From Bryobacterales bacterium F-183 (lineage in GTDB: Bacteria > Acidobacteriota > Terriglobia > Bryobacterales > Bryobacteraceae): a stretch of 64,000 nucleotides of DNA. A program made the position numbers and the translations under genes. The notes beneath the pieces are model-generated. The model saw only the letters and a program-made list of their open reading frames with translations. It was not told where the DNA came from and did no database searches. Shown in pieces: positions 1 to 64,000 of the stretch. Location: assembly GCA_016865505.2 (NCBI GenBank), contig AP025252.1:1302001-1366000 (forward strand), read 5' to 3'. Each line of letters starts with the position of its first letter. Within the stretch, counting starts at the first letter, position 1.

Positions 1-1437
1 CGTCCCGGATCCGGTACGCTCTATGTCATCGTCGGTTCCTACCGTTCGATGTCGACGTTGAACCTCACCATCACCGTAGGTAAGGCGTCCGCGTTGAAGA
101 TCCTTGCGGGTAACACCCAAAAGGCCCGGTCCCAAACCCGGCTTCTGGTGCCGCTCCAAGTCCAGGTCACCGACCTGGGTGGCAACCCCATCCAAGGCAC
201 GGCCGTCACCTGGTCTCGTGTTGGACCCACCAACTTCGGTACCTTCGGCGCCGAACGTACGGCCACCAACACGGCGGGCATCGCGCAAAACAGCTTCACC
301 ACTGGTACCGCCCCTGGCAAGTATCAGATCCGCGCGCAAATCGACAACCCCACCGCCGGTGGCACTCCGATCTTCGTCGTGTTTGACGTCGAAGTGGAAA
401 CCACCCTCGGCGGCCTCGTTCAGGTCTCCGGCAACGGACAGAGTGTTGGTGTCAACTCGGCCTTCCCGCAACCGCTGGTGGTCCAGGTCAACGATCTCAC
501 CGGTCAGCCTCTCCCTGGCGTACGCGTCGACTTTGTCGCCATCGGCTCCGGTAGCGTCTCCCCGGCCTTCGCCACTACGGACGCCTCGGGTCGCGCCTCG
601 GTAACCGCTCGCTCGGGTGCTACGGCCGGAGCCCTCACGGTCACGGCCACGGTCAACACTCTCAGCACCCAGTTCGGTCTGACGGTGACGCCGCCCAGCC
701 CGACCATTCTCGGCACCAACATCGTCAACACCGCTAGCCAGCAGGTCGGTCTTACGCCCTGCGGCCTCGCCACCATCTCCGGCACCAACCTTCTCCCCGG
801 CATCACTGGCATCGTCCAGAACCAGGGCTTTGGACAGTTGCCGGTTTCGCTCGGCCCGGTCCAAGGCATCACGATCGGCGGCATCACCGCTCCGATCATC
901 CGCCTTGTGAACTCGGGTGGCAGAGAAATGATTGATATTCAGACGCCTTGCGAAGTCCAGCCCGGCTTCACCACCGTTGTCGTCAACGTCAACGGCCAGA
1001 GCCCGGCCACGGTCAACACGGTGCCTGTCTATCAGTACCAGCCTGGCGTCTTCGAATACGACGAAACCGACGGCCGCCGTTATGCGGTAGCAGTCAAGGC
1101 AGACGGCTCGTTCGTATCGCCCTCCAACCCAGCAGAGCGCGGCAGCACCATTCGCCTGCTGGCCACCGGCCTCGGCCAGACCAGCCCTGCGATGGGTACC
1201 AACCGTGCGGGTGTCCCGAACCAACTCGTTCTCGCCAACCTCATCGGCGGCGTGAATGACGCGGGCGTCCGGGTGGTGCGTGCGGAAACCGTCAATGGCC
1301 AAATCGGAAACTACCTCGTCGAGATCGAGATCCCGGCCACCACGGCTGCGGGTCCCTACCAGAGCGTAGCGCTCGCCATCCCCACGGGGACCGGCGACGT
1401 CATCTTCTCGAACGGCGCGTACATCCCGATCCGCTAA
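1..1437 (+). CDS. Exported Ig-like protein with Solibacter-type C-terminal domain (5' truncated)
   Basis: The reading frame is open from the first base, so the N-terminus and any signal peptide lie outside the window; 478 residues are visible. Two bacterial Ig-like (Big-1-type) repeats can be seen, with the usual invasin-like phrases LTITVGKAS, VPLQVQVTDLGGNPI and PLVVQVNDLTGQPLPGVRVDF. The last 230 residues look like the TIGR03437 domain, known mainly from Solibacter relatives (ILGTNIVNTAS, LATISGTNLLPG, VYQYQPGVFEYD, LLATGLGQTSPAM). Such proteins are normally large, exported and built of repeats, probably acting at the cell surface, but no molecular function is known. It is followed directly by a strong terminator, so it ends its transcription unit. 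Confidence 0.8.
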   Translation, partial: RPGSGTLYVIVGSYRSMSTLNLTITVGKASALKILAGNTQKARSQTRLLVPLQVQVTDLGGNPIQGTAVTWSRVGPTNFGTFGAERTATNTAGIAQNSFTTGTAPGKYQIRAQIDNPTAGGTPIFVVFDVEVETTLGGLVQVSGNGQSVGVNSAFPQPLVVQVNDLTGQPLPGVRVDFVAIGSGSVSPAFATTDASGRASVTARSGATAGALTVTATVNTLSTQFGLTVTPPSPTILGTNIVNTASQQVGLTPCGLATISGTNLLPGITGIVQNQGFGQLPVSLGPVQGITIGGITAPIIRLVNSGGREMIDIQTPCEVQPGFTTVVVNVNGQSPATVNTVPVYQYQPGVFEYDETDGRRYAVAVKADGSFVSPSNPAERGSTIRLLATGLGQTSPAMGTNRAGVPNQLVLANLIGGVNDAGVRVVRAETVNGQIGNYLVEIEIPATTAAGPYQSVALAIPTGTGDVIFSNGAYIPIR

Positions 1438-1460
1438 CTCGAACAACCTTCCAAACCCAA

Positions 1461-1500
1461 AAGGGCCGCTCCTCGAAAAGAGGCGCGGCCCTTTCTCTTT
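1461..1500 (+). terminator. Rho-independent terminator after the Ig-like gene
   Basis: The stem pairs AAGGGCCGC-CCTC with GAGG-GCGGCCCTT around a GAAAA loop, each arm carrying one unpaired base. It is followed by the T-rich tract TCTCTTT. It lies 23 bases after the stop codon at 1437. Confidence 0.85.
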
Positions 1501-1525
1501 CCCCCGCAACAACTTACCATCTTCC

Positions 1526-1590
1526 GTGCCAGACACAGTGCCATTCCGTGCCTGTCACGGTGCCACTCACGGTGCCAGGCACGCCCAGAC
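1526..1590. repeat. GTGCC-rich repeat cluster (palindromic REP-like element)
   Basis: Three variants of the same word sit close together: GTGCCAGACACAGTGCC at 1526, GTGCCTGTCACGGTGCC at 1548 and GGTGCCAGGCACGCCC at 1571. GTGCCTG at 1548 and CAGGCAC at 1576 form an inverted repeat. A second element with the same core and the same CAGGCACGCCC edge lies at 46353-46390, also between genes. This looks like a dispersed extragenic palindromic repeat. Confidence 0.6.
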
Positions 1591-1625
1591 GCGAGGACTA
1601 GGGACTTCGGGATACCTCACCCCAG

Positions 1626-1675
1626 GAAAATCCCGTGACCTCCGTGTCGGACCTCGCGGACTTTTGTCGCCTTAC
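1626..1675 (+). promoter_or_regulatory. Leader element shared with the paralogous gene at 3188
   Basis: About 50 bases here align with 3118-3168 upstream of the second RES-like gene. Both contain an AAAAT tract, then GTCGG-A-CTCG-GG and TGTCGCCT. The two copies sit in different frames relative to the genes they precede, and at different distances from them (about 50 and 20 bases), so conservation is of DNA or RNA and not of a peptide. It may be a promoter or operator duplicated with the genes. No clear -35/-10 pair is visible. Confidence 0.4.
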
Positions 1676-1724
1676 TGTTGTCCGAACTCATTTGAAACCA
1701 GCAGCGAGGTCACAAAAAACACCC

Positions 1725-2576
1725 ATGCCCCCAACACCGGCCAATATTGCCACCCAAACTTTTGGAACCATCAAAAACGTACCCTTGTACGCCGATGTCT
1801 ACGGCGCGATCCGAAAACTTCTTGGACAAGGCCAGTTCATTCTTCGAAAGAAAGCACCCATCTACAAAGCCATTCGCGGCGTCAAAAGCGGTGAACCCCA
1901 TTCGAGCGTAGCCGCCCAAACTACCATCTACGACCCCAGCCTCATCAGAGGCACGGAACCTTCCAATCGCTTCACCGGTCGCCGCGTACCCGGCCTCACC
2001 GAAGCCCAAGGCGGCAAGGCCAGCAAGAAGGACGCCGGACACTACATGGCGCTTACCCTCAACGCCCACGTCACCGAAGGCATCAAGTACGCCGCCATGC
2101 CCAAGAATGACTTCATGATCACCAACCTCGACCCAGGCGACTATCTCGAGATTGGCAACACCCTCTACGTCTTCCACATCGGAAAGGACCTGCTGGTCTA
2201 CGACCTCATGTCCCGCGAAAATATCCTGGCCCTCGAATCCATCAGCCAGTCCGGTGTCCTGGCCCAAGCTGTCGCCGGCAAGACGGTACTCGACAACATC
2301 CTGGACCCGCACGACCACACGTGGTCCCGCGCTCTGCACGACGCCCTGGTCGACACACCACAATCCGGCATCATCGACGCCATGATCTGGGAATCCGCAC
2401 AAGCAAAAGCCAGCGGACTTCCCGACTGCACGAATCTCGTGATCCTCGGCGAACCCAACGACAAACTTCCGTTCCTGCATCCGGAAAAAATCATCCGCGT
2501 GACCCAAGGCCCGTACTTCCGCCCGGAGATCGAATACCGCCCGATCAACAACACCTTCAGCGAAGCCCATCCCTAG
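1725..2576 (+). CDS. RES-domain-like protein (putative NAD-degrading toxin fold), copy 1
   Basis: The protein has 283 residues when started at ATG 1725, which aligns with the start of the paralogue at 3188; the frame is open for 30 further codons upstream. RES domains (ParT/Xre-RES family toxins, known to degrade or use NAD) carry Arg, Glu and Ser at fixed spacings. Here NRFTGRR, then GHYMALTLNAHVTEG with the Glu, then IDAMIWESAQ with the Ser followed by NLVILGEP resemble that pattern. The strongest motif shared with the paralogue is LDPHDHTWSRALHDALVD. No Xre-type antitoxin gene is adjacent. RES membership is an inference from spacing, not a confirmed match. Confidence 0.5.
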   Translation: MPPTPANIATQTFGTIKNVPLYADVYGAIRKLLGQGQFILRKKAPIYKAIRGVKSGEPHSSVAAQTTIYDPSLIRGTEPSNRFTGRRVPGLTEAQGGKASKKDAGHYMALTLNAHVTEGIKYAAMPKNDFMITNLDPGDYLEIGNTLYVFHIGKDLLVYDLMSRENILALESISQSGVLAQAVAGKTVLDNILDPHDHTWSRALHDALVDTPQSGIIDAMIWESAQAKASGLPDCTNLVILGEPNDKLPFLHPEKIIRVTQGPYFRPEIEYRPINNTFSEAHP

Positions 2577-3116
2577 CTACAGTCCCACCCTGGGAGGCGC
2601 ACCCGCCGCCGCAAAAGCAAAATCCTGCAAATGCCGCCAAGGACCTCCCAGGTACTCCCACAGCACCAACCCCTCGAACACAATCCGTCGCGACCCGAAC
2701 CCCGCCGTCAGCGCCGCCAACAGCCGCCGCGCGACCTCCGGCTCCACCTTGTTCTGCACCGTGATATGCGGCCGGTACCCCGCCTGCGAATCCTGCAGCG
2801 TCAGCACCCCGCGCATCGCCGCCTGCAGCCGCGCACGAACCCGGCCCAACTCAGGACACTCCACGTCGTACGCGACACCCCGACCCAGAAACCGTACCCG
2901 CGACGTCCGCCCCTCGATCACCGCAGTCTCCGCCGCCACCGGCGACAACAACCCCACGATCTCGTCCACGCGATCCCCAGGTAGCGCATGAAACAGCGTC
3001 ACATGCGCCTTCAGGTAATTCCGCTCCGGAGGAAAGTGCGCCTCACGCAGCGCGTCAAACACCGCCTGGGACTCCGCGTCCATCCACGCCGTCAGGATCA
3101 GCGCACTCGTACTCAC
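2577..3116 (-). CDS. 2H phosphoesterase family protein (2'-5' RNA ligase-like)
   Basis: The two hallmark HxTh motifs of 2H phosphoesterases are present, HVTLFH near residue 39 and HITVQNKV near residue 118. They place it with LigT/ThpR and cyclic phosphodiesterase-like enzymes that act on 2',3'- or 1'',2''-cyclic phosphates. The GTG start at 3116 gives 179 residues, the usual family size, and has GAGGA just upstream. The frame is open for 50 more codons, but these would overlap the divergent RES-like gene and read as low-complexity arginine-rich sequence. It lies between two RES-like paralogues, tail to tail with the first, so a role in processing products of NAD or ADP-ribose chemistry is conceivable but unproven. 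Confidence 0.8.
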   Translation of the reverse strand: MSTSALILTAWMDAESQAVFDALREAHFPPERNYLKAHVTLFHALPGDRVDEIVGLLSPVAAETAVIEGRTSRVRFLGRGVAYDVECPELGRVRARLQAAMRGVLTLQDSQAGYRPHITVQNKVEPEVARRLLAALTAGFGSRRIVFEGLVLWEYLGGPWRHLQDFAFAAAGAPPRVGL

Positions 3117-3117
3117 A

Positions 3118-3168
3118 GCAAAATTTCCTCGCCTTCGATGTCGGAACTCGGGGCCATCTGTCGCCTCA
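3118..3168 (+). promoter_or_regulatory. Leader element shared with 1626-1675
   Basis: This is the second copy of the conserved leader. It begins directly upstream of the GTG start of the divergent 2H gene and ends 20 bases before the ATG of the RES-like copy 2, so it occupies the whole divergent promoter interval. The matching words are AAAAT, GATGTCGGAACTCGG and TGTCGCCT. Confidence 0.4.
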
Positions 3169-3187
3169 CAGCCAGGAGCTACAAAAC

Positions 3188-3790
3188 ATGCCTGCCGCCG
3201 TACAAAACATTCGCAACATCCCGCTGTATCAGCAAGCCTACGCCGCCTTCCGGCAAATGTTCGCACGAGGCGACCTTCGCCTCCAGACCCTGCCCACCAT
3301 TTTCAAGATGACGTTTCACGAGGATGACGCGCAGGAAATCCACCGCTTCACAGGACCTCGCCTCGCCAGCGGCATCGCAAGCCAGGCTACCGCCAAAGAC
3401 GGTGGCTACTACGGGGCCTTGACCCTGAACGGCCAACTCGCCCCGCGTGGCGGCGTCCCATTGCAAAAGAATGTGTACCGTTTTCGGAGGGAAATCGCCT
3501 TTTGCGACATCACCTCCACCCAGAACCGCTTCGCGCTCGACACCGTGTGCCAGCACTTAGCCGGCAAGGGCGTCGTGGAAGCCATTCTGGACCCGCAGGA
3601 CCACACCTGGTCCCGCGCCTTCCATGATGCCTTGGTGGATTCCCCCGAATCCGCGCACGTGGAAGCAATCGTCTGGCAACAGCCGCATCAGCCGCTGCAG
3701 ATCGTAATCCTCTGCGCCCAGCCCTACACTACTGCCGCCGCTACAGGTTTTCCAGCCGGTTCGCCGCATCTCCAAACGAATCCAGCTTGA
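3188..3790 (+). CDS. RES-like paralogue, copy 2 (shorter, degenerate)
   Basis: The 200-residue product aligns along its length with the protein at 1725 (NIPLYQQAY, HRFTGPR, GGYYGALTLNG, LDPQDHTWSRAFHDALVD). An AGGAG ribosome binding site lies about 9 bases before the ATG. Compared with copy 1 it lacks the Glu after the GALTLN strand (APRGGV replaces VTEGIKY) and the WESA serine (VWQQP here), and about 80 residues are missing. If copy 1 is an active RES enzyme, this one is probably inactive or has another role such as inhibition. Its last 50 bases overlap the 3' end of the convergent DUF1552 gene, so the extreme C-terminus may have been acquired by read-in. Confidence 0.55.
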   Translation: MPAAVQNIRNIPLYQQAYAAFRQMFARGDLRLQTLPTIFKMTFHEDDAQEIHRFTGPRLASGIASQATAKDGGYYGALTLNGQLAPRGGVPLQKNVYRFRREIAFCDITSTQNRFALDTVCQHLAGKGVVEAILDPQDHTWSRAFHDALVDSPESAHVEAIVWQQPHQPLQIVILCAQPYTTAAATGFPAGSPHLQTNPA

Positions 3791-5081
3791 TGTCCATGCG
3801 ATCCATCAGACTCAGGAACAAGCTACACAGCTTGCGATCCTCGTCCTTCTTGCCGACATAGTTCAGCGTACGGCCGGTCTTGAGCGTACCCCCAAGGCCG
3901 CCCGCCAACACCAGCGGCAGCCGCGTATTGTCGTGCTTGCGGCCGATCCACATGTTGTTGATGAACATGATGCAGCTGTTGTCCAGCACCGTGCCGCTGC
4001 CCTCTTTGGTATCGTCCAGCTTCTTGGCCAGGTACGCCATCTGGCTCAAGTGGAAGCGCGACACCCGTTCGTACCCGTCGGTCAGGTTATCGTGCGACGC
4101 CGCATGATGCCCGTCCTTGACGTTCAGGAACGGATAGTACATCGCGGAAAGATCGCGAGCCAACAGCAAGGTCGCGACGCGCGTCTTGTCCGTCTGGAAG
4201 GCGATCGCGATGATGTCGGTCATCAACCGCGCATGCTCGCGCAGATCTTCAGGCAGACCATTCGCCGGACGATCCATGGAAAACACCGGCTTATTCTTGG
4301 CCTTCGCCGCCTCTTCCGCCGTCTCCTTGGTCTTCCGCATGCCCTCTACGCGACGCTCGACCTCGCGCAGGCTGGTCATGTACTCATCGAGCTTCGCCTT
4401 ATCGCTCGCGCTGATCTTCTTCGTCAGCGCCTTGGCATCGTCCTTCACCCGGCTCAGGATACTCAGGTTCCGCAAGCTGCCGCGATTCTCAAACAGGTTG
4501 TCCCACGCCAGCGACGGATACACCTCGTTCGGCACCGGCGATTCGGGACTCTGCCACGACAGGTGCGAACTATAAGCCATCGAGAAGTTGGTCTCGTGAT
4601 ACCCGGTCATCGGCTGTTCGCACGCCAGCACCAGGCTCTGCTGCGGCGTATCCTGCCCGATGTGGTTGGCCATCACCTGATCCACCGTGATGCCCGCCCG
4701 GATGATCGCGCCCTTTTGGATTTGCGCGCCGCTCAACAAACAGCCGGTCTGCGCTGGATGGATGCCCTGGCCCGTCGCCCGCTTCTGGAACAGCCCGTGA
4801 ATCACGTTGACCTTGTGCTTGATCGGTTCCAGCGGCTCCAGCGTACGCCCCAGCTTCATCGCCGCGCCGTCCCCTTCGGCACTCCAATGGTCTTCGTTCA
4901 CGCCGTTGCCCATGAAGACAACGCCAAAGCGCTTGGGGAACACCTGCTTCGATTCCTCAACCGCCGCCACACAAGGCAGCGAACTCAGCAGCGGCAACGA
5001 CATCGTGACGCCGGCCCCGCGCAACACCGTACGCCGGGTCATCTTCAAATCGGAGGCGGTAGGACGATTCTTGATCAACAT
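3741..5081 (-). CDS. DUF1552 family protein, Tat-exported
   Basis: The 446-residue protein begins with a Tat-like signal (MTRRTVLRGAG followed by a hydrophobic stretch). Its body has the DUF1552 features: RFGVVFMGNGVNEDHW, a SGAQIQKGA segment, EYMTSLREVERRVEG and the C-terminal FINNMWIGRKHDNTRLPLVLAG. DUF1552 genes are nearly always paired with DUF1592/DUF1588 cytochrome-like genes in Planctomycetes and Acidobacteria. Here it lies 8 bases downstream of one, so the two are surely co-transcribed. The biochemical role is unknown; a periplasmic redox or polymer-degrading partner is usually assumed. Confidence 0.88.
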   Translation of the reverse strand: MLIKNRPTASDLKMTRRTVLRGAGVTMSLPLLSSLPCVAAVEESKQVFPKRFGVVFMGNGVNEDHWSAEGDGAAMKLGRTLEPLEPIKHKVNVIHGLFQKRATGQGIHPAQTGCLLSGAQIQKGAIIRAGITVDQVMANHIGQDTPQQSLVLACEQPMTGYHETNFSMAYSSHLSWQSPESPVPNEVYPSLAWDNLFENRGSLRNLSILSRVKDDAKALTKKISASDKAKLDEYMTSLREVERRVEGMRKTKETAEEAAKAKNKPVFSMDRPANGLPEDLREHARLMTDIIAIAFQTDKTRVATLLLARDLSAMYYPFLNVKDGHHAASHDNLTDGYERVSRFHLSQMAYLAKKLDDTKEGSGTVLDNSCIMFINNMWIGRKHDNTRLPLVLAGGLGGTLKTGRTLNYVGKKDEDRKLCSLFLSLMDRMDIKLDSFGDAANRLENL

Positions 5082-5089
5082 CTCGAAAG

Positions 5090-8000
5090 TTACTCCGTAG
5101 CCGCAGCGGCGGACGACATATCCGCGGCCCGGCGATTCAAAAACTGAGGACTCTGCACAATCGTTTCGACCAGAGCCGAAAACTTATAATTCTTTGCCTT
5201 GAGGTTGGCCTTCATGCGCTCCACAAGCAAATCATCGGAGAGCGACAAAGACCGTCCTAGTGAATAGGCGAGCAAAACCCGGCTCAGGTTATCCACAAAG
5301 TCGTTTTCGCGATTCCCGCGAATATACTCGCGTACCGCCGCAATGCCGTCGCCCGTCTTCCCACCCGGGAACTCGGCCGTCGTATCAATCGCGCGACCCG
5401 CCAGATCCTTGGCCCGCTTCTCACCCACCGGACCATAATTCTCAAACGCCAATCCAAACCCGTCGAACCGCGCATGGCAACCGGCACAGGCCGGATTGTT
5501 GCGATGGTCCGCCAGCATCTGGCGCAACGGCTTATTGGCCTTGGCTTCATCCTGCGGCAACTCCGGTACATTCGGCGGCGGCGGTGGAATCTGCTCGCCC
5601 AACACCCGCTTCACCACCCAGTACCCGCGCTTTACCGGACTCGTACGCAGCCCCGGCGAACTCTGCGTCAGAAACGCCGCCATCGGCAGCAACCCGCCAC
5701 GTCCGTATGCCGAAGCATCTTCCACCTTCACCCAGCCATCCTTGGCCGAAGGCACCGGCATGCCGTAGTGCTTGGCCAACACCGGATTCACAAACGTATC
5801 CTTGCCGTACAGTAAATCGAGCACGGACCGGTCCTTGGCGATGATGTCCGTCATGTACCGCACGGGCTCTTCAAACATCGCTTCCCGAAGCTCGTTAGTG
5901 AACATCGGGAACCGGTCGCGATCCACCGAGTTGTGCTGCTCAAACCGGCGGAAGTCCAGCCAATTGCCCGCAAACTCCGTCGCCAGCGCGCGAGCCTTCG
6001 GGTCCTGCAGCATCCGCCGTACCTCAGCCAGCAACGTCACGCGATTCGCCAGCGCCCCTGCCGTAGCCTTGGCCACCAACTTCTCATCCGGCGACGTCGA
6101 CCACAGGAAGTAACTCAACCGGCTCGCCAGATCGTAGTTCGAAAGCGGCGCCCCGGTCACCTTATTGCTCGTCACCTTCACCGCCGGCGACACCTGGTCC
6201 ACGCGATAGCAGAAGTTGGGCGACATCAGCACGCGCACGATCACATCGCGAATCGCATCCTCGTGCGACATCGTGCCGTCCTTACGAAGTGACTTATAAA
6301 AGCCCAGCAAATCCTCGCGCTCGGCCACCGTCAACGGGCGCCGGTACGCTTTGGCCGCAAACTTCAACATCGCTTCAATATGCCGTGGCTGCGAATCTGC
6401 GCGAAGCTTCTCCACAGACCGCAAGGTATCGTTCACCCACTTGAAGTGATACTCAATTGCCTCAATCGACCGCGGATCGTTCTTCGGATCCGCTTTGGCC
6501 TTGGCCAGATACTGATCGCGCAAACCAAAGATCACCTTCGGCGCGCTCACCTCAGCATCGGAAGGACGTTCATTGCCGGACTCACGGCCGTTGCCCAGCA
6601 CCTCACCGCTCTGGTTGAAGTAATACTGCACGTACGTCCGCATCGTGTGGTCGCCCAGATAATCGAACTCGATCCAAAGCTTCTCGAGCTCCGCCTTGCC
6701 CTTGGCATCCAGAATCAGCTCCTGCAACGGCTGATCGTCCCGCCAGTACCCCATCACGTTGTGATACCCGGCGCTCAACAACCGGCCCTTGTCTTCACTG
6801 TCATCCGGGAAGAACCGTCCGCGCTCGCTGATGTAGAAGTTGTCCGGAAAGACATCGGCAAACCGCGTCATCACCGCTTCCCACTGCGCCCGAGTCTCGT
6901 TCGCCGGAATGATCAGGTCGGGGTCGTTATGACGGCGATGCGTCATCAGCACCGCAGCGCGACCCGCCGACTCCTGCCCCAATCCCGGATACCGCGGGAT
7001 ACGAGGCGGATCCTGCGCCGGCTCGCTCGCCAGCCGGAACGCCTTCATATCCACCTTCCGCCGGCTCGTATTGAACTCGCGGAACTTGTAATTCATCAGC
7101 GGCTGCGACGTCGGGCTCAAGCCCTTCACGGTCGGCGCTGCAAACTCCATCGCCGTCGCCTTGCGGATCTTCACCACAAAATCCCGCATCCGCTCGCACT
7201 GTCGCCGCCGTTCCACTTCGTCATTGGCAGGCAGTGCACGCCACATCTTCCGCAGCGTCGCCACAGGACCAATCTCCGGCAACGTGCGATCTTCGAGCAT
7301 GCCCCACACCAGCTGCATGTACTTCGGGCTCACCTTATTCGCCGTCGCGAATGACTGCAGCGTACCCGCAGCGGTTTTCTTGTTCTTAAACTTCCAAGCC
7401 GTCTCAAAGTAGTCCGCGTAATCGGTCGGCTGGCTGTAATAGAAATTGACGATCCGCTGAATCGCGTACTTTTCGCGATCCGTTTCCACCAGCATCGGAT
7501 GCGGCGCAAACGTGATGCCGTCGGGAGTCACAGCCATGTGATCGGCCACCGTACGCGCAGCCTGCAGATACTTCCGCATCAGCGCAGGCGACATGGTCAA
7601 CGACTCGCCCGAGTTATCGAACCCCGCCGTATTCGCAGGATCGACGGGAAACTCCTTGGCCGGCTGAATATCCACGCCAGTCAAATCGCGAATCGTATAG
7701 TTGTACTCGGCATTGCTCAAGCGCCGCGCCAGCACCAGGCCGGGGTCGCCATCGAGCTTCCGCGCTTCTGTCGTGCGAACCTCGCGAATCCAGCCGGTAA
7801 ACTTCGCCCGCTCTTCTGCAGAAGGTTGCTTCAAACCCTTCGGAGGCATCGTCGCCGTGGACACGCGATTGAGCACGTGGTCCCAATGCGCCAGGTCTTT
7901 GACGACGGCGCCGTGCGACGTATACGGACCAAGATCGAACTGCGCCGCAGGCTTCGTGCCGGTATGGCATCCCGCGCAATACGTCTGCAGAAACGGCTTG

Positions 8001-8113
8001 ACGTCGGAGTCAAAGCGTTTTTCTAAGGTAACGGTAGGCGCGGCCGTCCCGGACCGCAAACCGGTTACGGCCACCAACCCGGTCGCCGCAAGGGCCTTCG
8101 CAAGGGTCTTCAC
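5090..8113 (-). CDS. DUF1592/DUF1588-type periplasmic cytochrome-like protein
   Basis: The 1007-residue protein has an N-terminal signal (MKTLAKALAATGLVAVTG). A cytochrome-c-like motif YCAGCH lies near residue 46 and a second CxxCH (ACAGCHARFDGFGLAFE) near residue 900. The order of blocks, with VLARRLSNAEYNYTIRDLTG, the RAYRRPLTVAEREDL segment, SRLSYFLWSTSPDE, then KRGYWVVKRVLGEQIPPPPP, matches the DUF1587-DUF1592-DUF1588-DUF1585 architecture of Planctomycete-type cytochrome proteins. It forms a two-gene operon with DUF1552. One or two covalent hemes are expected in the periplasm. The substrate is unknown. Confidence 0.88.
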   Translation of the reverse strand: MKTLAKALAATGLVAVTGLRSGTAAPTVTLEKRFDSDVKPFLQTYCAGCHTGTKPAAQFDLGPYTSHGAVVKDLAHWDHVLNRVSTATMPPKGLKQPSAEERAKFTGWIREVRTTEARKLDGDPGLVLARRLSNAEYNYTIRDLTGVDIQPAKEFPVDPANTAGFDNSGESLTMSPALMRKYLQAARTVADHMAVTPDGITFAPHPMLVETDREKYAIQRIVNFYYSQPTDYADYFETAWKFKNKKTAAGTLQSFATANKVSPKYMQLVWGMLEDRTLPEIGPVATLRKMWRALPANDEVERRRQCERMRDFVVKIRKATAMEFAAPTVKGLSPTSQPLMNYKFREFNTSRRKVDMKAFRLASEPAQDPPRIPRYPGLGQESAGRAAVLMTHRRHNDPDLIIPANETRAQWEAVMTRFADVFPDNFYISERGRFFPDDSEDKGRLLSAGYHNVMGYWRDDQPLQELILDAKGKAELEKLWIEFDYLGDHTMRTYVQYYFNQSGEVLGNGRESGNERPSDAEVSAPKVIFGLRDQYLAKAKADPKNDPRSIEAIEYHFKWVNDTLRSVEKLRADSQPRHIEAMLKFAAKAYRRPLTVAEREDLLGFYKSLRKDGTMSHEDAIRDVIVRVLMSPNFCYRVDQVSPAVKVTSNKVTGAPLSNYDLASRLSYFLWSTSPDEKLVAKATAGALANRVTLLAEVRRMLQDPKARALATEFAGNWLDFRRFEQHNSVDRDRFPMFTNELREAMFEEPVRYMTDIIAKDRSVLDLLYGKDTFVNPVLAKHYGMPVPSAKDGWVKVEDASAYGRGGLLPMAAFLTQSSPGLRTSPVKRGYWVVKRVLGEQIPPPPPNVPELPQDEAKANKPLRQMLADHRNNPACAGCHARFDGFGLAFENYGPVGEKRAKDLAGRAIDTTAEFPGGKTGDGIAAVREYIRGNRENDFVDNLSRVLLAYSLGRSLSLSDDLLVERMKANLKAKNYKFSALVETIVQSPQFLNRRAADMSSAAAATE

Positions 8114-8152
8114 TCTACCCGAGATCTTATCGAATCTTCATAGGAAATGGTG

Positions 8153-9289
8153 TCACGGCTTGGTCACGAAGTACCCGCTGCGATGCCGTACCTCCACATC
8201 CTCGCGCGCCACCCGTACCCGAATCGGCACCACCGTTCCCTTCCGTACCGAGGACGGCAACACTGTGGCAGCAAACGTCATCTCATAGAAATGCGAGGAC
8301 TCCGCCACTGCATCGCGCACACTCGCCGCCAGGTTGTTCGTACCCGTGTACGCGCGCCCGCCCGTCCTCTCCGCGATCCCAAAGAGAATGTCCGTGTTCG
8401 CCATCGTTCCCGTCCCACTCATCGGCCGCCCGGGAGCCCCTCGCGGACCCGCATTCTCCGCCGAAAAACCACCCAGCGTGCGTACCCCGGCGCTATCCAC
8501 TGCGTACACGGCCACGTTCCAGCCATTCAATAAATCGTTGGTTTCATGCCACAGCCGGGAATCCTCGCGGATCAACACAGTCAACGGAAGTCCTGCGGAT
8601 AGCCACACGATACTTTTGCGCCCCGGAGTCTTGCCCAGGTCGCGCCCCACCTCTCGCAGCGCGCCGAGTGTCTCGATCACCCGCTGCCGGAACTCGCTGC
8701 GGGCCGCCTCGCCGCTGCTCGGCAACTGCATGTTGACCGATAGCTGCCGCTCCGCCCCAAACGGATCCGGCACACCGCGGTATTTTTCCAGTCGCGAAAG
8801 CAGGTTTCGCGGATCTTCCCAAAACTCCTGCACCACGCCAAGCCAGCGCTTCGAAAGCAGGTACACGCCCCAATTGGCCGCACCCGGCGACTCCGTCACC
8901 ACATCGGCAATGGCTCTGGCGCCGTAATGGCGTTCGTCGAAGGTAGAGTTGTACGCGTCGAGAATAAACGCCACAACCGGCTTGTCCTCATCCACAGGAA
9001 CGACGGCCCCTGGACCTTTATCCGCCGTCGAAATCGTCGCCGTCGCAGCGGTATCGCGCTGGCCAAACCCAACTTCGCGAAAGGAGCTGATCGGGCGCGG
9101 CTTGCCTTTTTCGTACACGGTAAAGTTCGCCGCACCAAGCCCCCGCACTGGCTTGCGTGTCTTCTTGTCGAGCACCACCAGGGTGACATTCACCGTGCGC
9201 ACTTCAGACCGGAAGTCCGGCTCCTGCTGCGCCGCGGCAAGATCGCTGAATAACAGCAAGCCGATCGAGATGTGGTTACGGACGCTCAA
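8153..9289 (-). CDS. VWFA-related acidobacterial exported protein
   Basis: With a TTG start at 9289 the product has 378 residues and a Sec signal ending in AAAQQ. The body resembles TIGR03436, a von Willebrand A-related family known from Acidobacteria: VNVTLVVLDKKTRKPVRGL, NFTVYEKGKPRPISSF, then a FILDAYNS strand, GRKSIVWLSAGLP and NDLLNGWNVAVYAVD. The longer frame up to 9460 overlaps the upstream gene deeply and is arginine-rich, so the TTG is preferred; it overlaps that gene by 14 bases, which suggests translational coupling. It probably acts as an extracytoplasmic binding protein. The start codon is the least certain part. Confidence 0.75.
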   Translation of the reverse strand: MSVRNHISIGLLLFSDLAAAQQEPDFRSEVRTVNVTLVVLDKKTRKPVRGLGAANFTVYEKGKPRPISSFREVGFGQRDTAATATISTADKGPGAVVPVDEDKPVVAFILDAYNSTFDERHYGARAIADVVTESPGAANWGVYLLSKRWLGVVQEFWEDPRNLLSRLEKYRGVPDPFGAERQLSVNMQLPSSGEAARSEFRQRVIETLGALREVGRDLGKTPGRKSIVWLSAGLPLTVLIREDSRLWHETNDLLNGWNVAVYAVDSAGVRTLGGFSAENAGPRGAPGRPMSGTGTMANTDILFGIAERTGGRAYTGTNNLAASVRDAVAESSHFYEMTFAATVLPSSVRKGTVVPIRVRVAREDVEVRHRSGYFVTKP

Positions 9290-10274
9290 AGCGGTGCCGC
9301 ACTCCGGAGCGGTCAAAGAACACGATACTGTCGCCCGACGTGTACGCAAGATTCGGCCGCAGCAGCTTACGATCCCCCGCCGGCCGGTACGACGCCGTCT
9401 CCTTGCCGTTCGAGTCAAACGCCACAATACGAGGCCCCGGATCGTCCTTCGGTCCGCCACCGCTCATCACGAATAGCAACGATCCATCGCGCGCGGTCAA
9501 CGTGCTCATCACATGGATCATCCGCATCACACCCAAAGCCCGCTCAGGCGACGCTGGCGACACCGTACCTCGCACCTTCTCCGCTTCCGGACCCGACAGG
9601 GCAATCACATCTGCCGCCCTGCTCCATTTGCCTTCCGCGAAAACAAACGGAGTCATCGTCAAAGCGCTGCTGGGATCCAGCAATAGCAACCGTTCCGGAC
9701 CAGCGAATACGACCTTCATCCAAGGTGCCATCGGCAAAGGGAAACTTGCCTCCAGCACCGGGCCCGCACCCTCAGATTCCAGCCGGTACAGGTTGAGCGC
9801 CATCTTCTGGTCCGCCGCGAACTGCAGCAATGCCAACCGGCCCTTCGCAAATGCCGCGCGCGACACATTGCCGTTACAGGCAAACTGCCGAGCTCCACCA
9901 TCCGCCACCCGAATCAAATGGCAGGTTGTTTCGCGACCCGCCGTCGTCACTGCAAAGACCAGCCCATCGTCCGGCGAAGCCGCCAGCGCCTGCGTCTGCA
10001 GCGTACCCGTAAACAGCCGCTTCACCGCACCATCCGCCGAAACCACCTGCAGCTCACTTATCGTATCCGGAGTCACTCGCCGGGGCATCCGCAGTACGAC
10101 AGCATCGGTACCAGAGGCCGAAGCACCGACAAACCCGATCGTCGCTTCCTGCGTCTCGGCATCCGCCAACGCCGGCAGCACGCCAGTCTCCGGCAACAAC
10201 CGCTGCGCCGGCAAGCACAGGGCAAGCGCCGCTGCCATCACTGTTGCCCGCTGACTGTACAGTAGTAAAGACAT
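9276..10274 (-). CDS. Exported protein of unknown function, possible beta-propeller
   Basis: The product starts MSLLLYSQRATV with a following hydrophobic stretch that looks like a signal peptide, and GAGGAGG lies about 11 bases upstream. The rest (about 310 residues) has repeated short strands such as LVFAVTTAGRETTCHLIRV and PRIVAFDSNGKETASYRP that suggest WD/TolB-like propeller blades, but no family is recognised. Its ATG overlaps the ATG of the divergent dehydratase gene by two bases. Its stop is inside the VWA gene, so the two leftward genes probably share a message. Confidence 0.65.
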   Translation of the reverse strand: MSLLLYSQRATVMAAALALCLPAQRLLPETGVLPALADAETQEATIGFVGASASGTDAVVLRMPRRVTPDTISELQVVSADGAVKRLFTGTLQTQALAASPDDGLVFAVTTAGRETTCHLIRVADGGARQFACNGNVSRAAFAKGRLALLQFAADQKMALNLYRLESEGAGPVLEASFPLPMAPWMKVVFAGPERLLLLDPSSALTMTPFVFAEGKWSRAADVIALSGPEAEKVRGTVSPASPERALGVMRMIHVMSTLTARDGSLLFVMSGGGPKDDPGPRIVAFDSNGKETASYRPAGDRKLLRPNLAYTSGDSIVFFDRSGVRHRFERP

Positions 10275-12000
10275 GTCCGGCTCGTCCTCCTCTAACAATA
10301 TGCCTTTGCGCAGTCTCGGCTGGTTCCGCGGTCGCGAGTACTACAACTTCTCCCGGCGCGCCAACCTCCGGTCCGAAGGCTTTCTGTTCGACAAGTTCGA
10401 AGGCAAGCCCGTCATCGGCATCTGCAATTCCTGGAGCGAGCTCAACAACTGCAACGCCCACCTGCGCCAAGTGGCCGAAGCCGTACGCCGTGGCGTACTC
10501 GCAGCCGGAGGCTTCCCCCTCGAGTTCCCCACGATTTCGTTGGGCGAACAGTACATGAAGCCGACCACCATGCTGTTCCGCAACCTCATGGCGATGGATG
10601 TCGAAGAGTCCATCCGCGCCAACCCGCTGGACGGCGTCGTGCTCCTCTGCGGCTGCGACAAGACCACACCCGCGCAACTCATGGGCGCCGCCTCCGCCGA
10701 CATCCCGGCCATCGTCGTCACCGGTGGACCCACCCTCAGCGGCAACTACAAAAACACTCCGTTCGCCACCGGCACCGACGGCCGCAAGATCTTCGACCTC
10801 TACCGTACCGGCTCCGTCAGCGAAGAGGAACTGCAGGAAATCGAGGGCTGCATGGTGCGTAGCGCCGGGCACTGTACCGTCATGGGGACCGCGTCCACCA
10901 TGGCGTCCATCGCCGAAGCCCTTGGCATGACGTTGCCCGGTGGCGCCGCCATCCCGGCGCCTGATTCCCGCCGACTGCAACTGGCCGAAGCCTCCGGCCG
11001 CCGCATGGTGGAAATGCTGTTGGAAGGCAACGCTCTGCGCCCCACCCAGATCATGACCCGCGAAGCCATCGAGAATGCCATCACCGTCAACATGGCGATT
11101 GGCGGGTCCACCAACGCCGTGATCCACCTGCTCGCCATCGCCGGCCGCCTCGGCCACAACATCACGCTCGACGATTTCGATCGCATCTCCCGCATCACGC
11201 CGTACCTCGCCAACATCCGCCCGTCCGGCGAGTTCCTGATGGAGGATTTCTTCTTCGCCGGCGGCATCCCCGCAGTGATGCGCGAACTCCTGTCAGAACG
11301 TCTGCACGGCAACTGCATCACCATCAACGGCAAGACCATCGCCGAGAACGTCGCCCAAGCGCCCTGCCACAACCGCGCCGTGGTCCGCGAGTACGCGAAC
11401 CCGATCCACCCGGAAGGCGGTACCGTCGTGCTCTACGGCAACCTTGCCCCCAACGGCGCCGTACTCAAACAGACCGCCGCATCGCCCCACCTGCTCCAGC
11501 ACAAAGGCAAAGCCTACGTCTTCAACGGGCACGACGAAATGATCACCGGCGTAGACCGCCTCGACCTGCCCATCGACAAAGACACAGTGTTGGTGATGAA
11601 GAACGCAGGTCCCAAGGGAGCGCCAGGCATGCCCGAATGGGGCCACATTCCGATGCCCAAGGTCCTGCTGAACCAGGGCATCAAGGACATGGTCCGAATC
11701 TCAGACGCCCGCATGAGCGGCACCAGTTTCGGTACGGTAGTCCTGCACATCGCCCCGGAGTCCGCCATCGGAGGCCCGCTCGCCCTGGTGGAAACCGGAG
11801 ACGAGATCGAACTCGACGTCGCCGGCCGCAAGATCAACCTGAACATATCCCAGGAAGAATGGGACCGCCGTGTGAAGGCGTTCCAGCCCGCCAAGCCACA
11901 CTACACGCGAGGCTACGGCAAGCTGTTTTTGGATCACGTCACCCAGGCCAACCAGGGTTGTGACTTTGATTTCCTGATGGCGGAGGTGCCGTCAAAGTAG
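10273..12000 (+). CDS. IlvD/Edd family dehydratase
   Basis: The 575-residue protein has the family's iron-sulfur and metal motifs: GICNSWSELNNCN, LLCGCDKTTPA, GHCTVMGTASTMA, and the C-terminal GPKGAPGMPEWG and SDARMSGTSFGTV. These enzymes remove water from dihydroxy acids (IlvD) or sugar acids (Edd, arabinonate and xylonate dehydratases) using an Fe-S cluster. The CDKTTPA and NSWSELNNCN wording and the absence of other ilv genes make a sugar-acid substrate at least as likely as dihydroxyisovalerate. ATG 10300 is an alternative start and would remove the overlap with the divergent gene. Neither start has a convincing ribosome binding site. Confidence 0.88.
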   Translation: MSGSSSSNNMPLRSLGWFRGREYYNFSRRANLRSEGFLFDKFEGKPVIGICNSWSELNNCNAHLRQVAEAVRRGVLAAGGFPLEFPTISLGEQYMKPTTMLFRNLMAMDVEESIRANPLDGVVLLCGCDKTTPAQLMGAASADIPAIVVTGGPTLSGNYKNTPFATGTDGRKIFDLYRTGSVSEEELQEIEGCMVRSAGHCTVMGTASTMASIAEALGMTLPGGAAIPAPDSRRLQLAEASGRRMVEMLLEGNALRPTQIMTREAIENAITVNMAIGGSTNAVIHLLAIAGRLGHNITLDDFDRISRITPYLANIRPSGEFLMEDFFFAGGIPAVMRELLSERLHGNCITINGKTIAENVAQAPCHNRAVVREYANPIHPEGGTVVLYGNLAPNGAVLKQTAASPHLLQHKGKAYVFNGHDEMITGVDRLDLPIDKDTVLVMKNAGPKGAPGMPEWGHIPMPKVLLNQGIKDMVRISDARMSGTSFGTVVLHIAPESAIGGPLALVETGDEIELDVAGRKINLNISQEEWDRRVKAFQPAKPHYTRGYGKLFLDHVTQANQGCDFDFLMAEVPSK

Positions 12001-12023
12001 CTGCGCAACTGTCTGTACCATAG

Positions 12024-15000
12024 ATGCGCTGCTTCACCGCTCGTCTTCTCCTGTTTGCTATTGGCATCGCCGCCGCCGGCCAGGATTTCGTAGTTCCGTT
12101 CTTCGCCGCCTCCCCGGCGTTCAGTCCGGCACTCGGCAAACTGGTGATTCTGCGATACGAAGAAGAGGAAACCGCCGCGCCGTATCTATACGACCCTGCG
12201 ACGCGCGCGCTGGAGCAAATCCCTGGCATCACGCACGCTAAAGGACTTTCCGTGTCGCCGGATGGGCGGTACGCCGCCGTCTCGACCCGCGATGGAGTGC
12301 GGATCGTCAACCTGATCACACGCGCGATCGAACGCACCATTCCGGTGGAACGTGGCTTTGTCGTGATGGCGAATGAGTGGGTGCATTTTGTGCCCACTGC
12401 GTCTGTCCGAGTCTCAACCGGCGAACGTGTCCCATTTCGCGATTCCTATTTCGGCGAGCCTGTACTGGGGCCAGGCAACCGTTTCCTCTATGCAAACAAC
12501 GGGACGGAAGCGCTTCGCATCAATGTCTCCACAGGCCCGATGACCGGTTCGGTCGAAACTGCTGCCGCACAGAGGCCGCCCTGCTCGGCACCTCCTACCT
12601 TTCCTGCCATTGCCGGAGCCCCGGTTCTGTTCGACTGGTGCGGCAATATGTTCGCCAACGACGCCGAATTGTCCAAGGACCTTCGCTACACCGGAACTCT
12701 CGCCCCTCCTGAAGCATTCTCCGCAGCAGGACCGAACGGGCCCGTTTACGCCGTCCAGAGCAGCCCGCGAACCATCACGCTCTATAGAGGCGCCCCGTTC
12801 CTCGAACCCTACGCCGCATTTGAGGCTGGTCCTGGGTTCTTCGCCTTCAATCGCGAGGCTACGGAGCTGTATGCCGTACGCGGCAACGCCCAGGGCACCA
12901 TCACCATTTCTACAATGTCGTTGACCGCTGAGCCCAACTGCACGGCGGCCTCATTTGGCGACATTCCTTCTCTCCGGGAAACGACTGGTGCGGGCGTGCT
13001 TTCAGCAATCGCCGTACTTGCGCCCACCGAATCCTGCCGCTACACAATTGCTTCCGATGTACCGTGGATCAAGATCGTCGGACCCTCGCTGCTGGCCGGA
13101 AATCAAGGCGTACGCATCCAAATCGAACCCAATACCACCGGCGCATTGCGATCAGGCAGCGTGCGGTTGACCGGCGGCGCCCAATACGTAGTGCAGCAGG
13201 ATCCGCTGGTCCGCCAGCCGCTACAGCCTTTTGGACTACCGGTTGTATCCGCGGTGTTCAACAAGGCGCGAGGTACGATTCTGTTCGCGCCTGGCGATGC
13301 TATCGCCGAACTCCGGGTTTACGATCCAGCATCTGGCGTGGCTTCCGCAATCGCGCTCCCACTGCCTCCCACGGCGGTCGGCGTCACTCCCGACGGACGC
13401 TACGCGGCAGCCGGGCACAACGGTTGGGTCAGCCTCGTCGATCTGGAATCCGGTGACTTGCTGCGCACCTATGAGATGGCGCTTCCCGTGAACCAGGTGC
13501 TCATTCCCGGCAATGGGTATGTCTATGCGTTCTCAGACCAGATCCGGCAAGCCTATGCCATGCATTTGGAAACCGGCGCAACGAGCCCTTTCGAGGGCGG
13601 CCTGGCCGATCCCCCAATGGCGCGAGTCAGCGTCGAACGGCAGTTGCTGTACTGGCGCGGCTTTCGGTTCTCAATCGCCAGCGGAGTGCCGGAACGTCCG
13701 CAAAGAGTGGGTTGTACGAGCGCGGTGATCAGCGAAAATGGCAACCGCCGCTTCGGATGCGGATACATTTACGCGATCCCAAACCCGCTGGTATCGGGCG
13801 ATGAACAGTTGGTTGGCTCGCTTCTGCAAGGTGGCGACGCTCTGGACCATTCCGCCACACAGCACGCTGTCTTGACAGCGGATCAATTCCGAGTGTTTCG
13901 CGTCGTGGATGAAACCAACGGAACCACGTTAGGCCAACTCACGCTTCCGGGCCCCATGGGTCCAGGACAAGTTCTGAACTATGCGTTCTGGAGCCGGGAT
14001 GGCCGGATTTTTGTGCTGGTTCGCGATGTTTTCGATCAAAACAGCTGGTGGGCGGTGGCGGAAGTCCAGTCGCCGGTCTCGTGCAGGTATGCATTCTCTC
14101 AGGAGTCCGTCGATCTACCCGCGGAAGGCGGCGAACGGTCCATCTCGATCGCCACTGGCGAAGGTTGCGCGTGGCGCGTCGAGGCTCCTACCGCGCAGGG
14201 CGCCCCGAGGCTGACAGGACCGAACGCCGAAGGTGGCATAGGACCGGGCGCGGTAACAGTACAGGTTCCGCCAAATCCCCTTGGACAGCCTCGCCGCTTC
14301 ACACTCGCTCTGCGTGGTAACTACAACGTGGGTTTCACCGTACAGCAACCTGCGAATTCCGGCAGAATTGTTCTCGCGCCAGAGGTGCTGGTGGTCGAAC
14401 CGGGCGGCGGCCCGCAAACGGTGAACGTCACGCCCACCAACGCCGCGCTGCAATGGTGGACGGCAGCCCCTTTGGAGGGGGCGTCTTGGGTCAGGGTTGA
14501 CTACAGAATTGCCATATACACAGGTCCCGGTACAGTACAGCTTCAGGTAGAGCCGAATCTTGGTGCGGCCTTGCGCCAAACTGTGATTTCTATCGGCGGA
14601 ACACCGTTAACGGTGCTGCAACGTGGCACGGCGACGCCGCCTTATCCAGGTCCACCGCCAGTCACATACGTTCCCGCTCTGGGAGGTTCTGCTGTCATCC
14701 GCGCGGAGGCATCCCCGCGGGAGGTGCCGGTATCTTCAGCGGAATGGTTGAGCGTCCGCGCCACAGACGCCAGCAATGGTACGTATTCCGTTACTGTATC
14801 GGCCGCAACGAACCCCACATCCAGAATTCGCAGCGCTCTTCTGCAGGTGGGTGCGACGCTGCATACGGTGGTGCAGACGGCGCAGACTGGCGGCCATTTC
14901 TACCCTCTAAAGCCCTGCCGCTTTGCTGATACCCGCGCGATCTTCGGCGCACCCATTGCCGCCAAATCCGAGCGTACGTTCTACCTGCCGGCGGGAACCT

Positions 15001-15974
15001 GCGGCATTCCAGCCGGAGCCATTGCCTACTCGCTCACGGTCACGGCGATCCCCAAAGGCAAGCTGGAGTCAATGACTGTGTACGCGTCGGGCGACGGTCG
15101 CCCACCAACGCCCCAAATCTATTCGCCGGACGGAACGATGCGAATCAACTCAGCCTTTGTCCGCGCCGGCGAACGAGGCGGCGTGACGGTGTACGCAACG
15201 GATGAAGCCGATGTGGCCATCGACATCAACGGCTACATCGCGGATCTCTCGTTGACAGGTCTCGGCTTTCAAGGGCGCTCGGGGTGCCGAATTCTCGACA
15301 CCCGTGTGGAAGGTGGAATTCTCAGAGCCGGAAGCTCGATCCGTCTGTCGGTCGCACCGAACTGCGGCGTTCCAGCGGAGGCCCGTGCATACGCTGTCAA
15401 TGTCACGGCGATCCCTATTGCTGCGCCAGTTTCGGTTGCCGTCGGCCCCGCAAGTGACGGCGTGGCGCTGCCCGTGGTTCACGCACCTGGCGCGTTTGCC
15501 CGCGCCGCGAGCACGATCGTTTCACCGGGACAATCTGGGCAGATCGAGATCACCGCGAATGCCGACACACACGTAACCCTCGACCTGCTGGGTATTTTTG
15601 TTCGACCGAGCGAACGTTTTAGCGCCTTTCCGTACTATGCCTTGCCACCCTGCCGAGTCCGGGATGAGACGTTCCGCGCAGATGAACAACGGAATATCGG
15701 TATGGATATTGTCTGTGGAGGCTCGGTTCTTGCGGGCGCCGTCGCAGCGAACATAACGGCGACAGCGGATGGACCGCTCGATCAGCTTCGAATCTGGCCG
15801 CCATTGCAACGCGACCCCGGCTTTCCGTTCTTGAGCTTACCCGCAGCGGGCGGCGTGGCGTCGAACGGCGCGCTACTGCAAATGTCCAGTCTGCCCACTG
15901 GGCTGACGATCTTTTCCTCCGGGCGATCCCGCATTCTGGTGGAAGCCTCAGGCGTCTTTGGTGTGGTCCACTAG
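12024..15974 (+). CDS. Giant exported mosaic protein with propeller, BACON-like and triplicated Cys domains
   Basis: The 1316-residue protein has a signal peptide (MRCFTARLLLFAIGIAAAG). Propeller-like strands occupy residues 20-300 and 400-680. BACON-like Ig modules are seen near 310-395 (CRYTIASDVPWIKI) and 685-775 (CRYAFSQESVDLPAEGG), with further Ig-like segments to about 950. The last 360 residues are three diverged copies of a roughly 120-residue domain opening with PCRFADTR, GCRILDTR and PPCRVRDE; in each, a second Cys follows about 30-40 residues on. BACON modules bind carbohydrate or mucin, or act as spacers, so an extracellular role is likely. No enzymatic motif is seen. It lies 23 bases after the dehydratase gene. 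Confidence 0.75.
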   Translation: MRCFTARLLLFAIGIAAAGQDFVVPFFAASPAFSPALGKLVILRYEEEETAAPYLYDPATRALEQIPGITHAKGLSVSPDGRYAAVSTRDGVRIVNLITRAIERTIPVERGFVVMANEWVHFVPTASVRVSTGERVPFRDSYFGEPVLGPGNRFLYANNGTEALRINVSTGPMTGSVETAAAQRPPCSAPPTFPAIAGAPVLFDWCGNMFANDAELSKDLRYTGTLAPPEAFSAAGPNGPVYAVQSSPRTITLYRGAPFLEPYAAFEAGPGFFAFNREATELYAVRGNAQGTITISTMSLTAEPNCTAASFGDIPSLRETTGAGVLSAIAVLAPTESCRYTIASDVPWIKIVGPSLLAGNQGVRIQIEPNTTGALRSGSVRLTGGAQYVVQQDPLVRQPLQPFGLPVVSAVFNKARGTILFAPGDAIAELRVYDPASGVASAIALPLPPTAVGVTPDGRYAAAGHNGWVSLVDLESGDLLRTYEMALPVNQVLIPGNGYVYAFSDQIRQAYAMHLETGATSPFEGGLADPPMARVSVERQLLYWRGFRFSIASGVPERPQRVGCTSAVISENGNRRFGCGYIYAIPNPLVSGDEQLVGSLLQGGDALDHSATQHAVLTADQFRVFRVVDETNGTTLGQLTLPGPMGPGQVLNYAFWSRDGRIFVLVRDVFDQNSWWAVAEVQSPVSCRYAFSQESVDLPAEGGERSISIATGEGCAWRVEAPTAQGAPRLTGPNAEGGIGPGAVTVQVPPNPLGQPRRFTLALRGNYNVGFTVQQPANSGRIVLAPEVLVVEPGGGPQTVNVTPTNAALQWWTAAPLEGASWVRVDYRIAIYTGPGTVQLQVEPNLGAALRQTVISIGGTPLTVLQRGTATPPYPGPPPVTYVPALGGSAVIRAEASPREVPVSSAEWLSVRATDASNGTYSVTVSAATNPTSRIRSALLQVGATLHTVVQTAQTGGHFYPLKPCRFADTRAIFGAPIAAKSERTFYLPAGTCGIPAGAIAYSLTVTAIPKGKLESMTVYASGDGRPPTPQIYSPDGTMRINSAFVRAGERGGVTVYATDEADVAIDINGYIADLSLTGLGFQGRSGCRILDTRVEGGILRAGSSIRLSVAPNCGVPAEARAYAVNVTAIPIAAPVSVAVGPASDGVALPVVHAPGAFARAASTIVSPGQSGQIEITANADTHVTLDLLGIFVRPSERFSAFPYYALPPCRVRDETFRADEQRNIGMDIVCGGSVLAGAVAANITATADGPLDQLRIWPPLQRDPGFPFLSLPAAGGVASNGALLQMSSLPTGLTIFSSGRSRILVEASGVFGVVH

Positions 15975-16007
15975 CAGTGGCCAGTCGGGCAGTACAATGC
16001 GTAAGTG

Positions 16008-17312
16008 ATGATCCGACCCCTTGCCGTTCTGATGCTGTTATGCACCTTCTCGTTCGGGCAGCAGCCTCGCAACAAGGTCGTCCTCATCTCCCTCGACGGC
16101 TTCCCCAGCTACGCGCTTAAGGATCCGAAGCTCCCCATCCCCACGCTGCGAAAGCTGATCGCCAACGGTACGTCGGCGCCGATGCTCGGCATCAATCCTA
16201 CGGTCACCTGGCCGAACCATACGGCGATGGTCACCGGCGTCCGCGCCGACCAGCATGGACTCCTCGCCAATGGCACCATCACTCGCACCGGCACCTGGCC
16301 TCCTGTGAAGGTGGAGCCTTACGTCGTTAAAGAAAAGATGGTGAAAATGCCCACCATCTACGACGTCGCGCACAAGGCCGGACTCACCACCGCGCACGTC
16401 GATTGGGTGGCCATCGAAAAGGCGCCCACCATCACCTGGGCCTTTCGCGAATGGGCCGCGCTCGACGGTCCGCTGGAACAGGAAATGGTGGCTAAAGGCG
16501 TTCTCACCAAGGACGATCTCGACAACTTCAGCCGCGCCAACATCGTGTTCCGCGACCAGATCTGGACCAAAGCCGGCGAGTACCTCATCCGCGAGCATCA
16601 GCCCGATCTGCTGCTCTTCCATCTGCTGACCGGAGATTCGGAACAGCACGCCTACGGGCCGGATACATTGGCGGCGAAAACTGCTTTGGCCTTCCTCGAT
16701 TCCTGCGTCGAAAAACTCGTGAACGCGGTAACTGCCGCGGGCCTCGCCGACCGTACGACGTTCCTCATCGTGTCCGACCACGGCTTCAAAGCCTACACCA
16801 AGCAGATTAAGCCGAACGTCGCGCTGAAGGCCGCTGGCTTGGACAAGCAGGTGTACGTCCTTCCCGAAGGCGGTACAGCGTTCGTCTACATCGAGCCACC
16901 GTCGGACGCCGCCAAACTGGTGCCGCAGATCCGCAAGGCGCTCGAAGGCGTGGAAGGATTGGACAAGGTTTTGGGAGTGGAAGACTACCCGTCGCTCGGC
17001 CTGCCGCACCCCGACAAGGACCCGCAGTTCGGCCACCTGTTGCTCGCCGCCAAGGACGGTTACTCGTTCTCCGGCGCGACGGGAGGTCCTGTGACCGCGG
17101 AGGTCCCGCAGCAGGGCGGTAGCCACGGGTATTTGGCCAGCGAATCCGACATGAATCCGCTGTTTATCGCCAGCGGACGAGGGGTGAAGAAGGGCGCCGA
17201 GTTGGGGACAGTGTCGAACATCGACATCGCGCCGACGATTGCCAAGTTGCTAGGCTTGTCGCTGCCGACGGCGAAGGGTAAGGTTTTGCCACTCGACCAA
17301 AGCGCGCGCTAA
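16008..17312 (+). CDS. Alkaline phosphatase superfamily phosphodiesterase/pyrophosphatase, exported
   Basis: A signal peptide (MIRPLAVLMLLCTFSFG) precedes KVVLISLDGFPSY with the first metal Asp. VTWPNHTAMVTG contains the presumed nucleophilic Thr67 of the nucleotide pyrophosphatase/phosphodiesterase (NPP) group. LLFHLLTGDSEQHAYGP, LIVSDHGF and a late QGGSHGY supply the other metal-binding Asp and His residues. Members hydrolyse nucleotide or lipid phosphodiesters in the periplasm. GTG 16005 is an equally possible start. It probably ends the transcript from 12024 and is followed 10 bases later by an antitoxin-like gene. Confidence 0.85.
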   Translation: MIRPLAVLMLLCTFSFGQQPRNKVVLISLDGFPSYALKDPKLPIPTLRKLIANGTSAPMLGINPTVTWPNHTAMVTGVRADQHGLLANGTITRTGTWPPVKVEPYVVKEKMVKMPTIYDVAHKAGLTTAHVDWVAIEKAPTITWAFREWAALDGPLEQEMVAKGVLTKDDLDNFSRANIVFRDQIWTKAGEYLIREHQPDLLLFHLLTGDSEQHAYGPDTLAAKTALAFLDSCVEKLVNAVTAAGLADRTTFLIVSDHGFKAYTKQIKPNVALKAAGLDKQVYVLPEGGTAFVYIEPPSDAAKLVPQIRKALEGVEGLDKVLGVEDYPSLGLPHPDKDPQFGHLLLAAKDGYSFSGATGGPVTAEVPQQGGSHGYLASESDMNPLFIASGRGVKKGAELGTVSNIDIAPTIAKLLGLSLPTAKGKVLPLDQSAR

Positions 17313-17321
17313 CTTGGAAGC

Positions 17322-17567
17322 ATGTCGGTTGCAGAACTCAAGACCCAGATCAGTTCTCTATCGGACGCCGAGCGCCGCGAACTCATCAACTGGCTCAATG
17401 AGGCAGAGAGCGCCGCTTGGGATGCTGAAATTGAACGAGACTGCTTGCCTGGGGGACCGGGCGAGCGCCTGCTGCAGCGGGTCAACGCCGAAATTGACGA
17501 ACTGCTTGCTAGCGACCAACCGATTCCGACCTTGCAAGAAGAGATGCGGCGCCGGCTTTCGTCGTGA
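17322..17567 (+). CDS. Putative antitoxin of a type II toxin-antitoxin pair
   Basis: This 81-residue, acidic, helical protein (SVAELKTQISSLSDAERRELINWLNEAE) resembles short addiction-module antitoxins and has GGAAG just before its ATG. Its stop overlaps the GTG start of the next gene (GTGA), the usual arrangement for antitoxin first, toxin second. No DNA-binding domain is clearly visible. Assignment relies mainly on its size and partner. Confidence 0.65.
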   Translation: MSVAELKTQISSLSDAERRELINWLNEAESAAWDAEIERDCLPGGPGERLLQRVNAEIDELLASDQPIPTLQEEMRRRLSS

Positions 17568-17830
17568 CGCTGCGGTCGGTCGCGCTGCCGTCTTACTGGA
17601 TCGCTTTTGACCTTCTGCCTGTAACGGTCAAGAGGCTTGCTGAAAAGCAGTATGACCTGTTTATCAAAGACCCGCGGCATCCATCCTTGCAGTTCAAGCG
17701 CGTGGGTAGCTATTGGTCGGTACGTGTGAGCCAGGACTATCGAGCGTTAGGTGTTCGTCGAGAGGATGCAATCTACTGGTTCTGGATTGGATTGCACGAC
17801 GAGTATCAACGCATCATCGATCGTGCTTGA
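17564..17830 (+). CDS. RelE/ParE superfamily toxin-like protein
   Basis: The 88-residue product has the core RelE-fold pattern: VKRLAEKQYDLFIKDPRHPSLQFKRVG, then YWSVRVSQDYRALGVRRED and IYWFWIGLHDEYQRII. In this family small basic proteins cleave mRNA on ribosomes or inhibit gyrase. The start is GTG, coupled by GTGA overlap to the upstream antitoxin. The Arg and Tyr residues in VSQDYRALG and HDEYQRI fit the catalytic region of the HigB/RelE group. Confidence 0.78.
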   Translation: MTLRSVALPSYWIAFDLLPVTVKRLAEKQYDLFIKDPRHPSLQFKRVGSYWSVRVSQDYRALGVRREDAIYWFWIGLHDEYQRIIDRA

Positions 17831-17833
17831 CGG

Positions 17834-18085
17834 TCATTCGTGATTATCTCCGCTGTCCTGCTCCTGCTTCTTTTCCCGTAGCTTTCGCTTGGCCTCCAGG
17901 ACATGGCGCTTTTGCGGCTGTAGCGACGACTCAACGTCAAGCACAGCATTGCCGACGCTGCGGTACAAACTGTCACTCTTGCTGGTGAGAATCAGATCAC
18001 CGCGATCCTCCATGCGCCGCAGCACAAGGTGGAACAGCCACACCAACAGCAACACGCCTACGATCACGCCAGCAAAGTACATCAT
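17834..18085 (-). CDS. Small membrane protein of unknown function
   Basis: The 83-residue product has one N-terminal membrane helix (MMYFAGVIVGVLLLVWLFHLVL) followed by a charged, largely helical cytoplasmic tail ending in KRKLREKKQEQDSG. It lies between the ends of the two toxin-antitoxin pairs, 3 bases after the first (convergent) and 25 bases after the second (same strand). No family is recognised; it could be a real gene on the basis of its clean membrane segment. Confidence 0.5.
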   Translation of the reverse strand: MMYFAGVIVGVLLLVWLFHLVLRRMEDRGDLILTSKSDSLYRSVGNAVLDVESSLQPQKRHVLEAKRKLREKKQEQDSGDNHE

Positions 18086-18110
18086 TCATCCTTACGATAG
18101 TCCAATCTCT

Positions 18111-18443
18111 CTACCATCGGGTCTTCAGCATGCGCTTTAGGTTTCGCTTACCACGCACAACCGCGATGATGCGGACAGGCACCGATGCTGGATCGTACAC
18201 AACAAGAAACGAATAGAGAGGGAAGAACAGCAAAGGCCGACGCGTTAGGTCCTTCCGGGAGTGACCTTGCCTAGGCATCGTAGCGAGGGATTGGAATAGC
18301 TGATAAAGCTCGGCTTCAATCCGGTCCGCCAAGTCAGTACTATCGACGGCGATGTGAGACCAGATTTCGAAAAGGTCCGTTGCGCTTCTAGCGAGAGCTG
18401 ATACAACTCCGCGGCCATTTAACGGCCTTGGGAACTTAGCCAC
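18111..18443 (-). CDS. ParE family toxin
   Basis: The 110-residue protein shows the ParE pattern: ARSATDLFEIWSHIAVDS, then ADRIEAELYQLFQSLATMPRQG, RRPLLFFPLYSFLVVYDP and the ending VRIIAVVRGKRNL. ParE toxins inhibit gyrase. Its ATG lies 25 bases inside the end of the upstream parD-like gene, so translation is coupled. The first ten residues are poorly conserved for the family, so the true start may be slightly later. Confidence 0.82.
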   Translation of the reverse strand: MAKFPRPLNGRGVVSALARSATDLFEIWSHIAVDSTDLADRIEAELYQLFQSLATMPRQGHSRKDLTRRPLLFFPLYSFLVVYDPASVPVRIIAVVRGKRNLKRMLKTRW

Positions 18444-18688
18444 TCCGCTTTTCGCCTCTGCATGTCAGCGCGTGACTCTTCGGGACTGAAAAACTCGCCT
18501 CGCTCATACTGAGCGACGCCACGTTCGATCTTCTCGGAGATCATCGATTTCTCGTCGTGCAGCAGGCCTTCTTCCGCACGAAGGACTTCAAGCGCTCGCG
18601 CGATGACATCCTCGGCACTCCCAAATGCGCCGGACTCGAGTGCATCGGCAATGAACTGTTCCTGCTCGGTACTTAGCGTGATCGTCAT
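18419..18688 (-). CDS. ParD-like antitoxin
   Basis: When started at ATG 18688 the product has 89 residues and begins MTITLSTEQEQFIADALESG, typical of ParD/CopG-type ribbon-helix-helix antitoxins. A C-terminal EKIERGVAQYERGEFFSPEE toxin-binding stretch follows. The frame extends to 18928, but that part is antisense to the permease and is not conserved. It sits 32 bases after the permease stop and immediately before the ParE gene. Confidence 0.82.
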   Translation of the reverse strand: MTITLSTEQEQFIADALESGAFGSAEDVIARALEVLRAEEGLLHDEKSMISEKIERGVAQYERGEFFSPEESRADMQRRKAEWLSSQGR

Positions 18689-18720
18689 CGATGGCCTACC
18701 TTCACATGCTAGCGCTTGCT

Positions 18721-20031
18721 TTATCCGTTCCCAAGATACGCGAACCGCAGCAGGAACAGCGCTGCCAGGACGTACGTCATCCAACTCAGCTCCCGTGCGC
18801 GACCCGAAAGCACGCGGATCAACACGAACGCCGTGAACCCGAATGCCAACCCATTCGCGATGCTGAACGACAGCGGAATCAGGATCATCGTCAGAAACGC
18901 CGGGATGCTCACCGCCGGGTACTCCCACTCGACCTCCGCCGCGTGCGTCGCCATCAGCGACCCTACGATCACCAGTGCCGGGGCCGTTGCCGCCGCCGGG
19001 ATCGCTCCCACCAATGGCGCCAGGAACAGTGCGATCAGGAACAGCAGTCCGGTCACGATGGACGTCACACCCGTGCGACCTCCGGCCACCACGCCTGCTG
19101 CACTTTCGATGTAGCTCACCACCGTCGAGGTGCCTGCCAGCGACCCGGTCACCGTTGCTGCAGCGTCACTCAGCAGAATGCGGTTCATGCGCGGGATCGT
19201 CTTCGTGTCGCCTGTGAAGAGCCCAGCCTTTGTACCCACCGCTACCAATGTGCCCACGTTGTCGAAAAGGTCTACAAAGAGAAAGACGAATACGATCTCC
19301 AGCAGTCCAATGCGCAATGCTCCGGGGATGTCCAACTGAAACGCCGTCGCCGTGATGTCCGCGATCGAGTACCACTGCGGGTTCCACTGCACCAGCCCGA
19401 ACACTGCGCCCAGAGCCGTCGTACCCAGGACTCCGATGAGCATCGCCGCGCGTACCCCCAGGGCCAGAAGTCCTGAGGTCAACACCAAGCCGAACATGGC
19501 CAGCAAGGTTGACGGATTGCGGAGGTCGCCGAGCGACACCAGGGTCGCCGGATGCGCCACCACCACTCCTGCGTTGCGCAGGCCGATGAAGGCGATGAAG
19601 AGTCCGATGCCTGCGGCCACCGCTGCGTACAGTTCGCGCGGAATCGCCGCGACGATGAGTTGCCGGATGCCGCTGAAGGTCAGGATCAAAAAGACCACGC
19701 CGGACAGGAACACCGCGCCCAGAGCCGTCTGCCACGGGATGCCCATACCCTTGCAGACCGTGTAGGTAAAGTAGGCGTTGAGTCCCATGCCGGGGGCGAG
19801 GGCGATGGGGTAGCGGGCGAAGGCACCCATTAAGATGCTGCCGACTGCCGCGGAAAAGCAGGTGGCGGCCACCACCGCTGCGAACGGCATCCCGGTCTCC
19901 CGCAGAATCGACGGGTTGACAAAGATGATGTACGCCATGGTGATGAACGTCGTACATCCGGCCAGGATCTCGGTGCGCCATGTAGTGTTCAGGCGCTGGA
20001 ACTCGAAGTACCGTTCTAGGCGTTCTCGCAT
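18721..20031 (-). CDS. NCS2/AzgA-type purine permease
   Basis: The 436-residue protein has about 12-14 membrane segments and the AzgA-subgroup signature. It starts MRERLERYFEFQRLNTTWRT, with TFITMAYIIFVNPSIL, ALAPGMGLNAYFTYTVC, LFVDLFDNVGTLVAVG and AGTSTVVSYIESAAGVVAGGRTG. This family imports adenine, guanine or hypoxanthine with protons across the inner membrane. ATG 20031 is chosen because family members start at this point; a few codons more are possible. No purine riboswitch fold is visible in the 5' region. Confidence 0.9.
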   Translation of the reverse strand: MRERLERYFEFQRLNTTWRTEILAGCTTFITMAYIIFVNPSILRETGMPFAAVVAATCFSAAVGSILMGAFARYPIALAPGMGLNAYFTYTVCKGMGIPWQTALGAVFLSGVVFLILTFSGIRQLIVAAIPRELYAAVAAGIGLFIAFIGLRNAGVVVAHPATLVSLGDLRNPSTLLAMFGLVLTSGLLALGVRAAMLIGVLGTTALGAVFGLVQWNPQWYSIADITATAFQLDIPGALRIGLLEIVFVFLFVDLFDNVGTLVAVGTKAGLFTGDTKTIPRMNRILLSDAAATVTGSLAGTSTVVSYIESAAGVVAGGRTGVTSIVTGLLFLIALFLAPLVGAIPAAATAPALVIVGSLMATHAAEVEWEYPAVSIPAFLTMILIPLSFSIANGLAFGFTAFVLIRVLSGRARELSWMTYVLAALFLLRFAYLGNG

Positions 20032-20227
20032 TAGCAAAAGGAAACCTACAGGGTACACTGATTACCTTTTGCGCGACGCTGCGTCCATTCGATCAGGAGA
20101 CTGTGGTTGGGGGACCACGACCCAAAGAATGTGCGTTCCTTGTTGTCAAATTCTGGCACTTTTGAAACCACACGTTCGCTCCTGGCATCCATCGAACTGA
20201 GAAACCGTATTGCAAGAAGTACGGCCG

Positions 20228-20233
20228 TATAAT
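20228..20233 (+). promoter_or_regulatory. Candidate -10 element for the HtrA gene
   Basis: A perfect TATAAT lies 52 bases before the GTG start at 20285. No good -35 box is seen at the proper distance. Its position inside the longer open frame (TTG 20210) argues for the downstream start. Confidence 0.4.
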
Positions 20234-20284
20234 GGTGGCAAGGCCTTCCAGCCGGAACCACCGAGGGAAAGGTTTACAACCCCT

Positions 20285-21901
20285 GTGTCACTGCTAGACA
20301 AGATTAAGCAGCAGAAGCTGCTCTCGTTCACCGTACTCCTGTTCACGTTAGCGACAGGAATTTTGATTGGAACTCTGATCGACCAAAGCGTTAGCGCCGA
20401 CACGAAAACCGCTGTGGCGCCGGACGCTACGCCCCTCGTCGTACCTCCTGTTGCGCAGATCGGCAACGACTTTACGCGTTTGGCGAAGAAGCTGGAACCG
20501 TCGGTTGTGTACATCACCGCCGAGACCGGCTCGACGCGCGAGTCCGCCAGCAACAACCGCAATCGCCAGGGTCAGCGGACACGTCCGCGGCCGAGCGAAG
20601 AGGATGAGGAAGACGAGCAGGGCAACCTGTTTGACTTCTTCCGTGGCGGTCCGTTCGGACAGCAGATGCCGCGCGCTCCGCGCCGTGCGTCGCAGTCCGG
20701 CACCGGCTTTATCGTCGACAAGAACGGCTACATCATCACCAATAATCATGTCGTCGAAAAGATGGACAAGATCAACGTGGTCATCCATGGCGACCCGGTT
20801 CGCCACAAGGCCAAGCTGATCGGTTCGGATTCGGAAACCGACATCGCGGTGTTGAAGATCGACGCCAAGAACCTGACCCCGGTCGTGATCGGCAACTCCG
20901 ACGGCGTACAGGTGGGCGATTGGTCGGTAGCGATCGGCTCCCCGTTCGGCCTCGAAGCCAGCGTGACGGCCGGCATCATTTCGGCGCTGGGTCGCGACCT
21001 TGACGGCGCGCAAGCGTTCCAGAGCTTCCTGCAGACCGACGCGGCGATCAATCCTGGCAACTCGGGTGGTCCGCTGCTGAATGTCCGCGGTGAAGTGATC
21101 GGCGTCAATACGATGATCGCGACGCGTTCGGGCGGCTATGAAGGCATCGGGTTCGCGCTGCCGAGCAACATGGCAGTGAAGGTGTACAACCAGATCATTC
21201 AGAACGGCCGTGTGACCCGTGGCTACATCGGCATCACCTGGAATCGCCGCCAGAAGGCGGAGACGCTGCGTGCGATGGGTGTCGATAGCGGCGTGTTTGT
21301 GGAAGATGTGTCCAAGGACGGTCCTGCCGACAAGGCCGGCATCAAGCCGAACGACATCATCGTGCTTCTCAACGGCAAGCCCGTGAAGGACGGCAACGAC
21401 CTGGTGAATCGCGTGGCGGACCTGCCCGTGGGTACGGTGGCGAGCGTCACTGTGGATCGCGACGGCAAGCGCATGGATCACAAGTTGACCATCGGCGATC
21501 GCGAAAAGGGCATGGCGGCTTTGACTGGCGCGCAAGCGGATCAGTTCAAAGAAGAGCCAGTGTCGCCGGAAGGTACGCCCGCCAAGTTCGGCATCAGCAT
21601 CCGCGACCTCTCTGCAGAAGAGAAGGAAGGGCTGAACACGCCGGATAAGAAGGGCATCCGCGTGGCTCGCGTCGAAGAGGACTCGTTCGCTGAAGAGATC
21701 GGCCTGCAGGAAAACGATGTGATCGTATGGATCAATCGTGTTCCCACCGGCTCTTTGGAAGATGTCCGCAAGGTGCAGGCTAAGCTGAAGCCGGGCGATG
21801 CCGTGGCGTTCGGTGTGATGCGTCCGCTGCCGGCGGGCATGGCTCGCGGCCGTGCGCAGTACACGCGCCTGACGCTGTCGGGAACGTTGAGCAAGCAGTA
21901 A
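20285..21901 (+). CDS. HtrA/DegP-type periplasmic serine protease with two PDZ domains
   Basis: The 538-residue protein has an N-terminal membrane anchor (LLSFTVLLFTLATGILIGTLI), a low-complexity acidic linker, then a trypsin-like domain. The catalytic triad is His155 (NNHVVEK), Asp186 (ETDIAVLKI) and Ser260 (NPGNSGGPLLN). Two PDZ domains follow, the first with RGYIGITW and the second with GIRVARVEEDSFAEEIGL. HtrA proteases degrade or refold damaged envelope proteins. GTG 20285 has AAAGG 12 bases upstream and lies after a TATAAT box; TTG 20210 is the alternative start. A terminator follows, so the gene is monocistronic. Confidence 0.93.
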   Translation: MSLLDKIKQQKLLSFTVLLFTLATGILIGTLIDQSVSADTKTAVAPDATPLVVPPVAQIGNDFTRLAKKLEPSVVYITAETGSTRESASNNRNRQGQRTRPRPSEEDEEDEQGNLFDFFRGGPFGQQMPRAPRRASQSGTGFIVDKNGYIITNNHVVEKMDKINVVIHGDPVRHKAKLIGSDSETDIAVLKIDAKNLTPVVIGNSDGVQVGDWSVAIGSPFGLEASVTAGIISALGRDLDGAQAFQSFLQTDAAINPGNSGGPLLNVRGEVIGVNTMIATRSGGYEGIGFALPSNMAVKVYNQIIQNGRVTRGYIGITWNRRQKAETLRAMGVDSGVFVEDVSKDGPADKAGIKPNDIIVLLNGKPVKDGNDLVNRVADLPVGTVASVTVDRDGKRMDHKLTIGDREKGMAALTGAQADQFKEEPVSPEGTPAKFGISIRDLSAEEKEGLNTPDKKGIRVARVEEDSFAEEIGLQENDVIVWINRVPTGSLEDVRKVQAKLKPGDAVAFGVMRPLPAGMARGRAQYTRLTLSGTLSKQ

Positions 21902-21928
21902 CAGAAATCCCAACTCCTAAGGGTAGGA

Positions 21929-21971
21929 AAGGCCGGAGTTCCCAGAAATGGGGCTCCGGCTTTTCTGTTTC
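21929..21971 (+). terminator. Rho-independent terminator after HtrA
   Basis: GCCGGAG at 21932 pairs with CTCCGGC at 21954, the inner part extended by CCCA/TGGG, and TTTTCTGTTT follows. It lies 30 bases past the stop codon. Confidence 0.85.
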
Positions 21972-22054
21972 CGCGATGCGTTATCTTTGATAAAAATCCA
22001 GTAGAACCGGCACCACGATGCGCCGGACTTTCCTCGTTGCAAACAAGGAGTCTG

Positions 22055-23254
22055 ATGAATCGACGTGCATTCCTCGCCACTGCAGGAGGCGGGGTCAGCC
22101 TATTTACCGCTTGCGACGCCCGCAAACAGGCGATCGCCGTACCTGCGGCGCCTTCACCCAAGATCGTTGTTCCGGCGTTACCGCCGATTCGCGCGCAAGT
22201 GGATCGCATGTTCCGCATCACGGTCTGCTTGCGGCCCTTCCGCGCGCAGGGTCCACGGATGGATGTGGAGACCGTTGGGGAAAAGCGCGTGGTCCACAAC
22301 TACGGCCATGGCGGTAGCGGATGGTCGCTTTCCTGGGGATCGAGCAGCATGGCGGTCGAAAAGGCGCTGGAGGGCGGCGGCGTGCGCGAGGTTGGCGTGA
22401 TCGGCTGCGGCGCCCTGGGGTTGACCTCCGCATTGCTGGCACAGCGGGCCGGCGTCAAGGTCACGATTTACGCCAAGGAGCGGCCGCCAGACGTACGGTC
22501 GTCGCGCGCAACAGGGTCCTGGACGCCGGATTCGCGAGTTGCGCTCGCGGATAAGGCAGGTGCGAATTTTCCAGCACTCTGGGAGGCGATGGCTCGCAAA
22601 TCCTGGAAAATGTACGAAGGCTATCTGGGCGCGGCAGGAGATCCGGTGGAGTGGCTCGACAGTTACATGCTGTCCGATCGAGGTCCCGGACGCCGGCCGC
22701 CAAATCCGGAGCGTACGGCAAAGCCGGAACTTGAGTTTGCGCGCTACAACCAGCGGCTGGACGACATCCTGCCGCAGATGGAACAGTTCGCCCCGGGTAC
22801 GCATCCGTTCCCCACGCAGTTTGCGGGTCGCGCATCGAACCTGACGTTCAACGTCGCCAGCCTGACGCGTACGCTCATCCAGGAGTTCCTAACAGAAGGC
22901 GGACGCATCGAACGCGCGGACTTCCAATCTCCCAATGAGCTGGCCGCATTGCCGCAACGGGTGTTAATCAACTGCACGGGTTACGGCGCGCGAGCATTGT
23001 GGAAGGACGAATCGATTGTTCCGGTACGAGGCCAGATCGCTTGGCTCATTCCGCAGCCGGAAGCGCGTTACGGACTCATCTACGACGGCGTCTATGTACT
23101 TTCACGCCGTGATGGCATCGTTGTGCAAGACGGTGGCATAGGCGAAATGGAAGGATACAACAACACGGATGAGACGCCGGATCGTGCCGCGGCAGAAGCA
23201 TCTGTCCGAAAAATTGCCACACTTTTTGATCGCATGGCTACAAAACGAAATTGA
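22055..23254 (+). CDS. D-amino-acid-oxidase-like flavoprotein with permuted domain order, exported
   Basis: AAGGAG lies 5 bases before ATG 22055. The 399-residue product begins MNRRAFLATAGGG, a Tat-like signal, followed by a possible lipobox ending in Cys20 (LFTAC). Residues 54-100 carry VCLRPFR and VVHNYGHGGSGWSLSWGSS, the motif that normally ends D-amino-acid oxidases (DAO). Only afterwards, at residues 113-122, comes the FAD-binding VGVIGCGALG that normally begins them. The remainder follows DAO order (GSWTPDSRV, LINCTGYGARALW, VPVRGQIAWL) and stops where the missing C-terminal motif would start. The presumed substrate-binding Arg is Arg60. It precedes the Rieske/cytochrome b genes and may feed electrons to the envelope, but whether it is an oxidase or dehydrogenase cannot be told. 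Confidence 0.8.
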   Translation: MNRRAFLATAGGGVSLFTACDARKQAIAVPAAPSPKIVVPALPPIRAQVDRMFRITVCLRPFRAQGPRMDVETVGEKRVVHNYGHGGSGWSLSWGSSSMAVEKALEGGGVREVGVIGCGALGLTSALLAQRAGVKVTIYAKERPPDVRSSRATGSWTPDSRVALADKAGANFPALWEAMARKSWKMYEGYLGAAGDPVEWLDSYMLSDRGPGRRPPNPERTAKPELEFARYNQRLDDILPQMEQFAPGTHPFPTQFAGRASNLTFNVASLTRTLIQEFLTEGGRIERADFQSPNELAALPQRVLINCTGYGARALWKDESIVPVRGQIAWLIPQPEARYGLIYDGVYVLSRRDGIVVQDGGIGEMEGYNNTDETPDRAAAEASVRKIATLFDRMATKRN

Positions 23255-23321
23255 CTTGAGTGTGGCCTCGATAGATACTGGCTATACCAATTTTTAGCCT
23301 CAGGGAGATCTTACGAGTTCC

Positions 23322-23792
23322 ATGACGACGCGACGGAGTTTTTCCGAGACGATGATCCACGTCTTCGGTGGATTGATCGGTCTGGTGTTATCCGGGTTGG
23401 GCGGTCTGTATTTGCTCACTCCGGCCAAGGGCAAGAAGTCAGGCGGATGGGTAGAAGCAGGCGACGCAACCAAACTCAAAACAGGCGAAGCGGAAGAGTT
23501 TGTGTTTGAGCGTACGCGCGTGGACGGTTGGCGCGTGATCAAGGAAAAGACCAGCGCCTGGGTGGTGAAGCAGTCGGAAAAAGAAGTGATCGCGCTGGCG
23601 CCGGGCTGCACGCATCTGGGATGCGCGTACCGCTATGAGGCTGCCAAGAAGAACTTTCTGTGCCCGTGCCATGTGTCGGAATTCGCGCTGGATGGCAAGG
23701 TGCTCTCCGGCCCCGCCCCACGCCCGCTCGATCGCTTTGAGTGCAAGGTCGAAAACGGACGCATCCTGCTGGGCGAAGTGAAGAAGGCGTAA
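23322..23792 (+). CDS. Rieske iron-sulfur subunit of a cytochrome bc complex
   Basis: A single N-terminal membrane anchor (IHVFGGLIGLVLSGLGGLYLL) is followed by the Rieske motifs CTHLGC and CPCHVSEF, which hold the 2Fe-2S cluster through two Cys and two His. The 156-residue length fits bc1/b6f Rieske proteins. It takes electrons from quinol in the bc complex. The cytochrome b gene starts 6 bases after its stop. Confidence 0.93.
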   Translation: MTTRRSFSETMIHVFGGLIGLVLSGLGGLYLLTPAKGKKSGGWVEAGDATKLKTGEAEEFVFERTRVDGWRVIKEKTSAWVVKQSEKEVIALAPGCTHLGCAYRYEAAKKNFLCPCHVSEFALDGKVLSGPAPRPLDRFECKVENGRILLGEVKKA

Positions 23793-23798
23793 ACCACC

Positions 23799-25364
23799 AT
23801 GAAAGCCATATTCGATTGGGTGGAAGAGCGCACTGGGCTCGGCGGCATCGTTTCGCATTTTCTGAACGAAGATATCCCGGCATCGAGCGGCTGGAAGCAC
23901 GTGCTCGGCAGCATGGCGATGTTCGCGTTTCTCCTTCAGGTGGTTACCGGCATCCTGCTGGCGTTGAACTACGCGCCGACCGTGGGTGAAGCGTACTCGA
24001 GCCTGAAGTACATTCTGACGGAGCTAACGGGCGGCCCCGTCATCCGGTCTATGCACCACTGGGGCGCCAGCATGATGATCATCGTCGTGGTGATGCATAT
24101 GTGCCAGGTGTTCCTGTGGGGCGCGTACAAACGTCCTCGCGAGGCCACGTGGATCGCTGGTGTCGTGCTGTTGCTTTTGACCTTGGCGTACGGCCTGACG
24201 GGTTACTTGCTGCCCTGGGACAACCGGGCGTACTGGGGCACGGTGGTGACAGTGCAAATCGCGGGCCAGGCGCCGGGCGCGGGTCCGTATGTACAGCGGT
24301 TGCTGGGCAGCGACGGCGGTGCAATCGGCGCAGTGACGTTTTCGCGCTTCTATGCCGCGCACGTGCTGATTCTGCCTCCCATCACGGCATTGATGATTGC
24401 CTTCCACGTCTACCTGGTGCGCAAGCACGGCGTCGCGCCGGAGCCGATGGAAACGGCGACCAAGAAGTTCTATCCGTCGCAGGTGTACAAAGATACGGTC
24501 GCGATCTTTCTGATGTTCTGCGTGCTGGTGGGTCTATCGATCGCCGCTTCGGTACCGCTGGGCCGCATGGCCGATCCGACGGACACCACGTACACGCCGC
24601 GCCCCGAATGGTACTTCCTATTCCTGTTCCAGTTGCTGAAGCTGTTTGAAGGTCCGCTGGAGTTGCTGGGTACGGTGGTGTTGCCGAACCTGGCAATTGT
24701 CGCGCTCTTCCTGGTGCCATTCATCGACCGCAGCAAGGTGGTGAACGTCAGCAAGCGGCTTGGGGCTTTTGCCGTACTGGGGCTTGCCGGCATCACCTGG
24801 GGCGCGCTGACGATGGCTGCGGTGAAGACCACGCCAATCGAGAACGAGTTCGCCAAAGCGCTCGACCGTCCCGTCGAAGCCTGGCAGACCCTGCCCGCCG
24901 ATGACGTAGCGGCCATCGGGTACTTCCAGCAGGCCAATTGCGGCAAGTGCCACGAGGCCCGCAAGACCGAGCGCGATGAGGAATGGCTGCTCGAACACTT
25001 CAATCAGAATGCCGGCAGCGTGTCTCTCCGTCCCGTGCAGTGGAAAGGCTTAGCCAAGTTCCACGGCAGGCTGAACGATACGCATCGCGCGGCGATGGAG
25101 CAGGGTGCCACTCCGGCATGGGCGCTAGCCGGCGCCGGTGTGTACCAGATGAACCAGTGCGGCGCATGCCACTTGCTGAAGGGCGTTGGAAATAAGATCG
25201 GTCCGGCAATTGACGGACTGGCCTTCCGGCGCGATAAGCCGTGGGTGGTGGAACATTTCGCCAACCCGCAGAAATTGTCGCCCGGCACGTCGATGCCGCC
25301 GTACAAATTCAATCCGGAACAGATGGAAAACATCACGCGTTACGTGATGATGATTCCCCGCTAA
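23799..25364 (+). CDS. Cytochrome b fused to a C-terminal di-heme cytochrome c
   Basis: The 521-residue protein starts as a full cytochrome b: SMAMFAFLLQVVTGILLALNY, the heme histidines in MHHWGASMMIIVVVMHM, LTGYLLPWDNRAYWG, FYAAHVLILPP and the Qo-site PEWYF. A long cytochrome b C-terminal half follows. After about residue 365 come two CxxCH heme motifs, NCGKCHEARK and QCGACHLLKG, the second followed by GTSMPPY, a cytochrome c ending with the Met ligand. With the Rieske subunit it makes a compact quinol:acceptor oxidoreductase in which cytochrome c1 is replaced by the fused domain. Such fusions are known in Acidobacteria and some Firmicutes. Confidence 0.93.
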   Translation: MKAIFDWVEERTGLGGIVSHFLNEDIPASSGWKHVLGSMAMFAFLLQVVTGILLALNYAPTVGEAYSSLKYILTELTGGPVIRSMHHWGASMMIIVVVMHMCQVFLWGAYKRPREATWIAGVVLLLLTLAYGLTGYLLPWDNRAYWGTVVTVQIAGQAPGAGPYVQRLLGSDGGAIGAVTFSRFYAAHVLILPPITALMIAFHVYLVRKHGVAPEPMETATKKFYPSQVYKDTVAIFLMFCVLVGLSIAASVPLGRMADPTDTTYTPRPEWYFLFLFQLLKLFEGPLELLGTVVLPNLAIVALFLVPFIDRSKVVNVSKRLGAFAVLGLAGITWGALTMAAVKTTPIENEFAKALDRPVEAWQTLPADDVAAIGYFQQANCGKCHEARKTERDEEWLLEHFNQNAGSVSLRPVQWKGLAKFHGRLNDTHRAAMEQGATPAWALAGAGVYQMNQCGACHLLKGVGNKIGPAIDGLAFRRDKPWVVEHFANPQKLSPGTSMPPYKFNPEQMENITRYVMMIPR

Positions 25365-25367
25365 TGC

Positions 25368-26105
25368 TTACTGGGTACGGCGCCTGCTGTTGCTGCGGCC
25401 GGCGCCGTACCACGTCGCACAAATCACCGCCGCCAGTTCCACCGGCAAGATCGAAACAGGTTCCGGAATCGTGGCGACATTCGACGGCGGATCGCTGGGC
25501 GTTCCTCCCTCGCCGCCAGGATCTGGAGGCTCCACCAATGCCGGCCGGAACCGAATGCTGCTTGCCACGATAAAGGCATTGCGAAGCTCAAAATACTTGA
25601 TGTCGCCCGCCGCGCGGGAAATCCCACGGTACGCACCGTTGTTTTCCTGTTGGGGCGTCTGAATGGGCGCGGACGACGCCAGGTTGTACGATTCCAAAAT
25701 TTCCAACGACGAGTTCAGCGCGACGATGGTTGGCGTAGTGCCCGCCACCGGCGCATAGTTGAAGAAGGCGCTGACCTGATCGGCGAGAGTGGGCAGTTCC
25801 AGCCGGATCCACGCGTTGTAGGCATTGTTCACGCCCATGTACATGTGGCCGTTCTCGCCCCACACGCCGTTGGCAGAGAGAAAGTACGTACCGGTGCCGA
25901 GAATCGCGCCAGCGCCCTTGCTGCCGCCCGCTGTGAAGACAATGCCAGTTTCCAGCACGACGGGTCCGTTGGTGACGCCGTACCCCATGCCTTGGCGGGA
26001 CGAGAGAGTTTCGAGGGTACCTGAGCCCTGCACGACCATTAGGTCCGCAAAAACGCCCGTAGCGGCCAAGGTAAATACCGGTACGAGCCGCGAAAATAGC
26101 TTCAT
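25368..26105 (-). CDS. PEP-CTERM exported protein
   Basis: ATG 26105 follows GAGGGAG. The 245-residue product has a Sec signal (MKLFSRLVPVFTLAATGVFA) and ends with a PEP-CTERM sorting tail: IPEPVSILPVELAA, a short hydrophobic stretch, then RSNSRRRTQ. Such proteins are processed by an exosortase, which is not in this window. The middle has beta-strand character (LMVVQGSGTLETLSS, AWIRLELPTLAD) but no recognised domain. It is the last of three leftward genes, about 110 bases after DUF1501. Confidence 0.8.
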   Translation of the reverse strand: MKLFSRLVPVFTLAATGVFADLMVVQGSGTLETLSSRQGMGYGVTNGPVVLETGIVFTAGGSKGAGAILGTGTYFLSANGVWGENGHMYMGVNNAYNAWIRLELPTLADQVSAFFNYAPVAGTTPTIVALNSSLEILESYNLASSAPIQTPQQENNGAYRGISRAAGDIKYFELRNAFIVASSIRFRPALVEPPDPGGEGGTPSDPPSNVATIPEPVSILPVELAAVICATWYGAGRSNSRRRTQ

Positions 26106-26213
26106 CCGCGTGCTCCCTCTGTGGACTGCTGCCAGTTTTGTTTTACACCAGCAGAACAATCCTACCCGAGAAATGCGCCCGTGTGTGACGGATTTACCGC
26201 AATATTCTGTGGA

Positions 26214-27602
26214 TTAACTGAGAATTTCTCGAACAACGTTCCCATGAACGTCCGTCAAACGGAATTGCCGCCCCTGGAATTTGTAAGTCAGCTTGGTGTG
26301 ATCGATGCCGAGCAGATGCAGGATCGTCGCCTGCAGATCATGCACGTGGACCCCGCCTTCAATCACATTGAAGCCGTAGTCGTCGGACGCGCCGTACGAT
26401 AAGCCCTTCTTGATCCCGCCGCCTGCCATCCACATGGAGAAGACCCGGCCATGATGATCGCGACCGTAGTTATCAGGCTTCAGCGGACCCTGCGCATACG
26501 GCGTACGGCCGAACTCGCCGCCCCAGATCACCAGCGTGTCGTCGAGCATGCCGCGCTGCTTGAGGTCCTGGATGAGGCCCGCGGAGGGTTGATCGACGTC
26601 TTTGGCGAGTGACGGCAACTTGTCGGTGAGGCCGCCGTGATGGTCCCATCCGCGATGGTACAGCTGAATGAAGCGGACGTTGCGCTCCGCCAGGCGCCGC
26701 GCGAGGACACAGTTGGCGGCAAAGCTACCCGGCTTCTTGGCGTCGTCGCCATACAGCGAGAGCACCGACTCCGGCTCCTTCGACATGTCGACGAGTTCTG
26801 GCACGCTGGTCTGCATACGGAACGCCATTTCGTACTGCGCGATACGTGTGTCGATCTCCGGGTCCGACACCTTTTCGCGCAGATGCTGATTCAGCGCGGT
26901 GATGCCGTCCAACTGCTGGCGGCGGACGTTGCTGTCCAGTCCCGGCGGGTTCGACAGATGCAGGACGGGGTCCTTCCCGTTGCGGAACTGTACGCCCTGA
27001 TACCGGCTGGGCAGAAATCCCGCGCCCCAGAGGCGAGCGAGCAGTCCCTGGTCCGGTTGGCCGTTGGAGGGCAGAGAATTCAGCACGACGAATGCAGGCA
27101 GATTGGCGTTCTCACTGCCGAGGCCGTAGTCGACCCACGCGCCCATGCTCGGGCGGCCGGGGAGTTGACTGCCAGTCTGGAGCAAGGTGATGGCAGGGTC
27201 GTGATTGATCGCTTCGGTGTGGCAAGCGCGGAGTACGCAAAGCTCATCCGCGACTTTGGCCGTATGCGGCAGCAGACTGCTGAACCACTGCCCGCTTTGG
27301 CCGTGCTGTTTGAACCCGTACATCGAGGGCGCGACGGGCAGGCGGTCCTGGCTGGCCACCATGCCGGTGATGCGCTGGCCACCGAAGACAGAAGGCGGAA
27401 TGTCCTGATTGAAGCGGTCCTTCATTTCCGGCTTGTAATCCAGAAGGTCGAGGTGCGAAGGTCCGCCAGCCTGAAAGAGATAAATGACGCGCTTGGCTTT
27501 GGGTGCAAAGTGCGTGCCGCCAAACAAGGATTGCATGGCCGCGACACCCAAGCCGTAGCCGGTGCGGGCGAGCAGAGAACGCCGGGAAAGCTGCTGTTTC
27601 AC
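26214..27602 (-). CDS. DUF1501 family protein (Tat-exported, sulfatase-like fold)
   Basis: A Tat-type signal (LSRRSLLARTGYGLG) leads into KAKRVIYLFQAGGPSHLDLLDYKPEM, the characteristic opening of DUF1501. RACHTEAINHDPAITLLQTG, GGEFGRTPYAQG and RDHHGRVFSMWMAGGGIK follow. DUF1501 proteins resemble the alkaline phosphatase/sulfatase fold and are consistently found with DUF1549/DUF1553 cytochrome proteins; the role is undetermined. The start is a GTG whose GTGA overlaps the stop of the upstream gene. Confidence 0.9.
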   Translation of the reverse strand: MKQQLSRRSLLARTGYGLGVAAMQSLFGGTHFAPKAKRVIYLFQAGGPSHLDLLDYKPEMKDRFNQDIPPSVFGGQRITGMVASQDRLPVAPSMYGFKQHGQSGQWFSSLLPHTAKVADELCVLRACHTEAINHDPAITLLQTGSQLPGRPSMGAWVDYGLGSENANLPAFVVLNSLPSNGQPDQGLLARLWGAGFLPSRYQGVQFRNGKDPVLHLSNPPGLDSNVRRQQLDGITALNQHLREKVSDPEIDTRIAQYEMAFRMQTSVPELVDMSKEPESVLSLYGDDAKKPGSFAANCVLARRLAERNVRFIQLYHRGWDHHGGLTDKLPSLAKDVDQPSAGLIQDLKQRGMLDDTLVIWGGEFGRTPYAQGPLKPDNYGRDHHGRVFSMWMAGGGIKKGLSYGASDDYGFNVIEGGVHVHDLQATILHLLGIDHTKLTYKFQGRQFRLTDVHGNVVREILS

Positions 27603-30600
27603 TTGGTGATCACCTCGTCGAGGTTCAGAATCATGTTGGCTACCCCGGTGTAGGCGGCCAGTTGCGCCGTCGGGATCTTGGGATCGCGCGGCGCGGGGCC
27701 CACCGTCAGCAGCGCCTCGGCTGACCGGCGGTCATTCTCATACGTCTGCAGCAGCTTTTCGTACGAAGTCCTGAGGATCTGGGACTCGCGCTCATCCGGC
27801 TGTCGTCCAGTTGCGAGGCGGAAGGCGTATGCGATGGGGGCCTTGGCGTCCTCCCGCAGCGCACGCTCGGCAAGCTTGCGGGCGGCTTCCACATAGATCG
27901 GGTCGTTCAGCAAGGTGAGCGCCTGCAAAGGCGTATTCGTGGTGGACCGTTTGACGATGCAGAACTCTCGATCCGGCGCATCGAACACTGTCATCGCAGG
28001 GTGCGTGACGGTGCGCTTCCAGAAGGTGTACATGCTGCGGCGGTACAGATCCGGGCCTTTGCTGGTGATGTACTTGGTGCCCGGATAGTCCGCGGCCACC
28101 ACGATGCCCTTGTACAGGTCCTCCGCTTGCAGCGGGTAGACGCTCGGGCCGCCGAGCTTTTCGGTCAAGAGTCCGGAGATGGCCAGCGCCTGATCGCGAA
28201 TGAGTTCGGCCGGCAGGCGGAAGCGAGGTCCGCGGGCGAGCAGGCGATTTTCGGGGTCGCGCGCGGTGAGTTCGGGGGAGCCTGCGGCGTCCTGGCGGTA
28301 CGTCGCGGACAGCACGATCTTGCGCATCAGCGCCTTAACATTCCAGCCGTTGTCGACAAAGTCCCGCGCGAGCCAATCCAGCAGTTCAGGATGGCTGGGG
28401 AACTCACCCTGAAAGCCAAAATTGTCGCTGGTCTTGACTAGGCCTTGGCCGAACAACTGCTGCCAGAAACGATTCACAACCACGCGCGACGTCAGCGGAT
28501 GGTCCGGCTTGGTGAGCCACTGCGCGAGGCCCAGCCGATTCTTCGGCGCGCCCGCGGGCCATGCGCCCAGCAGGCTTTCCGGTACGCCGGGTTCCAGCTT
28601 TTCACCCGGCAGGTTGTACTGTCCGCGCAGCAGCAGATGCGTGGGCCGTGGTGTACCTTCGAGTTCCTGCATCACCATCGTCATGGGCGATGCGCGCCGC
28701 ACGGCGTACAGTTCGGCTTTCAGGTCGTCCAGCGGCTTGTTCTTGTCCTTCAGCGCGTAGGTACGGATCCAGGCGGTTTCCACCGGAGATCGCTGCGTAC
28801 GGCTGAGCGCGTACGGCAAAGCGTCGCTTTCAAACCAGCGTGCGGCGTCTTCGGGCTTGAGGTCCCGCGTCAGGATCTGGATGTTGTCCAGCTTGCCCTG
28901 GAAGCGCGTGCCGGACTTGCCTGCGTTGTCCCAACCCAGCTTGAAGATCTGGTTCGACGGCTTTTCGCCCGGCGATGGAAGCGACGCGCCGTCATTCAGG
29001 ATGCGCGTCGGCACCTCGCGGCCGTCGATGTACATGCGGACCCACGCCGCCTTCATGCGCATGGCATCCGGCTCCGCAGCCACGCCGGGGTACACGACCG
29101 TGACATGCCGCCATTCACCAGCGCCGATGCGAGCGCCTTCGGATTGGACACGCAGGGCGTACGCCGGAAAACGCTGGCTCAAGCGCAGTTCGACCTCGCC
29201 GTTTACCAGGCGAAGTTCCGTACCGCTGGCATAGCCGACGGCGGCTTCATTCTTCGAATAATCGATGGTGGACAGGATCGGAGCATCCGTATCCGCGGCC
29301 GTGGACTGCAGCCACACGCGGAATGCCAGGGGATTGCGGCGCGCGATCGGCACAGCAGGCGTCTTCGCATCCTTCGCAATGCACGCGTTGCCCTGGATGC
29401 CGGGTGCGGGACCGTCGTTGCAATCCAGATTCAGCGCCGTGGTGACGTCGGCAGGAGGCGCGGGCGGCGTCATCGGCTTGAACTTCCAACCGGCGCTGAG
29501 GCGGGCGCTCACCTGTTCCAACTTGGCGATGTCCGCCTGCAAGCGCGCGATGCGCCGCTGCTGATCGGGCGTGGGCGCCGGGATCATGGGTACGGCATTG
29601 GCCACGCGACCGTCCTCGCCGAACTCCGGAACGTTATTGAAGAAGGCGAAGAAGCGGTAATGGTCCTTCTGCGTGATGGGGTCGTACTTATGGTCGTGGC
29701 AGCGTGCGCATTCGAGCGTCAGCCCCAGCCAGGACATGCCGAGCGTACGCACACGGTCGGACACGTACTCGACGCGGTACTCCTCCTCGATGATGCCGCC
29801 CTCGGAATTGATGACGTGGTTGCGGCCGTAACCCGTGGCGATGCGCTGTTCGAGCGTCGGGTTGGGCAGCAGGTCGCCGGCGAGTTGTTCGGTGAGGAAC
29901 CGGTCGTACCGTTGATTGCTGTTGAACGCCTGGATCACCCAATCGCGCCAGCGCCACATCTCGCGCTCGGAATCGTTGTTGAAGCCGTGGGTGTCGGCAT
30001 AACGCGCGACGTCCAGCCAGTCAATCGCCATCCGTTCGCCGTAGTGCGGGCTGGCCAGCAGACGATCGACAGTACGCGCGTAGGCGCCATCGCCGTTTTT
30101 GGCGGCGTCCTTCTCAAAAGCGTCGATCTCGGCGAGAGTCGGCGGGATGCCGGTAAGATCCAGCGAGGCGCGGCGTAGCCATGCGGCGGGCTTGGCTGCG
30201 GGACTCGGCTTCAGTCCTTCCGCCTGCAACTTGCGCAGGACAAAGGCGTCGATGGGGTTGGCTGCACCCGACGGCACGGGCGGCGCGACCGGAGGTACAA
30301 ACGCCCAGTGCTTGCTGTACTTGCCGCCTTCATCGAGCCAGCGCTTGAGCAGGGCTTTTTGGTCGCTGGTGAGCGTACGGTTGGAGTACGCGGGCGGCAT
30401 CTGGCGCGCTTTGTTGGCGGTGGTGATGCGATCCAGGATCTTGTCCGCGTGTACGGCGGCGCCACTGGGCGATTCGTCCAGACGCAGACCGGCCATGCGC
30501 TTCTTGCTGTCCTGCCCGTGGCAGTGGAAGCAGTTTTCGGACAGGATGGGGCGGATGTCGCGACCGTAATCCAGGTCGGCGGCAGACGCCAGGCAAAAAC

Positions 30601-30628
30601 AGCTGAAAAGTAACGCTAAGACTCGCAC
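27599..30628 (-). CDS. Planctomycete-type cytochrome protein, DUF1549-LamG-DUF1553
   Basis: The 1009-residue protein has a signal peptide and an N-terminal heme motif CFHCHGQ within ILSENCFHCH (PSCyt1). DUF1549 follows (SLDLTGIPPTLAEIDAFEKD, ARYADTHGFNNDSEREM, WRDWVIQAFN). The middle resembles a LamG/concanavalin-like domain (KLDNIQILTRDLKPEDAA). The end is DUF1553 (LTSRVVVNRFWQQLFGQGLV, SRDPENR-like ARDPENRLLARGPRFRL). With DUF1501 it forms a coupled two-gene operon repeatedly found in Planctomycetes and Acidobacteria and linked by inference to polysaccharide use. It is the second such module in the window. Confidence 0.9.
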   Translation of the reverse strand: MRVLALLFSCFCLASAADLDYGRDIRPILSENCFHCHGQDSKKRMAGLRLDESPSGAAVHADKILDRITTANKARQMPPAYSNRTLTSDQKALLKRWLDEGGKYSKHWAFVPPVAPPVPSGAANPIDAFVLRKLQAEGLKPSPAAKPAAWLRRASLDLTGIPPTLAEIDAFEKDAAKNGDGAYARTVDRLLASPHYGERMAIDWLDVARYADTHGFNNDSEREMWRWRDWVIQAFNSNQRYDRFLTEQLAGDLLPNPTLEQRIATGYGRNHVINSEGGIIEEEYRVEYVSDRVRTLGMSWLGLTLECARCHDHKYDPITQKDHYRFFAFFNNVPEFGEDGRVANAVPMIPAPTPDQQRRIARLQADIAKLEQVSARLSAGWKFKPMTPPAPPADVTTALNLDCNDGPAPGIQGNACIAKDAKTPAVPIARRNPLAFRVWLQSTAADTDAPILSTIDYSKNEAAVGYASGTELRLVNGEVELRLSQRFPAYALRVQSEGARIGAGEWRHVTVVYPGVAAEPDAMRMKAAWVRMYIDGREVPTRILNDGASLPSPGEKPSNQIFKLGWDNAGKSGTRFQGKLDNIQILTRDLKPEDAARWFESDALPYALSRTQRSPVETAWIRTYALKDKNKPLDDLKAELYAVRRASPMTMVMQELEGTPRPTHLLLRGQYNLPGEKLEPGVPESLLGAWPAGAPKNRLGLAQWLTKPDHPLTSRVVVNRFWQQLFGQGLVKTSDNFGFQGEFPSHPELLDWLARDFVDNGWNVKALMRKIVLSATYRQDAAGSPELTARDPENRLLARGPRFRLPAELIRDQALAISGLLTEKLGGPSVYPLQAEDLYKGIVVAADYPGTKYITSKGPDLYRRSMYTFWKRTVTHPAMTVFDAPDREFCIVKRSTTNTPLQALTLLNDPIYVEAARKLAERALREDAKAPIAYAFRLATGRQPDERESQILRTSYEKLLQTYENDRRSAEALLTVGPAPRDPKIPTAQLAAYTGVANMILNLDEVITK

Positions 30629-30660
30629 CGGTTCCGAGTGTAGCGGAACGCCAGTGGTTG

Positions 30661-32175
30661 CTAGCGTCCCCGATTGGCGCGCTTTGGCGCCGGGGCGGGT
30701 TCATCGGCGGCGGCGACAGCGTTGAGCTTACGTTCCAGCGCCTCCAGCCGGTCTTCCAGCTTCTTGGTGTCGTTCTTCAGCTTGCGATTCTCCAGCAGCA
30801 GCTTGTCTCGATGCTGGCGCAGTTCCGCGTCGGCCTTGCCGCTCGATGACCCGGGCAGCGCTTCCGCCACAAAACTCGCGGATTCTTCCACGGCCGCCGA
30901 CCACGTCCCGTTGACGTTCATACGTACCGACACGTCACCCGCAGACAGCGGATACAAGTACGACCCAATGGCCAACTGGTCCGGGGTCAAGCGTACGACC
31001 TTGGTACGGCTGCCATCGCGGATTTCAAGCGATCCCAAGGCAGCATTGCGTACAGACGGGGCCGAACGGTCCCACTCAATCCGCAGGTCGCCATCCTGTT
31101 CCGCAAGACGCAGCAACAGCGGCGCGGCCTGACGTACGGTGATGAACCAGTAGGCTCCGATGCCAACCACCAGGAGGCTGGCGCACCAGGCGGCGAACCA
31201 CAGCCATTGGCGCGAACGGGCCGGGGCCATCGCGGCCGGCGGAGGATAGTACGGTCGAGACTCGACGCCGGAGTATTGAAAACCGCGAGTTGCGAGTCCG
31301 CTGCCCGCGTACGGCGCAGGGCTGGTTGTGGTGGAACGCGACGGGGCCACAGCGTTGCCGCCTCCCCAGTTGCGATCCAGCGCGCGGACGGGCATCTGTT
31401 CTACAGGTAAAGCAGAGATCGGGTTCGACGGCAGAAACAGTGAATCGGCAATGTTGCTGGCGCCACTGCTGCTTGCAGCCGCCGCTGCTGCGCGAGGCCG
31501 GGGCGCGGGCACCTGTTGCTGCTGCTGGTGTGGAGGTTCGTTGATGCCGCGTGCCGCCGCCATCAATGCTGCGGTTTCCGCCGGTGTTTCCGGACCGTCA
31601 ATATCGAACTCTTCAAAGCTATGGTCGCCGCGGAACTCGCCCAGTTGCCCGCGTACAAAAAAGCCCGCGCGCAACGCACCCTGGCGGGCCGGACGCAGAA
31701 TCAGCATCACCTGCCAGACCTGTGGAAAAAACGTGTCGTAGATCGCCATGTCGCGATCCGTGGCGTAGATATCGTCCTTGGTATGCGAGATGTAAAAACC
31801 CACAGGCGTGAGCGATGCCAGCTCTTCCGGTGGATTCTTCAGCAGGTCGGCCAGAAAGCTCTTGTCACGCTCGGACAGTACAAACGATGGGCCCGTCTTG
31901 TATTCGCAAATGATTTCGCGAATCTGTGTGACGGTCACCTTGCGGCCTTCGCGCTTGCCGTACAACACGCCGCCGCATTCAATGCCACGTTTGGCCAGGC
32001 GGTGGAAGCCGACAATCACGTGGTCGCGAACTTGCTTCATCGCGTCCGCGGTGTAATCCACAAACATCGGGCTGCCGGCAGGGGCCCAGGACAACAGATC
32101 CGATGTCGAAGGGTTGTGTTGCTCTGCCGCAGCGGCGGGGTCTTGTAGTTCGGTGTCGCGCCAGGCTTCCGCCAT
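30661..32175 (-). CDS. Membrane protein with a degenerate JAB/MPN (JAMM) domain and C-terminal coiled coil
   Basis: The 504-residue protein opens with a JAB1/MPN-like domain at about residues 45-180. The conserved Glu lies in ECGGVLYG and the metal loop is GFYISHTKDDIYATDRD. In active JAMM peptidases the loop reads H-x-H-x7-S-x2-D; here the first His is Ile and the Ser is Thr, so zinc binding is doubtful. A Pro/Gln/Ala-rich linker (190-320) follows, then one membrane helix (WLWFAAWCASLLVVGIGAYWFI), a beta-rich domain, and a coiled coil (LLLENRKLKNDTKKLEDRLEALERK). The gene lies just before a small membrane protein on the same strand. Its function is unknown; ubiquitin-like or peptidase chemistry is not supported. 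Confidence 0.6.
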   Translation of the reverse strand: MAEAWRDTELQDPAAAAEQHNPSTSDLLSWAPAGSPMFVDYTADAMKQVRDHVIVGFHRLAKRGIECGGVLYGKREGRKVTVTQIREIICEYKTGPSFVLSERDKSFLADLLKNPPEELASLTPVGFYISHTKDDIYATDRDMAIYDTFFPQVWQVMLILRPARQGALRAGFFVRGQLGEFRGDHSFEEFDIDGPETPAETAALMAAARGINEPPHQQQQQVPAPRPRAAAAAASSSGASNIADSLFLPSNPISALPVEQMPVRALDRNWGGGNAVAPSRSTTTSPAPYAGSGLATRGFQYSGVESRPYYPPPAAMAPARSRQWLWFAAWCASLLVVGIGAYWFITVRQAAPLLLRLAEQDGDLRIEWDRSAPSVRNAALGSLEIRDGSRTKVVRLTPDQLAIGSYLYPLSAGDVSVRMNVNGTWSAAVEESASFVAEALPGSSSGKADAELRQHRDKLLLENRKLKNDTKKLEDRLEALERKLNAVAAADEPAPAPKRANRGR

Positions 32176-32187
32176 ATAAAAGGGGTC

Positions 32188-32544
32188 CTACCCGGAATGG
32201 TCGCGATGAAACGCGGTTTGTTCCGGCACAGCTTCCTCTAGGTTGTCGTTTTCGTGCAAATGATAGTAGTACGTTACGAAAGACATAGCAAGTGCTAGGG
32301 TGACTAACAGTACTAACCACCTAAGAGTGCGGGCATTCCAGAAGTTTTCGCCCTCCACGGCGGCCACTGTCATACCGGTAACGGCCCCGGCGAGGGCAAT
32401 CGGAAGGAACAGCTTCCAAGGCCACGTCATGATATCCAGGTGTGTTTGCCCGCCGGCCTGCGGCCAAACAACATGAATGGTGAGCAGCGACAACCAGAAG
32501 ACGCAAACGTACAGAATGCGCAGGATAGATGCGGCGGGAGGCAA
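32188..32544 (-). CDS. Small three-helix membrane protein of unknown function
   Basis: The 118-residue product has three hydrophobic segments (ILYVCVFWLSLLTIHVVW, FLPIALAGAVTGMTVAA, WLVLLVTLALAMSFVTYYY) and an acidic C-terminal tail. It precedes the JAMM-like gene by 12 bases on the same strand, so they are likely co-transcribed. No family is recognised. Its start region abuts the divergent metX promoter interval. Confidence 0.6.
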   Translation of the reverse strand: MPPAASILRILYVCVFWLSLLTIHVVWPQAGGQTHLDIMTWPWKLFLPIALAGAVTGMTVAAVEGENFWNARTLRWLVLLVTLALAMSFVTYYYHLHENDNLEEAVPEQTAFHRDHSG

Positions 32545-32597
32545 CCTCTCTATTGTAGCGATTACACTAGTAGCATCCTCACCGCATTCGATAGCCT

Positions 32598-33722
32598 ATG
32601 AACGCCGCAACAACCGGCACCGTCACCACCAAGATCGCGCAATTTGGCCAGCTTCGCCTCGATTCCGGGGCTACGCTGTTGCAGGTGGATTGTGCGTACG
32701 AAACTTACGGGCAGTTGAACGCCGACAAGTCCAACGCCATCCTGGTGTTGCACGCCTTCACGGGCGACGCGCACGCCGCGGGCATCAGCGAGGACGGCAA
32801 GCCCGGCTGGTGGGACGACATGATCGGCCCCGGCAAGGCGTTCGACACCAACAAGTACTTTCTGATCTGCACCAACGTCTTAGGCGGCTGTCGCGGCACT
32901 ACCGGACCTTCGTCGATCCACCCGGAAACGGGTCAACCCTATGCGATGTCGTTCCCGGTGATCACCATCGGCGACATGGTTCGACTGCAGAAGATGCTGA
33001 TCGACTATCTCGGCATCCCAAAGCTGCTGGCCGTTGCTGGAGGCTCGATGGGCGGCATGCAGGCCTTGGAATGGGCCGCCGCGTATCCGGAGATGGTGGC
33101 TGGTGCGATCCCCATCGCGTCCACCTGGCGGCATTCAGCGCAGCAGATCGCCTTCAATGAGGTAGGCCGCCAGGCGATCATGGCGGACCTCGATTGGGCG
33201 GACGGCAATTATTACGGCAAGTCTCGTCCGGCTCGTGGATTGTCGGTAGCGCGCATGGTGGGCCACATCACGTACATGAGCGACCATTCGATGCGCAGCA
33301 AGTTCGGCCGCCGCCTTCGTGAGAAGGACGCCGTGGGTTTCCACTTTGGCGTGGACTTCGAGGTCGAAAGCTACCTGCGCTATCGCGGCGGCCAGTTTGT
33401 CGACCGTTTTGACGCCAACTCCTATCTGTACATCACCAAGGCGATGGATTACTTCGATGTCACGCAGGGCCGTGGCGCGTCGCTCGCGACGGTGTTTGAA
33501 AATACCGACACGCGATTCCTGGTGATGAGCTTCACGTCAGACTGGTTGTACCCGACCTATCAATCGTTGGAACTCGTCAAAGCGCTGCGCAGCCGCAATC
33601 GCGACGTGGCCTTTGTCGAATTGACGTCCAACTACGGCCACGACGCGTTTTTAGTGGAAATCGACGAGCAGTGCGAACTGATCAAAGGCTTTTTGGCAGG
33701 CACGATGAAAGGGCTCCGGTAA
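32598..33722 (+). CDS. metX: Homoserine O-acetyltransferase
   Basis: The 374-residue alpha/beta-hydrolase has the MetX hallmarks: [29 protein letters not shown], nucleophile Ser150 in [14 protein letters not shown], and the C-terminal His in NYGHDAFL. It transfers acetyl (or succinyl) to homoserine, the first committed step of methionine synthesis. It is followed 7 bases later by metW, the usual partner. No SAM riboswitch or other leader is visible in the short upstream interval. Confidence 0.94.
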
Positions 33723-33729
33723 AGCTCGC

Positions 33730-34332
33730 GTGGCGTTCGTACATTCGTTGTTTGGGCGTAGCGATTACGCAATCATTGGAGAGCTCGTCGAGCCAGGGCT
33801 GAAGGTCCTGGATTTGGGCTGCGGCGAAGCCGAGTTGCTCGGCTGGCTGGTAGAAAACAAAAACGTACAGGCGCGCGGTGTCGAGCTATCGGCGTCGAAG
33901 GTACAGAAGGCGATCGCGCGCGGCGTGTCCGCCTATCAGGGCGACATCGAAGAGGCGCTGAGCGATTATCCGGACGGCGCGTTCGACATGGTGATCCTGA
34001 GCCAGACCCTGCAGGAAACGCGGCGTCCGATGCATGTCCTGAACGACATGCTGCGCGTCGGCAAACGAGCGATCGTCGCGTTCCCCAACTTCGGCCACTG
34101 GCGCGTCCGAGTGTCACACCTGTTCAGCGGCAGGGCCCCCAAAACGGACCTCTTCCCGTACGACTGGTACGATTCGCCCAACCTGCACTACCTCACCGTG
34201 GACGACTTTGAAGAGACCGCCAAGAAAGAAGGCTGGATCATCGAGCGGCGTATCTTCCTGGCAGGCGCGAAGGAAGTGACGGCGTTTCCGAACCTGACAG
34301 CCGAGGTCGCGGTGTACCTGTTCAGGAAGTAG
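33730..34332 (+). CDS. metW: Methionine biosynthesis protein MetW
   Basis: The 200-residue SAM-binding-fold protein carries VLDLGCGEAELLGWL, VELSASKVQKAIARG, SQTLQETRRP and the ending TAEVAVYLFRK, all typical of MetW. MetW is needed with MetX for homoserine O-acyltransferase activity in several bacteria. The start is GTG and the gene is clearly in an operon with metX. Its last 11 bases overlap the end of the convergent creatininase gene. Confidence 0.92.
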   Translation: MAFVHSLFGRSDYAIIGELVEPGLKVLDLGCGEAELLGWLVENKNVQARGVELSASKVQKAIARGVSAYQGDIEEALSDYPDGAFDMVILSQTLQETRRPMHVLNDMLRVGKRAIVAFPNFGHWRVRVSHLFSGRAPKTDLFPYDWYDSPNLHYLTVDDFEETAKKEGWIIERRIFLAGAKEVTAFPNLTAEVAVYLFRK

Positions 34333-35071
34333 TAGCCGCGAACTCCACCCAAGCCTTCGCCACCGCCTCCGCGATCACCTTGCGGTACAGCGCGCCTTTC
34401 TCAGCCGTCGCCAGATCTGGACTGTCCGTGTGGCCGTTGATATCCTTCCAAAAGCCATGACGCTCGTCGCGATACGTGGACGGGAGCTTGGCCGCCGGGT
34501 TCGTGTCGCGATGCGGCAGGTCTTTTGACACGAGCGCCGGGTTGAGCGACAGCATCACCGACGTCTCAAACTCCCCGGCGTGACCCGGCAGGCGCGACGG
34601 CTCAGCCCCCGCCTTCTCGATCAGGTCCTGCCGCGCGATGTTCCAATACGACCCTGCCGCCGCACGTACCGGATGCGTCAACACAATGTCGCGTACGGCA
34701 AGCTGCATCAACTCCTGATTGCCGCCGTGCCCATTCAACAAAAAGATGCGTTTGAAACCGTCGATCACCAGGCATTCCACCAGTTCGTACAGCATGCGGC
34801 GGTAGGTTTCCGTCGTGAACGACAGCGTTCCGCCAAATACCAGATGGTGGTGCGACGAACCGTACGGCAGCGCGGGCGCGACAATCACCGATATGCCCTG
34901 GCCAGCGATCGCCGCTGCTTCCAGTGCGATCGATTCCACCGTGAAGTAATCCATGCCGGTTGCCAGATGCGGACCATGCTGCTCGGTCGCCCCGATCGGC
35001 AGCACCACCATCGACTGCGGGGCAAGCTCGCGAAGTTCCTCGCGGTTCAGCTCTGCGAAACGTTTCATCAT
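34322..35071 (-). CDS. Creatininase family amidohydrolase
   Basis: Started at ATG 35071 (GGAAAG just upstream) the protein has 249 residues. It shows the metal-binding motifs of the creatininase family: VVLPIGATEQHGPHLATGMD, YGSSHHHLVFGGTL, LLNGHGGNQ and GHAGEFETS. Members hydrolyse creatinine, formamide derivatives (ArfB) or mycofactocin precursor peptides; the substrate here cannot be told. The divergent neighbour at 35140 resembles dimethylformamidase, so an amide-degrading pair is possible. Confidence 0.88.
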   Translation of the reverse strand: MMKRFAELNREELRELAPQSMVVLPIGATEQHGPHLATGMDYFTVESIALEAAAIAGQGISVIVAPALPYGSSHHHLVFGGTLSFTTETYRRMLYELVECLVIDGFKRIFLLNGHGGNQELMQLAVRDIVLTHPVRAAAGSYWNIARQDLIEKAGAEPSRLPGHAGEFETSVMLSLNPALVSKDLPHRDTNPAAKLPSTYRDERHGFWKDINGHTDSPDLATAEKGALYRKVIAEAVAKAWVEFAATTS

Positions 35072-35139
35072 CGTACTTTCCATCATTCTGCACGGCATCC
35101 CGCGTGCTGTACATGGGACATGCCATAATGCTGGGCGAA

Positions 35140-36762
35140 ATGAGACTGCTTGCGTATGTCAGCGACGAGATGTACCTGGCCCTGTTCGATGTGGCGGCCG
35201 AGTTTGAAAGCGTGGAGACGGGCGAAATCACGATACTTCGCTCGTCCCCGCGCGGCGCGTTCTATGGCGACTTGGCGGATGGCGCGTATCGCGTCACCCT
35301 CGCCAAGGACGGGTACGGCGCCAAGACTGTCGCCATACAGATCGGCGCTGTGCCGTACCAGTTCCGCCTGCTGTCCAACAACCTCATCGGGTACATGTGG
35401 CCCAAGTGGGTGCGCAGTGGCGAACCCGCAGAGTTCCGCGTGCATTCGCTGGAGCCGTACGAACTGTCGCTCTGGCGGTACGGTCTGAAGCCCGAGCGGC
35501 TCCAAACCGTAACCTGGATCGACGAGCATGGTCCGCAGGCGAGCCGCCAGATCCTGCCCGATGGTGACTTTACGCAGACCGGATGCCGGTGGAACACGGT
35601 CGGGTATGTCGCGCCGCCGGGGGTGATCGAAGGGCCGGAACGTAGCGGGCTGTACGTACTATGGACGCGCACGCCCTCTGGCCAGGCGTACTCGTTCCCG
35701 TGGATCGTCGCGCCTGCCAAGCCCAAGGCGCGGATCGCCGTACTCGCGTCCACCTTGACCTGGAACGCCTATAACAACTGGGGCGGACGCAGTAACTACA
35801 TCAACGCCGACCAACTCCCCGAGCGACCCGTCGTGTACGGGCGGCAGGACCTGCACCGCTACGAGAACCGCAAGCCCTTCGGTACATGGCTGCCCAAGGA
35901 CGATGAATACCGCCCGCTATCGTTTGACCGTCCCGACCCCAACAACCACTTCTTCGACAACCCGCAGGACCCCGGCGAACCCTCCCGCGGGCGTACACAA
36001 GGTGGACTCGGTCCCGGCGAATGGCGGTTGTACGCTTGGCTCGAACGCGAAGGGTTTGAGTATGACCTGTATGCCGAATCCCAGTTGCATGATGGCGTCT
36101 TACCGCTTGATTCCTATGACGTTCTGATCTCCGCCGTACATCCGGAATACTGGACTCGCGACATGGTCCGCAAAGTCAAAGACTGGGTGTTTCAACGTGG
36201 CGGCCGTTATATGTATCTGGGCGGTAACGGACTCAACTGCGAAGTCGTACTCTCGGACGACGGCACCAGTATGCGGTGTTTGTCACACCTCGAAAGCGAG
36301 TACGGCGAAATGGGCGGCAAGGCCCCCGACGGGTCTATGTACGAGAGCCGCATGCATCGCACGACGGGTGTTTCGGAAGCTGCTCTGCTGGGCGTGGTGT
36401 GTACCGAGACAGGCATCATGACATCGGCGCCGTACCGTGTACTCGATGCGTCCCACTGGGTGATGGAAGGCACGGGATTAGCGAATGGCGATCTATTTGG
36501 CGAGGTCACCTTGCACGAACGCATTCCCGGCGGCGCTTCCGGACATGAGACCGACAAGCGCAGTGCATCATCTCCTGCCAACACCGTTTTGATTGCCAAG
36601 GGTACGAACATCGACGACGGTGGATCCGAAATCACGCTGCACGAGCCGGGCAATGGAGGCGCAGTGTTCTCTGTTGGGTCCATCACCTGGGTTCCGGCGT
36701 TACTGGTCGATCGTAGTGTTTCCACGATTACAAGGAATGTATTAAAACGCTTTCTCCAGTAG
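35140..36762 (+). CDS. N,N-dimethylformamidase beta-subunit-like protein
   Basis: Started at ATG 35140 the product has 540 residues; GGGCGA precedes it and the longer frame runs antisense through the creatininase start. The central block TLTWNAYNNWGGRSNYINA and YDLYAESQLHDGVLPLDSYDVLISAVHPEYWT matches the large (beta) subunit of N,N-dimethylformamidase, a family whose members often have unknown substrates. A glutamine-amidotransferase-like region (MYLGGNGLNCEV) follows. There is no signal peptide, so it is cytoplasmic. It is divergent from a creatininase, and no small subunit gene is visible. Confidence 0.7.
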   Translation: MRLLAYVSDEMYLALFDVAAEFESVETGEITILRSSPRGAFYGDLADGAYRVTLAKDGYGAKTVAIQIGAVPYQFRLLSNNLIGYMWPKWVRSGEPAEFRVHSLEPYELSLWRYGLKPERLQTVTWIDEHGPQASRQILPDGDFTQTGCRWNTVGYVAPPGVIEGPERSGLYVLWTRTPSGQAYSFPWIVAPAKPKARIAVLASTLTWNAYNNWGGRSNYINADQLPERPVVYGRQDLHRYENRKPFGTWLPKDDEYRPLSFDRPDPNNHFFDNPQDPGEPSRGRTQGGLGPGEWRLYAWLEREGFEYDLYAESQLHDGVLPLDSYDVLISAVHPEYWTRDMVRKVKDWVFQRGGRYMYLGGNGLNCEVVLSDDGTSMRCLSHLESEYGEMGGKAPDGSMYESRMHRTTGVSEAALLGVVCTETGIMTSAPYRVLDASHWVMEGTGLANGDLFGEVTLHERIPGGASGHETDKRSASSPANTVLIAKGTNIDDGGSEITLHEPGNGGAVFSVGSITWVPALLVDRSVSTITRNVLKRFLQ

Positions 36763-36800
36763 CTGGAATTGTGTGGGTATTGATGTAGAATAAAAGCCCT

Positions 36801-37418
36801 ATGAGCCCGGGAAATGCGGATTCAGACATCACGCTTTTCCTGCGTCGCGTCCGGGCTGGGGATGCCGCTGCGCAAAACCAACTGGCAGACGCGGTCTACG
36901 CACGGATGTGCGCCATGGCTCGCGCGATCATAGGTCCCAAACGCAACGACATCTCATTGCCCGCCACCGCGCTGGCAAACGAAGTTCTGCTGGAGCTCAT
37001 CAAAACCGAAAAGATTGACTGGCAGGATCGCGAACACTTCTTTCGGACCGGGGCGCGCCTGCTCCGCCGCCGGTTGATCGACTACATCCGTGCCAGCCGT
37101 GCCTCCAAACGGCCCCCCAAGCTACAGCAGCTACCGCTCGATCACGCTCTTGTACCAGCGGCGCACACCTTCGACGAAATCCTCTCGGTTCACGAAGGGA
37201 TCGATCGCCTGGCGACGTTTGACCCCATGCTTGCGGACCTGATTGAGCTGGTCTATTTCGGCGGTATTGCAATAACAGACATCGCCGAGATACGAGGCGT
37301 CACCGAAAAGACCATCGACCGCCACTTGCGCTTCGCCAAAAAATGGCTCGCCAAAAATATGACGCAAGGGTGTCCCCCGGCGCTCGCAAAAGCCGCTAGT
37401 ACCTCACATAAGGCATGA
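36801..37418 (+). CDS. ECF-type RNA polymerase sigma factor
   Basis: The 205-residue protein has sigma region 2 (DAVYARMCAMARAI, LANEVLLELI, REHFFRTGARLLRRRLIDYIRASRASKRP) and region 4 (LADLIELVYFGGIAITDIAEIRGVTEKTIDRHLRFAKKWL). It fits the acidobacterial/planctomycete ECF group (PF07638-like) that is commonly encoded beside Ser/Thr kinases. Its stop overlaps the ATG of the kinase (ATGA), so they work as a unit and the kinase may control the sigma factor. A TAGAAT sequence at 36786 could be its -10 box. Confidence 0.9.
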   Translation: MSPGNADSDITLFLRRVRAGDAAAQNQLADAVYARMCAMARAIIGPKRNDISLPATALANEVLLELIKTEKIDWQDREHFFRTGARLLRRRLIDYIRASRASKRPPKLQQLPLDHALVPAAHTFDEILSVHEGIDRLATFDPMLADLIELVYFGGIAITDIAEIRGVTEKTIDRHLRFAKKWLAKNMTQGCPPALAKAASTSHKA

Positions 37419-39973
37419 ACGAGGAAGCCAAGTGGGCGAAGATCAAGGATCTGTACCTACGGATCGGCGATCTTGCGCCTGAGCTTCGAGAACAACACCT
37501 GAGAGAGATCGAAGGCCTGGAACCCGATGTCGCAACGGCGGTACGCGAACTGATCGACGTGAAGACGGCAGATGCGCCTGACATCGGGCAGTCCGTTTGG
37601 AACGCGCAGATGGAGCGTGCGTACTCGTTCGCCATCGGGCAGACGCTGCTGGATCGTTTCGAGATCTGCGAGTTCTTAGGCGCCGGCGGTACCGGCGAAG
37701 TGTACAAAGCATACGACCGGGTGCAGCGCATCAACGTTGCGGTGAAGACGCTGCAGCACGGCATTCTGGGTAGCCGCGCGGCCGCTTCGATGCTGCGCAA
37801 TGAGATCAACACGGCGCGCCAGATTGCGCACCACAACGTGTGCAAGCTGTACGACGTGCACGTCGATCTGGCAGAAGGCCAGAGCGTCCCGTTCTTCACG
37901 ATGGAGTGGATCGACGGGCGTACCCTGGCGGAGGAGTTGCGGATCCAGGGTCCACTGCCGCTGCCGGTGGTGCGCACGTACACAGAGCAGTTGCTGGCAG
38001 GGCTGGAAGCGGCGCATCAAAGCGGGGTCGTGCATCGCGACCTCAAGTCCGTGAATCTGATGCTGACCGGAAATCCGGTACGTTTAGTGATCATGGATTT
38101 CGGTCTGGCCCGGCGTTTGGACCCGGCCACGATGCGCCAGAAGACCGAAACGACGGAGGCTTTCTCAAGCGGCGGCGGTACACCGGCGTACATGGCGCGA
38201 GAGTTGCTGACCGGCGGCAAGGCGACCCCTGCATCGGATCTGCACGCGGTGGGCGTGATTCTGTTTGAGATGTTGAGCTGCCGGCGTCCCTTTGAGGGTG
38301 CTACGCCGACCGAGATTTCGAGCAAGCGCCTGACCCAGGATGCGCCGAGCTTGTTGGAGTACCAGCCCAACGCGGATCGCACATGGGCCTACGCGATTGA
38401 AAAGTGTTTGGAGGCGGAACCCGCCAAGCGCCCGCAAAGTGTGGCGGATTTGCGGGGGATTCTGCACAACGGTCCGCCAATGTTGTGGAACAGGCGAAAG
38501 GTTGTGCTGTCGAGCGTTGCCGCCCTGCTGGCGGCGGGCGGTGCTAGTGCGTACTGCGTCAACCATCTACGGCGTGGTCCGGCAACGGTGGCGATTGCGG
38601 ACCTGGAAGGGCAGAGCAAAGACACAGCGTTTGACAACGAATGCCGTCGCGCACTGGTGGAGGTGTCCTCGCTGCTTGCAAAGCAGGGCATCGCCAGAGC
38701 GTTCTTAACTGGAAAGACGGCGCGCCAGATGCCGGACGGGGGTGGCGCCAGGTTCCTGCTCGCGAGCGCTGTCGCGCAGGGCCGAAACAAGCCCGAACTA
38801 CATGTTCAACTGCGCGACCTCACGTTTGCCATGAGCCGCTGGAGCGGGAGCATTGCCGCAGGTACCACGGTATCCATCGGGCAGATGCTCGCGGGGCAGT
38901 TGGCGCAGCAGTTAAGTGGTTGGTTGAACGCGTCGTGGGCGTGGCAGGACACGATGGGTGGCGGCAATGCGTCCCCCGGGCGTGGACTGGCGCTCGATCA
39001 TTTCATCCGTGCTAAGACGCTGATGGAAGATTCGTCGTCGCGCAATATAGCGGAAGCAGAACGGTACTTGAAACTGTCTGTTCAGGAAGATCCGCAATTT
39101 GCTCTGGCGTGGTCCGCGCTGGCGGATGCCCACTTGGCACAGGCCGGCTATACGACGGGCGACAGCTTGTCGCGCCTCGCGCAAGCGACGGAGGCCTGCA
39201 ATAGGGCGTTGCGTTTGGATCCATCACTGGCTGAGGCGCACTGTTCACTGGCCGCCATCTATCAACACAACTGGAAGTGGGAGCAAGCCCAAGAGCACTA
39301 TGCAGAAGCCATGCGGCTGAAGACGCACTTCCCCCGGGCGCATCGCTGGTACGCGGGTTTTGCGCTTCAGTTCGGCAGGACCCAAGAGACGCTGGATCAC
39401 ATGCGCCTCGCACTGCAGCAGGACCCGCATGAGAAGGCTGCCATTGTCGGCTCCGTGCTGTACCTCTTGTATTGCGGACGCCCGCAGGAAGCCATCGCGC
39501 TGGGAGAGCCGGTCATGGATGGGCGCAACCTCGAAGGTGCGCGATTCAACGTCGGGCAAGCGTACCTGCGGATGGCGCAGTTGAGTTCCGGGGACGATGC
39601 GCGGCGCTGGTATCAGAAGGCGTTGGAACAGGCCGCGATCCTCGAGTCTTTAGAACAGAAGGGCGCCGTTGGGGTGAAGGCACCACTGTCGACCCGGATG
39701 TTCGCCAGTGTGTACGCAGCTCGTAGAGAAACGCATTTGCTCACGCCGTACCTCGAAAAGATAGCCGAAGGTGAGCGGAACAAAGCGTATTCGCCGGCGG
39801 ATCTGGCGCTGCCGAATGCGTTGATCGGAAATCTCGAAACGGCAGTCCTGCTGTTGGAGAGGGCGCGAACCACCAATCCAACCAGCCTGCTGTATATCAA
39901 GGTCAACCCATTTCTCGATAGCCTGCGAAGCCTACCCAGGTTCGTACAGCTCATCGCAGATATGCGGTTGTAG
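37415..39973 (+). CDS. Hanks-type Ser/Thr protein kinase with C-terminal TPR repeats
   Basis: The 852-residue protein has a complete kinase domain at about residues 80-350: GAGGTGEVYKAYD, catalytic Lys in VAVKTL, HRDLKSVN and DFGLARRLD. A membrane helix follows near 365 (VVLSSVAALLAAGGASAYCV), so the kinase faces the cytoplasm and the rest lies outside. The outer part has an enzyme-like or TolB-like N-terminal segment and then TPR repeats (AWSALADAHLAQAGYTTG, AHCSLAAIYQHNWKWEQAQ). It is coupled to the ECF sigma factor and lies 41 bases before the TPHP-repeat gene. Confidence 0.92.
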   Translation: MNEEAKWAKIKDLYLRIGDLAPELREQHLREIEGLEPDVATAVRELIDVKTADAPDIGQSVWNAQMERAYSFAIGQTLLDRFEICEFLGAGGTGEVYKAYDRVQRINVAVKTLQHGILGSRAAASMLRNEINTARQIAHHNVCKLYDVHVDLAEGQSVPFFTMEWIDGRTLAEELRIQGPLPLPVVRTYTEQLLAGLEAAHQSGVVHRDLKSVNLMLTGNPVRLVIMDFGLARRLDPATMRQKTETTEAFSSGGGTPAYMARELLTGGKATPASDLHAVGVILFEMLSCRRPFEGATPTEISSKRLTQDAPSLLEYQPNADRTWAYAIEKCLEAEPAKRPQSVADLRGILHNGPPMLWNRRKVVLSSVAALLAAGGASAYCVNHLRRGPATVAIADLEGQSKDTAFDNECRRALVEVSSLLAKQGIARAFLTGKTARQMPDGGGARFLLASAVAQGRNKPELHVQLRDLTFAMSRWSGSIAAGTTVSIGQMLAGQLAQQLSGWLNASWAWQDTMGGGNASPGRGLALDHFIRAKTLMEDSSSRNIAEAERYLKLSVQEDPQFALAWSALADAHLAQAGYTTGDSLSRLAQATEACNRALRLDPSLAEAHCSLAAIYQHNWKWEQAQEHYAEAMRLKTHFPRAHRWYAGFALQFGRTQETLDHMRLALQQDPHEKAAIVGSVLYLLYCGRPQEAIALGEPVMDGRNLEGARFNVGQAYLRMAQLSSGDDARRWYQKALEQAAILESLEQKGAVGVKAPLSTRMFASVYAARRETHLLTPYLEKIAEGERNKAYSPADLALPNALIGNLETAVLLLERARTTNPTSLLYIKVNPFLDSLRSLPRFVQLIADMRL

Positions 39974-40014
39974 CGAAGAACCCAAGCAGTCACAGAAATG
40001 GAGATCGGAAGGGA

Positions 40015-40359
40015 ATGCCTAAGAAGGTAAAGCTCGGAAAAGCTGATGTCGTGATCATGACACCGCACCCAGGCAGGGGTGGGGTTGGCAGCGGCACTGG
40101 CAGTGCGATGTATGCGGCAACAGGCGGCGGTGGCAGCAAGAAGAAAAAAGAGACGCCACATCCGTTTAAGCCCGACACGCCACATCCTTTCAAGCCCGAC
40201 ACGCCACATCCGTACAAGGCGGAGATCGGCGCAGGGTCGCTACTGTTCAAGTCGAAAGGCGGCAAGTTGACGGTAGAAGCCAAGGATGTGAAGGACTTCA
40301 AGTTTCAACTGTCGATCGACAAGAACGGGGACATGATCCTGAAGATCGATGACGAGTAA
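40015..40359 (+). CDS. Small TPHP-repeat protein, candidate modification substrate
   Basis: This 114-residue protein has no recognised domain. A Lys-rich start (MPKKVKLGKADVV) is followed by a first TPHP, a glycine-rich segment and KKKK, then three tandem eight-residue units TPHPFKPD, TPHPFKPD, TPHPYKAE. An amphipathic C-terminal part (FKFQLSIDKNGDMILKID) follows. The repeat units differ only at synonymous sites between units 1 and 2, which argues for selection on the peptide. No signal peptide is seen. Its end overlaps the start of the GT41 gene by 11 bases. TP sites beside a kinase, a GT41 enzyme and a phosphatase suggest a modified substrate; that is inference. Confidence 0.65.
   Translation: MPKKVKLGKADVVIMTPHPGRGGVGSGTGSAMYAATGGGGSKKKKETPHPFKPDTPHPFKPDTPHPYKAEIGAGSLLFKSKGGKLTVEAKDVKDFKFQLSIDKNGDMILKIDDE
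40153..40224 (+). repeat. Three tandem 24-base units encoding TPHPFKPD
   Basis: Units start at 40153, 40177 and 40201. Units 1 and 2 differ only at silent positions (CCG/CCT, TTT/TTC). Unit 3 changes Phe to Tyr and the last Pro-Asp to Ala-Glu. Confidence 0.9.
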
Positions 40360-42346
40360 AGTGGAGTCCGCTCGCCTCGCCGCGAGCGGACGTTTCGCGC
40401 AGTCAAGGGCTGCGGCGGACCTGGAACTCGCGTCAGGCAACATAGCTGCGCTACAAACCCTCGGCGTACTCGCGTTGCACGAGGGTCGCGCCGGCGATGC
40501 GGTACAGTTGCTTCGCCGCGCCTGTCGCGAAGGCGGTGCCGAGGTACGTCCATCCTGGTTCCAGAACCTGGCTGCTGTACAAGCCAAGCTTGCGGCGTGG
40601 GACGAGATGCTGCAAACCACGCAGGCGGGACTTTTTCATTTTCCGGATGACGCTGCGCTACTGCGCCAATCGGCCCGCGCGCAGTATGAGCGGCGTGACC
40701 TTGCAGCGGCGGCCGCGCGTTATCAGGACGCTGTGCGATCCGGTGGCGAACTGACCGGACAGGATCTGCTGCGTTGGGCCGAAGCCATCTACGAGGTCGA
40801 AGGTGCTGAGGTCGCGGTGGACAAACTGCAGGACTGGCTGCAGGAGCGGCCTGACTTTGCCGAAGGACATACGCTCCTTGCCGACATCCTAGATGAGCAC
40901 GGGCACGCCACAGACACTGCGAAGCACCGGCAATTGGCTCACGCCTGCAGGCCAGACGACGATGGACTTGCCGAACAACTGGCGTACGCGTTGTGGCAAG
41001 CCGGCGATGCCCAAGGCTTTTATGCGATTGTGGAGTCGCTCATCGCGAAGCAGACAGCTTCGCGGCAACTGCATTCTTTCTATCTGGCCACGCTTTTGCA
41101 CCACGATGGCATGGACGCAGGTGGAATTCGTAACGCGCATGAGCAATGGGCCGCGCGATTTGCGCCGTCCGCCCGCGACAATCTTCCGCTGGATCGCAAC
41201 CCCGGCCGCCGTTTGCGTATCGGCTACCTGGGCATTGAGTTTCACCAGAATCAGTCCTACTACTTTCTGGCTCATCTCCTTCGCTACCGCGATGCCGCAC
41301 AGTACGAGATCTTCATCTACGATCTTGCCGGTGTCTGCGACTATGCGTCGCTCGAATGCGAAGGTCTTGCCGACCATTGGCGCCGGATGCGCCATGCCTC
41401 GGACGACGAGCTTGTAGACACGATCCGCCGCGATCAGCTCGACATCCTTGTCGACACCTCGGGCCATTACTCGAACGGGCGGACCGCGCTGTTCTCAAGG
41501 GGGCTTGCGCCGTTGCAGGTGCGCATTCCGAACTATCCAAGCACCCTCGGGATGTCCTGCTTTGATGCCATCCTGGCCGACCGCTGGGTCTGTCCGGAAG
41601 GCACGGAAAACCAGTACTCCGAACGCAAAGTGCTGCGAGTGGCGGGCGGCTACATGGCCTACAATCCGCGACCGGATGCTCCACCGCCCGGCCCCCTGCC
41701 GATGCTAAGAAACGGCTTCGCCACCTTCGGCATGTTTCAGCGCATTCAAAAGATGACGTCCCCCTGTTGGGATGCCATTGCCGCTGTATTGCGAAGCGCT
41801 CCCACATCCAAGCTTTTGATCCACACCGCTTCGAGCGACCTGATGAACCCCGAATCCTTCGAACGCGAACTGTACGCAAGGGCGTTGGGCGATCGGGGTA
41901 TCGATGCAACGGAACGCCTCGTCTTCGCACCACCCGAGCCAATGCCTGGCCATCTGAGGGCGGTCGCGCAGTGCGATGTAGCGCTCGATACCTTCCCGTA
42001 CAACGGGCAGACCACGACTTGTGAATGCTTGTGGATGGGCGTTCCAGTGGTGTCGTTGCATGGCGACTATCACGTCAGTCGAATTGGCAATTGGGTGCTC
42101 GATCGCGCAGGGTTCGGCGAGTGGTGCGCCAAGGATGTTGACGAGTACGTGCGGGTCGCGACGAGCTTGGTACAGGACGTGACTAAGCTAGCCGCACTCC
42201 GCGAAACGATGCGCGACAAGGTAGCGCGTTCGCTGCTCACCGACGGTCCGCGAATCGCTCAGGATACCGAAGCTTGTTACCGCCAGCTTTGGCAGGATTT
42301 TTGTAATGAACAACAAGGAGAGCATGTTGATGCAGCCGCAAGCTGA
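40349..42346 (+). CDS. TPR-GT41 glycosyltransferase (O-GlcNAc-transferase-like)
   Basis: The 665-residue protein has TPR-like helices over about residues 1-270 (ALQTLGVLALHEGRAGDAVQLL). A GT41 catalytic region follows with RIGYLGIEFHQNQSYYFLAH, LDILVDTSGHYSNGRTALFSRG, PLQVRIPNYPSTLGMSCFDAI, FATFGMFQRIQKMT and DTFPYNGQTTTCECLWMGVPVV. GT41 includes eukaryotic O-GlcNAc transferase and plant SPINDLY. In these, TPRs capture the protein substrate and a UDP- or GDP-sugar is transferred to Ser/Thr. No membrane segment is present. Its overlap with the TPHP-repeat gene makes that protein the obvious candidate target. Confidence 0.88.
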   Translation: MTSKVESARLAASGRFAQSRAAADLELASGNIAALQTLGVLALHEGRAGDAVQLLRRACREGGAEVRPSWFQNLAAVQAKLAAWDEMLQTTQAGLFHFPDDAALLRQSARAQYERRDLAAAAARYQDAVRSGGELTGQDLLRWAEAIYEVEGAEVAVDKLQDWLQERPDFAEGHTLLADILDEHGHATDTAKHRQLAHACRPDDDGLAEQLAYALWQAGDAQGFYAIVESLIAKQTASRQLHSFYLATLLHHDGMDAGGIRNAHEQWAARFAPSARDNLPLDRNPGRRLRIGYLGIEFHQNQSYYFLAHLLRYRDAAQYEIFIYDLAGVCDYASLECEGLADHWRRMRHASDDELVDTIRRDQLDILVDTSGHYSNGRTALFSRGLAPLQVRIPNYPSTLGMSCFDAILADRWVCPEGTENQYSERKVLRVAGGYMAYNPRPDAPPPGPLPMLRNGFATFGMFQRIQKMTSPCWDAIAAVLRSAPTSKLLIHTASSDLMNPESFERELYARALGDRGIDATERLVFAPPEPMPGHLRAVAQCDVALDTFPYNGQTTTCECLWMGVPVVSLHGDYHVSRIGNWVLDRAGFGEWCAKDVDEYVRVATSLVQDVTKLAALRETMRDKVARSLLTDGPRIAQDTEACYRQLWQDFCNEQQGEHVDAAAS

Positions 42347-43289
42347 TCCGCCAATCATTTTCCCTCCCTACGGCGGTATGGACCACACGTTTGGCACGCC
42401 GTCGCAACTGCCCGAGCCAAAGCCTACGTTTCAACCTGCGTCCGCCTGGCCTGTATGGATGGACAAGATCGTAAAGGTTCTGAATGAATGCTTGTGGCCC
42501 TCATGGGACCACGCAAATCGGACTTGGGCAGCAAGTGCCACCAATGGACCCCATATGGCAGCGATCACCCGCGCGGACTTTGAAATCTTTGCTGCGATGG
42601 GCGTGGAACGGGGCCTCGACGAGCGTCCCAAATCCCCAAACGCCGGTGCCGACCTGCCAACCCACCGCGTGCTGTTTCAGATCGAGGATAGCGGCTCCGG
42701 CCATCCATTGTTCAAGCAAATCGGGTCGTACTACGGCCGCTACGATACCACCCTCAAAAAAGAAGTCGCGGACCTGATGCCAAGCAGCCTCATCAAGAAC
42801 GCCGACCGTATCTTTCCCGCCAACGCCCGAATCAAGTTCCTGCTGCAGCGTCCGCGGCCGTATCAAATGTCGCTGCTCATGCCCGGCATTCCGCCGTTCC
42901 CTTATTTGCGTGCGACTACCGCTTTGAGCCCCTCGGCCTGCAGCGGCCATACCTTGTACGGCCTAATCGGCGTCGCAGGCGTGGTGGATGACTGGATCGA
43001 CGAGTGCGTGAAGTTGACGCAGAGCAATCACGAGTGCTTGCAACAGTTCGCCGTGGACATCGGCGACCGGCGTGTCATGGCTGGCGTTCACTATCCAGGT
43101 GACAATCTAAGCTCCTGGATCATTGCTCTCGCCATGTCCGACTACCTGTTTCGCCCGCATGTACGGCATTGGATCCGGGAGGCGATCGAAAGAAGCGCCG
43201 TCTATCAATTGGTCAAGGCCGCTGGTGGACCGTACACGAAGGCCTTGCAAAAGCTCGACGAAATCGCCACCAACGGATTCCCGGTGTGA
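42330..43289 (+). CDS. PAP2-type acid phosphatase-like protein
   Basis: ATG 42330 has AAGGAG 9 bases upstream; ATG 42306 is the alternative. The 319-residue protein carries the three PAP2 motifs: KFLLQRPRPYQ (K-x6-RP), SPSACSGHTLYG and RVMAGVHYPGDN (R-x5-H-x3-D). These form the active site of class A acid phosphatases and vanadium haloperoxidases. No signal peptide or membrane helix is evident, unusual for lipid phosphatases, so a soluble phosphate ester or sugar phosphate is more likely. It overlaps both neighbouring genes. Confidence 0.8.
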   Translation: MQPQADPPIIFPPYGGMDHTFGTPSQLPEPKPTFQPASAWPVWMDKIVKVLNECLWPSWDHANRTWAASATNGPHMAAITRADFEIFAAMGVERGLDERPKSPNAGADLPTHRVLFQIEDSGSGHPLFKQIGSYYGRYDTTLKKEVADLMPSSLIKNADRIFPANARIKFLLQRPRPYQMSLLMPGIPPFPYLRATTALSPSACSGHTLYGLIGVAGVVDDWIDECVKLTQSNHECLQQFAVDIGDRRVMAGVHYPGDNLSSWIIALAMSDYLFRPHVRHWIREAIERSAVYQLVKAAGGPYTKALQKLDEIATNGFPV

Positions 43290-44008
43290 CGTCATTCCCC
43301 ATCCAGATGCTCTGGGTTCGTGGCCAGCTGAGTCCTTTGGAACAGTTGGCCATGCGGTCGTTCCTCGAGCATGGGCACCAAGTCCATGTGTACACCGACG
43401 AAGACCGCCTCGCCGGGTTGCCCGACGGCGCGACCCAGATGAGCGCGAGTGAAGTCCTGCGATGGGATCCAGCGTTCGACAAGCAAGCCACTGGCCACCC
43501 CACGTTCGCGGATCTGTTCCGCTACACGCTCCTGGCGAAAAAGGGCGGCTGGTGGTGCGACTGCGATGTCATCGCATTGCGGCCCTTTCCACGACCAAAG
43601 CACGTTCTGTTTGCATCCGAGCGCCACGGCGACGGTAAAGCCTATCCGATGCCGTCGGTATTGTTCGCGGAGCCTGGCGACCCGGTGATGTGCCACCTTC
43701 GCGATACCGCGCTGAGTCGCGACCCTGCTTCCATCCAATGGTGCGAACTCGGGCCGGACCTGTTGCGGCGCGTCGTAAAGGAGCAGGGCCTGCAGGATCG
43801 CGTGGCGGATGCCGCTGCATTCTGCCCACTGGACATGGCCGACTGGCTCAATGCGATTCTGCCCGGCAAGGCTCCGGAGTTTGGCGTCAACTCGTTCGCC
43901 GTTCACCTGTGGCACGAGATCTGGAAGCGGCATCGCGTACCCAAAGATCAACCTTACCCGCCGAACTGCCTGTTCGAGATACTGAAGCGGCGTTACGGAG
44001 TCCTATAG
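43286..44008 (+). CDS. DXD-type glycosyltransferase (GT32-like)
   Basis: A GTG start at 43286 overlaps the PAP2 stop (GTGTGA) and gives 240 residues. The catalytic core resembles Gly_transf_sug/GT32: FADLFRYTLLAKKGGWWCDCDVIALRPF, with the metal-binding DCD. VHVYTDEDRLAGLPDGA and a late FAVHLWHEIWKR follow the usual order. Such enzymes transfer mannose, glucose or galactose to a prior sugar. The tight coupling suggests it extends or modifies the sugar laid down by the GT41 enzyme, which is inferred. Confidence 0.8.
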   Translation: MTSFPIQMLWVRGQLSPLEQLAMRSFLEHGHQVHVYTDEDRLAGLPDGATQMSASEVLRWDPAFDKQATGHPTFADLFRYTLLAKKGGWWCDCDVIALRPFPRPKHVLFASERHGDGKAYPMPSVLFAEPGDPVMCHLRDTALSRDPASIQWCELGPDLLRRVVKEQGLQDRVADAAAFCPLDMADWLNAILPGKAPEFGVNSFAVHLWHEIWKRHRVPKDQPYPPNCLFEILKRRYGVL

Positions 44009-44038
44009 CCCGCTCGCGCGTACGCCGATAACTGATTT

Positions 44039-45040
44039 GTGGCCGTACGCCGTCAGACCAACCACGCACATCCCGCTAAAGCCTGGGCGGCTGCCGCTAT
44101 GCTTGCCGCTCTGGTCGGCGGACTCTGCTTTGTCATCCTAAAGGCCCACAATCAGGCCAATCCCGAGGTCGGCGCGGGGGATTTCAAATGGGCGCTGCGT
44201 GCCATGCGGGACCTTCTCGGTGGACGTGACCCCTACGGCTACGCCCCCGGCCCTTATGCGATCCCGTATCCGCTGCCTTCGGCCTTTGCAGCGCTGCCGG
44301 TCGCCTGGATGCCAGATATCGCCGCGGGTTCTGTCTTTTTTGGATTGTCGGTGCTGCTTCTGGCGTACTGCGTCTTCCGCAGCGGCGAAGAGTGGCGCCT
44401 GGCGATGCTGCTGAGCTGGAACTTTGTGTACGCATTGCTGTGGGTTCAGTGGACGCCGTTGCTCTGCTGCCTGTGGTTCCTGCCGCAGGCGATGCCCTTG
44501 CTGTTGATGAAGCCCAACATCGCCATCCCCATCGCGCTGGCGCGATGGCTGCCGCACATTCGAGAGCCTCGGTTCTTGTGGCGATGGTCGTGGGTGCCGT
44601 TGGCGGTGCTCGCCGCGAGCCTGATCTGCAAGCCGGACTGGCCTGCCGTCTGGCTGCACCAGACGTCCACCTATCAGGGCATCAAGCCTCCCATCCTGGT
44701 GCTTCCGTTGGGACCCCTCGTGCTGCTTTCGCTCCTTGCCTGGCCGGACCGCCGCGCATTGTTGATCGTACTCATGGCGTGCATGCCGCAGCGCATGGTG
44801 TACGACCAGTTGCCGCTGCTCCTTGCCGCAGGGTCGCGCGGGCAGATGTGGCTGCTGGTGGCCGCCAGCTGGGTGAACTGCGCCGTGTTTTGGAATACCG
44901 AAGGTGGATGGTCCGCCGTACCGATGGGTTGGCAGAACTTCATCGTGCTCACGCTGTACCTGCCGGCGGTGGCGGTTGTGATCTGGCCCAAGGTCCGCGC
45001 CTGGGCTTCCCCTCCGCACCCGGTTTCCGATATCGTTTGA
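44039..45040 (+). CDS. Multi-span membrane protein, GT87-like (DUF2029)
   Basis: The 333-residue protein has about 8-10 membrane helices (WAAAAMLAALVGGLCFVIL, ALLWVQWTPLLCCLWFL and others). An early loop GDFKWALRAMRDLLGGRDPYGYAP resembles polyprenol-phosphate-mannose-using GT87 enzymes, whose first outer loop carries the catalytic Asp and a GxDPY motif. It is shorter than typical members, so the function is uncertain. It follows the GT32-like gene by 30 bases and may provide a lipid-linked-sugar step. Confidence 0.55.
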   Translation: MAVRRQTNHAHPAKAWAAAAMLAALVGGLCFVILKAHNQANPEVGAGDFKWALRAMRDLLGGRDPYGYAPGPYAIPYPLPSAFAALPVAWMPDIAAGSVFFGLSVLLLAYCVFRSGEEWRLAMLLSWNFVYALLWVQWTPLLCCLWFLPQAMPLLLMKPNIAIPIALARWLPHIREPRFLWRWSWVPLAVLAASLICKPDWPAVWLHQTSTYQGIKPPILVLPLGPLVLLSLLAWPDRRALLIVLMACMPQRMVYDQLPLLLAAGSRGQMWLLVAASWVNCAVFWNTEGGWSAVPMGWQNFIVLTLYLPAVAVVIWPKVRAWASPPHPVSDIV

Positions 45041-45045
45041 GATAT

Positions 45046-46314
45046 ATGGACTTCCGGACCGGGATGATTCTGCGTTGGGCGGACGGCGTCCCCGCGCATT
45101 TGCCGCTGTTGAAGCAGGCGGGGATTCAGACGCTAGTGGTTCCTGGCGAACCGCAGGAGAACAACGCCGCGTTTCGTGAAGCCTGCAGCAAAGCGGGCAT
45201 CGAAACCATCCCCCAGTCCGAACTCAAGACCTTCACTCTGGCGCAACTACCCGCGGAAGCATCCGGGTACGCCGCATTGTCCACCGGACTTTGGCCTGGC
45301 ATCGGGCGAGGCGCGGCAGCGGGCCGCGACGATGAAGCATCCATGGCGAGCCGCGAGCCCTGGGTGGACTCCAACGGCTATTGGATCGCCTACCTCCGCG
45401 CGCTGTACCCGAATGTCCCGGCGCTGCTCGCGTATCAGGCGGGTCCTGCAGCGGGACTGTCGGCAGATCGCGCGGTGCCGTTCGACACATTGACGCTGGC
45501 ACTGGTGGAAGCCCGAGTTATGGGTGGCAACTACATCCTGTCGATGGATCCGCAGTTCCGCACGGCGCTACTCGCCGGGGACGCGAAGGCCGTCGCCGCC
45601 TGGAAGCAGTTAGGCATTACCGCGCAGTGGCTCAAGACCAATGCCGCATGGTTCCAAAAGCCGCCGATGCCGGCGATTCAGGCGTTGGTGGAGCCTGGAC
45701 GGCCTACGGCAGAGATCGCGAATCTGTTATTCCGCCGCAGCGGGTCGCCGATGTTGACTCGCAGTGTTCCCGCATCGCTCCCGCCGGGACTTTTGGCGTT
45801 TGTCACCACCGCAGTACGCGCGCCATTCAAGCCCGAGTTGGCAAAGAGTTTGCTACAACTGGCGTCGCAAGGCTGTACCGTCGTCACGGACGACGTATCG
45901 GAGAACGCTTGGTGGAAGCCCGCCGCATCCCACGCGGTGAAGACCCAGGACGATCGCATCTTCTACGCCCACGGCAAGGGTGCGATCTGCGCCTATCGCA
46001 AACGCATCGCGGACCCGAGCGAGCACGCCCTGGACGTCATCGACATCGTGACGCACGCCAAGCGTCCCATCCGCATCTGGAACGCGCCGTCCGTGATCGC
46101 GGTTGCGACCTCGGGAGGCGCTGCGCACCTGATCAACTACGGCACATCGTCCACAAAAGGCGAGGTACAGGCGCGAATCCAGGGCATGTACCGCAAGGCC
46201 GTGCTACACCGTCCGGGACTGCCGTCGAAAGAGTTGGAAGCAGCCGTGCGCGGTACGACGACGGAAGTCTTCATCCCGGAGATCACCCGGATCGCCACCG
46301 TCCAGTTTTCCTAA
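45046..46314 (+). CDS. Uncharacterised protein, possible TIM-barrel hydrolase
   Basis: From ATG 45046 the product has 422 residues (MDFRTGMILRWADGVP); the long upstream extension is out of frame with the membrane gene and is spurious. Strands such as AHLPLLKQAGIQTLVV, SNGYWIAYLRALYPN and NYILSMDPQF are compatible with a barrel resembling glycoside hydrolases, but no catalytic motif can be named. There is no signal peptide. It starts 5 bases after the GT87-like gene and ends the rightward run. Confidence 0.55.
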   Translation: MDFRTGMILRWADGVPAHLPLLKQAGIQTLVVPGEPQENNAAFREACSKAGIETIPQSELKTFTLAQLPAEASGYAALSTGLWPGIGRGAAAGRDDEASMASREPWVDSNGYWIAYLRALYPNVPALLAYQAGPAAGLSADRAVPFDTLTLALVEARVMGGNYILSMDPQFRTALLAGDAKAVAAWKQLGITAQWLKTNAAWFQKPPMPAIQALVEPGRPTAEIANLLFRRSGSPMLTRSVPASLPPGLLAFVTTAVRAPFKPELAKSLLQLASQGCTVVTDDVSENAWWKPAASHAVKTQDDRIFYAHGKGAICAYRKRIADPSEHALDVIDIVTHAKRPIRIWNAPSVIAVATSGGAAHLINYGTSSTKGEVQARIQGMYRKAVLHRPGLPSKELEAAVRGTTTEVFIPEITRIATVQFS

Positions 46315-46352
46315 GCATTGTCAGAGCGTTAGCGCCACCGCTCAGCTCCTCA

Positions 46353-46390
46353 GTGCCTGTCACCGGAAGCGGAACGGTGCCAGGCACGCC
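46353..46390. repeat. GTGCC palindromic element, second copy
   Basis: GTGCCTGTCACCG at 46353 and CGGTGCCAGGCAC at 46375 form an inverted repeat, and CAGGCACGCCC matches the edge of the cluster at 1571. It lies between two convergent gene ends. It could be an extragenic repeat or serve as a bidirectional stop. Confidence 0.6.
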
Positions 46391-46427
46391 CGGGAGGATC
46401 TGAGGAGGGAAATGGATTAGCCCGTTG

Positions 46428-46823
46428 TTACCACTCGGCGTATGCCGTACCGTCCAGGCTTTTGCCCTCGGACCCGCTACGTACGTCGAAGATCCCCGGC
46501 TCCGTCTGGTTGACGCTCGTCAGCGCGTCCTCCATCACGACCTGCCAGGTATCTGCGCTACCGGTCATCGGATCGATCGGGATCGTACGCAGATACTGCT
46601 CCGTCACCAGATCATTGAGCGACTGCGGAGCCTTCTGCTTGTCGTACGTGTATTCATCAATCACCGTCCGCAAGGTGAAGAGGTTGTTCTTCAGCACCGC
46701 TTCCTTCGCCCGCACCAGCGACTTCTGGTACATCGGCACCGCGATGCCCACGATGATCAGGATGATCGTCATCACGATCATGATCTCGATCAGCGTGTAG
46801 CCCGCCTGACGGCGCGTCATCAT
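46428..46823 (-). CDS. GspG-type pseudopilin 2
   Basis: From ATG 46823 the product has 131 residues and opens with a class III leader, RRQAGYTLIEIMIVMTIILI, cut after Gly by prepilin peptidase. It ends DGTAYAEW, as major pseudopilins of type II secretion do. It is 10 bases after the other pseudopilin gene and is transcribed from the secretin side. The assembly ATPase and inner-membrane genes are not in this window. Confidence 0.85.
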   Translation of the reverse strand: MMTRRQAGYTLIEIMIVMTIILIIVGIAVPMYQKSLVRAKEAVLKNNLFTLRTVIDEYTYDKQKAPQSLNDLVTEQYLRTIPIDPMTGSADTWQVVMEDALTSVNQTEPGIFDVRSGSEGKSLDGTAYAEW

Positions 46824-46833
46824 CTTCGACGAA

Positions 46834-47304
46834 TTACCACTCGGAATACAACGTGCCATCGCGTGCCCTTTCTGTGGATTTGGTAAATACATCAAATACG
46901 TTCTGGCCGCCCCAACTCGTGGACTTCGGATCGTCCTGCCAACTCCGCTTACCCCAGTCCGTACTGTTCGTGAACGGATCCTTCGGAATCCGCCGCAGGA
47001 ACTTCACCTTCTTATCCACCTGTCCGGACTTCTTGACGCCTTCCACCAGCATCTCCAGCGTTTCCGGGTACCCGTCGGTCTCCACCTTCACCGGCCCGAT
47101 CTCGCCGCGATCCACCGCGTCTTTGTAGCTATCGATCGCCCGGCGCATCTCCTGAAGCGCCACCCGCAGGTCCCGCTCCTTATCCCGCCGGACCTTGTAC
47201 CTCGCCAGCGGCACAGACATAGCCGTCAGCATGATGAGGATCGTGAACGCCACGATCAGCTCAATCAAGGTCAGGCCAGCTTGCGATCTCCTCCGCCGGT
47301 GCAT
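46834..47304 (-). CDS. GspG-type pseudopilin 1
   Basis: The 156-residue protein has the prepilin motif SQAGLTLIELIVAFTILIML, a long helix (RRDKERDLRVALQEMRRAIDSY) and the ending DGTLYSEW. It is 5 bases downstream of the secretin and 10 bases upstream of a second GspG. Two GspG-like genes after a secretin suggest a short T2SS or type IV-pilus-like locus. Confidence 0.87.
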   Translation of the reverse strand: MHRRRRSQAGLTLIELIVAFTILIMLTAMSVPLARYKVRRDKERDLRVALQEMRRAIDSYKDAVDRGEIGPVKVETDGYPETLEMLVEGVKKSGQVDKKVKFLRRIPKDPFTNSTDWGKRSWQDDPKSTSWGGQNVFDVFTKSTERARDGTLYSEW

Positions 47305-47309
47305 AATTC

Positions 47310-49703
47310 CTACTGTAGATTCACGCGTACCGGTTGCGGAGGCGCTGCGGCGATGCCCTGCTGCTGCGAATTCTGCAACCCGATCTGCTCGATGATCACC
47401 GTCGAGTTGCCGCGTCCCAGCGCCGTAAAGCGCAGGCTCACGATGCCGCCCGATCCGGAAACGCCCGCAGCACCCGGGTTGCGCGACACCGAAATCGTCG
47501 CCTCGCCCGTGTCATTGCGGATGTCCTTGCTCAGTGTGGTACGCATGCCGTCACGGGTCATCAAATCGCCCTGTTCGGCGTCATTCAGGCGCAATTTTGT
47601 GGGATCAAACTTCACGCGAATCGGCGTGACGGCCAACAAATCCGGCGCGTTCGTCGCCTGTAACGACAAACTGATCGGCGTACCCGGTGCCGCGTTCACC
47701 TCGTTACCAGGAACCCAGGATAAAGTCATCGGTCCGGCAGCAGGCACCGTACCCTGTGGACCCGCAGACACCGCCGACGGCGACACTGCCGGGGGCTTTG
47801 CCGCACCAGGTACCGGAGGCGTCACCGCGGCCGGAGCCGCGACAGCGGGCTCATCCTTCTTCGGCGCATAGATCACCCGGATATTCTGTTCCGTACCCGA
47901 ATAGATCGCACGCATGTTGTCTTCCGAATACCCCGGCGTACGCACAATGCGCGGCACCACCGCGATCAGCAGTTCCTGCTGCGTCTTTTCGACGTTCTCG
48001 CTACCAAACAGACGACCCAGCACCGGCACATTCACGATGCCCGGGACACCGGACACCAGCCGCGAATCCTGCGCATTGGTCAACCCGCCCAGGATGTTGA
48101 CTTCGCCTTCGCGCAGGCGCAGTTCCGTTTCGCTCTTGCGCTGGCCGATGATCGGCTGCGAAATGCCGCCCAAATCCACCCGGTCACGTACCGTCGAGAT
48201 TTCGACAGAGATTTTGAGCGTCACTTCATCCGTACCGTGTACCTGCGGCGTCATGTCCACATTCACGCCGACTTCCGTAAAGTTGAACTGCGTACTCACC
48301 AGCGGACTCACACCCGCGCCCACGCCGCCGATGCCCGGCTGAAAGCTACCCGTCGCGATCGGGATCTTGTCGCCGATGCGCAGCGACACCTTCTGCCCGT
48401 CCGACGCGCGGACCTGTGGCGACTGCAGCACGCGCGTCGAACGATCCGTCAGGATCGCCGACAGCAGCGCGCCCGGCAAGGTGGTGCTGAAGTCCTTCAG
48501 TTGTACCTTGCCCAGGTTCGACAACCGCACATTGGACCCCGTACCGGTATCCGTAGTCGAATCGTCCGAAGGCGCGGCCGGCGACCCCAGCGACGATCGC
48601 GGCGCAAACGTCACGGGCAAACGGATGCCCGACGTACTCCCGCTTTGCAACGTCGCAGCAAGGTCCCGCGTACGGCCGCGGTTGGCTTCCATCACGATGA
48701 CATCCACCACCACTTCGGCCTTCGGCTTGTCCAAATCTTTGATCAGCTTCTCGGCCAGCGCTACCTGATCCACCGTGCCGCGGATGAGAATCGCCTTCTG
48801 CGCGTTGTACGTGTACACACGCCGGATTTCCGTCAGCGACCGGACGGCCACCGAAATTTCCTGAAACTCCTGCACGGACGTCGCGTTCTGCACATAGAAC
48901 ACCTTCACCACGTCATCGTCATAGTCGCGACGCTTGGTGACGTTGTCTTCCGCGACAAACACCGTATTCTCGGTGAGCGGCTTCCAAAACGTTTTGGTCA
49001 GCACGGCCAGATAATCGAGAGCGCTTTCAATGGACGCGTTGTTCAGCTCGACGTTGTAGTTCTGCCGGCCGCTCGTATTCTGATACTGCGGGTCAAACAC
49101 CACGTTCAGGCCAGCAAGCTTGCCCAGCGTCTCGTACAGCACCCGCGGAGGCTGGCTGTTCATCTTGAGGCTCTGGATCGTGCGGTTGATCGGCTTCAAC
49201 TCCGGCGGCGCGAGCATCGACCCGATTCGCGCTTCCGCTTCCTTTGCCGCGCGCTGTGACAATGTCAGACCGCGGTCGTTCGACCCCTGCGGACCATTCG
49301 CCTTCTCCCGCTCGATCATCTCCTGCGTCTTGTTCCATTCCTGGATCGCGATGGACGACGAAGGATCCTTCTGGATGGCCTTCATGAACTCATCGAGCGC
49401 TTTTTCCAGGTCGCCCTGCAGCCGGATCTTGCGCCCGTCGTCGACATGCTTCTGGCTCGAATAAAAGCGCATGCGCTGGACAAGGATGCGGTAGCCGGCG
49501 TCGCTCGGGTCCGTAATCAGCGCCTGTTCAAAGTACTCCAGCGCGGTGTCAAAATCCCTCTTATCCTCGGCGATCTTGCCTTGCTTGACGAGCTTATCGC
49601 CCTTACGATTGCGCGCCTCAAGCGGCGTTACGGCAAAGGGATACAGTATAAGCAAGCACCCAAGAAGAGCGCAAAATTCCCGCAAGTTGCTGATTCGAAA
49701 CAT
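47310..49703 (-). CDS. Secretin with N-terminal TPRs and C-terminal cohesin-like domain
   Basis: The 797-residue protein has a signal peptide (LLGCLLILYPFAV), TPR-like repeats at 40-130 (RDFDTALEYFEQALITDPS) and N-domains (VFYVQNATSVQEFQEISVAVRS). The secretin beta-domain spans about 350-620, with VVVDVIVMEANRGR, LRIGDKIPIATGSF, VGVNVDMTPQVHG and VPVLGRLFGSENVEKTQQELLIAVVPRIV. After a Pro/Ala linker a cohesin-like fold follows (VNAAPGTPISLSLQAT, IRVKFDPTKLRL, GIVSLRFTALGRGNSTV). It would form the outer-membrane pore for secretion or pilus assembly. It heads an operon with two GspG genes. Confidence 0.88.
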   Translation of the reverse strand: MFRISNLREFCALLGCLLILYPFAVTPLEARNRKGDKLVKQGKIAEDKRDFDTALEYFEQALITDPSDAGYRILVQRMRFYSSQKHVDDGRKIRLQGDLEKALDEFMKAIQKDPSSSIAIQEWNKTQEMIEREKANGPQGSNDRGLTLSQRAAKEAEARIGSMLAPPELKPINRTIQSLKMNSQPPRVLYETLGKLAGLNVVFDPQYQNTSGRQNYNVELNNASIESALDYLAVLTKTFWKPLTENTVFVAEDNVTKRRDYDDDVVKVFYVQNATSVQEFQEISVAVRSLTEIRRVYTYNAQKAILIRGTVDQVALAEKLIKDLDKPKAEVVVDVIVMEANRGRTRDLAATLQSGSTSGIRLPVTFAPRSSLGSPAAPSDDSTTDTGTGSNVRLSNLGKVQLKDFSTTLPGALLSAILTDRSTRVLQSPQVRASDGQKVSLRIGDKIPIATGSFQPGIGGVGAGVSPLVSTQFNFTEVGVNVDMTPQVHGTDEVTLKISVEISTVRDRVDLGGISQPIIGQRKSETELRLREGEVNILGGLTNAQDSRLVSGVPGIVNVPVLGRLFGSENVEKTQQELLIAVVPRIVRTPGYSEDNMRAIYSGTEQNIRVIYAPKKDEPAVAAPAAVTPPVPGAAKPPAVSPSAVSAGPQGTVPAAGPMTLSWVPGNEVNAAPGTPISLSLQATNAPDLLAVTPIRVKFDPTKLRLNDAEQGDLMTRDGMRTTLSKDIRNDTGEATISVSRNPGAAGVSGSGGIVSLRFTALGRGNSTVIIEQIGLQNSQQQGIAAAPPQPVRVNLQ

Positions 49704-49823
49704 TCGTTTAGTCGAGAGCCAGTAGAAACAGATTCACCGCTACCAAGGCATGACGTGGAAATCCCTCAGACTGTTGAGGAAAATCGCATTTCGGCCATGA
49801 ACTAAGATGGTAGTTGGACGTCT

Positions 49824-50303
49824 ATGGCCAACTCGAACGGCGCGACTGCAATCCGCATCCTCAGCGACAACCGTCAGGCAGGCCATAACTATTTCCTGTT
49901 CGACAAATACGAAGCGGGCATTGTGCTGGGCGGCACCGAAGTCAAGGCCGCCAAGACCGGCAAGATTCAACTCAAGGACGCTTATGCCGATATAAGCGGA
50001 GGAGAAGCCTGGTTGGTGAACGCGCACATTTCCGAGTATTCGCACGGAAATCGCGAAAACCACGTGCCGGTCCGCAAGCGTAAGTTGTTGTTACATAAGA
50101 GAGAGATCGAAAAGCTGCATGAGCAGACGCGGGAAAAAGGCCTGTCCCTGATCCCCACCAAGATCTATCTCAAAAACGGCAAGATCAAGTGTGAATTTGC
50201 CGTCGCCAAGGGCAAAAAGTTCCACGATAAGCGCGAATCCGAACGGGCGCGTGAGGCAGAAAACGAAGCAAAAGCAGCACTCGGCCGCCGAGGCCGTGAG
50301 TAG
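49824..50303 (+). CDS. smpB: SsrA-binding protein SmpB
   Basis: The 159-residue protein carries SmpB motifs: [77 protein letters not shown] and a Lys/Arg-rich tail beginning [13 protein letters not shown]. It binds tmRNA for ribosome rescue. It begins 120 bases after the divergent secretin start. The pepA gene follows by 20 bases and is probably co-transcribed. Confidence 0.95.
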
Positions 50304-50323
50304 TTCAAGAACAAGAAAGAGTC

Positions 50324-51802
50324 ATGGATACAAGAATTCTGGCAGGTGGATTTGATTCGGAAGAGTGCGACGTTCTGGTGGTCCTGGCGCCGGAACGCGC
50401 TGCAGGTGTCGAGCTAACGGGCCATGCCGCCACGTTTAACCGCTTGAGCGGCGGCATGCTGCAGGACCTCTATGACTCCGGCGAGTTCAGCGGCAAGACG
50501 TCGGAAGTGGTGCTGCTGCACCGTCCGGCGGGAGTCAAGGCCAAGCGCGTCGCCATCGTCGGCGCCGGGGCCACCGCCAAGTTTGGCTCGGCGGAAGCAC
50601 GGCGCGCGGCGGCCACCGTGGTACGCCAGCTCAAGACCAGCACCGGCACCACCTGTTTTGCCGTCGACGATGCCCATTCCGGATTCGCCGGAGCGTTTTC
50701 CGAAGGCGCCGTCACCGCCCTCTGGGAACAGGACTTTCATAAGTCCACGGGCCGCCGCGAAAACAAGCTGTCGTCCACCCGCTTCGTCGTATCCTCCGCC
50801 ACGCCGGACCTCGAAACGTCCCTCAACGCCGGCCGTATCACCGCCGAATGCCAGAACTTCGCTCGCGACCTGGTGAATGAGCCGGGCAATCTGCTCCCCC
50901 CGCGCGAACTCGTTCGCCGCGCCAAAGAAATGGCCGAGCAACTGGGGCTCGAAATCGACGTGCTCGACAAGGACCGTATGTCCCAGCTCGGCATGGGATC
51001 TCTGCTCGGCGTCGCCCAGGGCAGCGCTGAACCGCCGTTCCTGATCGTGTTGAAGTACGTGCCGGAAAAGCCCGCCAAGACCTCGGATCACCTGGGTCTG
51101 GTCGGCAAGGGCGTGACCTTCGACACCGGCGGCATCTCGCTCAAGCCGGCCGACGGCATGGAAAAAATGAAGTGCGACATGGCGGGCGGCGCGGCGATGC
51201 TCGGCACCATGCGGGCGCTGGCGCAGTTGAAGCCGTCGATTCCCGTCACGGCCTTTGTGCCTACTGTCGAGAACATGCCCGGTAGCCGCGCCCAGCGTCC
51301 CGGCGACATCGTACGTTCGCTCGCCGGCAAGACCATCGAGGTCCTCAATACGGATGCCGAAGGCCGCCTGATCCTGATCGACGCCATCACGTACGCCAAG
51401 CAGCAGGGCTGTACCCACCTGGTAGACGCCGCAACGCTCACCGGAGCCATCGGTGTCGCGCTGGGCAGCGTACACGCGGGAGCCTTCACCAATAACCAGG
51501 AGTTTTTGGATAAGGTAATCAAGGCATCCAAAGCCGCAGGCGAAAACCTTTGGCCGATGCCCACCGATGACGATTACCGCGATCAGTTGAAGAGCGCCTA
51601 CGCGGACATCGCCAACATCGGAGGCCGCGCGGGCGGCGCCTGTACAGCGGCCGTGTTCCTGAAGGAATGGGTAGAAGATACGCCCTGGGTCCACCTGGAC
51701 ATTGCGCTCACGGCGTACCTGGATGAAGCCAAACCCTTCTGCGCCAAGGGTGCGACGGGGTTCGGCGTGCGTACCTTCGTCAATCTCGCAATGAACTGGT
51801 AG
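50324..51802 (+). CDS. pepA: Leucyl aminopeptidase (M17)
   Basis: The 492-residue protein has the M17 signature NTDAEGRL at residues 342-349. The metal-binding block GKGVTFDTGGISLKPADGMEKMKCDMAGGAAMLG with the catalytic Lys precedes it. It is a cytosolic hexameric metallopeptidase that removes N-terminal residues; in some bacteria it also binds DNA in recombination. Its start follows smpB by 20 bases. A strong terminator lies 25 bases past the stop. Confidence 0.95.
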   Translation: MDTRILAGGFDSEECDVLVVLAPERAAGVELTGHAATFNRLSGGMLQDLYDSGEFSGKTSEVVLLHRPAGVKAKRVAIVGAGATAKFGSAEARRAAATVVRQLKTSTGTTCFAVDDAHSGFAGAFSEGAVTALWEQDFHKSTGRRENKLSSTRFVVSSATPDLETSLNAGRITAECQNFARDLVNEPGNLLPPRELVRRAKEMAEQLGLEIDVLDKDRMSQLGMGSLLGVAQGSAEPPFLIVLKYVPEKPAKTSDHLGLVGKGVTFDTGGISLKPADGMEKMKCDMAGGAAMLGTMRALAQLKPSIPVTAFVPTVENMPGSRAQRPGDIVRSLAGKTIEVLNTDAEGRLILIDAITYAKQQGCTHLVDAATLTGAIGVALGSVHAGAFTNNQEFLDKVIKASKAAGENLWPMPTDDDYRDQLKSAYADIANIGGRAGGACTAAVFLKEWVEDTPWVHLDIALTAYLDEAKPFCAKGATGFGVRTFVNLAMNW

Positions 51803-51827
51803 CTCGCCAAATCGAGTTCGGAAAAAG

Positions 51828-51873
51828 AAAAGGACGGCTGCGGGAGGACACAATCCCGAGCCGTCCTTTTTCT
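51828..51873. terminator. Bidirectional terminator between pepA and a PEP-CTERM gene
   Basis: AAAAGGACGGCT-CGGGA pairs with TCCCG-GCCGTCCTTTT; A and T runs at both sides make it usable on either strand. It separates two convergent genes. Confidence 0.85.
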
Positions 51874-51887
51874 GGGTTTGTCGAAAA

Positions 51888-52460
51888 TCAGAAGCTGACG
51901 CGTCGACCTCGCACCAGTACCGCGAGCAAGCCGGCCGCACTACACATCAGCACGCCGGACAACACCGGCTCCGGGACGATCGATACAGCGGAGATCTCGG
52001 CAGAGTTCTTGAGGTAAGCACTGAGGTCACCGCCTACCATCTCCAACGTAGCGGCGGGTATCGCAGACGCCGAGTCCGAGGGGTCTACCCCGTCTCCGGC
52101 AAGAGTCGTCCGACCTTCGATGGCGGTGGAGATGGTAGAGAACTCCGAGCCCGGGGCGCCGTTGCTCGAAGCTACGCTCGGGAAGCCAGCAAGAAACTGT
52201 CGAGACGTACCTGCGAACGACGCACCGCTTACCGCAACCGAAGCACTGAGCCGCGGCAATGCAGCCGTAGAGAAGAGGTCAATATACACGGCACTCCGAT
52301 CAGACGTCGTGACAAGTGTGCGTTGTGCGGCGGTGAGACCAAGTGTATCCGGGCCATTCGTGGCCTCGAGACCTGTGGAGTAACTGTAGTGAATCACATC
52401 TGCCGATGCGGTTCCGGTTGTTGCCAAGCCCATAAGGGCGGCCAACGCGAATAGCTTCAT
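51888..52460 (-). CDS. PEP-CTERM exported protein, family A
   Basis: The 190-residue protein has a signal peptide (MKLFALAALMGLATTGTASA) and ends IVPEPVLSGVLMCSAAGLLAVLVRGRR, a PEP motif, membrane span and basic tail. The central part (HYSYSTGLEA, DRSAVYIDLFSTAALPRL, VAVSGAS) matches the PEP-CTERM protein at 55912 (YTYETTL, DSAVYQDFFGMPGV, LTVSGAS), so the two are paralogues. Both are leftward and flank the cytochrome/TlpA genes. Export sorting by an exosortase encoded elsewhere is expected; the role is unknown. Confidence 0.82.
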   Translation of the reverse strand: MKLFALAALMGLATTGTASADVIHYSYSTGLEATNGPDTLGLTAAQRTLVTTSDRSAVYIDLFSTAALPRLSASVAVSGASFAGTSRQFLAGFPSVASSNGAPGSEFSTISTAIEGRTTLAGDGVDPSDSASAIPAATLEMVGGDLSAYLKNSAEISAVSIVPEPVLSGVLMCSAAGLLAVLVRGRRVSF

Positions 52461-52531
52461 ACGGAAGGGTCCTCGAATGGGTGAGTGAATCTACTCTGTA
52501 GTATGGCAAAAGATGGCTCTGAGTTGCGCTA

Positions 52532-52553
52532 AGTTATTGAATACAAAATAACT
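52532..52553. promoter_or_regulatory. AT-rich inverted repeat in a divergent intergenic region
   Basis: AGTTATT and AATAACT, perfect 7-base arms, are separated by 8 bases. The interval of 242 bases lies between the divergent PEP-CTERM gene (start 52460) and the cytochrome gene (start 52703) and is unusually AT-rich for this genome. It could be an operator; no promoter boxes are certain. Confidence 0.35.
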
Positions 52554-52702
52554 CTGTGACCGTTAGAAAAAATATGCACGATTTCGGGCCATCCGTCGCG
52601 CAGAACCAAGAACAAGTTTATTTCTCGTAAATTCAGTACGATAGCAATCACCTCGCTAGTTTGTACTACCAATTCTATCGACTTTAGGTAATACTGTGAA
52701 GC

Positions 52703-53926
52703 ATGACGCTCGGCGCGCTCATTCTTGCTTCGCAAATCCTGGCTGCGGACGCCTCTCACGGCGTACCCAAGCCCGTCGTCAAGACGCAGGGATTTCTGCC
52801 CTTCGCCGACGCGCCCATCCACTACCGGACCTCGGCCACCCTCGCCGACCAGATCACCGTCCTCAACCGCCAGTTGGAAGCAGGCCAAGCCAAGCTCGAC
52901 TACGAACCCCAGAATGGCTACCTCCGCTCGGTCCTCAAGCTCCTTGGCGTACCCGAAAGCTCCCAAACCCTGGTCTATTCCAAGACCAGCCTCCAGTTCC
53001 AGCACATCACCCCGCAGTCGCCCCGCGCGCTGTACTTCAACGACAACGTGTACGTCGGCCAGGTGCGTAACTCGAAGTCCCTGGAGTTGATCGCCTTCGA
53101 CGCCACCCAGGGTGCCGTCTTCTACGTACTCGGCGAGCAAAAGCAGGACGAACCCCGCTTTGAACGCGCCCAACTCGATTGCGTACAGTGCCACATCGCC
53201 AACGCGACCCGCGGCATCCCCGGCGTGATGGTGCGATCCGTAGTCACCAACGCCGTCGGCTACCCCAAGGGCGGCGCACCCATCGTCACCATGGGACACG
53301 AAACGCCGTACGACAAGCGCTGGAACGGCTGGTACGTCACCGCCAAGGACAAGCCCGCGCTTGTCGAAACCTTGGATACCAAGCCATTTCTCAATCCGCA
53401 TAGCGACGTGGTGGCGCACATGGTGCTCGCCCACCAGACGCAGATGCACAACCTCATTACCGAGACCAACTACCGATATCGCATCGCCCAGCACCGCAAA
53501 GAGGGGCCGGACACTTGGCAAGCCGCCGCCGAGGCCACCCTGCGCTACCTGCTTTTCACAACAGAAGCGCCTCTACCGAACACCTTCACCGGCGACTCTA
53601 CCTTCGCCAGCGACTTTGCAGCCCTCGGCCCGCGCGACCGCAAAGGCCGCACCCTGCGCGACTTCGAATTGTCCAAGCGGCTCTTCCGCTACCCATTGAG
53701 CTATTTGATTTACTCCGACGCTTTCGACGCCATACCCGCCGAAGCCCGGAACTATGTACTGAAACGGCTATTCGACGTACTCAGCGGACGCGATCAGACC
53801 CCTGATTTCGCCGTTGTGTCCCTCGCCGACCGGCGCGCGATCCTCGAAATTCTCGTGGACACGAAGCCTGGACTCCCGGACGAATGGCGGCAGTTCCTCA
53901 ACCAACCGGAATCTGCCAGGCAATAA
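52703..53926 (+). CDS. Exported protein with one heme c motif
   Basis: The 407-residue protein has a short N-terminal hydrophobic stretch (MTLGALILASQILAADA) as signal. A single CxxCH (LDCVQCHIAN) lies near residue 163 and histidines that could be the distal ligand follow (MVLAHQTQMHNL). Other blocks (YSKTSLQFQHITPQSPRALYF, NDNVYVGQV) are repeatedly seen in acidobacterial and planctomycete proteins of unknown role. It precedes a TlpA-like gene by 29 bases. Confidence 0.7.
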   Translation: MTLGALILASQILAADASHGVPKPVVKTQGFLPFADAPIHYRTSATLADQITVLNRQLEAGQAKLDYEPQNGYLRSVLKLLGVPESSQTLVYSKTSLQFQHITPQSPRALYFNDNVYVGQVRNSKSLELIAFDATQGAVFYVLGEQKQDEPRFERAQLDCVQCHIANATRGIPGVMVRSVVTNAVGYPKGGAPIVTMGHETPYDKRWNGWYVTAKDKPALVETLDTKPFLNPHSDVVAHMVLAHQTQMHNLITETNYRYRIAQHRKEGPDTWQAAAEATLRYLLFTTEAPLPNTFTGDSTFASDFAALGPRDRKGRTLRDFELSKRLFRYPLSYLIYSDAFDAIPAEARNYVLKRLFDVLSGRDQTPDFAVVSLADRRAILEILVDTKPGLPDEWRQFLNQPESARQ

Positions 53927-53955
53927 AACGCAACCAACCAGAAAGGACGTCTGAC

Positions 53956-55314
53956 ATGTATTTGTTCACCAGGCGCACGGCCGTCGTGTCGCTTGCCGCC
54001 GCCTTATCCGCCTTTGCCGCCAATGGACCCCAGTTCGAGGGCCGCTGGGCCGCCCAACTCACTTCTGCCACGGGTGTTGAGATTCCATTCCGTCTGGACA
54101 TTTCGCGCACCGGCGACACCGTCATCGGCACGCTCTACAACGGGCGCGACCCCAAGACCACATCCAGCGCCAAGATCGACGGCAACCACGTCGAACTCAA
54201 CTTTGAGCACTACCTCACCTCCATCCGTGCCGACCTCAAGGAGAACGGCGAACTCGACGGCAGCATCGTGTCGCTCCGCAAGCGTACGCAAGCGCAGGGT
54301 CCGCAAGGCAACCAGCAGTACGCCGGTACAGAAGGCACCCAGCGCGCCTACAACAACTCGCAAGCCACCCCGTTCCACGCCAAGCGCTACGTCGCTCGCA
54401 GTGCGGCGGAGATCAAGAATGCTCCGCAAATCGCCGGAACCTGGGAGGTCGCGCAAGAGACCCCCAAGGGCGAAAAAGCCTGGCGCCTCATCGTCGACCA
54501 GCAGGGTCACGAAATCCTCGCCACCATCCTTCGTATCGATGGCGACACCGGCGGCCTCACCGGCGAATGGCGTCCCGACGAAGGTACCTTCGTAGCCAGC
54601 CACTACGACGCCGCGCGTCCTGGGTTGTTGGTGTTGAAGCCCCAGCCCGACGGCAGCCTGAGCGTCAAGCTCAATGCCGCCCCCCGCTTTGTGGAACTCA
54701 CGGCCTACCGTCCGGAAGTAGCTCGCGCCAAGGGCCTGCCGGAACCGTCCAACTTCCTCACCCACACCACCGTGCGCGACCCCAACGAAGTCTTCACCTA
54801 CAGCTTCCCGGACGTCAACGGCAAAGTGATCTCGAACGACGATCCAATCGTCAAGGGCAAGGTTGTCGTTGCGGTAGTTACCGGAACCTGGTGCCCCAAC
54901 TGCCACGACGAAGCGCAGTACCTCATCGAACTGCAGAAGAAGTACGGCAGCAAGGGCCTGCAGGTGATCGCGCTGGACTTTGAGGAAGAGGACCAGTTGA
55001 AGTCGCTCACCCGCGTACATGCCTTCATCAAGAAGTACGGCGTACCGTACCCGTACCTCATCGCCGGAACCCCCGCCGAGATGTGGGACAAGATCCCGCA
55101 GGCAGTGAACCTCAACACCTGGCCCGCCACGTTCTTCATCGGCCGTACGGGCAAGGTCAAGGCCGTACACAGTGGCTTTGCGGCCCCGGCCAGCGGTCCG
55201 TTCCACACGGCATTGCGCAACGAATTTGAGTCGATCATCGAAGGCTTGCTGAAGGAACCAGTGCCTGCCGAGGGTGCTGGCAGCACCAGTTCCGCAGCCG
55301 GGTCAGGCAACTAA
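53956..55314 (+). CDS. TlpA/AhpC-TSA-like thioredoxin-fold exported protein
   Basis: ATG 53956 has AAAGGA upstream; the product has 452 residues with a signal peptide (MYLFTRRTAVVSLAAALSAFA). Residues 25-270 are beta-rich and unassigned. The C-terminal half is a thioredoxin fold: VVVAVVTGTWCPNCHDEAQYLI, with the CPNC redox pair, and LNTWPATFFIGRTGKVKAV containing the cis-Pro. TlpA-like proteins reduce periplasmic disulfides, for example during cytochrome c maturation, which fits the upstream cytochrome gene. The tail is Ser/Gly-rich. Confidence 0.85.
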   Translation: MYLFTRRTAVVSLAAALSAFAANGPQFEGRWAAQLTSATGVEIPFRLDISRTGDTVIGTLYNGRDPKTTSSAKIDGNHVELNFEHYLTSIRADLKENGELDGSIVSLRKRTQAQGPQGNQQYAGTEGTQRAYNNSQATPFHAKRYVARSAAEIKNAPQIAGTWEVAQETPKGEKAWRLIVDQQGHEILATILRIDGDTGGLTGEWRPDEGTFVASHYDAARPGLLVLKPQPDGSLSVKLNAAPRFVELTAYRPEVARAKGLPEPSNFLTHTTVRDPNEVFTYSFPDVNGKVISNDDPIVKGKVVVAVVTGTWCPNCHDEAQYLIELQKKYGSKGLQVIALDFEEEDQLKSLTRVHAFIKKYGVPYPYLIAGTPAEMWDKIPQAVNLNTWPATFFIGRTGKVKAVHSGFAAPASGPFHTALRNEFESIIEGLLKEPVPAEGAGSTSSAAGSGN

Positions 55315-55352
55315 CCCAGGGCTTTTCATTGTGCCCTCCCTCGGGGCTGCCG

Positions 55353-55390
55353 CCCGCTGGACCTGCAACGATGGTCCGGCGGGCATTTTT
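55353..55390 (+). terminator. Terminator after the TlpA-like gene
   Basis: CCCGC-GGACC and GGTCC-GCGGG form a strong stem with a 9-base loop, followed by CATTTTTCC. It lies about 40 bases past the stop and just upstream of the DUF1566 gene. Confidence 0.75.
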
Positions 55391-55403
55391 CCAAGCAAAT
55401 ACT

Positions 55404-55787
55404 ATGTGGATCATCCTAATCACCGCATCGCTGCTATCGGTGGATAGCTGGAAAGACGAACGCACGGGCCTGACCTGGGCCGGGTCCGACAACGGCAGCG
55501 GCGTCACGGTCAGCCAGGCCAAAGCCTACTGCCGCAACCTGGAGATCGCCGGTGTCAAAGGCTGGCGCCTGCCGGACATCGAAGAGCTGCAAAGCATCGT
55601 CGGTACGCAGGCGAACGACAAAGGCTACCGCGTCATCGGACCCCTGAAATTATCCGGCTGGGCCTGGAGCGCAACGCAAGGTCGAGAAGCGGCCGAGAAC
55701 TGGACGATGGACCTCGGCGACGGAGGTCGCGCCTCGGTAGCCAAAGGCGACGCTGGCTTGAATCGGGCACTTTGCGTGCGGAAGTAA
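55404..55787 (+). CDS. DUF1566 (Lcl C-terminal) domain protein
   Basis: Started at ATG 55404 the protein has 127 residues with a short N-terminal hydrophobic segment (MWIILITASLL) likely to be a signal. The core VDSWKDERTGLTWA, SQAKAYCRNLEIAGVKGWRLPDIEELQSIV and GWAWSATQ is typical of DUF1566, a C-type-lectin-like fold found in exported and phage proteins. The gene lies just after a terminator, so a separate promoter is implied. Confidence 0.75.
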   Translation: MWIILITASLLSVDSWKDERTGLTWAGSDNGSGVTVSQAKAYCRNLEIAGVKGWRLPDIEELQSIVGTQANDKGYRVIGPLKLSGWAWSATQGREAAENWTMDLGDGGRASVAKGDAGLNRALCVRK

Positions 55788-55801
55788 AGGGAAGCAGCGT
55801 C

Positions 55802-55839
55802 AAAAAAAATCGGCGGACCCTAGAACTTCGAGTCCGCCG
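55802..55839 (-). terminator. Terminator for the leftward PEP-CTERM gene
   Basis: CGGCGGAC at 55811 pairs with GTCCGCCG at 55832. The run of eight A bases at 55802 is an U-run on the minus strand, so it terminates the leftward gene at 55912. Confidence 0.8.
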
Positions 55840-55911
55840 GCTGTGAATGGCTGAGGGACAGCTAAGCGTGCAGCCCGCAGGGGGAGGTAGCGCGGCGTGC
55901 AGCAGAAAAGA

Positions 55912-56565
55912 TCAACGGCGAGAGAGTACCCGTCGTCTGCGCGCGAGCATCGGCAGACCCGCAGCGACAGCCAGAAGGCCGTAAACAGCGGGCTCCGGTA
56001 CGGCCGCGGGATCCGGCCCCGCCACCAACACGGCGCTGATCGACGTATCCGACGCGTAGAACGTCGTATCGCTGGAGAACATGACGATGTCTCTGGATAC
56101 AGCCGGCGCGAAGTGGTCGAGGCTCACCGTGTCACCTACCACCGCCAACGCGCCTTCCGCCGTGGGGAACGAGTTCGTACGCATGTCGAACATCCCGCCA
56201 GACCCAAGCATCACCAGCGGTGTCGCGCCGAACAGCGTGAACAGGCCGGAAAAGCCGGGCAGGAAAATCAGCTTCGGCATCACGAACGTACCGTTGTTCG
56301 CCGCCACCGAGGCTCCGCTCACGGTGAGCGTGGCCCCGTTGTTCATGCGAACACCCGGCATGCCGAAAAAGTCTTGATACACGGCCGAATCGTTGACCGT
56401 GGCATTGACGGTGATTCTCGCACCGTCCAAGCCCTCGCCATCGACCGAGCCGGGATACTTCTTGAGTGTTGTCTCGTACGTATAGCTGATGTTGTCAGCC
56501 ATCACCGTACTTGCAGCGGCAAGCAATAGCATGCCTGCCACCTGTATAGGTGTGTGTGGACGCAA
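55912..56565 (-). CDS. PEP-CTERM exported protein, family A paralogue
   Basis: The 217-residue protein has a Sec signal (VAGMLLLAAASTVMA) and a PEP-CTERM tail (AAVPEPAVYGLLAVAAG followed by ARRRRVLSRR). Its middle is similar to the protein at 51888, the best match being NDSAVYQDFFGMPGV and TLTVSGASVAANNG. It ends 72 bases before a leftward terminator. Sorting by exosortase is expected; the function is unknown. Confidence 0.82.
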   Translation of the reverse strand: MRPHTPIQVAGMLLLAAASTVMADNISYTYETTLKKYPGSVDGEGLDGARITVNATVNDSAVYQDFFGMPGVRMNNGATLTVSGASVAANNGTFVMPKLIFLPGFSGLFTLFGATPLVMLGSGGMFDMRTNSFPTAEGALAVVGDTVSLDHFAPAVSRDIVMFSSDTTFYASDTSISAVLVAGPDPAAVPEPAVYGLLAVAAGLPMLARRRRVLSRR

Positions 56566-56634
56566 GGTTGTCTTCCTCTTGTAGTAAGAGCGATCGCTAG
56601 TACGAGCGGAGACCCCTTGCTCTTGAACGGCCGG

Positions 56635-57183
56635 TTACACGATCTCCGCAGGAACTTCTATGTCGACTTCCAGGCGCTCCAATCGGCCATTGCGGTCGAT
56701 GAAGCGGAGGAAACGCCTTTTGAGGGGCGCATCTTCCATCCAGAGCTGTTCCATGGGACCAAAAAACCGGTGTACTTCGTCGGGCAGACAAGTCGGCAGA
56801 TAGACACGCAACACCCGCGGGTCCCAGTAGCGGAAGAGCATGTATTTGCCGTTAGGCGCCTGTACGCGAAGCATCGTACGGAGATGTTTGCGTAACGTCT
56901 TGATGCCGACGTCGGCGCGGATAAACGAACCCCAGCTGTTGCCGAACCCGTCCTCAATGAGGCGAATGGTCGACTTATCGTCCATCTCCAAACGAACAAG
57001 GTAAGGAGACGACCGCTGTAGCGGAATGGACAAAGTCCCCGCAAAAAGGCACTCGTGTTCGAGGCCCGAATACGTGACCGCCGAATACAAACGTTTATCG
57101 CGCCCGCAATCGACGATCATCCACATGTCGGGACGCGACCCCTTGGGCCAGAAATAACCGCGAACCTGCTCGTAGACGCTCAT
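56635..57183 (-). CDS. DUF4123 domain protein (T6SS effector-chaperone-like)
   Basis: The 182-residue protein has the DUF4123 core LFRYWDPRVLRVYLPTCLPDEVHRFFGPMEQLWME, normally found in chaperones (TEC/Tap) that load effectors onto VgrG of type VI secretion. An N-terminal part WMIVDCGRDKRLYSAV also fits. No vgrG, PAAR or effector gene is visible nearby, so the gene is an orphan here. The DNA on both sides holds a PEP-CTERM gene and rsmG. Confidence 0.75.
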   Translation of the reverse strand: MSVYEQVRGYFWPKGSRPDMWMIVDCGRDKRLYSAVTYSGLEHECLFAGTLSIPLQRSSPYLVRLEMDDKSTIRLIEDGFGNSWGSFIRADVGIKTLRKHLRTMLRVQAPNGKYMLFRYWDPRVLRVYLPTCLPDEVHRFFGPMEQLWMEDAPLKRRFLRFIDRNGRLERLEVDIEVPAEIV

Positions 57184-57306
57184 GGCACCTTATAGAATAC
57201 CGGCAATGCACGGGTTCGTCTTGCCGGTGATCGTCCGCATAATGGCCCGTCAATTTCATACGCGACACTGTGCCGCAAAACCGATCAACCTGCGATCCTG
57301 AAATCT

Positions 57307-57942
57307 GTGGTGTTTGCGAGTCCTTTAGAACAGTACCTGCCGGCGGATGTGCCCAATCGCCCCGCGGTGATCGAGAAAGCATCCCGCCATCTCGAATTGA
57401 TCGTCGAAACCAACCATAGCTTCAACCTTACAAGGATCGTCGATCCGGTCGAGGCAGCGATCAAACATGTGGTGGATTCGTTGATGCCGTGGCGTCACTT
57501 TGCGGACGCCAAAGTAGTGGCGGACGCGGGTTCAGGTCCAGGCTTCCCGGGCATCCCACTGGCGATCGCACTGCCGGATGTACAGTTCGTGCTGCTGGAG
57601 TCGACGCAAAAGAAGGCCCGCTTTCTCGAGTCCACCGTGCAGGCTCTGGGACTGCGGAATGTCGCGGTATTTCCGGTACGCGCGGAGGATTGGTTCAAGA
57701 GTGATCGCGCGGAGATTGTGACGGCACGAGCCGTAGCCCCGCTAGTCCGAGCGCTACCGCTGTTCCGGCCTGCGCTCAAGAAGGGCTCTCGTGTCCTGCT
57801 GTATAAAGGGTCAAATATCGAGCAGGAGATCGCGGAGGTGCCGTCCCTCAGAGATCGTAAGACGATCACCGTGTTAGAGACCTACGCCTTGCCGCAGGAC
57901 ATGGGGAGCCGGACTCTCGTCCAGCTCAGCTCGCCAAACTAA
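57307..57942 (+). CDS. rsmG: 16S rRNA (guanine527-N7)-methyltransferase
   Basis: The 211-residue protein has the RsmG/GidB blocks: NHSFNLTRIVDPVEAAIKHVVDSL, VADAGSGPGFPGIPLAI, LLESTQKKARFL and TARAVAPL. It methylates G527 of 16S rRNA and its loss gives low-level streptomycin resistance. The start is GTG 57307 or GTG 57310, tight to an upstream noncoding interval of 120 bases. It is not next to mnmG or parAB here. Confidence 0.92.
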   Translation: MVFASPLEQYLPADVPNRPAVIEKASRHLELIVETNHSFNLTRIVDPVEAAIKHVVDSLMPWRHFADAKVVADAGSGPGFPGIPLAIALPDVQFVLLESTQKKARFLESTVQALGLRNVAVFPVRAEDWFKSDRAEIVTARAVAPLVRALPLFRPALKKGSRVLLYKGSNIEQEIAEVPSLRDRKTITVLETYALPQDMGSRTLVQLSSPN

Positions 57943-57952
57943 CGCGGAAGGA

Positions 57953-58138
57953 CTAGCTCTTGGCGCGGCGGCGGAACGCCACGGCAAGACCGAGCAACGC
58001 ACCACCAATCAACAGGTTCGTACCCGGTTCGGGCACGGCAACAGCCGCGGCGCCCGAGATCCGTTCGGTCGACTGGGCCAAAGAAACGACGGCAGACAGA
58101 AGGGCCGCAGGGATAAGCTTGCCGATAAACATACGCAT
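57953..58138 (-). CDS. Minimal PEP-CTERM peptide (61 residues)
   Basis: From ATG 58138 (second Met at 58132) the product starts MRMFIGKLIPAALLSAVVS with a signal ending LAQ. After only about 13 residues it reaches VAVPEPGTNLLIGG, followed by LGLAVAFRRRAKS. It is thus a signal peptide joined almost directly to a PEP-CTERM anchor. The longer frame up to 58267 lies antisense over the MFS start and is less likely. No function is known; the lack of a passenger domain is striking. Confidence 0.6.
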   Translation of the reverse strand: MRMFIGKLIPAALLSAVVSLAQSTERISGAAAVAVPEPGTNLLIGGALLGLAVAFRRRAKS

Positions 58139-58211
58139 GGCATAGCCAGTTTGCCCGCCCGAGTCGCGGCGCGGGAGGGGCCGAAGGATACAATACCTAC
58201 CACGCACGGTT

Positions 58212-59459
58212 ATGGAACTTTCCGAAAGAACGCTGGCCAAATACCGGTACTGGATCCTGACGCTCATCTTCTCGGTGGCCGTCGTGAACTATGTCGACCG
58301 GCAGGCCTTCTCCGTCGCTTCCTCGGCGATTTTGAAGGAATTTCACATGCCGGCCGCGCAGTTTGGCCGCGTCGTGTCGATGTTCCTGCTGGCGTACGCG
58401 GTGGCCCAACCGCTAGCCGGACGCCTGCTCGACCGCGTCGGGTCCGTACGAGGGTTCGCCTGGGCGGTGCTGTGGTGGTCGGCGGCGTGTGCGATGCATG
58501 CAGTTGCCGGCGGCGTCTGGAGTTTTGGGATTTACCGTTTTCTGCTCGGCTTCGGCGAAGGCGCACTCATTCCCGCCTGCATCAAGACGATTTCCGAGTG
58601 GATGCCCAAGAACGATCGCGCATTCGGCATCGGCATCATGAACGCGGGCATCTCCATCGGCGGCATGATCGCCACCCCGTTGATCGCGGAACTCACCCTG
58701 CGCTTCGGCTGGCGCATGATGTTCGTGGTGACGGGCGCGCTTGGCTTGATCTGGCTGGCCGCCTGGCTCTGGTTCATGGGCGGCAAGCAGCCCGTCAATA
58801 CGGCAGCGGAACCTGCCCCCGCGCCGGGGACGCGTCATGCGGCCGCACCCTCCTGGCGGGACATGCTGCGCCGTCGCGAAATCGTGGGACTCGTCCTCTC
58901 CCGCGTCATCTCGGACCCCGCCTGGTATTTCTACCTCTTCTGGCTCCCGCCGTATCTCGCGCAAGTTCGCGGCTTCGACCTCCGGAAGCTGTCCATCTTC
59001 GGCTGGATCCCGTTCGCCACGTCGCTGGTCGGCGCGCTGTTATCGGGTTGGATCGCCCAGCGCCTACTGCAGTCCGGCTGGTCGATTGACCGTACGCGCA
59101 AAGGCATCCTGCTCTTCGCCGCAGTCCTGATGCCTGCCGGAATTCTCGTCGGGTACGCCGACGACGTGTACGTCTGCCTTGCCTTGATCTGCCTGGTGAC
59201 GTTTCTGATTCAGGTCTGGGCGACAAGCCTGTTCGCCATCCCCGCGGACCTGTTTCCGCCATCCCAAGTCGGGTCCGTGGTCGGATTTTGCGCGGCCACC
59301 GGCAGCTTGTCGGCGATGCTATTCCAACTGGTGGTGGGCGAGGTGGTAGACCGCTTTTCCTACACGCCGATCTTCACTACCGTCGCCCTGATGCACCCGC
59401 TGGCTCTGGTCTGCATTCACCGGTTTATCCGAAGAATCGACCGTCTGCCCGCCGCCTGA
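58212..59459 (+). CDS. MFS transporter, anion:cation symporter (ACS)-like
   Basis: The 415-residue protein has about 12 membrane helices and opens like ExuT-type ACS transporters: RYWILTLIFSVAVVNYVDRQAFSVASSAI, AGRLLDRVGSVRGFAWAV, FGEGALIPACIKTISEWMP and FGWRMMFVVTGALGL. A hydrophilic loop follows helix 6. Such transporters import hexuronates, phthalate or other organic anions with protons. No catabolic genes are adjacent. Confidence 0.88.
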   Translation: MELSERTLAKYRYWILTLIFSVAVVNYVDRQAFSVASSAILKEFHMPAAQFGRVVSMFLLAYAVAQPLAGRLLDRVGSVRGFAWAVLWWSAACAMHAVAGGVWSFGIYRFLLGFGEGALIPACIKTISEWMPKNDRAFGIGIMNAGISIGGMIATPLIAELTLRFGWRMMFVVTGALGLIWLAAWLWFMGGKQPVNTAAEPAPAPGTRHAAAPSWRDMLRRREIVGLVLSRVISDPAWYFYLFWLPPYLAQVRGFDLRKLSIFGWIPFATSLVGALLSGWIAQRLLQSGWSIDRTRKGILLFAAVLMPAGILVGYADDVYVCLALICLVTFLIQVWATSLFAIPADLFPPSQVGSVVGFCAATGSLSAMLFQLVVGEVVDRFSYTPIFTTVALMHPLALVCIHRFIRRIDRLPAA

Positions 59460-59530
59460 AAAAATTCCCTCCTTCACCGCAACTTGCAGCCTGTTGGCGT
59501 GCTGATAGCGGTAGAAGGAGGAGTAAAACA

Positions 59531-60061
59531 ATGAACAAACAAATAACTTCACTCTGCATGGCCGGCTTGCTTTTGGGCGCCGAGCTTGCTTCCGCCGCTT
59601 CCGTTCGCGTCAATGTCAATTTAGGCGTTGGCCACCCACTGCGCCGGGTAGGACGTACCGTCATCGTCCGCCGCCCGATGCCCGTGGTACAGACCCGCTT
59701 TGTCTACGCGCCCCCGGTGCGCTTTGCGCCCGCCGTGGTGGTGATGCCACCCCGGGACCGTGTGGTGTTCGAGGATAGCGAAACGTTTGCCCGTCGCGAG
59801 GACTGGGTAGACAACTACTTTAAGGTCCACAACCGCGGCGAAGAACTCATGTTCCGCGTTGACGGCCGGGTACAAATTGATTTCGCCGAGGTCCAGTTCG
59901 GCAACGGTCAGGTACAGGTGGTGGATTTCAACGAAGCTCCTATGAATGCTGGCATCTATCGGTTGCTCGACTTCCGCGATGGCCGCGATGTAGAAGGTGT
60001 CCGAATGGTGGCGCGCTCTATGCAGGGCCGCTCCACCATCAGTGTCCTGATGCGCAAGTAA
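59531..60061 (+). CDS. Exported protein of unknown function
   Basis: GGAGGAG lies 7 bases before ATG 59531; the longer upstream frame is rejected because it runs through the MFS stop region. The 176-residue product has a Sec signal (MNKQITSLCMAGLLLGAELASA). It continues with a proline/arginine-rich segment (VRRPMPVVQTRFVYAPPVRFAP) and a compact C-terminal domain (VQIDFAEVQFGNGQVQVVDFNE). No family is recognised. It ends 5 bases before the convergent wecB gene. Confidence 0.7.
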   Translation: MNKQITSLCMAGLLLGAELASAASVRVNVNLGVGHPLRRVGRTVIVRRPMPVVQTRFVYAPPVRFAPAVVVMPPRDRVVFEDSETFARREDWVDNYFKVHNRGEELMFRVDGRVQIDFAEVQFGNGQVQVVDFNEAPMNAGIYRLLDFRDGRDVEGVRMVARSMQGRSTISVLMRK

Positions 60062-60066
60062 CGCTT

Positions 60067-61188
60067 CTAGGCGGCGACCAACTCCCGCTCCGGCTGCTGG
60101 TTGTACACGATGCGCTCCATTTGGGCGGCAATGCGATCCGACGCCTTGCCGTCCCAATACTCGATCTGCGGCTTCCTCGCAGTACGGCGCTCGGCCAGAG
60201 CGCGTTCCACTTCCGCCGGCAGATCCTCGACACGATCGCCAATCAACCGGTTCGTACCTTCAGTGATCGTGATCGGACGTTCGGTATTGCTGCGCAATGT
60301 CAGGCAGGGCGTCCCCAAATAAGTGGTCTCTTCCTGCACCCCGCCGGAGTCAGAGATCACGGCCGCGGCATTTGCTTGAGCCGCGACAAAGTCCAGATAG
60401 CTGAGCGGATCGCAGAGCGTGATACGGCTGCTCAGCACTCCGCGCCCAATCTTCGACCGAGTCCGCGGGTGGATCGGGAACAGCACCGGATGCATCGCCG
60501 AAATCTGGTTCAACGCGGTGATCAGCCGCGCGAGATTCTCCGGATGGTCCACATTCGCCGGCCGGTGCAAGGTCGCCAAAAAGAAGCGCTCCGGAATACC
60601 GAGATGGGACTGCAAGTGATCCCAGCGCGCCAAAGCCTTGGGCAGCAGGCGCACCAGGGTGTCGATCATGACATTGCCAACAAAACAAACTTTTTCTGCC
60701 GGGATGCCTTCCCGCTGCAGATTCTCATCGCCGTCACGCGACGGGGTAAACAAAAGGTCCGAAAGCTGATCGGTGAGAATACGGTTGAGCTCTTCGGGCA
60801 TCGAACGATCACGCGAGCGCAATCCCGCCTCCACATGCGCCACCTTCACCCCGCGCTTGGCGGCCACAAAAGCACAGGCAATCGTCGAATTGACATCGCC
60901 CGGAACGAACACCCAATCGGGGTTATAGGTGTCGAGAACAGGCTCAAATCGAGTCATGATCTGAGCAGTTTGCACCGCATGGCTCGCCGAGCCGACCTCC
61001 AGATTGACGTCCGGCGTGGGCAGGCCAAGTTGCTCAAAGAAGACATCGGACATCTTGGCGTCGTAATGCTGGCCGGTATGCACCAGAACCTGGCGAAAAA
61101 GGTCCGGCCGTTTGCCGAGGGCCGCCATAACGGGGGCCATTTTCATGAAGTTGGGCCTGGCGCCTACACAATGAACAATGGTGATCAT
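60067..61188 (-). CDS. wecB: UDP-N-acetylglucosamine 2-epimerase (non-hydrolysing)
   Basis: The 373-residue protein matches WecB: MITIVHCVGARPNFMKMAPVM, VHTGQHYD, VPGDVNSTIACAFVAAKRG, AHVEAGLRS, LATLHRPANVD, ISDSGGVQEE and RSNTERPIT. It interconverts UDP-GlcNAc and UDP-ManNAc for surface polysaccharides. It is monocistronic and ends the host-like part of the window. Orientation is away from the tRNA gene. Confidence 0.93.
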   Translation of the reverse strand: MITIVHCVGARPNFMKMAPVMAALGKRPDLFRQVLVHTGQHYDAKMSDVFFEQLGLPTPDVNLEVGSASHAVQTAQIMTRFEPVLDTYNPDWVFVPGDVNSTIACAFVAAKRGVKVAHVEAGLRSRDRSMPEELNRILTDQLSDLLFTPSRDGDENLQREGIPAEKVCFVGNVMIDTLVRLLPKALARWDHLQSHLGIPERFFLATLHRPANVDHPENLARLITALNQISAMHPVLFPIHPRTRSKIGRGVLSSRITLCDPLSYLDFVAAQANAAAVISDSGGVQEETTYLGTPCLTLRSNTERPITITEGTNRLIGDRVEDLPAEVERALAERRTARKPQIEYWDGKASDRIAAQMERIVYNQQPERELVAA

Positions 61189-61236
61189 GCGTCCTAGTAC
61201 CTCATCGCCCCAAGTACTGAACGCTTGAGCAAAATT

Positions 61237-61265
61237 TTGTCCTAGAGCCTAACCCGCGATAAACT
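61237..61265 (+). promoter_or_regulatory. Promoter for tRNA-Gln
   Basis: TTGTCC at 61237 and TAAACT at 61260 are separated by 17 bases, the ideal sigma-70 spacing. Transcription would start near 61272, about 22 bases before the mature tRNA. Confidence 0.6.
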
Positions 61266-61293
61266 AAAGATGTTCGTCCTTACCTGCCTGCAC

Positions 61294-61367
61294 TCCCCGA
61301 TCGTCTAAAGGTAAGACAGCGGCCTTTGGAGCCGTGAATCGTGGTTCGAATCCATGTCGGGGAGCCA
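61294..61367 (+). tRNA. tRNA-Gln (anticodon UUG)
   Basis: The acceptor arm TCCCCGA pairs with TCGGGGA; the anticodon loop CTTTGGA gives UUG. The T-loop is GGTTCGAATCC, and CCA is encoded at 61365. It is 74 bases long. It stands at the left edge of an integrative element, so it may be the attachment site, whose 3' part would be duplicated at the far end. Confidence 0.95.
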
Positions 61368-61725
61368 TTCCTTCAAACGCGAACTTTCCACGGTCCGATT
61401 TCGTTGACAGCCTCCCTGTCTGACCTCCGACCCGTATCCCAAACATTCGCCAGTATTTGCGTTTCGGCGCAGTTCTCCAGTTCGCAACGTGCGCGTCCGG
61501 GGTGCGAACTCAACCATGGTGGTTGAGTTCATCGGCCTCCCTCAACCTCTCGAACTCTCGGGTTTCTCTGTTGACACCTCCGCGTTTGTTGACACTCCGT
61601 TTGAGAGAGGGGGACCGATTAGACAGTTTCGAACTCGCGTGAGTATCTATTGACAGAGCCAGACGACGCGCCAGGCCGCCCAGCGGAAGCCGTTGTGGGC
61701 CGGATACCCAAAGGACCGGCAACAC
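61368..61725. other. Noncoding stretch of about 360 bases at the start of the element
   Basis: No credible gene is seen on either strand; the short frames here are arginine- and serine-rich and lack ribosome binding sites. It contains four TTGACA words (near 61403, 61570, 61589 and 61650) that could be -35 boxes, and the palindrome at 61506-61530. It probably holds the attachment site and promoters of the element. Confidence 0.6.
61506..61530. repeat. Perfect 25-base palindrome
   Basis: GAACTCAACCA and TGGTTGAGTTC are exact 11-base inverted arms around TGG. The very short loop favours a dimer-binding operator or recombinase site over a terminator; no U-run follows. Confidence 0.7.
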
Positions 61726-61914
61726 ATGGAACTCCGCGACCGCACCACGGCCGAGGCCGTCGCCCAGATCGCTACTCTTCTCTCGCAGGCCTACCAGCGC
61801 TACCGGCGCGTCCGGCGCATCGAACGCACCCGTCCGGATGGCGGAGAAACCGTCAACGGAGAACTTGATAACGCGCGCCCGGAGAGCCTTCATAGTCATG
61901 AGGTTGACGCGTGA
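61726..61914 (+). CDS. Small ORF upstream of DUF2924
   Basis: From ATG 61726 the product has 62 residues (MELRDRTTAEAVAQIATLLSQ), a predicted helix with many Arg residues. Its stop overlaps the GTG start of the DUF2924 gene (GTGA). Similar small genes are common before DUF2924-recombinase pairs, but no family is recognised. Confidence 0.55.
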   Translation: MELRDRTTAEAVAQIATLLSQAYQRYRRVRRIERTRPDGGETVNGELDNARPESLHSHEVDA

Positions 61915-62423
61915 AGAAGACCCTCCGACAACAGATCGACGAACTGGCCGCGATGGACGTCGTCGCGCTGCAGACCCGTCACCTGGAGTTCTTCGGCAAG
62001 GAGACCACCTGCGCACACCGGCAGTTCCTGTTCAGGAAGCTGGCCTGGCACATCCAAGCCAAGGCCGAAGGCGGGCTGCCGGAGTCGGCGATCGAACTGG
62101 CGCGGAGCATTGCGCGGGACACGCCGCTCCGGAATCGCGTGTTGACGAATGCGGATCGGCGGCAGGCAGGAATGCCGATGGACAACTCATCGACGACCAC
62201 CATCGAGCCGGCGCACGATGCGCGCACTCCGCTGCCCGGAGGTCTGATCGTCAAACAGTACCGGGGCAAAACGTATGTCGTGACCGTGCGTGACAACGGC
62301 TTCGAATACGAGGGCTGCCTGTTTCCATCGCTGAGCGCCGTCGCCTTCGAGATCACGCGAACCAAGTGGAATGGCTACCTCTTTTTCGGCCTGACCAAGG
62401 AGAAGACGAATGGCCGGAAATAA
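61911..62423 (+). CDS. DUF2924 domain protein
   Basis: The 170-residue protein matches DUF2924: LRQQIDELAAMDVVALQTRHLEFFG, HRQFLFRKLAWHIQAKAEGGLP, then a beta-rich C-terminal part with KQYRGKTYVVTVRDNGFEYEG and SLSAVAFEITRTKWNGYLFFGL. DUF2924 proteins are regularly encoded just before serine recombinases in phage-like and integrative elements; an accessory DNA-binding role is suspected. It starts GTG and overlaps the recombinase start by 14 bases. Confidence 0.88.
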   Translation: MKKTLRQQIDELAAMDVVALQTRHLEFFGKETTCAHRQFLFRKLAWHIQAKAEGGLPESAIELARSIARDTPLRNRVLTNADRRQAGMPMDNSSTTTIEPAHDARTPLPGGLIVKQYRGKTYVVTVRDNGFEYEGCLFPSLSAVAFEITRTKWNGYLFFGLTKEKTNGRK

Positions 62424-63975
62424 CGGCAGCATGTTTGGCGTGACGGCACGTCGCGGCATGCGCTGCGCCATCTACACGCGCAAATCGACCGAGGAAGGAC
62501 TGGAGCAGGAGTTCAATACGCTCGACGCGCAGCGAGACTCCGCCGAGGCCTACATCCGCAGCCAACGGGAAGACGGCTGGGTGGCCCTGCCCGATCGCTA
62601 CGACGATGGCGGCTACACCGGCGCCAACATGGAGCGGCCGGCGCTGAAGAAGCTGCTGCAGGATGTCCGCGATGGCCTGATCGACTGCGTGATGGTTTAC
62701 AAGGTGGACCGGCTGACCCGATCCCTGCTCGACTTCGCGCGGATCATGGAGGTGCTCGACAAGCACGGCGTCAGCTTCGTCTCGGTCACTCAGCAGTTCA
62801 ATACGACCGGATCGTTGGGCCGGCTGACCCTGAATATCCTCCTCTCCTTCGCGCAGTTCGAACGCGAGATGATCGCCGAGCGTACGCGCGACAAGATGTC
62901 GGCCGCCCGGCGCAAGGGACGATGGGTCGGCGGCATCCCGATGCTCGGGTATGACTTGAGCGATCGCGGCGCCCGCCTCGTGGTGAACGAGGATGAGGCC
63001 GCGCGCGTTCGGGCCATCTTCGACCTCTACCTCGAGCACGGCTCGCTGATACCGGTGGTGCAGGAACTGAATCGCCGCAACTGGCGCATGAAGGAATGGA
63101 CGACCCGCAAGGGGACACTCTCCGGCGGTAAGCCGTTCATCAAGAACCGGCTCTACAACCTGCTGACGAACATCGTCTACATCGGCAAGATCGAGCACGG
63201 CGGCCAGATCTACGACGGCGAGCACGAGGGCATCCTCGATCCGGAGGTCTGGCAGCGCGTGCAGGATCGGCTCCGGTTTAATGGGCGTACCGGCGGCCGC
63301 CAGGTTCGTAACAAGTATGGGGCGGTGTTGAAAGGCATCTTGCGCTGCGGCAGTTGTGAGGCTGGCATGGCCCATACCTACACGCAGAAGGCGCCGAACA
63401 AACTCTACCGCTATTACGTCTGCGTCAACGCCCACCAGCGAGGATACGACCAATGCCAAACGCGGTCGGTGTCGGCGCCGCAGATCGAACAGGCCGTCGT
63501 CGATCAGATCCGCGGGATTGCCGCGAATCCGTCCGTGATCGACGAGGTGGTCCGGCAGCTGGGCGAACAGCAGAGCACTCAGCGGGAGGCACTCGAACGT
63601 GAGAAGCGGGTGATGGAGAGGGAGTTGAGCCGTCTCGCGGGGGAGGTCCCGAGCCTCGTCCGGGCGGGCGGAAAGCACGTCGCCGACAAGATGGCGGAGT
63701 TGCAGGAACGGATCAATGTACTCGAGGGTCAGTTGCGCTCGGTGTGCGACCAACTCGCTGAGACTGTCGACCAGATCACCGACCCCGCGTCCGTCCTACG
63801 GGCGCTGCGGGAGTTCGACGTCCTGTGGGAAGAGATGAAGCCGCGCGAGCAGGAAAAGTTCGTCAAGACGCTGGTTGAACGCGTGACCTACGACGGGCGG
63901 ACCGGCAAGGTGACGGTCGGCTTCCGGACGGCGGGGATCCGGCAACTGTGCATTGAGGTGAGGGCCAGCAAGTGA
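62410..63975 (+). CDS. Large serine recombinase (integrase)
   Basis: The 521-residue protein has a resolvase/invertase N-terminal domain with catalytic Ser26 (IYTRKSTEEG) and the arginines in KVDRLTRSLLDF and ERTRDKMSAARRKGRW. A recombinase domain (VRAIFDLYLEHGSLIPVVQELNRR) and a zinc ribbon (LRCGSCEAGM with a later CVNAHQRGYDQC) follow. The last 120 residues form a coiled coil. Such enzymes integrate or excise mobile elements at attB/attP without host factors. It is coupled to DUF2924 upstream and to a further gene downstream. Confidence 0.93.
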   Translation: MAGNNGSMFGVTARRGMRCAIYTRKSTEEGLEQEFNTLDAQRDSAEAYIRSQREDGWVALPDRYDDGGYTGANMERPALKKLLQDVRDGLIDCVMVYKVDRLTRSLLDFARIMEVLDKHGVSFVSVTQQFNTTGSLGRLTLNILLSFAQFEREMIAERTRDKMSAARRKGRWVGGIPMLGYDLSDRGARLVVNEDEAARVRAIFDLYLEHGSLIPVVQELNRRNWRMKEWTTRKGTLSGGKPFIKNRLYNLLTNIVYIGKIEHGGQIYDGEHEGILDPEVWQRVQDRLRFNGRTGGRQVRNKYGAVLKGILRCGSCEAGMAHTYTQKAPNKLYRYYVCVNAHQRGYDQCQTRSVSAPQIEQAVVDQIRGIAANPSVIDEVVRQLGEQQSTQREALEREKRVMERELSRLAGEVPSLVRAGGKHVADKMAELQERINVLEGQLRSVCDQLAETVDQITDPASVLRALREFDVLWEEMKPREQEKFVKTLVERVTYDGRTGKVTVGFRTAGIRQLCIEVRASK

Positions 63976-64000
63976 AGCAGGAGTCGAAAACGTTCGAGAT
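63972..64000 (+). CDS. Start of a further gene of the element (3' truncated)
   Basis: A GTG at 63972 overlaps the recombinase stop (GTGA) and opens a frame reading MKQESKTFE to the window end. Coupling of this kind occurs throughout the element, so it is probably a real gene. Nothing can be said of its function. Confidence 0.45.

Follow-up and report, generated by a model that had tools for sequence, protein, structure and literature searches.

Several characterised systems bear on the arrangement analysed here. The Caulobacter protein FlmG, described as soluble and cytoplasmic, its N-terminal TPR domain binding flagellin and its C-terminal transferase domain glycosylating it (PMC7591256), is likened by that description to the TPR-GT41 enzymes of our cassettes and supports the reading of their small proteins as GT41 substrates. 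Its substrate is flagellin, whereas each cassette encodes a small motif protein beside the enzyme, with an ECF sigma factor-kinase pair and often a PAP2 enzyme. HMW1C-type N-glycosyltransferases (NGTs), as described, belong to the same CAZy family and show that GT41 acceptors can shift from Ser/Thr to nitrogen, but they have an AAD domain where the cassette enzymes have TPRs (PMC10507012). SPINDLY and OGT share with the cassette enzymes a TPR part joined to a GT41 catalytic domain, an essential Lys and the TT donor motif; unlike them, the cassette GT41s lack the His at SPINDLY H495 / OGT H558 and mostly carry an FQRPxK-type motif. Glycocins, too, pair a peptide encoded in the genome with a glycosyltransferase dedicated to it. 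Their enzyme is SunS-like GT2, whereas the cassettes use a TPR-GT41, and the cassette protein is no Cys-rich bacteriocin. Among regulatory systems, in PknS-EcfK a Hanks-type kinase is described as phosphorylating its cognate ECF sigma factor (PMC13147305). None of the literature matches listed describes, by title or abstract, an arrangement such as the one below.

In the window (the whole 64,000-nt stretch of DNA analysed, from the soil bacterium Bryobacterales bacterium F-183), genes for an ECF sigma factor and a Ser/Thr kinase are followed by one operon of overlapping genes, whose products are a small protein of 114 aa in which TPHP occurs four times, a TPR-GT41, a PAP2 enzyme and a DXD transferase (Table 1). 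Coordinates and domain scans bear out this order, which the preliminary description had given. The small ORF overlaps the GT41 gene by 11 nt, the GT41 gene overlaps the PAP2 gene by at most 41 nt (alternative in-frame PAP2 ATGs lie at 42324 and 42330), and the DXD enzyme starts with a GTG in a GTGA overlap with the PAP2 gene. In the window the genes for sigma factor and kinase overlap, and the two are adjacent in nine of ten other PAP2 loci. The window pair, known by adjacency, matches PknS-EcfK in composition and differs from it in output genes. The kinase had been suggested to act on the same sites as the GT41; because its gene overlaps that of the sigma factor, and the kinase of the characterised pair is described as phosphorylating its sigma factor (PMC13147305), the sigma factor is the more likely target.

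Table 1. Features of the cassette (window positions).
Feature	Position	Strand	Basis
ECF sigma factor (Sigma70_ECF, TIGR02999), regulatory module	36801..37418	+	domain scan
Ser/Thr kinase, C-terminal TPR, probable sigma factor activator	37415..39973	+	domain scan; PknS-EcfK precedent as described (PMC13147305)
Small motif protein (114 aa), proposed substrate of the GT41	40015..40359	+	ORF, motif and tail comparison
First TPHP motif of small motif protein	40060..40071	+	
Three 24-nt tandem units TPHPFKPD, TPHPFKPD, TPHPYKAE	40153..40224	+	TRF
C-terminal four-strand beta tail of small protein (predicted)	40240..40353	+	model residues 76-113; leave-one-out profile
TPR-GT41 glycosyltransferase, FQR-type motif, without SPINDLY H495 / OGT H558 His, Lys K468 kept	40349..42346	+	
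PAP2 / vanadium haloperoxidase-fold enzyme, six canonical residues intact	42306..43289	+	
DXD glycosyltransferase (GT32-like, Gly_transf_sug), candidate optional tailoring enzyme	43286..44008	+	

Searches with the small protein alone would suggest an orphan. Against 299 class genomes (E≤0.001) it matched one genome besides its own, no match was found in the phages searched, and neither Pfam nor NCBIfam matched it to a known RiPP precursor family or leader domain; the L092 and L097 small proteins had no Pfam match either. That one match, L005 (E 7.5e-4), was rejected as an apparent chance ORF, and so was L002 (E 0.16), the highest-ranking other hit within the small protein's own genome. The orphan status was overturned by a PAP2-based gene-order search. 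A small ORF, a GT41 and a PAP2 gene were found together at eight further loci, and a kinase, a small ORF and a GT41 without PAP2 at seven more, all in the same Acidobacteriota family; with the window, these make up the 16 cassette loci among the GT41 loci read. The preliminary description had made its proposal depend on such recurrence, and small motif ORFs beside TPR-GT41 genes do recur in other genomes. At all 16 loci where a PAP2 or kinase gene adjoins the GT41, the small ORF lies directly 5' of it, in favour of a substrate role. The PAP2 profile matched 9 of 399 class genomes, all in this family, one of them (G310, L099) weakly and in another setting. Searches among the kin of two Proteobacterial carriers matched the query genome alone in each set (1 of 220 genomes in one, 1 of 150 in the other). 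In the phylum, 12 of the 396 genomes searched matched the GT41 profile (E≤1e-120). Of the other eleven, six supplied seven loci that were read widely, and none of these has the cassette.

The four TPHP motifs, three of them in the tandem units, are as previously described, units 1 and 2 differing only at two silent sites; TRF found one further short array in the whole window (1522-1583). The preliminary description had asked whether repeat number varies while TPHP holds. The number does range from 1 to 6 across the small proteins, but the motif changes: many of them repeat a His-centred motif (TPH, IHG, THHG, GHER, TSHD, AHR and, at L097, KHT), so that the common motif is not TPHP, and His varies less than Thr. 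No Ser/Thr is fixed in the AHR group, to which L092 belongs, and the Thr of TPHP, proposed as the glycosylation site, was rejected as a general acceptor. In the nine PAP2-cassette proteins, [TS]xH, a pattern picked after the proteins had been inspected, occurs 19 times against a shuffle mean of 4.4, a count reached by none of 5000 shuffles. Two observations count against a substrate role: the small proteins of L021, L022, L026, L088 and L096 repeat no His-bearing 3-mer, and small proteins rarely align, falling into groups that are unalignable to one another. The tails speak in its favour, as 7 of 8 tested scored above all 251 control ORFs in a leave-one-out profile; L021 failed this test, and L020 and seven PAP2-less proteins gave no score. 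The last part of the window tail resembles that of six other small proteins. Four related small genes had dN/dS values of 0.25-0.56, also in favour, though rough since dS was mostly >1. The small protein is poorly modelled (pTM 0.28), its tandem repeats having low confidence and being likely disordered. Lys/Ala-rich stretches were seen by eye in the small proteins of L020, L021, L025 and L097.

The window GT41 matched Glyco_transf_41 at E 1.3e-30 (106.6 bits; curated cut-off 25), and its best PDB match was SPINDLY (456 bits). Its TPRs, already noted in the preliminary description, are weak by Pfam (E 0.011) and clear when the profile is aligned over the TPR parts of SPINDLY and OGT. The HMW1C/NGT equivalog NF049992 gave 23 bits against a cut-off of 1000, and the N-terminus is TPR, not AAD. 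The essential Lys (SPINDLY K665, which we take to be OGT K842) corresponds to window K468 and is kept in 15 of 16 cassette GT41s, L097 having His there. The active-site His at SPINDLY H495 / OGT H558 is missing from 16/16 cassette GT41s and present in 8 of 11 others; this departure common to all 16 favours a substrate role and marks the cassette enzymes as divergent. The alignment places the loss at SPINDLY H495, ruling out OGT H498, for which the equivalences given are OGT H498 to SPINDLY L439 and OGT H558 to SPINDLY H495 (PMC9715652). Because the SPINDLY mutants H495A and H495F are described as dead (PMC9715652), the loss could mean that the cassette GT41s are weak or changed, a point against a substrate role, as is the undetectable in vitro activity reported for bacterial TtOGT (PMC4683255).

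The window DXD enzyme matched PF04488 at E 4.3e-5 (24.6 bits; cut-off 23) in a scan of a longer 279-aa ORF. A sugar enzyme beside the GT41 had been noted at this locus, and such enzymes neighbour PAP2 in four of nine PAP2 cassettes (GT32-like in three, polysaccharide pyruvyl transferase in one), which favours glycosylation; two of these four genes lie on the opposite strand, which weakens the association.

It is somewhat probable, in our view, that the cassette comprises a sigma/kinase-driven small dedicated protein and its GT41 modifier, PAP2 and sugar enzymes being optional additions for tailoring; the GT41 substrate is probably this small protein. The partner kinase would switch on the ECF sigma factor, which would drive the cassette making both small protein and modifier. 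The GT41 would bind the small protein with its TPR part, in the window via the predicted folded beta tail, and use its catalytic part to attach a sugar to the repeats at, or next to, each His-centred turn. Where a GT32-like or pyruvyl-transfer enzyme is present, it may elaborate that sugar, and the PAP2 enzyme may add a further step, the sugar itself and the eventual use of the product being presumptions of this scheme. If true, protein glycosylation here would act on a small dedicated substrate whose gene adjoins that of the enzyme, with natural variation in repeat number and in motif, and through a GT41 lacking a residue that its plant relative needs. Such a system would provide ready-made enzyme-substrate pairs for asking how GT41 picks its acceptor, and a starting point for studying the specialised chemistry of Acidobacteriota, which is poorly known.

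A bolder and improbable version is that the GT41 uses a third kind of acceptor, either glycosylating the repeat His as an imidazole N-glycoside or relying on the substrate His to replace the group lost from the enzyme and license a neighbouring residue. Enzyme and substrate would then have co-evolved, because the His is missing from the GT41 and recurrent in the small protein.

The window PAP2 enzyme, called a soluble phosphatase in the preliminary description, retains the PAP2 fold, but phosphatase is a fold assignment, and haloperoxidase fits equally. It matched PF01569 at E 1.8e-5 with 24.9 bits, below the Pfam cut-off of 27.2 (38.5 bits for the relative at L037), and its model reached Z of about 10-12 to both acid phosphatases (best 12.1) and haloperoxidases (best 12.4), so that the predicted fold is equally compatible with a phosphatase or a vanadium haloperoxidase. 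Residues K177, R184, H215, R256, H262 and D266, in what we take to be the superfamily active-site motifs K-R, SGH and R-H-D, are invariant in 11/11. The small protein might be a RiPP-like precursor with PAP2 as chief modifier, acting as vanadium haloperoxidase or phosphatase on His or aromatics, and glycosylation secondary or for self-protection. L037, in a Gammaproteobacterial MAG, lends itself to this idea. There the longest ORF for the PAP2 relative and the gene of an Os1348/NHLP-like precursor (NF038399, E 8.5e-9; its 35.4 bits fall short of the cut-off of 40) overlap, and a RiPP radical SAM C-methyltransferase (TIGR03975, E 7.9e-201) comes after them; we regard this relative as a distant PAP2 homologue inside a RiPP cluster. 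We nevertheless consider a RiPP-like precursor unlikely, given that 7 of the 16 loci lack PAP2, which was rejected as a core member of the cassette, and that L024 and L027 have kinase and PAP2 genes with neither GT41 nor motif ORF, an absence that favours the GT41 substrate. PAP2 relatives from one virus and four plasmids are distant and in other contexts.

It is similarly doubtful that the small protein binds metal or nucleic acid through its His while the GT41 modifies something else. The two to six His per protein and the Lys/Ala-rich stretches noted above would suit such a role, but a specialised GT41 type is paired with the small ORF at every cassette locus, and the spacing and neighbours of the motif vary between loci.

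Because L025 has the small ORF without an adjacent kinase (none in the preceding 994 bases), the small ORF appears to go with the GT41. That it is instead a regulatory partner or substrate of the kinase or sigma factor is very unlikely: it directly follows the kinase in 15 of 16 loci (at L089 and L090 the contig ends within the kinase gene), and phosphorylation of its Thr residues is conceivable, but, besides L025 and the AHR group, it is absent at L024 and L027, and none of seven other kinases of the genome (matching at E≤1e-30) has a comparable gene, the nearest candidate being a 169-aa ORF with two [TSG]xH.

Adjacency of small ORF and GT41 can reflect shared regulation only. Against a dedicated GT41 substrate, GT41s of the same type stand at L093 and L094 with no small ORF to match (the 99-aa ORF at L094 has a single [TSG]xH), and L134, with an ordinary GT41, has a 42-aa ORF with two. 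In its favour, two genomes from the cassettes' Acidobacteriota family have an ordinary-type GT41 no more than 2 kb from flagellin.

The cluster proposed in the preliminary description, with genes for a TPHP-repeat protein, a TPR-GT41, a PAP2 enzyme and a DXD glycosyltransferase behind a sigma factor and kinase, was present on a single strand. Its junctions overlap throughout, save for a 41-nt gap between the kinase and small protein genes. Three of the four TPHP motifs lie within 24-nt tandem units, of which units 1 and 2 are two silent sites apart and unit 3 has Y in place of F, A in place of P and E in place of D. The small protein matched no Pfam or NCBIfam family. In its structural model (pTM 0.28), residues 1-75, which contain the repeats, were predicted with low confidence; residues 76-113 formed four strands (block means about 61-82). 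Past the cassette, we observed a 333-aa probable membrane protein (44039-45040; no Pfam or NCBIfam match) and, outside it on the minus strand, two ORFs resembling pseudopilins and one resembling a secretin, all recognized by eye (46428-49703). A short 12/22-nt tandem array (1522-1583) is distant from it.

Genes of the window cassette
Feature	Position	Strand
ECF sigma factor	36801-37418	+
Ser/Thr kinase with TPR	37415-39973	+
Small protein, four TPHP	40015-40359	+
TPR-GT41	40349-42346	+
PAP2 enzyme	42306-43289	+
DXD glycosyltransferase	43286-44008	+

With the small protein as query, no confident match was found elsewhere in 299 genomes of the class, the sole other match being chance-like (E 7.5e-4). 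Among 237 genomes of the window's family, 11 contained a PAP2 relative, the window's own genome included. Of the ten other loci, sigma factor and kinase genes were present in nine and GT41 adjoined PAP2 in eight, all eight with a small ORF in the gap before GT41. Counting the window and using longest ORFs, GT41 and PAP2 overlap on the same strand in eight of nine loci; in L020 they are convergent. In L024 and L027, PAP2 directly follows the kinase, and GT41 and the motif ORF are both absent. The small gene of L025 has no kinase in the 994 bases before it, where the contig begins, and has a divergent ORF upstream that is common to L023. A GT41 profile from the nine cassettes matched 72 of the 237 family genomes at E<=1e-60, the top nine ranks being its own members by construction. 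Eleven further GT41 loci (L088-L098) were read widely: seven (L088, L089-L092, L096, L097) combine kinase, small ORF and GT41 without PAP2, a contig end leaving only the later part of the kinase in L089 and L090, and four (L093, L094, L095, L098) lack the kinase. The genomes were mostly MAG assemblies, class and phylum were covered by samples, and gene boundaries are our ORF choices. The expected small motif protein beside TPR-GT41 thus recurred, but TPHP itself was not kept (e.g. KHT, SAHR/GAHR). A DyP-type peroxidase-like gene lies outside the sigma/kinase end of three PAP2-less cassettes (L088:11758-13098 and L091:900-2210 by Pfam, L092:11698-12933 by eye).

Relatedness of the small ORFs was assessed in several ways. 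Using an 18-residue C-terminal block picked and aligned by eye, seven of eight tails outscored all 251 control ORFs in leave-one-out scoring. L021 failed, L020 has no such tail, and it is absent from all seven PAP2-less small proteins. The four small genes of L089-L092 gave dN/dS of 0.25-0.56, with dS exceeding 1 in four of the six pairs and falling slightly short of 1 in a fifth. Their products carry a duplicated unit of about 65 residues, both halves containing SAHR or GAHR; the L088 protein resembles a single unit, with GPHD, and the first His is invariant in the alignment of these five proteins. Six KHT motifs occur in the L097 protein. Lys/Ala-rich, histone H1-like stretches were seen by eye on the small proteins of L020, L021, L025 and L097.

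Across the 16 cassette small proteins, [TS]xH occurred 22 times against a shuffle mean of 7.3 (reached in 0 of 2000 shuffles), and 19 times against 4.4 in the nine from PAP2 cassettes (0 of 5000), for a pattern picked after the proteins had been seen. Because of this post hoc choice, we also tested the commonest repeated 3-mer per protein, excluding Lys/Ala-only 3-mers. It reached at least three copies in six proteins and contained His in five (TPH/PHP, IHG, GHE/HER, TSH/SHD, KHT), the exception being LEL in L091; gapped triplets with His had a share of 0.08-0.17 in these six. No His-bearing repeated 3-mer was found in the L021, L022, L026, L088 or L096 proteins; that of L026 has a gapped F-x-T-H pair. 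The motif His usually has a Thr or Ser no more than two residues away. Two of the five units in L020 do not, nor do six of the eight AHR units from L089-L092, in which Gly stands instead. The most novel of our readings, to which we give a low probability, is that His, not Thr, would be the residue that matters. As controls, none of seven other kinases of the window's genome (match E<=1e-30) was followed by a comparable gene; one precedes a 169-aa ORF with two [TSG]xH, respiratory-chain subunit-like by eye. Among eleven non-cassette GT41s, that of L134 is preceded by a 42-aa ORF with two [TSG]xH, and those of L094, L098 and L129 by an ORF with one each, using a filter that overlooks the L091 and L092 small genes, whose ORFs extend further upstream.

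Aligning 27 GT41s showed that the His at the SPINDLY H495 position (assigned from the printed HMMER alignment) is absent in all 16 cassette enzymes and kept in eight of 11 non-cassette enzymes (exceptions L093, L094, L130). A motif F-G/C-x-F/L-Q-R/K-x-x-K and a Lys equivalent to SPINDLY K665 each occur in 15 of the 16 (not L097); the motif is also carried by L093, L094 and the L077 GT41, cut by a contig end. The GT41 tree grouped the nine non-cassette enzymes without the motif into one clade (support 100/100) and placed L093 and L094 among the cassette enzymes, the position of L097 being weakly supported. In eleven lower-ranked family loci (L074, L078-L087), partly the same genes as others already counted, the His was seen in ten and one was unreadable. 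Ordinary GT41s lie less than 2 kb from flagellin in L095 and L098 and from FliD in L132. According to one study, SPINDLY H495A and H495F are dead, perhaps for a structural cause, K665 is essential, OGT H558 is the counterpart of H495, and the likely base in SPINDLY is the donor phosphate (PMC9715652). The GT41 family already includes both Ser/Thr and Asn transferases (PMC10507012).

The best reading, which we consider somewhat better than even, is that the small protein would be the substrate of its GT41, because a small repeat protein pairs with one GT41 type, is present without the kinase in L025 and is absent where GT41 is absent. The kinase had also been suggested to act on the repeat sites; by analogy with PknS-EcfK (PMC13147305), the sigma factor appears to be its likelier target.

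The PAP2 model (pLDDT 83.7, pTM 0.87) fits class A acid phosphatases (best Z 12.1) and vanadium haloperoxidases (12.4) alike, and Z values under about 13 may, in helical proteins, reflect a common arrangement; Foldseek with this model gave no E<0.001. Six residues, which we take to be the canonical ones, are invariant, so we accept the predicted PAP2 fold, which would not fix the reaction. The earlier label of PAP2 phosphatase therefore stands for the fold, phosphatases being matched no better than haloperoxidases in structure comparison. GT32-like genes adjoin PAP2 in three loci: the window, L018 and L026, with Pfam scores under the cut-off for L018 and L026. A pyruvyl transferase gene does so in L022. 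The L022 and L026 genes lie on the opposite strand. Directly 3' of PAP2 in L021 (3423-4274), a 284-aa protein without Pfam match may be a further tailoring enzyme.

More distant PAP2 relatives have other neighbours. In L037 (Gammaproteobacterial MAG), the longest ORF of the relative overlaps an Os1348/NHLP-like precursor ORF (match below the curated cut-off; C-terminal end GICHIRSHPPGAKR), with a RiPP radical SAM C-methyltransferase (TIGR03975) downstream; the locus (L037:6805-12831) apparently represents a RiPP cluster of its own that contains this same PAP2 family. A regulator with winged-helix and kinase similarity is also found there. In three Burkholderiales loci (L038-L040), the relative follows a regulator-like protein with cyclase similarity and, in part, TPR. 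A Burkholderiales MAG (L043:631-2672) consecutively encodes a 141-aa ORF (no Pfam match), a 2OG-Fe(II) oxygenase (PF13640, E 6.8e-13) and a PAP2 relative. In Rhizobium altiplani (L041:9422-15786), the relative appears as two ORFs next to a GoxA/LodA-like (CTQ oxidase) gene with, by eye, its probable FAD partner. On four Alphaproteobacterial plasmids (L045-L048), a distant relative lies near genes for hypothetical proteins and one annotated as a vanadium-dependent haloperoxidase, in identical gene order on all four.
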